Shown here in pieces: positions 1 through 28,026 of a DNA stretch of 28,026 nucleotides. The translations under genes and the position numbers were made by a program. The notes beneath the pieces are model-generated. The model searched no databases, was not told where the DNA came from, and worked only from the letters and a program-made list of their open reading frames with translations. Origin of the DNA: a virus; the IMG/VR virus record IMGVR_UViG_3300017956_000094, positions 1 to 28,026 of that record. One strand, given 5' to 3'. Within the stretch, counting starts at the first letter, position 1, and the number at the start of each line of letters is the position of its first letter.

Positions 1-561
1 GTTGTTGCTTTTGTTTTGTGTTACTTCATGTTTTGCCCAGCCAGGAAATATTGCTACCATGCCAGGTTTAGGCGGATATGTTGCCATTGTGCTTGTGATA
101 GTATTATACTGACTTAGATTATCGGGAATATAATACTGTGCATCATCAGGACGATAAAATCTTAAATCACCCATATTCTCATCTGGTACATCAATGTAGA
201 ATACTCCACTTAGTAATGCATCTTGATGATTGTGTAAAGTGTGATATGCTCCTGGTCCATTAATGTTAATCCAAAAGTTTTGAAATTCAACTTCTGGCAA
301 TCCGCAGACTTTAGATACATACGCCATAGCCTCATCTAATTCTGTTACAAATTTTCTAAGTACTGGAACGTACTGTGGATCTACTAGATCAACATTTTCA
401 ATACTACGACTGTGCCACCCACCTTGATTGCTGTTACCATGCAAGTCTGGTTCTTTAGTTCTCCAGTCATGTGCAATATGTTTCATAGCATTTCTGTCTA
501 CCTTTTCTAAATAGCCGGCAAACACAAATTGCGGAAACCATAAGTCTGCTTTAAATTCCAT
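1..561 (-). CDS. 2OG-Fe(II) oxygenase, partial (C-terminus beyond the window)
   Basis: The first 187 residues are visible; the gene runs off the left edge. It starts MEFKADLWFPQFVF. The middle holds NINGPGAYHTLHNHQDALLSG-type sequence followed by VFYIDVP, GDLRFYRP and PGMVAIFPAWAKHEV. This is the order of the 2OG-Fe(II) oxygenase family resembling TIGR02466/PF13759: a histidine cluster, an SGVFY strand, a proline-rich strand, then the distal metal-binding histidine. The arginine expected to bind 2-oxoglutarate lies beyond the edge. Such enzymes use Fe(II), O2 and 2-oxoglutarate to hydroxylate a substrate, which cannot be named here. The start codon overlaps the bS21 stop as TAATG, so the two are probably translationally coupled. 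It is one of four oxygenases of this superfamily in the window. Confidence 0.8.
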   Translation of the reverse strand, partial: MEFKADLWFPQFVFAGYLEKVDRNAMKHIAHDWRTKEPDLHGNSNQGGWHSRSIENVDLVDPQYVPVLRKFVTELDEAMAYVSKVCGLPEVEFQNFWININGPGAYHTLHNHQDALLSGVFYIDVPDENMGDLRFYRPDDAQYYIPDNLSQYNTITSTMATYPPKPGMVAIFPGWAKHEVTQNKSNN

Positions 562-806
562 TAATAACCAAATTCCCTTTCTTTACGGCGAACTTCTTTA
601 AGCCAACGGGCACGACCTGCCGCTTTTGCTTTCTTACGTCTTTCACTAGGTTTAATATAGTGTTGACGTTCACGTAGTTCTTGGAGTACTCCATCTTGTG
701 AAACTTTTCTTTTGAATGTTCGTAGTGCTTTATTAAAGTCGCCATTTTTTACTTCGACGGTTAACCCTTTGAAATGGTTATCGTCTTTCTTCCGTTGTCT
801 TGACAA
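561..806 (-). CDS. rpsU: Ribosomal protein bS21 (phage-encoded), TTG start
   Basis: This 81-residue basic protein matches bS21 along its length: a strand (LTVEVKNGDFNKALRTFKRK), then GVLQELRERQHYIKPSERRKKAKAAGRARW, the helical region that contacts 16S rRNA near the anti-Shine-Dalgarno in the 30S subunit. The start is TTG (806-804). It is chosen because AGGAG at 820-816 sits nine bases upstream and no ATG occurs before the conserved strand. The 5' end overlaps the 3' end of the upstream gene by 29 bases. A near-consensus promoter at 865-894 lies inside that gene and could express bS21 and the following oxygenase separately. Phage bS21 is known from marine phages and is thought to exchange into host ribosomes; that role is inferred here. 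The N-terminal RQRKKDDNH stretch is longer than in typical bacterial S21. Confidence 0.9.
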   Translation of the reverse strand: MSRQRKKDDNHFKGLTVEVKNGDFNKALRTFKRKVSQDGVLQELRERQHYIKPSERRKKAKAAGRARWLKEVRRKEREFGY

Positions 807-1182
807 AATACTGTTCTCCTTCTGCTATCTGTCGAAGATCGTAGACTCTATTATTACTAATTAAATTATATGGTCTTTCGTTGTTACTTGTCAAGTAAAA
901 AGTTTTAGATAATGGAAGAAGATATCCAATAAGCCAAACACAACTACTAGGCACATTATCTACATCAATAATAATGTAATCTACGTAATTAGAAACCTCA
1001 ATAACCCAATCCTGTTCTTCTTTGCTATCAAAAAGGTACAGATTAATATCCGCTTTAATATTCTTTGCAACTTCATTAAACTGTTCTTTTATATTGTCGC
1101 TAGGATTAACCAAAAGAAAACTTAAATTATTATTCATAAGTTTATCTGGAGGTGTGATCAGATTAATAATAGGTTCACTCAT
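778..1182 (-). CDS. Unrecognised 134-residue protein
   Basis: I do not recognise this protein. It is mixed alpha/beta: SFLLVNPSDNIKEQFNEVAK, a central hydrophobic stretch (VDYIIIDVDNVPSSCVWLIGYLL, about residues 67-89) and a charged C-terminus ending TTEERR. The strand/helix spacing and the IIIDVD strand end resemble a Rossmann-like or TIR/receiver-like domain, but no diagnostic motif is present. Its 3' end overlaps bS21 by 29 bases, and its body contains the promoter for bS21. A late-like ATTAAATA octamer lies just upstream (1195-1202). Similar short proteins are common in marine T4-like phages. Confidence 0.6.
   Translation of the reverse strand: MSEPIINLITPPDKLMNNNLSFLLVNPSDNIKEQFNEVAKNIKADINLYLFDSKEEQDWVIEVSNYVDYIIIDVDNVPSSCVWLIGYLLPLSKTFYLTSNNERPYNLISNNRVYDLRQIAEGEQYFVKTTEERR
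865..894 (-). promoter_or_regulatory. Sigma70-type promoter inside the upstream gene, for bS21
   Basis: On the minus strand a perfect -35 TTGACA (894-889) is followed by an 18-base spacer and a perfect -10 TATAAT (870-865). Transcription would begin near 858, about 50 bases before the bS21 start. The site lies within the 134-codon gene at 778-1182, so it would separate bS21 expression from that gene. Confidence 0.7.
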
Positions 1183-1220
1183 AACAAAATTACTTATTTA
1201 ATTATTTGTGGATCTTGTGC

Positions 1221-1240
1221 CAAACTGAATTATCAGTTTG
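1221..1240. other. 8-bp stem-loop between two genes
   Basis: CAAACTGA, an ATTA loop and TCAGTTTG form a perfect 8-bp hairpin in the 90-base gap between the membrane protein and the 134-residue protein. No U-run follows on either strand. An RNA-stabilising or processing hairpin is therefore more likely than an intrinsic terminator. Confidence 0.45.
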
Positions 1241-1272
1241 TTCGGAATTTTGAACGTATGTGTCTGGTTCAA

Positions 1273-2973
1273 TTACTGTTGTGAAGTTGGGTCTTGTTCT
1301 TCCGGCTGTGTTTTCTTGCGGATTTGTTTGTTTTCTACTTTGGTTATGTACGAGGTTGCGTTCGCTCTTTTTTTTTGAAACTCTGGTGTTAACTCTTCTG
1401 CGTAAAAAATTCTATTCTTAGTATCTGGAATATCACTTTCTTCTGTTTCTTTTTCTGCTTCTTTGTTTGCGGCGTCAACCCATTCATTCCATTTGTCTAA
1501 GTCTGATGTCATATTAACTTCAGGTTCAAGTTCTTTTTGTTCTTCTTCAAAGTTAGGTGGTTCGTTAACTGCTATCTTTTCAGCACGAATTTTTTCATAC
1601 TCGTCAAAGTTTACTTCTTTATTGTCATCATCTTGTACTTCAACTTGTTCCATTCGCTGATCATGTTCAGTTGTGTTGGAAGTATCATCCTCTGGTACCA
1701 CAGTTCCGTCATCTGCATCTGCATCATAACTAGGGTCTTGTAAATCTCTATCATCGTCATTATCCTTGTTTGGACCTTCTGGGTCTGACTTTGGGGGCAA
1801 ACTACCTCCTTTGTCCTCACGGTACCAATTGAATGTGTACTGTGATGCAATTAGAAGCAATACTGCTAATGGGTCAAACACAAAGATAATAATAATGATT
1901 ACCCAACGTACTGCCGCTTCTAATAATGTTTGGTCTGCTTGTTCACCATAGATAAATTCTGCAATATACTTAATAGGTCCTACTTCTGCTTCTAGTTTAC
2001 GATATTCGCCTTCAATTTTATATTTCTGTTCTACTAGTGTATCTATTTCTGTATTAGCATTTTTAATTCTTAATGTTTGTGTATCTATTTCTGCGTCAAT
2101 GCTATCTGCTTTATCTGTATTACCTAACTGCTTACGTAATCTGTCAATAAGAGCATTTGATTGTTTAACTTGATCTTCAGCAGTCTTACGTAGACGTTTA
2201 ATTTCTTCAGCGGCCGCTTTAGCCTGTGGATTATTTGTTGCTTCTTCAATCTTTTTAATTAGTGCTAAACGTTCTTTCTGTTTTTCGTCTTGCCAGTCGC
2301 CAATTTTATCTGCTGTCTTTTTACCAAAGATGCCATCTGCACTAGCACCAATCATTTGTTGTGCTTTTTTAGTTTCGCCGTTGTCAATATAACCTTGTAG
2401 TGTTTCAATTTCGGCATCTATTTTAGCAAGTTCACTACGCCATAATGATGCTTGGCTATCAATTATAGCCTGTTGTTCATCGATAGCAGGTTGAATTCTT
2501 TTATAAGCATTGTCGATACGTTCTTGTTCTTTGTCAATTTGTGATTGTATGTTAGCGTCAGAACCTGTACCGCTTGATTCTAGTTTTTTAATTTGATTTT
2601 CTGCACGAACAATAATATCTTCGTTTCGTTTAATTTCGTTCTCAATACGTTCTACTTGTGCAATACTTTCTGTACCTGCACTAGTTTGTTCAATATGTGC
2701 TTTAGATAGGAACCCAAAAATACCCATACTTGTAATAAACATTAATACGAGTACTGCTACAGATAGATACGTCTTAAGCCACCATGCGGCTCTTTCCCAG
2801 TTTCGGTGTAACCATACTGCTGTAACTAGTTTACCTACTTCTAAAGATACACCCATTACAATAATGGGAATTGCGGCCGCGGCAAATATAGCCACTAAGC
2901 CTGCGACACTATAATATATTGCTACTGCTGAAATTGTCAGAGCAGAAAAGAATGTTAAAAAACCTAATACCAT
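1273..2973 (-). CDS. Large membrane protein with coiled coil and acidic tail
   Basis: The N-terminus has three or four hydrophobic segments (MVLGFLTFFSALTISAVAIYY; LVAIFAAAAIPIIVMGVSL; TYLSVAVLVLMFITSMGIFGFL). A long Q/E/K-rich coiled coil follows, with repeated IDxEIxTL heptads, then another membrane span (WVIIIIIFVFDPLAVLLLIAS). The tail is about 170 residues and very acidic (NKDNDDDRDLQ, DADADDGT). I chose ATG at 2973, giving 566 aa. It has AAGGAA just upstream, and the late promoter octamer at 2997-3004 would start transcription at or after the alternative ATG at 2994. Architecture suggests an inner-membrane protein with a periplasmic or cytoplasmic coiled coil. Its function is unknown. 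Similar proteins occur in marine T4-like phages. A nine-A run near the 3' end was considered for frameshifting and rejected. Confidence 0.7.
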   Translation of the reverse strand: MVLGFLTFFSALTISAVAIYYSVAGLVAIFAAAAIPIIVMGVSLEVGKLVTAVWLHRNWERAAWWLKTYLSVAVLVLMFITSMGIFGFLSKAHIEQTSAGTESIAQVERIENEIKRNEDIIVRAENQIKKLESSGTGSDANIQSQIDKEQERIDNAYKRIQPAIDEQQAIIDSQASLWRSELAKIDAEIETLQGYIDNGETKKAQQMIGASADGIFGKKTADKIGDWQDEKQKERLALIKKIEEATNNPQAKAAAEEIKRLRKTAEDQVKQSNALIDRLRKQLGNTDKADSIDAEIDTQTLRIKNANTEIDTLVEQKYKIEGEYRKLEAEVGPIKYIAEFIYGEQADQTLLEAAVRWVIIIIIFVFDPLAVLLLIASQYTFNWYREDKGGSLPPKSDPEGPNKDNDDDRDLQDPSYDADADDGTVVPEDDTSNTTEHDQRMEQVEVQDDDNKEVNFDEYEKIRAEKIAVNEPPNFEEEQKELEPEVNMTSDLDKWNEWVDAANKEAEKETEESDIPDTKNRIFYAEELTPEFQKKRANATSYITKVENKQIRKKTQPEEQDPTSQQ

Positions 2974-2996
2974 GCTGTTCCTTTTTATATACATTA

Positions 2997-3004
2997 TATT
3001 TATC
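2997..3004 (-). promoter_or_regulatory. T4-type late promoter octamer
   Basis: GATAAATA on the minus strand, one mismatch from the T4 late octamer TATAAATA. It lies 24 bases before the preferred start of the membrane protein at 2973. No -35 element is evident, as expected for late promoters read with a phage sigma (gp55-like). Confidence 0.55.
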
Positions 3005-3034
3005 GACGCTTTTGATATTAGATAAGTGCTATTT

Positions 3035-3475
3035 TTATCGAATAAAACGCCAACCCTTATGTCCTGACTCTTTACAAGCCGTTTCTTTAAAGTTTCTAGT
3101 TTTGCCTTTATATAACAATGTACTTGCTAGGGTACGACAATACCCGCTACCTTGCGGATAAGTGGATAGAACTAACACTTTGCCGTTAGTTCCTGTTTGA
3201 TTATTGTACCAGGATGACTCTTCGCCATTCTCTAGTGTGTTAAGAGCAAAAAAGATAGATTGTTCTTGTTTTAATCTATCTTCTTGTGGAAGTCTATACC
3301 AATGCCACTTACCTAGATTAACTAGGATACCTACATACCCGTTGGACGGTTGATATGTTGACTCTACACTAGATAGTGTGCTATCACTTCTATGATATGT
3401 ATCTTGTGATGTTGTTGAACACGCCCCTAAAAAACTAGTAAGGACTATTAACAATATACCATCGCGAAGTTTCAT
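3035..3475 (-). CDS. Lipoprotein with 17-kDa surface-antigen-like C-terminal domain
   Basis: This 146-residue protein begins with a type II signal peptide: MKLRDG, a hydrophobic core and lipobox LGAC, with Cys19 as the lipid-modified residue. The C-terminal half reads W-YNNQTGTNGKV-YPQGSGYCRTL-GKTRNFKETAC-GWRFI. That is the pattern of the rickettsial 17-kDa antigen/Omp17-type C-terminal domain (W..N..TG..G.V...Y....G.yCR....GK....TAC.....W). No glycine zipper is present. The +2 residue is Ser, compatible with outer-membrane sorting. AAGGG lies upstream of the ATG. The start overlaps the previous lipoprotein gene by 41 bases. It is the third of three consecutive lipoproteins. A role in masking or modifying the host envelope is inferred only from localisation. 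Confidence 0.75.
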   Translation of the reverse strand: MKLRDGILLIVLTSFLGACSTTSQDTYHRSDSTLSSVESTYQPSNGYVGILVNLGKWHWYRLPQEDRLKQEQSIFFALNTLENGEESSWYNNQTGTNGKVLVLSTYPQGSGYCRTLASTLLYKGKTRNFKETACKESGHKGWRFIR

Positions 3476-3773
3476 AACTGTTACCCTTTACTAGACAAGC
3501 ATAGCCTTTACGTTCGACCATTTGTCCATTAATGTTAACTTCATACCAATGTTCTCTACAACTTTCTGCTAGACCCATTTTAGGCGGTAGCATCTTTTTA
3601 ACTACATTGTCACTACATTGGACAATAGTATTACTAGATACTGTCTTACCATCCTTTATTTGGATTGTTTCGTCTGTTTGGCAGTATTGTGGTATATGAC
3701 TTTTTGTTGCCACTTGACCTGTACTGCTACACGCCGACATCAGAATTACAGATAGTAGAAGAACATACTTCAT
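3435..3773 (-). CDS. Small cysteine-rich lipoprotein
   Basis: This 112-residue protein begins MKYVLLLSVILMSACSS, a clear type II signal peptide with lipobox MSAC (Cys15). The mature part contains several further cysteines (YCQTDET, VQCSDN, AESCREHWYEVN, YACLVKG) that could form periplasmic disulfides. I recognise no domain. The ATG lies directly after the stop of the preceding lipoprotein (TAATATG), with no strong ribosome site of its own, which suggests coupling. The 3' end overlaps the next lipoprotein gene. Confidence 0.7.
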   Translation of the reverse strand: MKYVLLLSVILMSACSSTGQVATKSHIPQYCQTDETIQIKDGKTVSSNTIVQCSDNVVKKMLPPKMGLAESCREHWYEVNINGQMVERKGYACLVKGNSYETSRWYIVNSPY

Positions 3774-3774
3774 A

Positions 3775-4266
3775 TTACTGAGCCTGCTTTGATTCTAGAA
3801 TCAGTCTATCAAATACCTCTAAAGGCATTTTAATACGAACGTATGTATGAACCCTATTAGTACTTGCTAACTGATAAGAGTACTTCTTAACTTCAAGATG
3901 TTCTCTAATAGTTGTGTCCTTAACAAGGTGTTCAACTCTTGTTGAATCGTTTCGTGTGTCGTTTTTAATGTCAACAACTGTAGATGAATTTACAGTTCCG
4001 TTGATTCTTTCTGCAAAGCCTTTTACTGCGAATGCATAAGCCTGTGATTCACTTGCTTGTTCGTATAGACTTTCGCCCATACCACACGCATAAGCATAAT
4101 CAGTTTTCCAGAATAAAAATCCTTCTGCACCAATTTGCTCACAGTCAGCATACCAATTTGGATTTGCCTTTGTTTCTCTAACTTCGAGTGTCTTCATCGA
4201 TGTACAAGCACCTAACATAGATGCAACTACACCAATTAGTAACACATTCTTTAATGTGCCTTTCAT
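3775..4266 (-). CDS. LPP20/FlgP-like lipoprotein
   Basis: This 163-residue protein starts MKGTLKNVLLIGVVASMLGAC with lipobox LGAC (Cys21). After it comes PNWYADCEQIGAEGFLF..YACGMGES, then SESQAYAFAVKGFAERINGTVNSST and a long strand-rich region ending YVRIKMPLEVFDRL. The Pro-x-Trp start of the mature protein, the alternating A-rich helix and terminal V-x-x-x-M strand resemble LPP20-type lipoproteins (DUF400/FlgP, related to CsgG partners). That assignment is by eye and tentative. It leads the lipoprotein run, with AAGGAGG before the ATG and a near-consensus sigma70 promoter at 4309-4337. Confidence 0.65.
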   Translation of the reverse strand: MKGTLKNVLLIGVVASMLGACTSMKTLEVRETKANPNWYADCEQIGAEGFLFWKTDYAYACGMGESLYEQASESQAYAFAVKGFAERINGTVNSSTVVDIKNDTRNDSTRVEHLVKDTTIREHLEVKKYSYQLASTNRVHTYVRIKMPLEVFDRLILESKQAQ

Positions 4267-4308
4267 AAATTTAAGCCTCCTTAGCCTATTCGTTTAATTT
4301 ACTATTAC

Positions 4309-4337
4309 AGTATATACAAATATAAATCAAAAGTCAA
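4309..4337 (-). promoter_or_regulatory. Sigma70-type promoter for the lipoprotein operon
   Basis: TTGACT (4337-4332), a 17-base spacer, TATACT (4314-4309) on the minus strand. Transcription should start near 4302, giving a leader of about 35 bases before the first lipoprotein gene. The sequence around the -35 box closely matches that of the next promoter at 4844-4872 (both contain CACTTGACTTTT). Confidence 0.7.
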
Positions 4338-4353
4338 GTGGAAATTTGCCAAT

Positions 4354-4812
4354 TTAATTTCGACGCATTTGTGCGATTTCTGTGGCTTGTTTCTTACCAT
4401 TACCGCTATCGTCTTCAAAAATTGGAACCATATTACTTTTGTGCATTGTAGCAATGCCCAAAAGTTTTCTTTCACCTGTGTACTGCATTGGTTCCTTTTT
4501 AGTACAGGGTGAAAAACTTGCTGACGTTTGTAAACTTGGAATGTGTTTTGTTTCACGGGTAACAGTTGGGCCACTATAGTGCCACGGTGTATTGATAACA
4601 GTTTCTGTTTTGGTTTTTGGTTTGTATTCTCCGTGAATGTAATCAATGTACTCGTCCAAAGTCATCATTAGTTTATGAAGTCCTTGTTTCTTGTATTCTT
4701 TATTTCGAATACGTAAATCTTCTTTCCAACGATCTAACTTTGCCTGTGTAATTTTACGCTTCTTCTTAGTTGTGTTAAGAGTAGTTAAGCCTCGAGCCAA
4801 ATGCATTGTCAT
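4354..4812 (-). CDS. Conserved marine-phage protein of unknown function, 152 aa
   Basis: A basic N-terminal half (TTKKKRKITQAKLDRWKEDLRIRNKEYKK) is followed by LDEYIDYIHGEYKPK, a proline-rich linker, RETKHIPSLQTS, and CTKKEPMQYTGE..LLGIATMHKSNMVPIF near the C-terminus. From memory, proteins with this MHLARGL start and GIATMHKSNxVPV end are widespread in cyanophage-type T4-like genomes, but I know of no function. Start ATG 4812 has AAAGGTG six bases upstream. Its own promoter lies directly upstream. It sits between the porin and the lipoprotein run but carries no export signal, so it is not obviously part of the envelope set. Confidence 0.7.
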   Translation of the reverse strand: MTMHLARGLTTLNTTKKKRKITQAKLDRWKEDLRIRNKEYKKQGLHKLMMTLDEYIDYIHGEYKPKTKTETVINTPWHYSGPTVTRETKHIPSLQTSASFSPCTKKEPMQYTGERKLLGIATMHKSNMVPIFEDDSGNGKKQATEIAQMRRN

Positions 4813-4843
4813 ATTGTCACCTTTATGTTACATTAACACACTT

Positions 4844-4872
4844 ATTGTAGTATATAGATGACAAAAAGTCAA
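4844..4872 (-). promoter_or_regulatory. Sigma70-type promoter downstream of the porin terminator
   Basis: TTGACT (4872-4867), 17-base spacer, TACAAT (4849-4844) on the minus strand. It drives the 152-residue protein. It begins only 12 bases after the porin terminator U-run, so the two units are cleanly separated. Confidence 0.65.
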
Positions 4873-4884
4873 GTGAAATTTAGC

Positions 4885-4908
4885 CAAAAAAATAGGGCCC
4901 GAAGGCCC
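4885..4908 (-). terminator. Intrinsic terminator with UUCG tetraloop after the porin
   Basis: Read on the minus strand: GGGCC, TTCG, GGCCC (4908-4895), then TATTTTTTT. The five GC pairs closed by the very stable C(UUCG)G loop and the T-run make a strong minus-strand terminator, 17 bases after the porin stop. Confidence 0.85.
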
Positions 4909-4925
4909 CATCTTTTATTTTAGTA

Positions 4926-5975
4926 TTAGAATTTGTATTTGACGCTTGCCAATACTTGCTGTGTTTCAGCGTGTTCGGCACCAGTAAATACGGAACGTCC
5001 ACCTTTATCGTGGTAGTAAAGTCCCATTTCCAACCCGTCCTGTTTGTCAGAACGTTTTGAAGGATCGTAGTTTGTTGCTAGGTTATATACTACACCGTAG
5101 TAGTTACCATCATATCCTAAGTCATCATTTTCAGTTCTGTGTGCTGTAACATAAACGTTTTTGTTTACGTTATACATTACACCGTAATCTAAACGATCGT
5201 CTTTTGTATATGTGCCTGTATTCTTATCGTCCCACAGTTCAACACCCCAAACTAATGGAACGTTCCATCTGTATAAACTACCACCAATTGAATAACCTTC
5301 TTGGTCACCTTTGCCTGAATCTTCAGGAGAAGTAATACGCATATAAGATACATCTGCATAACCCATTAAACTAATTGTACCTGTTGCATAACCTACGTTT
5401 CCGTCGTTATCCCAACCAAGTGAAACACCCCAAGGCTGTTCTTTCTTTAGTCTATATGAATCAAAATCAAATTCGTTGTCATATTCCCAACCACCAAATG
5501 TTAACACAGTTTTTTCTCTGTGATCAATTCTGTAGTTTGTTTCTGTATAGATTAGTGGAACAGAAATTTTAGGAGTCTTTGCGAATCCCATTCTTTGTGC
5601 GTCAGTTTCACCAATGTACCATCTTGCTACATCATTACCAAAACCTAATTGCTTTTCTTGAACAGTATTGTTTAATGTTGTATCTAATGAATAGTGAGTG
5701 TCGTACTTCATTGATGCCCCAATCCAATCCACTGAAAGTGTTTCAGGAATGTTTGTTGAAATACCTAGTTGCAATTCTGCACGTGAGTCCCAACCTGAAT
5801 CATAGGTTTTGTCATCATAGTAACCTTCTACTTCACCATTTACAAAAAAGCCTTGCGGCAAGTTTGGAATATTATTTTCTAAAGCCTCTACTCTTTCTTC
5901 AAGACTTTTGTCATTAGCCAATGCACCTGTTGCAAATCCAAACAGGATGGCTAACACTAATGTTAGTTGTTTCAT
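4926..5975 (-). CDS. Outer-membrane porin
   Basis: This 349-residue protein has a classical signal peptide (MKQLTLVLAILFGFATGALA, probable cleavage after Ala20). A short coiled-coil-like stretch follows (KSLEERVEALENNIPNLP), as in trimeric porins. The rest alternates aromatic/hydrophobic and polar residues in beta-strand pairs (FFVNGEVEGYYDD, RAELQLGIS, VTAHRTENDDLGYDG) and ends in a terminal phenylalanine (ASVKYKF), the usual signal for BAM-mediated insertion. Length and design fit the Gram-negative porin family. It is flanked by hairpin terminators on both sides, so it is a single-gene unit. A phage porin could alter host permeability or replace a receptor, as lambdoid phage porins do; that role is inferred. 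Confidence 0.75.
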   Translation of the reverse strand: MKQLTLVLAILFGFATGALANDKSLEERVEALENNIPNLPQGFFVNGEVEGYYDDKTYDSGWDSRAELQLGISTNIPETLSVDWIGASMKYDTHYSLDTTLNNTVQEKQLGFGNDVARWYIGETDAQRMGFAKTPKISVPLIYTETNYRIDHREKTVLTFGGWEYDNEFDFDSYRLKKEQPWGVSLGWDNDGNVGYATGTISLMGYADVSYMRITSPEDSGKGDQEGYSIGGSLYRWNVPLVWGVELWDDKNTGTYTKDDRLDYGVMYNVNKNVYVTAHRTENDDLGYDGNYYGVVYNLATNYDPSKRSDKQDGLEMGLYYHDKGGRSVFTGAEHAETQQVLASVKYKF

Positions 5976-6004
5976 TTTATTTGTTTTTCCTTATCTTTAT
6001 TCGA

Positions 6005-6029
6005 ATAAAAAAGACACCTAGAGTGTCTT
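6005..6029 (-). terminator. Intrinsic terminator upstream of the porin
   Basis: On the minus strand AAGACAC, TCTAG, GTGTCTT form a 7-bp stem (6029-6011) running into a T6 tract (6012-6007). It would end transcripts of the small-gene cluster at 6075-7672 before the porin. Confidence 0.7.
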
Positions 6030-6042
6030 CTGCTTTTATTTA

Positions 6043-6059
6043 TGCACTCAAAGAGTGCA
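6043..6059 (-). other. Second hairpin beside the terminator, with an embedded late-like octamer
   Basis: TGCACTC, TTT, GAGTGCA form a 7-bp stem with a three-base loop on the minus strand. It is followed by ATAAATAAAA, so the hairpin end overlaps a late-like CATAAATA at 6037-6044. It may be a weak first terminator in tandem with the one at 6005-6029, or a late promoter placed just before an attenuator. Confidence 0.45.
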
Positions 6060-6074
6060 GTTGTTTATTTCTGG

Positions 6075-6533
6075 CTAATCCCACAAATTTTCGTAGTACT
6101 TGCCAAAAAGTCGGAAGCCATTTGAAATACGTTTCTGTTCTTTATCTATTTCTTTTTTATCTTCAAGACGCATCCATACATCGTCTTTGTTTGCTTTACA
6201 ATCGAACGCATATATCATTTCGTCAAGGACCCAATCCCAACGCTTAAAATGATTGTCATCTGTTTGGCCTTGATACATTGCACTAATCTGTTCTTTCGGT
6301 GGCCACAGTTCTTTTGGAACATCTTTTTCATCTACATAAGGAGCGCCGTGTTTTGTTTCCTTTAATTGTTTGAGCATAGGTAAGATAATTGGAGCAAGTG
6401 TATGATCCATACTCCAAGTATCCCACTTGTCAATATGTACTTTTACTTTTTGTTCTGGACTGTATCCAAACTTGTCATACAGCCAATTGCTCCACGGCCA
6501 ATGATCCGGGTACTTTCCAATTTTAACCTTCAT
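6075..6533 (-). CDS. Conserved hypothetical phage protein, 152 aa
   Basis: Aromatic-rich start (KIGKYPDHWPWSNWLYDKFGY) followed by KWDTWSMDHTLAPIILPMLKQLKE, a KHGAPYVDEKDVPKEL loop, and RWDWVLDEMIYAFDC with a charged helix after it. The ordering D-x-W-S-x-D, L..L..LK.TKHG.P.V, W..VLDEMI.AF is one I have seen repeatedly in marine and other T4-like phage proteins of unknown function. No enzyme motif is apparent. It is the last gene of a six-gene run with overlaps, and its start overlaps the preceding gene by 11 bases. Confidence 0.7.
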   Translation of the reverse strand: MKVKIGKYPDHWPWSNWLYDKFGYSPEQKVKVHIDKWDTWSMDHTLAPIILPMLKQLKETKHGAPYVDEKDVPKELWPPKEQISAMYQGQTDDNHFKRWDWVLDEMIYAFDCKANKDDVWMRLEDKKEIDKEQKRISNGFRLFGKYYENLWD

Positions 6534-6711
6534 AACTTACCACCTTTACGTTTTGTTCTTTGCCGGGCAAAGTAAATCCTCCTGCATATTCAAATGCTGT
6601 TTCTACATCTTCAAATAGAACAGGCTTAAGATTCCAATCGCATTTACCTGTATTCTCTGTTACAAAAATCCAATCGTCTTTACCATCAAGGCAAATCATT
6701 ATAGCGTACAC
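6523..6711 (-). CDS. Small conserved phage protein, 62 aa, GTG start
   Basis: The sequence is MYAIMICLDGKDDWIFVTENTG..., containing VLFEDVETAFEYAGGF and a final VKVVSYEG: a compact alpha/beta protein with no known function. The start is GTG (6711-6709), forming TAGTG with the stop of the preceding gene, and GAGG lies eight bases upstream. An internal ATG four codons later is less well placed. Confidence 0.6.
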   Translation of the reverse strand: MYAIMICLDGKDDWIFVTENTGKCDWNLKPVLFEDVETAFEYAGGFTLPGKEQNVKVVSYEG

Positions 6712-6902
6712 TAGTAATCTACCTCTTCAAAACTTTCCTTAATATATGCCATATTGTATTTGGAGGGATAATGTTTTAACAATCTACTTGCTTCTTCTCT
6801 AACTGCTCGTGGCACCCGTGGATACTTCTTAGGATCTCGCAGGTCCATTAGAAATCGTTCTACGTTTAATACTGCATTTGTTCTTTCAATTGGTAATGTC
6901 AT
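6711..6902 (-). CDS. BPSL0761-like small protein, 63 aa
   Basis: The pattern MTLPIERTNAVLNVERFLMDL...YPRVPRAVREEASRLLKHYPS matches the short BPSL0761-type family: xxPxERTxAVxxxxxFLxxL, then PxxVRxxAxxLLRHYP. These occur in proteobacteria and some phages and have no assigned function. It overlaps the next upstream gene by four bases and touches the downstream gene at TAGTG, so it belongs to the same transcript. Confidence 0.65.
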   Translation of the reverse strand: MTLPIERTNAVLNVERFLMDLRDPKKYPRVPRAVREEASRLLKHYPSKYNMAYIKESFEEVDY

Positions 6903-7213
6903 AGTTCTACAATCTCTACACCGTCGCCAAACTTTTCTTTAAGTTCGTTGTAAACGCCAGCATTGCTCATACGCAATCCTTGATAATCTTTACGCAGATT
7001 ATACACACTTCCGCTGTCAGTTTCAACTGTGATGTAGTCTTTTTCAACATCAATGTTCATTGTTTTAATAGGACTGCTCATACGCCAACTGTCACCGTAT
7101 AGATACGAACCACTCCAGCCTGCGAGAATTTTTTGAAACTGTTCGCCGTTGTGTTTGATTTCTAATACTACCCAAGTATCTGGGGATATACCTTGTTCTG
7201 GTTCTAGTTTCAT
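6899..7213 (-). CDS. Unrecognised 104-residue protein
   Basis: A beta-rich N-terminal half (TWVVLEIKHNGEQFQKILAG, DSWRMSSPIKTMNID, DYITVETDSGSVYNLRK) leads to a short C-terminal helix (AGVYNELKEKFG). No motif was identified. It overlaps both neighbours by four bases (ATGA-type junctions), so it is co-translated with them. Confidence 0.55.
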   Translation of the reverse strand: MKLEPEQGISPDTWVVLEIKHNGEQFQKILAGWSGSYLYGDSWRMSSPIKTMNIDVEKDYITVETDSGSVYNLRKDYQGLRMSNAGVYNELKEKFGDGVEIVEL

Positions 7214-7485
7214 TCTATCTCTGCTCCAAAGCCATTTTCAGTAGCGTACAACTTCTTAATTTTTCTACCATCAATTTCCATTCCTAATGCTACAAATGGT
7301 CCACCACTTGGATCAAACATTCCTAAGTCTAAAGTGTCTATACCTTCAACACCTTCTCGTCCACCATAACGGCAGTATTTCAAACTATCGCCTTCCATAG
7401 TAAATTCATATGTGCTTTCTGATACTTTTGTCCAAGTATAAGAATCACTATATCTATTTGTATATTTTACATCAGATTTAAACAT
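7210..7485 (-). CDS. Unrecognised 91-residue protein
   Basis: Mostly beta: YTWTKVSESTYEFTMEG, then DSLKYCRYGGREG, GMFDPSGGPFVALG and a C-terminal GRKIKKLYATENG. The combination of YCRYGG and DPSGGPFV is reminiscent of small conserved cyanophage proteins, but I can assign no function. Overlaps the preceding gene by eight bases. Confidence 0.6.
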   Translation of the reverse strand: MFKSDVKYTNRYSDSYTWTKVSESTYEFTMEGDSLKYCRYGGREGVEGIDTLDLGMFDPSGGPFVALGMEIDGRKIKKLYATENGFGAEIE

Positions 7486-7672
7486 CGTCTTTTTTCTTTA
7501 GGCTCCAATTACCATTGTCTAATTCTTCCCAGATAAGTGTATCGCCAATGTCCCAACCTACTTGGGCTAATGCTTCTGGGGGGAGTTCTAAATATAATTC
7601 TTTTGTCTTGCCATCTTCTTGAACTTGAACAGTCCAAGAATTTTCACCGGTCTGTATTGGATTTCGTATCAT
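7478..7672 (-). CDS. AbrB/MazE-like swapped-hairpin protein
   Basis: This 64-residue protein has the pattern WTVQVQEDGKTKELYLELPPEALAQVGWDIGDTLIWEEL..GNWSLKK. LPPEALxxxGWxxGDxLxW is typical of AbrB/MazE-type DNA-binding swapped-hairpin domains. Start ATG 7672 is preferred over an upstream GTG because AAAGG lies nine bases before it. It lies just after the tmRNA and begins the run of six small genes. A transcription-regulator or antitoxin-like role is possible, but no toxin partner is seen next to it. Confidence 0.6.
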   Translation of the reverse strand: MIRNPIQTGENSWTVQVQEDGKTKELYLELPPEALAQVGWDIGDTLIWEELDNGNWSLKKKDDV

Positions 7673-7692
7673 TGCTGTCACCTTTGATAATT

Positions 7693-8012
7693 AAAAAGTG
7701 CAACTTTTCTGTTGCTAGGGAAGTTGCCACCCCCGAGTGATTATGCCGCTAGGGCAAAATCCTCAGAAAGACGAACGTCTTTTTGCTCACCGAAGTTTAC
7801 AAAAGAAACGTTGTCCAATGCTTTATCGTTTGCATCTATAACGTTTGCTTGATTTACGGTCATCGCCTACCGGTAACTCCACGTTCTCTAGTACATCAGT
7901 CGATCCCGATCACCCCCTCAAAGCACACTCAGCGAATGTGTTTTAAGTGAATGGTGGAGGTGGGGGGAATTGAACCCCCGTCCTGCCTGTGTTCGATTGG
8001 CTTCATCGTTAC
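7693..8012 (-). ncRNA. ssrA: Circularly permuted (two-piece) tmRNA
   Basis: Transcript order is acceptor piece, spacer, coding piece. The acceptor piece ends with T arm GGGGG-TTCAATT-CCCCC, acceptor strand CACCTCC, then ACCA, with CCA at 7954-7952. A 34-base spacer (7951-7918) can form a small ACAC/GTGT hairpin. The coding piece opens GGGGGTGATCGGGATCGAC at 7917. Its GGGGGTG pairs with CACCTCC (one G-U) to close the tRNA-like acceptor stem. The resume codon is probably GCA at 7833-7831, in the context TAGATGCAAACGA, matching E. coli TAGTCGCAAACGA. The tag begins ANDKALDN, ends SEDFALAA and stops at TAA 7743-7741, about 30 residues. A pseudoknot-capable stem (GCAACTT/AAGTTGC, 7727-7700) and a T5 run follow. 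The outer ends are approximate. tmRNA rescues stalled ribosomes and tags products for proteolysis. Confidence 0.9.
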
Positions 8013-8019
8013 AATACTT

Positions 8020-8048
8020 ATTTAACTACATTTTAACGCACTTGTCAA
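8020..8048 (-). promoter_or_regulatory. Sigma70-type promoter for tmRNA
   Basis: Perfect TTGACA (8048-8043), 17-base spacer, TTAAAT (8025-8020) on the minus strand. Transcription would start near 8013, just at the 5' end of the acceptor piece. The TTAAATAAG around the -10 also resembles a late octamer. Confidence 0.65.
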
Positions 8049-8142
8049 CCGATATGACTTCATTAAGTGCTACTTTTTTAAATTTTGGATAAGTAAAATA
8101 TATTTCAAACCATAATTCTAACAATGCGAAAGGATTAATGTT

Positions 8143-8289
8143 ATGGCGAAGTTAGCAAAATCATACGTAAAACACGTAAGAACTCCAAAGAAAACAAGTC
8201 AAAGTTCTAGACGTAAATCATGTAAAATGAGTTCTATGAACAAACACAAAAAACGTAATCATAAGTTTAATGTGGGACAAGGACGTTAA
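8143..8289 (+). CDS. Very basic 48-residue phage protein
   Basis: Begins MAKLAKSYVKHVRTPKKTSQ and continues with SSRRKSCKMSSMNKHKKRNHK, ending NVGQGR. Nearly 40% of residues are Lys, Arg or His. AAAGGA lies ten bases before the ATG. The TAA overlaps the next gene's ATG (TAATG). Small proteins of this type (K-x-V-R-T-x-K-K-T-S, then S-x-M-N-K-x-K-K-R, ending GQGR) recur in marine T4-like phages. Nucleic-acid binding is likely from composition, but the function is unknown. Confidence 0.7.
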   Translation: MAKLAKSYVKHVRTPKKTSQSSRRKSCKMSSMNKHKKRNHKFNVGQGR

Positions 8290-8483
8290 TGGCGGTTAAA
8301 AAAATAAAAGGTGTAAAATCACACAATTACAAAAGATATATTAATGATGTAGAAGTTAAACCAATTAGGTTTGTATTTACTGGTGGTCGTAATTTACTTG
8401 CAGGAGCAGTTGATGGCGAGATAGTTATGGATCAAAATGGAAACCCAGTTCCTTTTCATAATATAGATTGTGATTTTAGATAA
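8289..8483 (+). CDS. Small conserved phage protein, 64 aa
   Basis: The sequence is MAVKKIKGVKSHNYKRYINDVEVKPIRFVFTGGRN..., followed by LLAGAVDGEIVMDQNGNPVPFHNI. It looks like a small beta-barrel-like protein and is translationally coupled to the basic protein before it. No function is known to me. Its stop lies two bases from the stop of the convergent cold-shock gene, with no obvious terminator between them. Confidence 0.65.
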   Translation: MAVKKIKGVKSHNYKRYINDVEVKPIRFVFTGGRNLLAGAVDGEIVMDQNGNPVPFHNIDCDFR

Positions 8484-8485
8484 AA

Positions 8486-8713
8486 TTACTTATTAAAGTT
8501 TTCAGGGCGAGTTAAATTGCCTGCAATCATTCTGCCTCTATTGTCAACAAGTTCATACTCAAGCATCATCTTATTTTGAATTGCTGTTATATGAGCATCG
8601 TTAAAGGCACTGATATGAACAAAAACGTCCTGACCACCTTCGACAGGTGTTATAAAGCCATAACCCTTCTTCGAGTCAAACCATTTAAGTTTACCAGTAT
8701 GTCGTTCTGCCAT
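8486..8713 (-). CDS. csp: Cold-shock domain protein
   Basis: This 75-residue protein is a single cold-shock domain: TGKLKWFDSKKGYGFITP with RNP1 KGYGFI (residues 16-21), then QDVFVHISAF with RNP2 VFVHI (30-34), and the usual C-terminal strand VDNRGRMIAGNLTRP. Such five-stranded OB-fold proteins bind single-stranded RNA or DNA and act as RNA chaperones or antiterminators. AGGAA precedes the ATG. The leader carries a late octamer (8753-8760) and a palindrome, GTTAAATTATTTAAC (8734-8748). It is probably expressed late and may assist translation of late mRNA; this is inference. Confidence 0.92.
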   Translation of the reverse strand: MAERHTGKLKWFDSKKGYGFITPVEGGQDVFVHISAFNDAHITAIQNKMMLEYELVDNRGRMIAGNLTRPENFNK

Positions 8714-8752
8714 TTATATATTCCTAATTCTCTGTTAAATTATTTAACAAAG

Positions 8753-8760
8753 TATTTATG
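8753..8760 (-). promoter_or_regulatory. T4-type late promoter octamer (csp)
   Basis: CATAAATA followed by CTTTG on the minus strand, 40 bases upstream of the csp ATG. It shares the extended form GCATAAATACT with the sites at 15337-15344 and 21198-21205. Confidence 0.6.
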
Positions 8761-8792
8761 CTCTATGCTGGACATTTAAATGCGTAGATACG

Positions 8793-8811
8793 GCACAGGA
8801 CGAGCCTGTGC
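8793..8811. other. 7-bp GC-rich hairpin downstream of the Hc1-like gene
   Basis: GCACAGG, ACGAG, CCTGTGC make a perfect 7-bp stem in the 124-base gap between csp and the Hc1-like gene. There is no U-run after it on either strand. It may be a 3' protecting hairpin or a factor-assisted stop for the Hc1-like transcript. Confidence 0.4.
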
Positions 8812-8837
8812 AGTAACTACAATTAATAAAGATTGAA

Positions 8838-9017
8838 TTAAAGTGCGTTCTTACGCTCTTGAATTTCAGCACGTCTAGACTTCGCAAGTTTACCAATATT
8901 ACCTAGTGCTTTTCTTGCTCTTGCCGCCGCGGCTTTCACGTTTTTTGAATCAAACGCTTCTGCTTCTTTTAAGTAAGCCTCATATTCGGCTACGATTTGT
9001 TCATGAATTGAAGACAT
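8838..9017 (-). CDS. Histone H1-like (Hc1-type) DNA-binding protein
   Basis: This 59-residue helical, Lys/Arg/Ala-rich protein contains IHEQIVAEYEAYLKEAEAF, then KNVKAAAARARKALGNIGKLAKSRRAEIQERKN. The K-AAA-RARKAL--I-KLAK--R-EI pattern resembles the chlamydial Hc1 histone-like family (PF07432), which also occurs in phages. The start is ATG 9017 (MSSIHEQ), eight bases after AGGAG. A longer reading from 9050 would add a hydrophobic MAIIII stretch without a ribosome site. A chromosome-condensing role in the host or virion is likely, but not shown. Confidence 0.65.
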   Translation of the reverse strand: MSSIHEQIVAEYEAYLKEAEAFDSKNVKAAAARARKALGNIGKLAKSRRAEIQERKNAL

Positions 9018-9105
9018 AATTTTCTCCTTGTCTATTATAATTATCGCCATATTAAAATCATACTCGCAGATCTGGCGTTACGATGTCTAAAATGGTGAAA
9101 TTGTT

Positions 9106-9429
9106 TTATTTGGTTTTTAACATATCGCCTAGTCCTGCTGGTGCAGTTACTAAGCCACTCATCTGCTGTGAGTATCCGTCAGCAAATTCTTTTTTGGTAA
9201 TTGTAACTAACGTGATAGCAGATTGTTTAATACGATATGACTTTTCTAGTTCAGCAGTAAACAAGAATGGCTGTAAGCCAATGCCTTGCTGACTAGCAAC
9301 AAGAGTCAACGGTGTTTTAACTTTAATATGCTGATCGTTTTCTTCTTCAAGTTTACCAACTAACTCTTCTCCAGATACCATTTTAATAGTAATAATATCT
9401 CCAACTTTGTATGGTGCTTCGATTAACAT
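9106..9429 (-). CDS. Small Sm-like/SH3-like barrel protein, 107 aa
   Basis: The N-terminal 45 residues (YKVGDIITIKMVSGEELVGKLEEENDQHIKVKTPLTLV) follow the Sm1-type pattern of a bent beta sheet: a G-x-L/V strand, an E-E-x-D turn and a hydrophobic strand. A helical C-terminal region follows (ITKKEFADGYSQQMSGLV). This fold call is by pattern only. The gene begins at the glutaredoxin stop (TAATG), so it lies in the nrdB-grx transcript. Its function is unknown. Confidence 0.55.
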   Translation of the reverse strand: MLIEAPYKVGDIITIKMVSGEELVGKLEEENDQHIKVKTPLTLVASQQGIGLQPFLFTAELEKSYRIKQSAITLVTITKKEFADGYSQQMSGLVTAPAGLGDMLKTK

Positions 9430-9701
9430 TATATTGTATGTCCTGTTCCGTTAAATCCTGTATCTTCGATATATTTGACTAACTCTTGATAGCCGCCAAT
9501 ATATTTTCCTTGTAGAATAATCTGTGGTACTGACCTTGGTTGTGGTAAGCCATTTACTTCAAATTCTTCTGTAAGTTTCTGTACTGAAATGTCAGTACCA
9601 ACTTGAATTGTTTCAAATTTTACATCTAAGTTTTTCAATACTGCCTTTGCTTTGTCGCAATAAGGACACATTGGTTTTGAGTATACTACTGTTCTGCTCA
9701 T
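9429..9701 (-). CDS. grx: Glutaredoxin
   Basis: This 90-residue thioredoxin-fold protein has the active site C12-P-Y-C15 after the first strand (VVYSKPMCPYC). The cis-Pro loop reads RSVPQIILQGKYIGGYQEL, with VPQI where TVP is usual and the GG(Y/F) glutathione-binding turn. It overlaps the nrdB stop by four bases (ATGA). In this operon it is almost certainly the electron donor for the ribonucleotide reductase, reducing the C-terminal cysteines of NrdA, comparable to T4 NrdC. The insert VNGLPQPR before the cis-Pro is slightly longer than usual. Confidence 0.92.
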   Translation of the reverse strand: MSRTVVYSKPMCPYCDKAKAVLKNLDVKFETIQVGTDISVQKLTEEFEVNGLPQPRSVPQIILQGKYIGGYQELVKYIEDTGFNGTGHTI

Positions 9702-10801
9702 AGTTTAAATCCTTTAAGTGATTCTTTATTAACGTCTTGCTTGATGCCTCCAACAATATAACTTTCAACTTCTGTTTCCTGTGGAGCAACTTGCAATCCA
9801 CTACTACTTAACCAGTGCTGGGTCCATGGTAGCGGGTTCTGAGTTGATGATGCGTCAAAAATAGGATCGTAACCTAAAGCCTTTAATCTTCTATTTGCGA
9901 TGTACTCGACGTAGTCACCTAACAATCTTTCGTTAAGTCCAATAATTGATCCGTCCTTCATCAAGTGTTTTGCCCATGCTTTTTCTTCTTCTACACAATT
10001 ACGCCACATATCATAAACTTCGTCTGTACATGATTTTGCGATCTTTGCCATTTCGGCATCGTCATCACCACGTAGCCAGTTTTTAATAACGTGAGAACTA
10101 AGTGCTAAATGTTGTGCTTCGTCACGAGCAATAAGTGAAATAATTTTAGCAGAACCTTCCATTAGTTTCAATTCACCAAACGCAAACGTACAAGCAAATG
10201 AAACATAGAAACGTAGTCCTTCTAAAATATTAACATTCATCATAGCAAGGAACATTTGCTTTTTAACATCTTGTAGTGTTCCTTTCTTATGATGGAAGTA
10301 CTGTTCAGCAGTTTCTGTAAAACTATCATAGTTTTTAGTTACAGAAGTTGCTCTTTTAATAATTTCTTTATCGTCTAAAATTTTGTCTAATACTTCACTT
10401 GGATCTGGATACACGTTTTTCATAATGTGTGTATAAGAACGACTGTGAATAGTTTCAAAGAAGTCCCAAGTAACAATACAGCCTTCTAGTTCAGGTAGTG
10501 AACAATAAGGCAAGAAAGCCAAACAAGGTCCGCGACCCTGTACACTATCTAATAGTGTTTGATACTTTAGGTTAGAAGTAAAAATATGTTTTTGCTCTGG
10601 ACGGAAATTAGCATAATCTGCTCTGTCTTTTTGTAGACTTACTTCTTCTGGTCTCCAAAAATATCCAAGCATGGTTTGATTTAATTTATCAAACACAGGG
10701 AACTTGAATACATCATATCGTTGTGTATTCTGATCTGCTCCAAAAAACATATTCTGTTTTGTGAAGTCTACTTTATCTTTATTAAAGACAGTTTTTGCCA
10801 T
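9698..10801 (-). CDS. nrdB: Class Ia ribonucleotide reductase, beta subunit
   Basis: This 367-residue protein matches E. coli NrdB in spacing and motifs: KYQTLLDSVQGR (D85), FFETIHSRSYTHI with E116, H119 and radical tyrosine Y123, and later LEGLRFYVSF and IARDEAQHLALS supplying the remaining iron ligands. All ligands of the di-iron site and the radical tyrosine are present. It generates the radical that NrdA uses to reduce ribonucleoside diphosphates. AAGGA precedes the ATG. A perfect TTGACA-N16-TATAAT promoter lies between nrdA and nrdB, so nrdB-grx can be transcribed without nrdA. Confidence 0.96.
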   Translation of the reverse strand: MAKTVFNKDKVDFTKQNMFFGADQNTQRYDVFKFPVFDKLNQTMLGYFWRPEEVSLQKDRADYANFRPEQKHIFTSNLKYQTLLDSVQGRGPCLAFLPYCSLPELEGCIVTWDFFETIHSRSYTHIMKNVYPDPSEVLDKILDDKEIIKRATSVTKNYDSFTETAEQYFHHKKGTLQDVKKQMFLAMMNVNILEGLRFYVSFACTFAFGELKLMEGSAKIISLIARDEAQHLALSSHVIKNWLRGDDDAEMAKIAKSCTDEVYDMWRNCVEEEKAWAKHLMKDGSIIGLNERLLGDYVEYIANRRLKALGYDPIFDASSTQNPLPWTQHWLSSSGLQVAPQETEVESYIVGGIKQDVNKESLKGFKL

Positions 10802-10845
10802 TTTCCTTTATACCTCTTTCATAACCCAAGTATTATAGTTATCTT

Positions 10846-10873
10846 ATTATACTTGAGAATTAATTTTTGTCAA
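10846..10873 (-). promoter_or_regulatory. Sigma70-type consensus promoter for nrdB-grx
   Basis: Perfect TTGACA (10873-10868), 16-base spacer and perfect TATAAT (10851-10846) on the minus strand, filling the gap between nrdA and nrdB. Its -35 lies just past the nrdA stop. It gives a leader of about 35-40 bases. Confidence 0.8.
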
Positions 10874-10874
10874 C

Positions 10875-13205
10875 CTAAATTGTACAACTTTCGCAATGCT
10901 CTTCGTCCAAATCTCCATTAACCTGAAGTTCTGGTTCAAAACCATTTGGTGTACCTTCAACTCTTGGCTCTTCTTCAATCTCACTTGGATCAGTTTTAAA
11001 GTCGTAAGTGTTTTGGTAGTAACTTGTTTTCCAACCTAGTTTATATGTGGTTAGCATATCTTGTAACATAACACTCATAGGAACTTCATTGTTCTCAAAG
11101 TGTGTTGGATTGTATGACCAATTACCACTAATTGCTTGATCAAAGAACTTTTGCATAACAGCAACAACATTAATATAACCTTCGTTGCTTGGCATATCCC
11201 AAAGCAATGTGTAATAGTTCTTTAGAGTTTGGTACTGCGGAACAATCTGCTTAAGAGGCCCTTTCTTTGACTTCTTAACGGACAGGTAACCTCTAGGTGG
11301 CTCGATACCATTTGTTGCGTTCGACACAATGGAACTGCTCTCTGAAGGCATCTGTGCGGACAACGTTGAGTGCCGTAATCCGTGTTCCTTAATATATCTT
11401 CTAAGATCTTCCCAATCATATTTTAATGTAATATTACATACCTCGTCTAAATCTTTCTTATAATGATCAATTGGGAGTAAGCCGTCTGCATACTTTGTTC
11501 TTTCAAAATACTCACACTGACCTTTTTCTTTAGCAAGTGTTGCCGAAGCATGAAGCAAGTAATATTGAAATGCTTCTGTTAACTCGTGTACTTTAGTTAG
11601 TGCTTTTTTGTCACTATATTTAACTTGATTCTTTGCAAGGTAATGTGCTAATCCAATGTATCCAATACCTAATGAACGTCTTGCTTTAGTAGATTTTTCA
11701 GCCGCTTCTACTGGATAACGTTGATAGTCAATAATTTCATCTAGTGAACGTACAGCAAGATCACATAGGTCTTCTAAGTCATCTAAATTTTTCAATACAC
11801 CAACGTTAATAGCACTAAGAATACATAATGCAATTTCACCTTCCTTGTCATCAATATGCTGTAAAGGTTTGGTTGGTAGTGTAATTTCTTGACATAGGTT
11901 ACTCATGTAAACTGTGTCTTTAAATGAACTATGTGTGTTAGCATGGTCGACATTCATGATGTAGATACGTCCTGTTTCTGCACGTTCTTTAATCAATGCA
12001 GAAAATAAATCCATTGCTGAAATCTTCTTTTTGCGAAGTGATGTTTTACGCTCATACTTTTCGTATAGTTCTTTAAACTTGTCTTGGTCTGCAAAAAATG
12101 CTTCGTACAAATCAGGTACTTCATGTGGCGAGAAAAGAGTAATATCGCCGTCGGACAATAACCTTTCGTACATTAATTTGTTAAGTTGAATTGAATAATC
12201 TAATCTACGTACACGGTTATCTTCTGTACCTTTGTTATTTTTTAGCACTAGAATATCTTCAATTTCATAATGCCAAATAGGGAAGTGGGTAGTTGCATTA
12301 CCGCCACGCACTCCGTTCTGTGTACAACATCTTACAGTTGATTCAAACTTCTTTAGGAACGGAACTACTCCCGTATGTGCAACTTCGCCTCCTCTGATCT
12401 TCGAATTGATCGCTCTAATTCTTCCTGCGTTGATTCCAATACCTGCTCTTTGGGCAGTATAACGTCCAATAGCCATATCACTGCTAAAAATGGAATTGAG
12501 AGTATCATCGCTGTCAACAAGAACACAAGAAGCAAACTGACGAAGAGGAGTTCGTACACCTGCCATAACAGGGGTGGGGATGTTGATTTTAAAAAGTGAG
12601 GTCGCATCGTAATATCTCCTTACATATGATAGCCTTGTTTCCTTAGGGTATTCAGCAAATAGTGTTGCCGCAATCATCATATACATCATTTGTGGAGATT
12701 CAAAAATTTCACCACTACTTCTATCTTGTACTAGATACTTGTCAACTACTTGGCGCAAACCTGCATAGGTAAAGTTTTCATCACGTTTGTGTTTGATGTA
12801 TTTGTTAAGTTGTTTAATTTCATCTTCAGAATACTTTTCAAGGATAGCAGGATCATACACACCTCTTCCAATATTTTTGTTAATCATTTCTTGTAAAGTG
12901 ATTGCATTGTATTGACCAAAAGATTCTTTATAGATAGGATATAATAAAAGTCTTGCCGCCGCAAATTGATAGTTAGGTGCGTCTAACGAAATAAGATCGT
13001 TAGCACTCTTGATTAAAATTTCTTGAATTTCCGCAGTACTCATACCATCGTAAAACTGAATATTTGCATTCATTTCAATTTGTGAACTACTTACATGAGC
13101 AAGTCCTTCACAAGCCTCTTCCACTACAAAATGAATTTTATTCACGTCGAGTGGCATTAACGATCCATCACGCTTACGAATGTGGATACCTGCGCCGTTT
13201 GACAT
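10875..13205 (-). CDS. nrdA: Class Ia ribonucleotide reductase, alpha subunit
   Basis: This 776-residue protein has an N-terminal ATP-cone (IRKRDGSLMPLDVNKIHFVV, about residues 8-95), so dATP feedback control may be kept. The catalytic barrel contains RQFASCVLVD (first redox cysteine), VYMSNLCQEITLPT (thiyl cysteine with the N and E of the active site) and EIALCILSAINVG (second redox cysteine). The C-terminus ends CESCTI, the shuttle cysteine pair reduced by glutaredoxin. Length is close to E. coli NrdA (761). AAGGAG lies upstream of the ATG. A late-like AATAAATA at 13255-13262 precedes it, which is unusual for a DNA-precursor gene. Confidence 0.96.
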   Translation of the reverse strand: MSNGAGIHIRKRDGSLMPLDVNKIHFVVEEACEGLAHVSSSQIEMNANIQFYDGMSTAEIQEILIKSANDLISLDAPNYQFAAARLLLYPIYKESFGQYNAITLQEMINKNIGRGVYDPAILEKYSEDEIKQLNKYIKHKRDENFTYAGLRQVVDKYLVQDRSSGEIFESPQMMYMMIAATLFAEYPKETRLSYVRRYYDATSLFKINIPTPVMAGVRTPLRQFASCVLVDSDDTLNSIFSSDMAIGRYTAQRAGIGINAGRIRAINSKIRGGEVAHTGVVPFLKKFESTVRCCTQNGVRGGNATTHFPIWHYEIEDILVLKNNKGTEDNRVRRLDYSIQLNKLMYERLLSDGDITLFSPHEVPDLYEAFFADQDKFKELYEKYERKTSLRKKKISAMDLFSALIKERAETGRIYIMNVDHANTHSSFKDTVYMSNLCQEITLPTKPLQHIDDKEGEIALCILSAINVGVLKNLDDLEDLCDLAVRSLDEIIDYQRYPVEAAEKSTKARRSLGIGYIGLAHYLAKNQVKYSDKKALTKVHELTEAFQYYLLHASATLAKEKGQCEYFERTKYADGLLPIDHYKKDLDEVCNITLKYDWEDLRRYIKEHGLRHSTLSAQMPSESSSIVSNATNGIEPPRGYLSVKKSKKGPLKQIVPQYQTLKNYYTLLWDMPSNEGYINVVAVMQKFFDQAISGNWSYNPTHFENNEVPMSVMLQDMLTTYKLGWKTSYYQNTYDFKTDPSEIEEEPRVEGTPNGFEPELQVNGDLDEEHCESCTI

Positions 13206-13254
13206 CTATCTTCTCCTTAAATTTAATCCTGTTAATCTTTATGATGTTGTAGTG

Positions 13255-13262
13255 TATTTATT
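13255..13262 (-). promoter_or_regulatory. Late-like octamer upstream of nrdA
   Basis: AATAAATA followed by CAC on the minus strand, overlapping the stop of the upstream gene and 50 bases before the nrdA ATG. The same AATAAATACAC occurs before the lipase gene (26224-26234). No TTGACA-type element was found here. Confidence 0.45.
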
Positions 13263-13686
13263 GTAGTGGTATCATTGGATATATGCGTTGTGAAACAATA
13301 TTAGAGGGTAAATCCGTCTTTTGGCAAACCTCATTTAGTTTGTAACATAATACATATTGATCGTCAATAATGACCGGGTACATTACCTCATCGTTTATTG
13401 TATCTGTACAGATATGTATCTCAAATTTGCTTTGAGAAAACCTATCAGTTAATTGTAAACTATAACACACTCCAAGGCTATTTGTAAAGTCACAAATTTT
13501 ATTTTGGCAAAGTAGTTCCCAAGGATCAGGCCAAGTCTTTTGATCCCAAGGATCAACACTTAATTTACACTTATTAAGTGTGTTATAATGTTTTATCACA
13601 TCTTCAAAGGGAGTCGCACTTGTTTCTAAACGTTTTCTAAAGTTTATCCAACTGGAGAGTTTGGTTTCGAAATTTTCTTCTTGCAT
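13258..13686 (-). CDS. Unrecognised 142-residue protein
   Basis: Helical start (FETKLSSWINFRKRLETSATPFEDVIKHYNTL), then DPWDQKTWPDPWELLCQNKICDFTNSLGVCYSLQL and a strand-rich end (YPVIIDDQYVLCYKLNEV). The conserved-looking WDxxTWPDPWELLxxNxxCxF element is one I associate with T4-like marine phage genomes near tail or structural genes; the function is unknown. It starts directly after the tail-fibre stop with only a one-base gap, so the two are co-transcribed. Confidence 0.6.
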   Translation of the reverse strand: MQEENFETKLSSWINFRKRLETSATPFEDVIKHYNTLNKCKLSVDPWDQKTWPDPWELLCQNKICDFTNSLGVCYSLQLTDRFSQSKFEIHICTDTINDEVMYPVIIDDQYVLCYKLNEVCQKTDLPSNIVSQRIYPMIPLQ

Positions 13687-15315
13687 TTACGACTTATATT
13701 TTACTTTAAAAAGGATTGAACCAGTATCACTAGTTGTAGTGTTAATCATTTCGATAACGATTGTATCAGTATTACCATCGCCATCTTCATCCGAAAGAAC
13801 AGATCTAAACTGTAGATTATTTCGAACTGTATCATCACCTAAGAAAGTAAAGTCGTCGCTTGTAGTTGTTGTTCCGTCTGCTCTGTTAACCAAAATGTCC
13901 AAGACACCTTCACGTAGTGCATTCACGTGTGTTGATTTATAAATGTATTCAACTTCAATATTTTTAGATACTTCACCGGATGCTCTTAAAATTCTTACAT
14001 AACTGTTCTGTTGTGTAATAGGAATTCTATAAGAAAATCCGTTTTCAAACACCCCTGGACCTTCAATGTCTGGAGTATATTTGTAACCTGAAATTAATGT
14101 TTGGTTAAATGACAAGTCACTTGTTCTATCAAAGAAGTCATTGTTACTGCTGTTCGAAAGAGCAGTACCTTCTGTAAACTTGATAGTTGAATGAATAGCG
14201 TTTGCATTAGCGCCACCTAAGTTACCAACATTTACAAAACTATTGTTTGAACTAGTATTGTAATTACCAATATTAACTAGGATACCGTGTTGGTCAATAT
14301 CTCTAAATTTACTATTTGTTATAAGGTTACGTTGTGGACCATGTAGTTGTCCTTGTGATCCAATAATTGTATTCAAGCCAAGTACAACACCGTGACCTAA
14401 TGTAACAAAGTCGACATTTGAAAATGTATTGTCTACAACATCAAAGTCGGAAAACACACCATAAGCAAAACCTTCGATTAAAACATTATTAATATAGTTG
14501 TCGTTAGTGCTTACACTTGTCGATAAACTGTTTAACCTAATGCCAATTTGGTCTGCGCCAAGAGCATTGTTTGCTTCCCAGATACCTTTAATTGCTAAAT
14601 CTTCAAAATGACTGCTACGACAACTTTGCAATTTTAATCCTGTGTTAGTCGTTTGTTGTAGTAGTGTTAATCCTTTAATTGTAATCTTTTTTGCTTGATT
14701 ATTAAATGTACTTGTTGCATCAAGAGCATAACTGTTTGGACTACTTGCTTCATTAACTGTTTCCATGATAGGAGCATTTGCTGTTTGTACAATAACAGTC
14801 TTTTCACTACCTTCACCAATAATGTTTGCATTAGGTGGAATTCTTAATGGAGAAGAAAGGTTATATGTTCCTGCTGGAATCACTAACGCAATTCTACTAG
14901 GTACACTACCTTTACTTGCTGGGTTTAAATATAATTCATCAATTGCTCTTTGAAGAAATACTGTTTGATCTGACCCGTCGCCTGTTGCGCCAAAACTTTT
15001 AACACTAACTGACTCGTCTAATCTTTCTTGTAAGGAACGTGTAACAGGATTTGTAATCGTTGGTCCTGTTTGGATAGTATCAATTTCTGCTTTATATTCA
15101 TAAGTGTCTGCAAAGTTAAAAAGATTGTCATGTTCAGTAATAACTTTAGTATTACCAACTGCTGGCGATCCTTCTGAAACAGAGCCATTACCAATGTAAA
15201 GTTCTCTTGTGTCTACTGCCCAACCAAACTCGCCACCTGCTAATTGCGGTACTCCCGAGCCTTGGTTCTTTTGTCCTCTACGGACTTGAATACGTGATAT
15301 TTGTACTATTGCCAC
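13687..15315 (-). CDS. Beta-helical tail fibre or tailspike protein, GTG start
   Basis: This 542-residue protein begins MAIVQISRIQVRRGQ, then GVPQLAGGEFGWAVDTRELYIGNGS. That is the short RRG..PQL..GE.GWA.DT..LYIGNG module found at the N-terminus of phage receptor-binding proteins (Mtd-N-like). Around residues 100-150 it has SVKSFGATGDGSDQT and IPAGTYNLSSPLRIPPNANIIGEGSEKT, the start of a pectate-lyase-type parallel beta-helix, followed by Asn-rich coils (about 160-400). A compact beta C-terminal domain follows. It probably binds or degrades a surface glycan. The start is GTG at 15315, nine bases after AAGGAG. A late octamer lies 22 bases upstream. Confidence 0.8.
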   Translation of the reverse strand: MAIVQISRIQVRRGQKNQGSGVPQLAGGEFGWAVDTRELYIGNGSVSEGSPAVGNTKVITEHDNLFNFADTYEYKAEIDTIQTGPTITNPVTRSLQERLDESVSVKSFGATGDGSDQTVFLQRAIDELYLNPASKGSVPSRIALVIPAGTYNLSSPLRIPPNANIIGEGSEKTVIVQTANAPIMETVNEASSPNSYALDATSTFNNQAKKITIKGLTLLQQTTNTGLKLQSCRSSHFEDLAIKGIWEANNALGADQIGIRLNSLSTSVSTNDNYINNVLIEGFAYGVFSDFDVVDNTFSNVDFVTLGHGVVLGLNTIIGSQGQLHGPQRNLITNSKFRDIDQHGILVNIGNYNTSSNNSFVNVGNLGGANANAIHSTIKFTEGTALSNSSNNDFFDRTSDLSFNQTLISGYKYTPDIEGPGVFENGFSYRIPITQQNSYVRILRASGEVSKNIEVEYIYKSTHVNALREGVLDILVNRADGTTTTSDDFTFLGDDTVRNNLQFRSVLSDEDGDGNTDTIVIEMINTTTSDTGSILFKVKYKS

Positions 15316-15336
15316 TTTGCTATACTCCTTACATAG

Positions 15337-15344
15337 TATTTATG
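15337..15344 (-). promoter_or_regulatory. T4-type late promoter octamer (tail fibre)
   Basis: CATAAATA within GCATAAATACTATG on the minus strand, 22 bases before the GTG start of the tail fibre gene. This fits late expression of a virion protein. Confidence 0.65.
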
Positions 15345-16020
15345 CAAAACGGTCATAGTACATATATACCCTATCCCACCATTTTGATTCCCAGTGTTTA
15401 AATTCGTCTGGTGTTAGATCAAACTGCTGGTATTGTAGGTCTCTACTGCACATAAACACATGGCCTTCTTTAATGTCGGTGCCATACACTTCGTTGTGTG
15501 CAAGAGCATAGGCTACAAGTTGTAGGTAATAATCTTCAACCCATTCTTTTTTCTTGGGTTTGTTAGTTTGTTTAAAGTCCATGATAGCCGGCTGGCCTTT
15601 GTATGTTCCTACAAGATCAGTCGTTCCTGCGTAAATTTGAGGGTGATACAGGTTGATTTCACTACCCCATATTTCGTCTACATCTACCATAGCATTTTCT
15701 TTAACTTGCTCAGCCATCTTATGTGCTTGTTGCGAATAAGGATTACTTCCTGGGTGTCCCCATTCACCTGTGTCAATATAATCTTCTAAAAATTTGTGCA
15801 TACGTGTTCCAACACTTGCGGCTTCAGTAACAATCTCTTGTGCTTTTTGTTCGCCTACACGTTTCTTCCAAGCAATTAGATGTGTCTTGTCTTTTGTTTT
15901 ATCAAGTATAGTTGTAACACTTGCAACAGCATTGCCGTCTGGACAAGCATACAATCGTTTGCCGTCTACTTGCTGTCGTTTGATTTCTTGGTAATCGTAT
16001 CTATTAGTAATTAAACTCAT
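15340..16020 (-). CDS. PD-(D/E)XK exonuclease (RecB/Exo-like)
   Basis: This 226-residue protein has the complete motif set: GTRMHKFLED (G71..H75), a candidate E121, GTTDLVG (D135), PAIMDFKQ (D148-F-K150) and the QLVAYALA helix (Q167..Y171, the QxxxY motif). These are the motifs of the RecB-like/MGME1-like branch of PD-(D/E)XK nucleases, which resect single- or double-stranded DNA using Mg2+. It is 226 residues with no helicase part. Similar stand-alone nucleases are frequent in marine T4-like phages. It lies in the long minus-strand run downstream of the oxygenases and is separated by eight bases from the upstream gene. Its 3' end contains the late octamer for the tail fibre. Confidence 0.82.
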   Translation of the reverse strand: MSLITNRYDYQEIKRQQVDGKRLYACPDGNAVASVTTILDKTKDKTHLIAWKKRVGEQKAQEIVTEAASVGTRMHKFLEDYIDTGEWGHPGSNPYSQQAHKMAEQVKENAMVDVDEIWGSEINLYHPQIYAGTTDLVGTYKGQPAIMDFKQTNKPKKKEWVEDYYLQLVAYALAHNEVYGTDIKEGHVFMCSRDLQYQQFDLTPDEFKHWESKWWDRVYMYYDRFA

Positions 16021-16028
16021 AATTTATC

Positions 16029-16562
16029 CTATTGGGCAGGTTTCCACTTTGCTTCAAAATTAATAACCAAACAACGCCTCTTGTGTTTATAAGGATAAGT
16101 TCCGTGATTAACATTACCATTCATGATAATTGTTTTGCCAGGTGCTGGTGGAAATTCGTGGAATTCTATTTGTGTATTCGGGTGTGCCATCATGGTATAT
16201 AGACACCCATCTTGTTTGAACATTTCATCCTGTTCTTTATGATCAAAGTACATAACTGTACTAATTAGATTTTCTTTGCCTGTATGATTATGAATGCCTT
16301 GGTAGCCATAAGGTTTGTATTCAATATACCAAGATTGATCTGGTTTAATTGATTCTATTGGAATATTTAGGTTTTGTACTTTGTCTAACACCCAGGAAAT
16401 ATATTCAGATGATATCGAATTAAGATCAATGTCGTGCTGTATTCTATCTGGGTATGTTACAGTTTCTTTAAAACTATCAATCATAATCCTATGCATAATT
16501 TCATAGTTATGATATTCAGTTTCAATTAAAAACTGTCCTTCAGCAAAGTAGTTATTATCCAT
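16029..16562 (-). CDS. 2OG-Fe(II) oxygenase-like protein (177 aa)
   Basis: The core reads SWYIEYKPYGYQGIHNHTGKE (H91/H93), STVMYFDHKEQDE, LYTMMAHPNTQ, PAPGKTIIMNGNVNHGTYPYKHKRRCLVINF. The double-stranded beta-helix layout is visible: an N-terminal histidine cluster, the G-K-T-I-I-M strand, distal H153-G and the RR at 162-163 that would bind 2-oxoglutarate. The canonical HxD is not evident, because HNH stands where HxD is expected, so the metal triad should be modelled. It overlaps the next oxygenase by eight bases and resembles it (about 30-40% by eye in the core), implying tandem duplication. Confidence 0.75.
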   Translation of the reverse strand: MDNNYFAEGQFLIETEYHNYEIMHRIMIDSFKETVTYPDRIQHDIDLNSISSEYISWVLDKVQNLNIPIESIKPDQSWYIEYKPYGYQGIHNHTGKENLISTVMYFDHKEQDEMFKQDGCLYTMMAHPNTQIEFHEFPPAPGKTIIMNGNVNHGTYPYKHKRRCLVINFEAKWKPAQ

Positions 16563-17376
16563 TCGGAGTGTCCGGATTTAGTTGAGTTTGCATTCCTGGA
16601 ATTGCTTCGTCTGGTTTGTAGTATTCAAAATCAAAATCAACAACAAAACTTCTTCTAGGTGCTTTACATGGATATACTCCATGCCATACTCTGCCATCCA
16701 TTAAGATAGTACGTCCTGGATACGGACCAAATTGATTGTATAACATAGTACCATCTGGATGTGGCATTAGTGTATAAAGCATTCCGTTCTGAGGAGTCAT
16801 GCCGTTCTGTGTGCCTGACACTTCTTGTTGGTCATCCATAAACATAACCATACTAATACATAACGGTCCATGATGATGTATTGCTTGATATCCGTAATCA
16901 TAATAATCAACACACCAAGTCTTACTTACTTTAATACTTTTAATAGGTAGCATATATTTACGGATATTTTTCATAACCCATTCACCTAGTTTATTCCAAT
17001 TAATATCGTCAAACTTTTCTTTATCAATTGGCGGAAAGTTAGATGCTACTGAAGGTTCAAATTCTGTTTCTTTAAGTGTTTCACTGCTAGGAAAGCCTGC
17101 AACCTCTGGACTGTCAGGATTTAGTTTGTCTGAGCGTACTACTGAACCGCCAAACTGTGGAAGTATAGCAGGTGTAATATCGTATTGGTAACCATTAAAC
17201 GTTGTTTTGATTTCACTTTCATCTTCGCCTCTAAACTTTTCATTTTCAAACAACGGCAAAAACTCTTCGTAGAAAGGACACTTTGCATCAATAATCCACT
17301 GATTATTTGCACTATGGAAATTAGGATCAATACTAAAATCTCTTTGTATATTCTGTCCAACTTTTTTAAATGTCAT
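16555..17376 (-). CDS. 2OG-Fe(II) oxygenase-like protein (273 aa)
   Basis: The C-terminal 150 residues parallel the 177-residue neighbour: CVDYYDYGYQAIHHHGPLC, SMVMFMDDQQE, LYTLMPHPDGT, YPGRTILMDGRVWHGVYPCKAPRRSFVVDFDF. The N-terminal 110 residues are additional and contain acidic segments (ENEKFRGEDESE) and a PPIDKEKF linker, perhaps a substrate or partner domain. Again HHH replaces a simple HxD, and the distal His and RR are kept. It is the middle gene of three adjacent oxygenases; the substrate is unknown. Confidence 0.75.
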   Translation of the reverse strand: MTFKKVGQNIQRDFSIDPNFHSANNQWIIDAKCPFYEEFLPLFENEKFRGEDESEIKTTFNGYQYDITPAILPQFGGSVVRSDKLNPDSPEVAGFPSSETLKETEFEPSVASNFPPIDKEKFDDINWNKLGEWVMKNIRKYMLPIKSIKVSKTWCVDYYDYGYQAIHHHGPLCISMVMFMDDQQEVSGTQNGMTPQNGMLYTLMPHPDGTMLYNQFGPYPGRTILMDGRVWHGVYPCKAPRRSFVVDFDFEYYKPDEAIPGMQTQLNPDTPNG

Positions 17377-17388
17377 TAACTTAACTCC

Positions 17389-17982
17389 TTAAATGCGGAA
17401 ATAACTTCTGTTCCGTCCTTCTAGATTAATAGTAAACACAATTCTATCTTCATCTGTTTCATTCTTTTGGGTTTGGTGTGTAAGCCATCCAGGGAAGATT
17501 AAAACGTCATTTGTTTTTACACTAACTTCTCGCCAGTAGTCGTGTATAGTGCTTTTAGGAATACGACTGTATGCTACCCACTTATCTCTTAATAGTTGTT
17601 CAAACTCAATATTACCACCATTAGGAGGATTAACAACGTATGTGCTTACTACCAAACTTGACGATCCATGATCGTGTGGCATAGTCCATGCACCTTGTTT
17701 ATGTAGGTTAGTCCAACTACCTGTAATAACAATGTCTGAAAAATCAACGTCCCATTCACGTAGAGCAATTTCTAACTTTGGATATAACCATCTAATAAAG
17801 TCTTGGTTACATTCCCATTCGTGTGGAGGGTTTAGATGTCCTGCTGATGAACGTCCGCCATCTGCTTCAGTCTGATGTAGTTCTGCTTCTTTATCAATAT
17901 AGGATTTGAACTGTTCGATATCGAATCCTGGTTCATAATGATATTTGTATACCAAATTTGGTACTATTGAAACTTCTGACAT
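17389..17982 (-). CDS. 2OG-Fe(II) oxygenase (197 aa), third of the tandem set
   Basis: The pattern WTNLHKQGAWTMPHDHGSSSLVVSTYVVNPPNGGNIEFE...NDVLIFPGWLTHQTQ...DRIVFTINLEGR is a clear double-stranded beta-helix oxygenase: H-D-H for the first metal ligands, L-I-F-P-G-W-L-T-H for the distal histidine and R-I-V-F-T-I-N for the 2-oxoglutarate-binding strand. This one resembles the partial gene at 1-561 (FPGWLxH versus FPAWAKH) more than its two neighbours. The ATG follows AAGGAG. A perfect TTGACA-N17-TATACT promoter upstream makes it the first gene of the transcript covering the oxygenases and the nuclease. Confidence 0.82.
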   Translation of the reverse strand: MSEVSIVPNLVYKYHYEPGFDIEQFKSYIDKEAELHQTEADGGRSSAGHLNPPHEWECNQDFIRWLYPKLEIALREWDVDFSDIVITGSWTNLHKQGAWTMPHDHGSSSLVVSTYVVNPPNGGNIEFEQLLRDKWVAYSRIPKSTIHDYWREVSVKTNDVLIFPGWLTHQTQKNETDEDRIVFTINLEGRNRSYFRI

Positions 17983-18001
17983 TCTTTACTCCTTGTGCTA
18001 T

Positions 18002-18030
18002 AGTATATAACAAAAGTTACAAGTTGTCAA
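18002..18030 (-). promoter_or_regulatory. Sigma70-type consensus promoter for the oxygenase operon
   Basis: Perfect TTGACA (18030-18025), 17-base spacer, TATACT (18007-18002) on the minus strand. It lies in the 53-base gap before the 197-residue oxygenase gene, with AAGGAG close downstream. Confidence 0.78.
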
Positions 18031-18035
18031 GTAAA

Positions 18036-18320
18036 TTATGAGAGTGCGTTATCTGTTGCTCTTTGAGCCATTTGGTCAACTTCGCCGTCTGCAGGCTCTT
18101 CACCACCTGTCATTGGTTCTTCGGAGTCTGTTTTAGTTGCAAGTGTTAATCCCTTATCGTCAAAGTTTTTGATAAGTGGTTGAATATCTGGATTAGCATC
18201 ATAAATCATTTTGAAACCATCAAAGTCAAACTGTGGTGCTTTCATATTACGCATGATTTGGTTTAGTGCGTCCCAAGATAGATAGGCAGGCTGATCTTGA
18301 TTGTCAGCACTACCTATCAT
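18036..18320 (-). CDS. Downstream half of a probable -1 frameshift gene
   Basis: As an ATG-started ORF this would be 94 residues (MIGSADNQDQPAYLSWDALNQ...). However, the same frame is open without a stop all the way back to the A9 run at 18392-18384, reading KKKGLTLSEEEEPSKNILIKVLRN before that Met. The ATG has no convincing Shine-Dalgarno. It is therefore best read as the -1 extension of the 299-residue protein upstream, adding about 118 residues. The tail is acidic (TDSEEPMTGGEEPADGEVDQ), similar in composition to the acidic E/P-rich region of the upstream part. No domain was recognised. Confidence 0.65.
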   Translation of the reverse strand: MIGSADNQDQPAYLSWDALNQIMRNMKAPQFDFDGFKMIYDANPDIQPLIKNFDDKGLTLATKTDSEEPMTGGEEPADGEVDQMAQRATDNALS

Positions 18321-18376
18321 GTTTCTTAAAACTTTAATGAGAATGTTTTTGGAAGGTTCTTCTTCCTCAGATAACG

Positions 18377-19276
18377 TTAGGCCTTTTTTTTTGAATCAGT
18401 TAATAACTGACCTAATCTTCTGCTTCTTAGTACGCTTTCTCGTTTGGCCCTGTCTGCCGTTTCTTCTCCGCCTGTTGCTGGTTCACTTGCGGCAAATTCG
18501 TCTGCTACTGGTTCTTCAGCACCGGCTTCTTGATCAACTGTAGGTTCCATTGCTGGTTCCTCTGCTGGAGCCTCACCTTCTGCTCCTGGCATAGTTTCTG
18601 GTCCGCCTTCGCCTGTTACAATGGCTACGCCACTTGTTAGTGCATCACGAGTTGTTTCGAATGTTGTGTAAAGAGATTCAAGTGCTGGTTTTACAGTATT
18701 AACAAATTGCTCACTTACTTCTGAACCTAGTTCGTCTCTAATCTTGTCGCCTAGTTCTAGCATTGATTCTGTTTGCATTTCTGCTGTATCTTCCATCCAG
18801 CCTGTAATTCTGTCAACCATGTCCTTAGCGGCCATGACCAAAGTTGCTTCTTCTTCAGCACCTTCTTTTACTACAGACTCATCTTTCTTGCCAAAGTATT
18901 TCTTTTGCTTGTCTGACATACCTGAGTCTTTGCCTGATTCTTTATCTTTGATAGCCTTCTTCATAGGCTCTTTTTTGTCACCATCTTTGTCCATATCAAG
19001 GAAGTCTGGTTTTGCTTCATTAGTTTCACGTTCAGAAATTTCAGCGTTAATAACATCAAGGAACATTTTTGCTTTCTGATAAGTGTCGCTAGTGTTTACA
19101 GATTCAAACTTTTCACTCATTTCAACTTGACTAAGTTGTGTACGTAATCTATTACGTGCATCTTCGAGTTGTTCATTAGTAAACTTCTCTATTGCAATAC
19201 GTTGTCCAAAGGTCTTAGCAAGGCTCTCATTTAGCGCCTTTGCTGTTAATGGTTTTCTAAGTTCTTTTAATTTCAT
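18377..19276 (-). CDS. Probable virion or head-core protein, zero-frame product of a frameshift gene
   Basis: The 299-residue zero-frame product begins MKLKELRKPLTAKALNESLAK. It contains a helical region, a KPDFLDMDKDGDKKEPMKKA segment (D-x-D-x-D-G-D, EF-hand-like, about residues 89-108), a GMSDKQKKYFGKKDE patch, long helices (about 140-220) and a Glu/Pro/Ala-rich acidic stretch (APAEEPAMEPT). It ends SKKKA at a TAA one codon after A AAA AAG. The DKDGDKKEPMKKA element recurs in structural proteins of marine T4-like phages. With -1 slippage it becomes about 413 residues. Composition suggests a scaffold or internal head protein. A late octamer precedes it at 19302-19309. Confidence 0.65.
   Translation of the reverse strand: MKLKELRKPLTAKALNESLAKTFGQRIAIEKFTNEQLEDARNRLRTQLSQVEMSEKFESVNTSDTYQKAKMFLDVINAEISERETNEAKPDFLDMDKDGDKKEPMKKAIKDKESGKDSGMSDKQKKYFGKKDESVVKEGAEEEATLVMAAKDMVDRITGWMEDTAEMQTESMLELGDKIRDELGSEVSEQFVNTVKPALESLYTTFETTRDALTSGVAIVTGEGGPETMPGAEGEAPAEEPAMEPTVDQEAGAEEPVADEFAASEPATGGEETADRAKRESVLRSRRLGQLLTDSKKKA
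18384..18392 (-). other. A9 slippery sequence, candidate -1 programmed frameshift site
   Basis: The zero frame reads TCA AAA AAA AAG GCC TAA on the minus strand, so the terminal heptamer is A AAA AAG, the same as E. coli dnaX. A -1 shift gives AAA GGC CTA ACG and joins the frame of 18036-18320 with no stop. A small hairpin (CAGTT-ATT-AACTG) ends just upstream of the run. A one-base homopolymer error in the assembly would give the same picture. Confidence 0.7.
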
Positions 19277-19301
19277 AGTTTTTGTTCCTTACGCTTAATG
19301 T

Positions 19302-19309
19302 TATTTATC
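19302..19309 (-). promoter_or_regulatory. T4-type late promoter octamer
   Basis: GATAAATA on the minus strand, 26 bases before the ATG of the frameshift gene, with AAGGA between them. It overlaps the start of the intergenic gap after the 141-residue gene. Confidence 0.58.
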
Positions 19310-19310
19310 A

Positions 19311-19736
19311 TTATTCATCAAATATATAGTGATCAATCTGGTCCATAGTATCGAACGTTTTGTCCTTAGCAATCTCAAATCGTGTAATAATTGCTTCTTT
19401 ACGCCATTCATCTTCTGTTTTTTCGATAACATTCTTATGAAACAGGCTATCCATATAGTGTTTACATAGCAAATTATCCAAACTTAATATGTGATCGCAG
19501 TCGTGATCACGGTTCTTTTCACGTGCTTTTGCGTATGCTATAGCACCCCTTTTACTAAAGGTTTCTGCTACCCTTTGATGTGTTTTAACATCAAATACTA
19601 AAAAGCCATCTCTCGACTTGCGTATAACAGTATTACGTATTCTAATGCTTTTACCTTTTGCATAAGGCAAATGTACTTCTTGCAATCCTTTTTCCATGAT
19701 TGCATTAAGTTCTTTAATTATTTCGTGGTTTTTCAT
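19311..19736 (-). CDS. Conserved hypothetical protein, 141 aa
   Basis: The sequence reads MKNHEIIKELNAIMEKGL, PYAKGKSIRIRNTVIRKSRDGFLVFDVKTHQRVAETFSKRGAIAYAKA, then RDHDCDHILSLDNLLCKHYMD and a charged helix. The KxxRIxxxVIRxSxxGFxVFDxKxxxxVAxTFxKxxAIAxAKA part looks like a small beta-hairpin/helix module known only from phages. It overlaps the preceding gene by 23 bases. No catalytic motif is apparent. Confidence 0.65.
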   Translation of the reverse strand: MKNHEIIKELNAIMEKGLQEVHLPYAKGKSIRIRNTVIRKSRDGFLVFDVKTHQRVAETFSKRGAIAYAKAREKNRDHDCDHILSLDNLLCKHYMDSLFHKNVIEKTEDEWRKEAIITRFEIAKDKTFDTMDQIDHYIFDE

Positions 19737-19929
19737 TTGCGATCACCATAGTCATACCGTTATTGCGTATTTTAGTTACCAAAGCCTTGCGGATAAGGTT
19801 TTCAATAATGAACTGTTCATTCTCTGGAAATGCTATTAAAGGAGTAACGTTTTGTAGTCTTTCTAATATTCGAAATTCATCGTTACTCATTTGCATAGTA
19901 AAACCTTTAAAGATTTCTTTAATCTTCAT
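19714..19929 (-). CDS. Small conserved phage protein, 71 aa
   Basis: It begins MKIKEIFKGFTMQMSNDEFRILERLQN, then ENEQFIIENLIRKALVTKIRNNG. The pattern of a winged-helix-like N-terminal half followed by a short helix (xxQxIIExLIRKxLVxK) is typical of a small conserved family in marine T4-like phages. It has I-K-E near the N-terminus (MKIKE). The ATG overlaps the preceding stop (TAATG). Confidence 0.6.
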   Translation of the reverse strand: MKIKEIFKGFTMQMSNDEFRILERLQNVTPLIAFPENEQFIIENLIRKALVTKIRNNGMTMVIANEKPRNN

Positions 19930-20384
19930 TATACTACCTTCTTTGCCGCTGGTGTACCAACTGCCTGATCTGCTTTTTGTTTTACTACACTATCTAAATC
20001 TTTTTTAGTGTATACAAATGCATTAGGCTCGCCTGGTCCTGGTTTTGGATTCTTCAATATAACTTGATCGCCCTTGACATCATCAATGTCGAATTCTTCT
20101 TCGCCTGCCCCTCCTTGTTTAGGCAAAGATAATTTATTTCCTTTTTTGAGAACACTTTGAGCAATATTATTTTGTGATTTTTGTATTGCTTTAACTGCTT
20201 GTTTTCCTAAGCCTTGTGCAACATTGGCCGCTTTGCCCATTGCTTTAGTACCTAACTTAGCACCTGCTTTAGCCGCCGCACTTCCCATTGAAGCACCAAC
20301 ACGACCAACAGCCGCCGCAATAGCAGGAACCACTTCTACTACTACTTCTTCTTCTACTGGCTTAGTAAAGTCTTTTGCTCTCAT
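19929..20384 (-). CDS. Ala/Lys-rich protein, 151 aa
   Basis: An acidic start (MRAKDFTKPVEEEVVVEVVP) is followed by a low-complexity Ala/Gly/Lys helix region (AAAVGRVGASMGSAAAKAGAKLGTKAMGKAA) and a small beta domain (FDIDDVKGDQVILKNPKPGPGEPNAFVYTKKDLDSVV) at about residues 105-140. The QVILKNPKPGxPxAFVYTKKDL segment looks folded and conserved. The gene is coupled on both sides by TAATG junctions in the basic/virion-like block. Its function is unknown. Confidence 0.6.
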   Translation of the reverse strand: MRAKDFTKPVEEEVVVEVVPAIAAAVGRVGASMGSAAAKAGAKLGTKAMGKAANVAQGLGKQAVKAIQKSQNNIAQSVLKKGNKLSLPKQGGAGEEEFDIDDVKGDQVILKNPKPGPGEPNAFVYTKKDLDSVVKQKADQAVGTPAAKKVV

Positions 20385-20722
20385 TATTTTTTAGTCCTTT
20401 TTCCAGATCTAAAGTTTTTCTTTAAGTGAGACTTTTTATAACGTCTCTGTGTTAATGGCTTATTCGCTTTAGTCAAACGTTTTGTTAAACCGCCTGCTCT
20501 CTTAGTACGAGCAGTTTTAACTTTCATTACACTACTGCGTCTTGCTTTTGCTCTCTTAATATTTAACGAACTTCCAACTTTTTTAGTTGCTGAACAAGTG
20601 CTAGGTTTTGCAACAATACGTCCTTTACGTGTACCAGAGGTGCAACGATACTTACGAGTAAGTTTACCTTTGTCTCTCCCCCAAATTTGAACAACACCTT
20701 CTGTAAGTTCAGCAAATCTCAT
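20384..20722 (-). CDS. Very basic protein, paralogue of the gene at 20905
   Basis: This 112-residue protein begins MRFAELTEGVVQIWGRDKGKLTRKYRCTSGTRKGRIVAKPSTC, with a long Lys/Arg-rich tail. The first 45 residues match the start of the 20905-21192 product: QIWxRxxxKxxRKxRCTxGxRKGRIV, with paired cysteines. MRFAELTE contains L-T-E followed by G, like a T4-type prohead-protease cleavage site. The tail has many RAKARR/KTARTKRAG patches suggesting DNA or RNA binding. Internal head protein is the leading idea; it is inference. Confidence 0.65.
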   Translation of the reverse strand: MRFAELTEGVVQIWGRDKGKLTRKYRCTSGTRKGRIVAKPSTCSATKKVGSSLNIKRAKARRSSVMKVKTARTKRAGGLTKRLTKANKPLTQRRYKKSHLKKNFRSGKRTKK

Positions 20723-20723
20723 T

Positions 20724-20903
20724 TTACATCTTCACACAATTATCAACGGTCTTGCCGTTTTTCTTTTTGGTGCCCATTCTTTTGTAGCCTTTCCAGCATA
20801 CTTTGCCGTCAACACCTTTTTGCTTTTCTTCTGAAACAAAACGCCAATTTGGATTTCCGCATTCGGAACAAACATAGTTGCTATCTACTTCATAAATTTT
20901 CAT
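20724..20903 (-). CDS. Small Cys-containing protein with a CWxGY...NCV module, 59 aa
   Basis: It reads MKIYEVDSNYVCSECGNPNW, then VSEEKQKGVDGKVCWKGYKRMG and TKKKNGKTVDNCVKM, and TAA at 20726-20724. The C-x-x-C plus C-W and N-C-V cysteines could make one zinc site. The module CWxGYxxxGTKxKxGKxVxNCV recurs as a C-terminal tail in proteins of marine T4-like phages; here it is a free-standing gene. AGGAAG precedes the ATG, and the frame is tightly packed between its neighbours (one base before the next ATG). Confidence 0.7.
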   Translation of the reverse strand: MKIYEVDSNYVCSECGNPNWRFVSEEKQKGVDGKVCWKGYKRMGTKKKNGKTVDNCVKM

Positions 20904-20904
20904 A

Positions 20905-21192
20905 CTATCTTCCTCTTGATGCTTTATTTAATGCTTGTACTCTGCGTGAAGCAGGGTTAATACGTTTTGTTCTACGTGCTTTACGCATCATCTTACCGCC
21001 TATTCTTGCACGAGTCTTTTTCATAGTAATACGTGCTTTCATATTAGGTGCGGCAAAACACTGAGCCATGCTTTTAACAATACGACCTTTGCGTCTTCCA
21101 GTTGTACAACGAAACTTGCGTACAACCTTCTTGCCAGATCTTGCCCAAATCTGCTTTTCTGATAATGATTCTGTGATTTCTCGTACTAGCAT
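20905..21192 (-). CDS. Very basic protein, paralogue of the gene at 20384
   Basis: This 95-residue protein begins MLVREITESLSEKQIWARSGKKVVRKFRCTTGRRKGRIVKS, aligning with its paralogue. It continues MAQCFAAPNMKARITMKKTRARIGGKMMRKARRTKR with a strongly basic tail. I-T-E followed by S near the N-terminus again resembles a prohead-protease site. The ATG lies only five bases after the late octamer at 21198-21205, so the transcript may have almost no leader. No ribosome site is visible. Nucleic-acid binding inside the capsid is a reasonable inference. Confidence 0.65.
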   Translation of the reverse strand: MLVREITESLSEKQIWARSGKKVVRKFRCTTGRRKGRIVKSMAQCFAAPNMKARITMKKTRARIGGKMMRKARRTKRINPASRRVQALNKASRGR

Positions 21193-21197
21193 AACAG

Positions 21198-21205
21198 TAT
21201 TTATG
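21198..21205 (-). promoter_or_regulatory. T4-type late promoter octamer, unusually close to the start
   Basis: CATAAATA within GGCATAAATACTGTTATG on the minus strand. Only five bases separate the octamer from the ATG at 21192, so a start at the usual late distance would make the mRNA leaderless or nearly so. Confidence 0.55.
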
Positions 21206-21216
21206 CCAGTTAAACG

Positions 21217-21453
21217 TTAGTTTGCGTTCATTAGGATGACAACAATAGTGGAAAGTAGTCCTGCTACGATAGTGCCAGTTGCACCAATTAGTACTTTAAT
21301 CATGGACTTGTTGCCGTGTGTAATATCTTCGTGGAGATGCTCGACCTTTTCTTCGATCTTCGCTAAACGTCCTTCTAGGACTTCATATCTTTGAGCACAT
21401 AAATCAACGTGTGCTTCTAAGTTTTCTTTTTCTAAGTCAGTGGCTCTTGCCAT
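21217..21453 (-). CDS. Coiled-coil protein with C-terminal membrane span, 78 aa
   Basis: The N-terminal 50 residues form a heptad-patterned helix (EKENLEAHVDLCAQRYEVLEGRLAKIEEKVEHLHED). One hydrophobic segment follows (MIKVLIGATGTIVAGLLSTIVVILM) ending NAN. This layout resembles XhlA/haemolysin-like or class III holin-associated proteins, and closely similar proteins occur in cyanophages. It may be a holin or holin partner, but the call rests on topology alone. A late octamer lies upstream (21539-21546), with GGAGAG before the ATG. Confidence 0.6.
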   Translation of the reverse strand: MARATDLEKENLEAHVDLCAQRYEVLEGRLAKIEEKVEHLHEDITHGNKSMIKVLIGATGTIVAGLLSTIVVILMNAN

Positions 21454-21538
21454 CTTTATCTCTCCGTTCCTTAGTTTATCGTGGAAGGGGCCTAATAATT
21501 GTAACCTATGTTAAGATGTAATGTTTGCCTTATACTAT

Positions 21539-21546
21539 TATTTATT
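21539..21546 (-). promoter_or_regulatory. T4-type late promoter octamer
   Basis: AATAAATA on the minus strand, within TATAATAAATAATAG, 86 bases before the coiled-coil membrane protein and touching the end of the upstream gene. Confidence 0.5.
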
Positions 21547-21961
21547 ATACATCCAGGCTAATATTATCTGCTAACATAAAAACTATGTTAGTTGCTTCAC
21601 TATCTTTAGTTCTGAATGCACTATTATTTATCGTGATTGTCTCTGTTAACCCAGCAATTACAGGTATTAAATTGAAATCCTCTTTTAGAGCATCAACACT
21701 TGTAGCACCTTCTTGTTCAACAGTAAACTCAAAAGTCCAAATACGTTGCTTACCTGTAAAGTTTGTACCAAACCCTAGTCCGTCTATATCTGCGTCTACT
21801 GAAACAGGATCATTTTGAAAGTATGGGTTTGCTCTCATACCTAACACTTGTAGAAATGTATTCCAATTTGCCTGTTGATTAATTGCTTGTCTATCCTCAG
21901 ACTTAAATTTGGTTAGGCCAGTTTTGGTAATGTCAATTAATGTAATAACTTTGAAGTTCAT
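21545..21961 (-). CDS. Conserved phage protein, 138 aa
   Basis: From ATG 21961 it reads MNFKVITLIDITKTGLTKFKSED, with NWNTFLQVLGMRANPYF, GKQRIWTFEFTVEQEGA and IAGLTETITINNSAFRTKD. The KxRxWxFxFxxExE and LxxDFxxIPxIxGLxET elements are shared by a family in marine T4-like phages, with no known activity. A longer reading from ATG 21979 is rejected: that codon abuts the U-run of the terminator at 21980-22012, leaving no room for a ribosome site. Confidence 0.65.
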   Translation of the reverse strand: MNFKVITLIDITKTGLTKFKSEDRQAINQQANWNTFLQVLGMRANPYFQNDPVSVDADIDGLGFGTNFTGKQRIWTFEFTVEQEGATSVDALKEDFNLIPVIAGLTETITINNSAFRTKDSEATNIVFMLADNISLDV

Positions 21962-21979
21962 ACACTTACTTATAGTCAT

Positions 21980-22012
21980 AAAAAAAGGGCCCGAATAAAT
22001 CCGAGCCCTTTT
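21980..22012 (-). terminator. Intrinsic terminator after the strongly expressed 113-aa gene
   Basis: On the minus strand GGGCTCG (22008-22002) pairs with CGGGCCC (21993-21987) with one G-U, loop GATTTATT, followed by T7. On the plus strand the same pairs include an A/C mismatch, so it works best for minus-strand transcripts. Confidence 0.8.
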
Positions 22013-22036
22013 CGATAGTTTCTTCTAAACTATTAA

Positions 22037-22378
22037 TTAAGCAACAGTTACTGAAGAAGCCGCTGTTACAGTAGCCGCTGAAAGGTCAAAGTTATTTGGA
22101 CCAACTGCGTCACCTAATGCACGGATTCTAGCCTGTAAAGAAGCCGCGTCATCTTTGTGACCGTCTACGATTACAGAAACTGTTTGTGCTGAACCTGCTG
22201 AGTAGTACATTAAAGGTGCTACTTCGCGGATGATTGCTTCCATTGCTTCGTTAGCGCCATCGTCTTCAGTTGTTAATGCCGCTTGTGCGTCGATTACGAA
22301 CGCCGCAATTTGTGCTGTTGAATACACAGTACCCTGTGCATATTGGCCGAAGCCATTTACTCTTGTTACGCCTGCCAT
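22037..22378 (-). CDS. Small, probably abundant virion protein, 113 aa
   Basis: It begins MAGVTRVNGFGQYAQGTVYSTAQIAAFVIDAQAALTTEDDGANEA and ends FDLSAATVTAASSVTVA. The pattern RxNGFGQY..GT.YSTAQ..F..D...ALTTEDGGAN and the final AxGxxVGxNNFDLSxxTV is one I recall from marine T4-like phages, where it looks like a conserved virion-type protein. The alanine-rich codons, perfect AGGAGAA site, leader hairpin and following terminator all suggest very strong expression. A decoration or structural role is inferred. Confidence 0.7.
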   Translation of the reverse strand: MAGVTRVNGFGQYAQGTVYSTAQIAAFVIDAQAALTTEDDGANEAMEAIIREVAPLMYYSAGSAQTVSVIVDGHKDDAASLQARIRALGDAVGPNNFDLSAATVTAASSVTVA

Positions 22379-22398
22379 TTTATTTCTCCTATAAATGT

Positions 22399-22425
22399 GA
22401 GTAAAAATAAACGTTATTCTTACTC
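22399..22425 (-). other. 12-bp leader hairpin
   Basis: On the minus strand GAGTAAGAATAA, loop CGT, TTATTTTTACTC form a 12-bp stem with one G-U. It ends 20 bases before the ATG of the 113-residue gene and immediately precedes its AGGAG site. It is probably a 5' stabiliser of an abundant mRNA. Confidence 0.6.
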
Positions 22426-22472
22426 GGCTCTAATGGCCACGCATCGTTCTCTTGATGCTTTGTGGTTACTAT

Positions 22473-22480
22473 TATTTAGT
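22473..22480 (-). promoter_or_regulatory. Late promoter octamer (ACTAAATA) for the 113-aa gene
   Basis: ACTAAATA on the minus strand, 94 bases upstream of the ATG and upstream of the leader hairpin. It gives the 113-residue gene its own late transcript, bounded by the terminator at 21980-22012. Confidence 0.55.
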
Positions 22481-22501
22481 CTTTTTTGGAAAAATATAGG
22501 A

Positions 22502-23443
22502 TTAACGGCTCTTTTTGGCTCGATTATGTAATGCTCTTAGCATTTGAACAAATCCCGGTCCTGCTTTAACAATATCATCTACCATTTTAACTACAGGTGC
22601 GTATGCTTGAACGTAAGGTGCTGGTACAGCCTTGCCGTCTTTTGCTTGGTCTAAAAACTTCTTAGTTCCTACTAGACCTTTTGCACCAACTAGGTATCTA
22701 TAATATTGTAACTCAGGACCGGTTGGAGTAGCCAAGTCAGGTAAACTTACAGTTGGCTCGTTGTCTTTAATTCTTGCATTTTCTAAATCTTTAGTACGAG
22801 CAAGTTCTTCAATGTAAACAATAATATCACTGCTTCTTAGTTTTGCTCTAACAGCAAGTAACAATCGTGTAACTGTATTTTGTTTTTCTTGTGTGCTAAG
22901 GGAGTTGTAGTTAAACAAATTACGTCTAATTGCTTTGTAGTCAGTGTTAGTAATGTTTAGTCCGCCTTCTAAACGGATAAGTGTTTCAGTAGGTCTTATT
23001 GCTGTGTTGTTACCTACTGCACTCAAATATCTATTTAAACCCATTGTAGGCAAGTTAGTTCTCATACGTACTGCTTTTGCACTTTCAGGGTCTTTAAGTT
23101 TTGCTAAGGCTTTGTCGTCACCTATAACAAAATAGATAAAGTTATATAGATCTGTACCAACCATTCTAAACTGTTGGTATGGACCATATGATGTTGTTTT
23201 CTTTGCGTAGCCTGCCGCATAACCTCTAGTGCTAGGAAATAGTCTTAGAAGTTCTAAACTTAATACAATTAAGTATAGTCGTTCACAACAATCTGTATAA
23301 GACAACTTGGCCTGATCAGATGAGTTGCGAGTCATTCTCGCTTCTGCTAGGTCATTAAGGAATGAAAACTTTTCTTCCGTAACTGGAAGTTCGTGTCCAC
23401 CTTCCATGGTTGCCCACTCCATTGCTGTAAACTTTTCTGCCAT
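22502..23443 (-). CDS. Conserved hypothetical protein, 313 aa, possible virion component
   Basis: A mostly helical protein: AEKFTAMEWATMEGG, YTDCCERLYLIVLSLELLRLFPSTRGYAAGYAKKT..YQQFRMVGTDLYNFIYFVIGD, then NLPTMGLNRYLSAVGNNT and a C-terminal SLPDLATPTGPELQYYRYLVGAKGLV and LRALHNRAKKSR. The ERLYLxxLxLELLR...AxxYAxxT element is distinctive, but I cannot attach a function. It overlaps the ligase-like gene by a TAATG junction, so the two are co-translated. Confidence 0.65.
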   Translation of the reverse strand: MAEKFTAMEWATMEGGHELPVTEEKFSFLNDLAEARMTRNSSDQAKLSYTDCCERLYLIVLSLELLRLFPSTRGYAAGYAKKTTSYGPYQQFRMVGTDLYNFIYFVIGDDKALAKLKDPESAKAVRMRTNLPTMGLNRYLSAVGNNTAIRPTETLIRLEGGLNITNTDYKAIRRNLFNYNSLSTQEKQNTVTRLLLAVRAKLRSSDIIVYIEELARTKDLENARIKDNEPTVSLPDLATPTGPELQYYRYLVGAKGLVGTKKFLDQAKDGKAVPAPYVQAYAPVVKMVDDIVKAGPGFVQMLRALHNRAKKSR

Positions 23444-24993
23444 TATGCGTAGTTACTCTTTTCAACACTTTGTGGTTGATACTTTTTCAAAAATGCGGCG
23501 ACCATTTCTTTTTGTCCGCCTGCACCTAGTAGCATACCTAGTGTATCTGCGTTTTGTACATCTTTAGTAAACTGACGTTTAATATCAGGCTTAACTCTGT
23601 CTGTAGTTAATAGCATTTTAATAACAGTGGCTTGTTCAGCATTAATTTCATGCTGTTTACCGTCGTCTGTTGTTACAGCCTTAACTGGATTTGGATTGCC
23701 TCTTGAGTCAAGTACTTTACCTACTTGTACAATCATAGGTGTTTGTTTGAAGTCTGGATCAAGACCAGCGTCATCGCTGTCTGCTGGATCCATTTGTTTC
23801 TTCATATCTGCAAAATCATCGTCCATATCTGAATCAATGATAAAGTCTGTTGCTTTCATAGTATTCTCCCTTTTTACTGCTCTGTTTGCTTTACTAAAAC
23901 CTGAGCGATTTACTAGTTTAATATCACCACCAGGGTGTGCCAACACATAACCTTCACCACCTGGGGTATCACCAATACTTGCTTTAATGTCTGTGTCTTG
24001 CTGTTCTAGTTGATTAATAATATCATCTTTAACTGACATTATACTTGAAACAGTTTCCCACATAACTGAAAACGCTTTAATGTTTTCTTTAACGTATTGA
24101 GTAATCTTTTCTTGTTTAGGCTTACTAACTTTACTACTGCTTAACCATTGAATAAAGTCTTTACCTAAATTAGTTAATCCCGAGTCAACTTTGCTGTTCA
24201 TATACGTATAAAGTATTTTGTCAAAGTCTGACACTTTCATTGCTGTTAGTTTATTTCTATCTAATAAACTATCAATAGCACCTGCATTTTGAGTTACAAG
24301 ATTTTTAAGTTTATCAATTCTTGTAGTATCAATCTGTGGTGATTCTTGTGGTGTTATTGGAGGAAACACTAACAAGTTATTTCCTTCAAACATACCGTAA
24401 TCTTTTAATGGTGTTTCACTACCATCTTCGTCTACTTCTCTATGAATAACTACACCAACTTTACTTGCACCAATACGCTTACCAATGTCGCTCTTAGCGT
24501 CAACTGTATAAGTTACAAGTTGTGGTTTAAAAACGTAACGTCCGTCTTTAACAGGCGGTGTGTCAAAATATAACATATCACCTTTAAAGTATCCTTTGTG
24601 TGATAAAGGAACAGCCTTCTCAGCAACAGTATAAGCATTTTTCATATTAGCCGCTAACTGAGCAAAGCCTTCTGGATTCTTTTGTGCGCCTGGACGATTT
24701 AAAAACATTTTTTCAACATCATCTGCTGATTTAGTTTTGCCGTCATATCCTTTTGCACTAAAGCCTGACTTGTCGGTAAACACAAAGTCGCCATCTTCAT
24801 TGCGTCCAAAGATAACTGCTGGCGAGCCGTCCCACTTAATAGTAGTAGCACCACGTCCTTCGTCATTAGCCATACTAGCCAATGCATCAACAACACGTAG
24901 AGCACCTTTACTACCATTAAAGAATATTTCATCTTCTGCGTGTTGAATACGTGCTGGCGCTTCTGTAACTATTTTTATTTCGTCAAATCTCAT
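23443..24993 (-). CDS. Nucleotidyltransferase/ligase-like protein (KxDG motif), 516 aa
   Basis: Several motifs of the covalent nucleotidyltransferase (ligase/capping) superfamily can be placed in order: TTIKWDGSPAVIFGR (motif I K53-x-D-G56), GYFKGDMLYF (motif III-like, G138-D139), GEGYVLAHPGGDIKLVNRSGF (motif IV E347-G348, motif V K359). This predicts adenylation of K53 and a polynucleotide ligase activity. From memory it corresponds to a phage family of unknown function (DUF6267-like). The region between motifs (about 190-340) is helical, as an insert. N-terminal MRFDEIKIVTEA carries a V-T-E/A junction like prohead-protease sites. It overlaps the NTase gene by ATGA. Confidence 0.7.
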   Translation of the reverse strand: MRFDEIKIVTEAPARIQHAEDEIFFNGSKGALRVVDALASMANDEGRGATTIKWDGSPAVIFGRNEDGDFVFTDKSGFSAKGYDGKTKSADDVEKMFLNRPGAQKNPEGFAQLAANMKNAYTVAEKAVPLSHKGYFKGDMLYFDTPPVKDGRYVFKPQLVTYTVDAKSDIGKRIGASKVGVVIHREVDEDGSETPLKDYGMFEGNNLLVFPPITPQESPQIDTTRIDKLKNLVTQNAGAIDSLLDRNKLTAMKVSDFDKILYTYMNSKVDSGLTNLGKDFIQWLSSSKVSKPKQEKITQYVKENIKAFSVMWETVSSIMSVKDDIINQLEQQDTDIKASIGDTPGGEGYVLAHPGGDIKLVNRSGFSKANRAVKRENTMKATDFIIDSDMDDDFADMKKQMDPADSDDAGLDPDFKQTPMIVQVGKVLDSRGNPNPVKAVTTDDGKQHEINAEQATVIKMLLTTDRVKPDIKRQFTKDVQNADTLGMLLGAGGQKEMVAAFLKKYQPQSVEKSNYA

Positions 24994-25688
24994 TGTGGTA
25001 GTACCAATCCTTCTTTTTCAAAAAAGTCTTTAGCATCTTTTACAAGTGCTTCATAGTTTGGATCGCTTTTAATTTTTGCATTGATAGTTTCAACACTTTT
25101 TAAATCACCAGCGTTTGAACCATCACCTAATAAAATCTTAGCAACTTCATCAGGGTCTTTAGTAACTTCTTTGTTTGTTAATCTATCAACTAGTCCATTA
25201 GTCGGAGACCATTTGTAACCTAATGCTTTTGCAATAGATGCCATCATGATCATTCTATGTTGTCCTTTAAATTCGCTCTTCTCATCACCTCTTAAAGCAA
25301 ACTGCATAAACTTAGGATCACCAAACATTAAATCAGTTTGTACAAACCCAAGTTTCTCATTGCCGTTAATAGGAGTTTTAAAATGTACACTTATACCACT
25401 CTTTGCAATCCATTGTTTAGTATCATCGTCTGGGTGATTCTTTTGTACCCATGCACTTAATTTTGATACAAGTCCGTCTTTGTCAACACTTGCTTTATCA
25501 ACAGCAACATCAAGGTCACCACTAGTTGGTTTAAGTCCTGTACTACCGAGCATATTGTTTACATGATCAAGACCTGTAATTTTTTCAAGCCATTTAAGTG
25601 TAGGCTCAACATCTGCTTTGTTAATACGTTGTGTTGCTGGTTCACCTTCTGGTGACTTAAAAACGTTTCCACCCTCGTTTAAGATCAT
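24990..25688 (-). CDS. Pol-beta-type nucleotidyltransferase, 232 aa
   Basis: The signature of the fold is present: MLGSTGLKPTSGDLDVAVD, with the LGS element (about residue 47) followed by D58-L-D60, and a third carboxylate in VQTDLMF. A helical region follows (HRMIMMASIAKALGYKWSPTNGLVDR) that supports nucleotide binding. These enzymes transfer nucleotides to RNA, DNA or protein. The gene lies directly upstream of, and overlaps, the ligase-like gene, suggesting a repair or modification pair. MILNE|G at the N-terminus matches the [LI]xE site seen in neighbouring genes. Confidence 0.68.
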   Translation of the reverse strand: MILNEGGNVFKSPEGEPATQRINKADVEPTLKWLEKITGLDHVNNMLGSTGLKPTSGDLDVAVDKASVDKDGLVSKLSAWVQKNHPDDDTKQWIAKSGISVHFKTPINGNEKLGFVQTDLMFGDPKFMQFALRGDEKSEFKGQHRMIMMASIAKALGYKWSPTNGLVDRLTNKEVTKDPDEVAKILLGDGSNAGDLKSVETINAKIKSDPNYEALVKDAKDFFEKEGLVLPQ

Positions 25689-25942
25689 TTCTTTTCCTTG
25701 GATTCAATTATTTTATCAACGCCACGTTTGAATTTACGAGGATCGCCACTTCGGATACTATTAATAAACCTGCGTTCAAGTTCATTAGCCGTTTCGGTAT
25801 CATAACTTTCAGCAATACGATTAAGCAAATTAATACTGCTTTCAATAAGATTATTACCAGTGGTCTGGATCAGATGGTCGTTGTTACCAGTCTGCCTAAA
25901 ACTACTAAGTTCCTCTAGGATTGATCGTGTACGTTTTCTCAT
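25685..25942 (-). CDS. Small conserved phage protein, 85 aa
   Basis: Helical protein (MRKRTRSILEELSSFRQTG, NNLIESSINLLNRIAESYD, ANELERRFINSIRSGDPRKFKRGVDKII). LERRFINSIRSGDPxKFxRGV looks like a conserved C-terminal module. It is the first gene of the ligase/NTase transcript, has a late octamer 19 bases before the ATG, and overlaps the NTase start by four bases. The function is unknown; a partner of the NTase is possible. Confidence 0.6.
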   Translation of the reverse strand: MRKRTRSILEELSSFRQTGNNDHLIQTTGNNLIESSINLLNRIAESYDTETANELERRFINSIRSGDPRKFKRGVDKIIESKEKK

Positions 25943-25960
25943 TTTCTTTTCCTTATGTTG

Positions 25961-25968
25961 TATTTAGT
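25961..25968 (-). promoter_or_regulatory. Late promoter octamer (ACTAAATA) for the ligase/NTase operon
   Basis: ACTAAATA followed by CAAC on the minus strand, 19 bases before the ATG at 25942, with AAGGAAA between them. Confidence 0.58.
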
Positions 25969-25999
25969 GTATTAAATAACTTTGTTGTCGTCAAATAGG

Positions 26000-26028
26000 T
26001 TGACAGCCATTATAATAGGTTGTATACT
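26000..26028 (+). promoter_or_regulatory. Sigma70-type consensus promoter for the tRNA pair
   Basis: Perfect TTGACA (26000-26005), 17-base spacer, TATACT (26023-26028) on the plus strand. Transcription should begin near 26035, a dozen bases before tRNA-Gly. Confidence 0.8.
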
Positions 26029-26046
26029 AAGCAAACAATATAAAAA

Positions 26047-26120
26047 GCGGGTGTAGCATAATGGTAATGCACTGGCCTTCCAAGCCATGTATGGGAGTTC
26101 GATTCTCCTCACCCGCTCCA
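26047..26120 (+). tRNA. tRNA-Gly (anticodon TCC)
   Basis: The full cloverleaf can be drawn: acceptor GCGGGTG/CACCCGC, D arm with GGTAAT, anticodon stem TGGC/GCCA with loop CTTCCAA (anticodon TCC), and T loop TTCGATT. CCA is encoded at 26118-26120. It reads GGA, a codon favoured by AT-rich genes. Confidence 0.93.
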
Positions 26121-26126
26121 AACAAT

Positions 26127-26200
26127 GCAGGAATGGTGTAGTGGTAACACGACAGTCTCCAAAACTGTAAACTGAGGTTCGATTCCTTGTTCCTGTGCCA
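26127..26200 (+). tRNA. tRNA-Trp (anticodon CCA)
   Basis: Acceptor GCAGGAA/TTCCTGT with an end G-U, D stem GTGT/ACAC, anticodon stem ACAGT/ACTGT with loop CTCCAAA (anticodon CCA), and T loop TTCGATT with two wobble pairs in the T stem. CCA is encoded. It is six bases after tRNA-Gly and read from the same promoter. Confidence 0.9.
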
Positions 26201-26223
26201 ACCCTCTTTTTGCCCCATAATAT

Positions 26224-26231
26224 AATAAATA
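26224..26231 (+). promoter_or_regulatory. T4-type late promoter octamer (plus strand)
   Basis: AATAAATA within TATAATAAATACAC, 22 bases before the lipase ATG. It is the only plus-strand member of the late set found here. Confidence 0.6.
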
Positions 26232-26253
26232 CACATATTATAGGAGGGCAAAA

Positions 26254-27036
26254 ATGGGTATTTCTGCATTTAATTTTAAAGAGCGTAGTCTTTTATTTGC
26301 TAGACTGGCGCAAATAGCATATTCTAATATAGATGTTGCTAAGAAACAAGCAAAGAAGTTAGGGTTTACTACAGTAGAGTTTTACGAAAAAGACGGAGCA
26401 CAAGCATATCGCTTTATGAATAAAGAGGATCTTGTTATTGCTTGTAGAGGAACAGAACCAACAGAGTTTAACGATATTAAAGCAGATGCAAATGCCCTTC
26501 CTGTTATTGCTGAAACTATTTCAAGAGTACACAGAGGATTTAAAGCAGAAGTAGATGAACTATGGCCAATGGTGCTAGAAGATTTACAACGTAAAGCCAA
26601 TGACAAGAAAAAGATTTGGTTCTGTGGACACTCACTTGGAGCGGCAATGGCTACTATTATGTCAAGTCGTTGCCACTTATACCCAGACGTAGAACCTGTG
26701 CAGGAACTTTACACATACGGATCACCAAGAGTAGGCTGGCCTGGATATGTAAAGAGTCTTGGTGTAACACACCATCGTTGGGTTAACAATAACGACATTG
26801 TAACAAGAGTTCCACTTGCTATTATGGGTTACAAGCATCACGGTGAACAACACTATCTAAATGCATACGGCAATGTTCGTAAACCTACAGGGTGGCAACT
26901 TGTTAAAGATCGATTCCGTGGAATGTGGATGGGGTTAAAGCAAGGCAAGATTGATAACTTTTCAGATCACAGTATGGTAAACTATTGTAACTATCTTGAA
27001 ATGTACGTTTCAGGAAAAGAAAACAGTCAAAGTTAA
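26254..27036 (+). CDS. Class 3 lipase
   Basis: This 260-residue alpha/beta-hydrolase has the nucleophile elbow G125-H-S127-L-G129 after WFC, with VIACRGTEPTEFNDIKADAN upstream (typical RGT...W/D element), YTYGSPRVG after the elbow, acid VNNNDIVTRVP (D181) and catalytic H239 in FSDHSMVNY. The triad S127-D181-H239 and RGTE/YGSPRVG are hallmarks of lipase class 3 (PF01764). There is no signal peptide. A late octamer and AGGAGGG site precede it, suggesting late expression. It might attack host membrane lipids near lysis or during egress, which is inference. Its last four bases overlap the convergent dehydrogenase gene. Confidence 0.85.
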   Translation: MGISAFNFKERSLLFARLAQIAYSNIDVAKKQAKKLGFTTVEFYEKDGAQAYRFMNKEDLVIACRGTEPTEFNDIKADANALPVIAETISRVHRGFKAEVDELWPMVLEDLQRKANDKKKIWFCGHSLGAAMATIMSSRCHLYPDVEPVQELYTYGSPRVGWPGYVKSLGVTHHRWVNNNDIVTRVPLAIMGYKHHGEQHYLNAYGNVRKPTGWQLVKDRFRGMWMGLKQGKIDNFSDHSMVNYCNYLEMYVSGKENSQS

Positions 27037-27770
27037 TCTTTACGAATACGTTTATTATATTCAACTGCTTCTTTTAAAATAGACAGGTCAACATCATCAC
27101 GTTGGCCTGTTTTTATGAGTGCATTTATATCTTTAGGAAAACAATGTCCACCAAAGCCACGTTCTTCTGTGATGAAACTATGACTATCTCCTATACGTTC
27201 GTCCATTGTTGTATAGTGTGCTACAGCGTCATATTCGATGTCTAATGCATCACATAGATCATACATCTGATTAAAGAAACTAACCTTTAGTGCAAGGAAA
27301 CTATTGCGAACATACTTAGCAAGTATAAGTTCTCTAGGTTCTGCAATTTCGATGCCTACTCCAAACACATTTCCCCAGAAGCAGGTACTGGTACCACCGA
27401 TTAACATTAGATCCATTTTTGCTAGATCTTCTACTGCTGTTTTTGCCCTAAGAAACTCTGGAGAGAAGTTTAACATACGATTAGGAAATGTGTCTACCAA
27501 CATATCCCAACCTTCTACCGAGATTGTGCTTTTGATTAGAATAGGTACATCAGGAGATGATTCAATTACTTCGTAAACATTTTCCATTTCACAACTGCCA
27601 TCAGGTCTTTCAGGCGTTGAAACACAAACAATAACTGCATCTGTGTCTTGCGGAATTGGTTTATTGTATTCTGGCCAAGCAGGATCTACAATAGTAATGT
27701 CATGCTTGTCTTTTAATACTTCTCGATGTGCTTTGCCTACAAAGCCATACCCTGCAATAGTAATTTTCAT
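27033..27770 (-). CDS. Short UDP-glucose/GDP-mannose dehydrogenase-like protein
   Basis: The sequence reads MKITIAGYGFVGKAHREVL with the G-x-G-x-x-G dinucleotide fold (7-12), VCVSTPERPDGS, LIKSTISVEG, LNFSPEFLRA, KYVRNSFLALKVSFFNQ and GFGGHCFPKDINAL with catalytic Cys210. This is the NAD-binding plus central domain of nucleotide-sugar dehydrogenases. It stops at 245 residues, before the C-terminal UDP-sugar-binding domain of the about 400-residue enzymes. A shortened, perhaps specialised, enzyme is likely; it could contribute to surface-sugar change. It lies eight bases after iscU in the same direction. Confidence 0.82.
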   Translation of the reverse strand: MKITIAGYGFVGKAHREVLKDKHDITIVDPAWPEYNKPIPQDTDAVIVCVSTPERPDGSCEMENVYEVIESSPDVPILIKSTISVEGWDMLVDTFPNRMLNFSPEFLRAKTAVEDLAKMDLMLIGGTSTCFWGNVFGVGIEIAEPRELILAKYVRNSFLALKVSFFNQMYDLCDALDIEYDAVAHYTTMDERIGDSHSFITEERGFGGHCFPKDINALIKTGQRDDVDLSILKEAVEYNKRIRKD

Positions 27771-27778
27771 AACTGTAG

Positions 27779-28026
27779 TTATTTTGCTTTGTTTTGTAAG
27801 TCTGCGATTGCGGCTTTTATGGCATCCTCTGCCAATACTGAGCAGTGAATTTTAACTGGCGGTAAAGCCAATTCTTCAGCGATGTCAGTGTTCTTAATCT
27901 GCTGTGCTTCTTCAAGCGTTCTACCCTTAACCCATTCGGTAAGTAAACTACTTGATGCAATGGCTGACCCACAACCGTATGTTTTAAATTTCGCATCTTC
28001 AATTACTCCATCATCGCCTACTTGGA
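27779..28026 (-). CDS. iscU: Iron-sulfur cluster scaffold IscU, partial (N-terminus beyond the window)
   Basis: The visible C-terminal 82 residues are an almost textbook Isc[21 protein letters not shown] with the [10 protein letters not shown] cysteine, [17 protein letters not shown], then [32 protein letters not shown]. It contains two of the three cluster cysteines (GCGSA and the LPPVKIHCS cysteine); the third lies beyond the right edge. IscU assembles 2Fe-2S clusters from IscS sulfur. The LPPVKIHCS HscA-recognition segment is intact. It is transcribed with the sugar dehydrogenase. Viral scaffold genes are unusual. Confidence 0.93.

Follow-up and report, generated by a model that had tools for sequence, protein, structure and literature searches.

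In the reading that we prefer (probability roughly 0.58), the viral contig analysed here, whose whole stretch of 28,026 bases we call the window, carries a working phage two-piece tmRNA with a tag that would join a normal ClpXP/ClpAP end to a second, selected protein-recognition segment. The tag is about twice the usual length. What looks new is this long and conserved tag; two-piece tmRNAs of phages are themselves already known.

The minus strand of the window holds, at 8048-7697, a complete circularly permuted tmRNA gene of the alphaproteobacterial type. ARAGORN calls a single permuted tmRNA (7650-8046, minus strand) with the tag ANDKALDNVSFVNFGEQKDVRLSEDFALAA, and two Rfam models match above their gathering scores, namely RF04321 (tmRNA_permuted; 8012-7741, 104.1 bits, gathering score 47, E 1.4e-19) and RF01849 (alpha_tmRNA; 8052-7697, 74.1 bits, gathering score 50, E 1.2e-18). 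The match is far above chance level. The initial annotation had described a phage-carried permuted ssrA gene in which an acceptor piece ending in CCA, a 34-base spacer and a coding piece follow one another, with a 7-bp acceptor pairing across the pieces and a TTGACA promoter of its own, and had proposed a covariance-model search as a check; it gave no strand. The record is a viral contig, and the two Rfam models, ARAGORN and dissection of the sequence recover each of the named parts:

8048-8020, minus strand: promoter, read from the sequence, with TTGACA at 8048-8043, 17 nt, and TTAAAT at 8025-8020
8012-7952, minus strand: acceptor piece of the two-piece tmRNA, from RF04321 and dissection; its 5′ end (8012) is the model boundary, not a mapped end
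7979-7952, minus strand: within the acceptor piece, T-arm (7979-7963), acceptor 3′ strand CACCUCC (7962-7956), A (7955) and CCA (7954-7952)
7951-7918, minus strand: 34-nt intervening sequence from dissection, presumably removed on processing
7917-7911, minus strand: acceptor 5′ strand GGGGGUG, the start of the coding piece, whose third pair is G-U with 7958
7833-7744, minus strand: tag reading frame of 30 codons, with resume codon GCA (7833-7831), followed by stop codon UAA (7743-7741)
7821-7768, minus strand: in-frame cassette, codons 5-22, ALDNVSFVNFGEQKDVRL, delimited by the alignment of 15 tags, a codon test and its absence from short-tag relatives
7812-7792, minus strand: conserved cassette core NVSFVNF
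7761-7739, minus strand: helix 5 round the tag end and stop codon, GAUUUUGCC / GGCAUAAUC, from covariation in 23 sequences
7733-7700, minus strand: H-type 3′ pseudoknot, 7733-7730 with 7720-7717 and 7727-7721 with 7706-7700
7681-7478, minus strand: gene downstream of the tmRNA, PHROG 661, of unknown function

The acceptor stem pairs 7917-7911 with 7962-7956 across both pieces, includes a G3-U70 pair and is followed by an encoded CCA, and the tag frame opens at the resume codon and ends in ALAA before the stop. Over 397 nt, four near-identical contigs show just two differences from the window, both of which fall in the 34-nt spacer.

The same architecture is maintained among related phages. Forty-two phage loci were chosen for dissection, and all but L225, which was not dissected, gave an acceptor stem; in these 41 loci all seven pairs are formed and the third pair is G-U, the dissection having taken the best-pairing candidate without using the G-U pair as a criterion. 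Seven different stem sequences occur among the 41, all of them fully paired, which indicates that the acceptor stem covaries. Across 23 sequences, 97.3% of cells are paired in helix 5, with compensatory changes at one of its eight pairs, and 100% in the 3′ pseudoknot, with one compensatory pair per stem. Jointly the two elements have 98.9% of cells paired and 11 cells changed on both sides, against a shuffled mean of 2.4, and this cell count and the covariation score were reached by none of 500 shuffles. Two of the five measures in this test were not beyond the shuffles: the number of pairs changed on both sides (3 of 19) was reached by 56 of 500, and that of pair types by 74 of 500. Because 18 of the 23 sequences were recruited by a 19-base pattern inside the pseudoknot, the constancy of the pseudoknot is partly due to the selection of sequences; L465, L467 and L469, which were found by a tag pattern instead, contain a compensatory change in a pseudoknot stem.

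Of 27 distinct upstream regions, 15, counting that of the window, have a TTGAC-N15-19-TATAAAT-like site 66-70 nt ahead of the CCA end, and L236 has one at 92 nt. No such site was found in 11 of the 27, among them those of the long-tag loci L218, L222, L230 and L231. A T4-type late promoter (TATAAATA) was set aside, as a sigma-70 promoter is simpler given the TTGACA 17 nt upstream. Of 32 stretches matching an 18-mer of the resume region, 28 were neither called as tmRNA nor preceded by GGGGGTG within 120 bases. The T-loops of these RNAs are unusual: the canonical TTC is missing in 39 of the 41 dissected loci (for example L035, L221, L223 and L218), where the loop reads GGCAGTA (12 loci), GGCGGTA (10), TGCAATT (7), TGCGATT (4), TGCGATA (3), TGCGAAT (2) or TGCAACT (1), and TTCAATT is present only in the window and L008. 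Near base 540 of L228, two 3′ pseudoknot-like CCTAG(C/T)AACAGAA elements follow one another, as if duplicated.

The window's tag, ANDK-ALDNVSFVNFGEQKDVRL-SEDFALAA, has 30 residues, and related tags have 29-30, against a usual length of 8-15. This long-tag family occurs in 49 viral contigs besides the window and includes 20 distinct reading frames and, counting the window's own, 15 distinct peptides of 29-30 residues. A search of viral contigs with a 3′-pseudoknot pattern, which is blind to the tag, yielded 58 stretches, and 39 of these carry a family tag of 29-30 residues (35 others and four near-identical to the window). A tag-pattern search returned 36 stretches, 11 of them new; the complete long tag is present in 10 of the 11, and the remaining one (L472) is cut off within the tag. 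Among 80 viral loci related through the downstream gene, motif reading found the window's tag in 4, tags of 10-14 residues in 22 and no tag in 54, some of which are short or differently built. The tag of another phage, L008, has 25 residues, and its kinship is doubtful. The long tags share a core, NV[ST]FV[DN]F or NVFSFV[DN]F, and end mostly in EDFALAA. Residues F11, V12 and F14 are shared without exception by the 15 distinct tags, 10 of the loci behind this count having been found by a pattern that requires part of the core. Behind the core the sequence is variable, with a length difference of one residue, and this part may be a spacer. AlphaFold did not fold the tag with confidence (mean pLDDT 61.1).

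The extra residues can be set against close relatives that do without them. In L237, L248 and L258 the RNA is almost the same as the window's and the tags are short: ANDNFASEDFALAA in L237 (14 residues, with a pseudoknot sequence common to it and the window), ANDNFANEDFALAA in L248 and ANDNFANEEFALAA in L258. The existence of near-identical RNAs with 14-residue tags that lack the block identifies it as an in-frame cassette of about 15-18 codons, positioned between ANDN and EDFALAA. When a backbone tree was built without the cassette, long and short tags interleaved; the window adjoins the short-tag L237, and L265 groups with L218 and L236 although its tag and that of the window are 90% identical. 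This tree comes from short sequences and was read by its topology only. The interleaving and the placement of L265 make repeated gain, loss or exchange of the cassette probable.

A resume codon in a particular sequence context and a tag of about 30 residues had both been proposed from the reading frame, and the relatives bear them out. Measured from TCGAC in the tRNA-like part, the resume codon lies 69-73 nt away in long-tag relatives and 66-82 nt away in short-tag ones, the nearest of which (L237, L248 and L258) have 71-72 nt. The resume codon thus stands at the same position whether the cassette is there or not, and this comparison backs the tag length in addition to the reading of the frame. 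Furthermore, the cassette evolves as coding sequence. Codons 5-14 in group A (10 sequences) have S 22 and N 8, with omega 0.13 in the tag frame (p 1.3e-7), compared with 0.99 and 5.6 when the two other frames are read. The same codons in group B, of 7 sequences, have S 5 and N 2, again with omega 0.13 (p 0.013), this core comprising seven changes. For the whole insert (18 sequences) omega is 0.43 (p 1e-5), and for the tag ends it is 0.09. In these p-values each change on a minimum spanning tree counts as an independent event, and L008 was left out of the tests. Since the distance to the resume codon is kept and the codons evolve as codons, we conclude from these comparisons that the cassette is translated and that its core is held at the peptide level.

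Two other views of the cassette must be weighed against this evidence. ARAGORN called a tmRNA in 9 of 11 loci given to it and in 5 of the 11 read a shorter tag, AVNEDFALAA, so that software alone leaves the tag length unsettled. These calls would fit a resume codon placed after the cassette, which would then be untranslated and leave a tag of the usual length. Selection in the codon frame within the cassette argues against such an arrangement, as does the upstream GCA, which stands where short-tag relatives have their resume codon and in the same context; moreover, the window has no GCN codon between codon 5 and codon 27. We consider an untranslated cassette highly unlikely, and the AVNEDFALAA reading is probably wrong. 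Alternatively, the cassette might be kept mainly as an RNA element, either a hairpin or a protein site, with the peptide as a by-product. In RNAalifold, two short helices join the resume-codon region to codons 4-5 and to codons 11-12 (63/64 and 75/76 cells paired in 16 sequences, the latter pairing appearing in the run without the empty row L220), and the window alone folds mildly better than shuffles (z -1.94, 7/200; z -1.44, 19/200). However, no pair in these helices has changed on both sides, and constraint on the insert is seen in the tag frame but in neither frame 1 nor frame 2. An explanation based mainly on RNA therefore appears improbable, while some RNA role might exist beside the peptide.

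Comparison with host tags, which the initial annotation had suggested, did not reveal a bacterial source for the peptide. Alphaproteobacterial two-piece tmRNAs (RF01849) resemble the window's in gene order, tRNA-like domain, resume codon and hydrophobic tag end, whereas their sampled tags lack the cassette and are most commonly 12 residues long (59 of 122 ARAGORN tags). This sample of 143 loci is enriched in small genomes and top-scoring matches, and 21 of the 143 have no ARAGORN call. The tag had been called far longer than the usual 8-15 residues, which is true of its 30 residues, but such a length alone is not unprecedented, given that 19 of the 122 host tags have 20-32 residues, with sequences unlike the phage family. 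These tags, in small-genome alphaproteobacteria such as L336, L338 and L366, are known from ARAGORN readings only, and many of them repeat ANxN or are rich in Arg. A separate long-tag case is formed by L336, L338, L350, L356, L366, L372, L374 and L375, with ARAGORN tags of 29-32 residues, several of which have repeated ANxN or are rich in Arg/Lys. In 22 small genomes tested for rhodopsin, 14 gave a match and are plausibly marine; their tags have 9-12 residues, and the four with 9 residues come closest to SAR11 in size and base composition. A degenerate pattern that covers 29-residue NV[ST]FV[DN]F tags, and neither the window's 30-residue tag nor group B, matched 0 of 385 alphaproteobacterial genomes; as a positive control it matched 31 of 474 loci, all from viral contigs. 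The idea that the phage tag copies a host tag is not borne out in the 122 sampled tags or in the 385 genomes as searched with this pattern, where no host with the same tag was found.

In the preferred reading, established tmRNA biology would supply most of the steps. Host RNase P and tRNase Z would cut the precursor into two pieces, and host AlaRS would charge the RNA through its alanine identity pair G3-U70. We assume that, in infected cells, host SmpB brings it to ribosomes that have stalled on broken mRNAs, as SmpB was detected in none of 16 phage records, many of which are fragments. The stalled chain would receive Ala and the 30-residue tag, whose ALAA end would make it a substrate of ClpXP or ClpAP, the proteases to which tag ends of the ALAA type are reported to lead (PMC3985003). 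The selected extra stretch suggests a second signal: the cassette may be a linear recognition segment bound by some protein, with adaptors of host or phage origin and AAA+ unfoldases, including the ClpA of this phage clade, as candidates, and tagged chains would then be engaged differently from host-tagged ones. That a longer phage tag might steer protease adaptors, as the initial annotation proposed, is compatible with a conserved, selected cassette. A cassette kept by selection in phages and missing in sampled host tags would offer a direct handle on the role of the tmRNA, and its binding partner should reveal the purpose of a phage tmRNA. It would be a case in which a virus alters, rather than copies, the peptide code used in bacterial quality control.

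Other functions for the long tag fit parts of the same evidence. A longer flexible handle for engagement by an AAA+ unfoldase, with no specific binder, would account for the variable post-core segment, which differs even by one residue in length, and for the low-confidence AlphaFold model without a fold; yet the invariance of F11, V12 and F14 in all 15 tags and a core omega of 0.13 go beyond what a spacer needs, and we think this function rather unlikely. A tmRNA that mainly competes for SmpB and so inhibits host trans-translation would have a parallel in mycobacteriophage DS6A, which has a tRNA-like-only form; a DS6A-like RNA is described as inhibiting tmRNA (PMC4131195, PMC11915505). An inhibitor would have no need of a resume codon, tag frame, helix 5 and pseudoknot, all of which are conserved here, and the chance that competition is the main role seems very small. 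A more elaborate form of the preferred reading can be put forward tentatively, as a possibility that we find doubtful: the cassette would be a phage-made second degron or adaptor handle with a dedicated partner, possibly phage ClpA with host ClpP, that re-addresses the rescue waste stream and moves as a module between tmRNA backbones.

Phage ClpA is encoded in two long-tag contigs (G004 and G394), with two GxxGVGKT motifs and an IGF tripeptide that we take to mark a ClpP-binding loop. The G004 copy (C1:22989-25238, L421) has one in-frame TAA close to where the match begins and is perhaps broken or shortened. ClpA was found in just 2 of 13 long-tag records, most of which are short contigs or fragments, and also in short-tag relatives (G399, G409 and G423), in G005 with its 25-residue tag and, without a tmRNA match, in G426 and G427 (both fragments) and isolates W03-W09. 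A pairing of phage ClpA with the long tag was dropped as a main claim, ClpA not being specific to long tags. The cassette motif was absent from 343 predicted proteins of four phage contigs. G004, a relative with the same tmRNA, also has a full-length HSP70 match at 85370-87262 (L424). The entry named Acinetobacter phage MD-2021a (L437, CAKLQF020000008.1) resembles a bacterial chromosome contig, with argC, clpS, clpA and aroF.

Four long-tag contigs share genes: 65 of 78 G393 proteins match the 117-kb relative G004 with a median identity of 61%, and 10 of 47 match for G392, which was compared in part. The DNA polymerase of G004 is 50.8% identical to that of Sinorhizobium phage Phosso and 46.8% to that of Agrobacterium phage Atu_ph07, the nearest isolates, and the window's ribonucleotide reductase is nearest to those of cyanophages and Pelagibacter phage Mosig (~70%). 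We presume the contigs to be marine, judging from their relatives and from sample codes. The permuted form of the tmRNA had been taken to support an alphaproteobacterial host. The type is indeed alphaproteobacterial, but alone it is no proof, as phage Melnitz has a gammaproteobacterial host and an alpha-type tmRNA, according to PMC9004378. The relationship to Phosso and Atu_ph07 adds evidence, and on these sequence comparisons an alphaproteobacterial host is likely.

Among published systems, the same source counts 53 two-piece forms in 133 unique phage tmRNAs (PMC9004378), and a tmRNA database is described as holding 79 phage sequences, with 10 residues as the most frequent tag length (PMC11915505). 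One tmRNA is listed for AP-J-162, a jumbo phage of Sinorhizobium (PMC11242549). Phage tmRNAs with a conserved long tag were not found in open-licence literature searched by title and start of abstract; supplementary tables and the tmRNA database may list such tags. The marine myophages Melnitz and Mosig are like the window in having a phage-borne, permuted tmRNA of alphaproteobacterial type (PMC9004378). The tag of Mosig was read as ANSYAFLNGEDNFALAA, 17 residues against the window's 30. The tmRNAs of both phages are reported with a glutamine riboswitch (PMC9004378), whereas Rfam at gathering scores gives two tmRNA models and two tRNAs in the window and no glutamine riboswitch. Phosso also has a permuted tmRNA, but its tag is short (ANDNVSTKVALAA, 13 residues), and its tmRNA falls among bacterial sequences on the backbone tree.

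Several further genes were noted around these tmRNAs. About 1.3 kb downstream of the long-tag tmRNAs of L467, L468, L473 and L474 there is a cluster of tRNA-Ala, tRNA-Glu and tRNA-Asp. The far end of the window contains adjacent tRNA-Gly(TCC) and tRNA-Trp(CCA) genes (26047-26200, plus strand), a class 3 lipase gene (PF01764; 26254-27036, plus strand), a UDP-glucose/GDP-mannose dehydrogenase gene (27033-27770, minus strand) and a fragment of an IscU/NifU-type iron-sulfur scaffold gene (PF01592; 27779-28024, minus strand). The best bacterial matches of this last fragment are 80-89% identical and, among the 80 matches listed, come mostly from Gammaproteobacteria.
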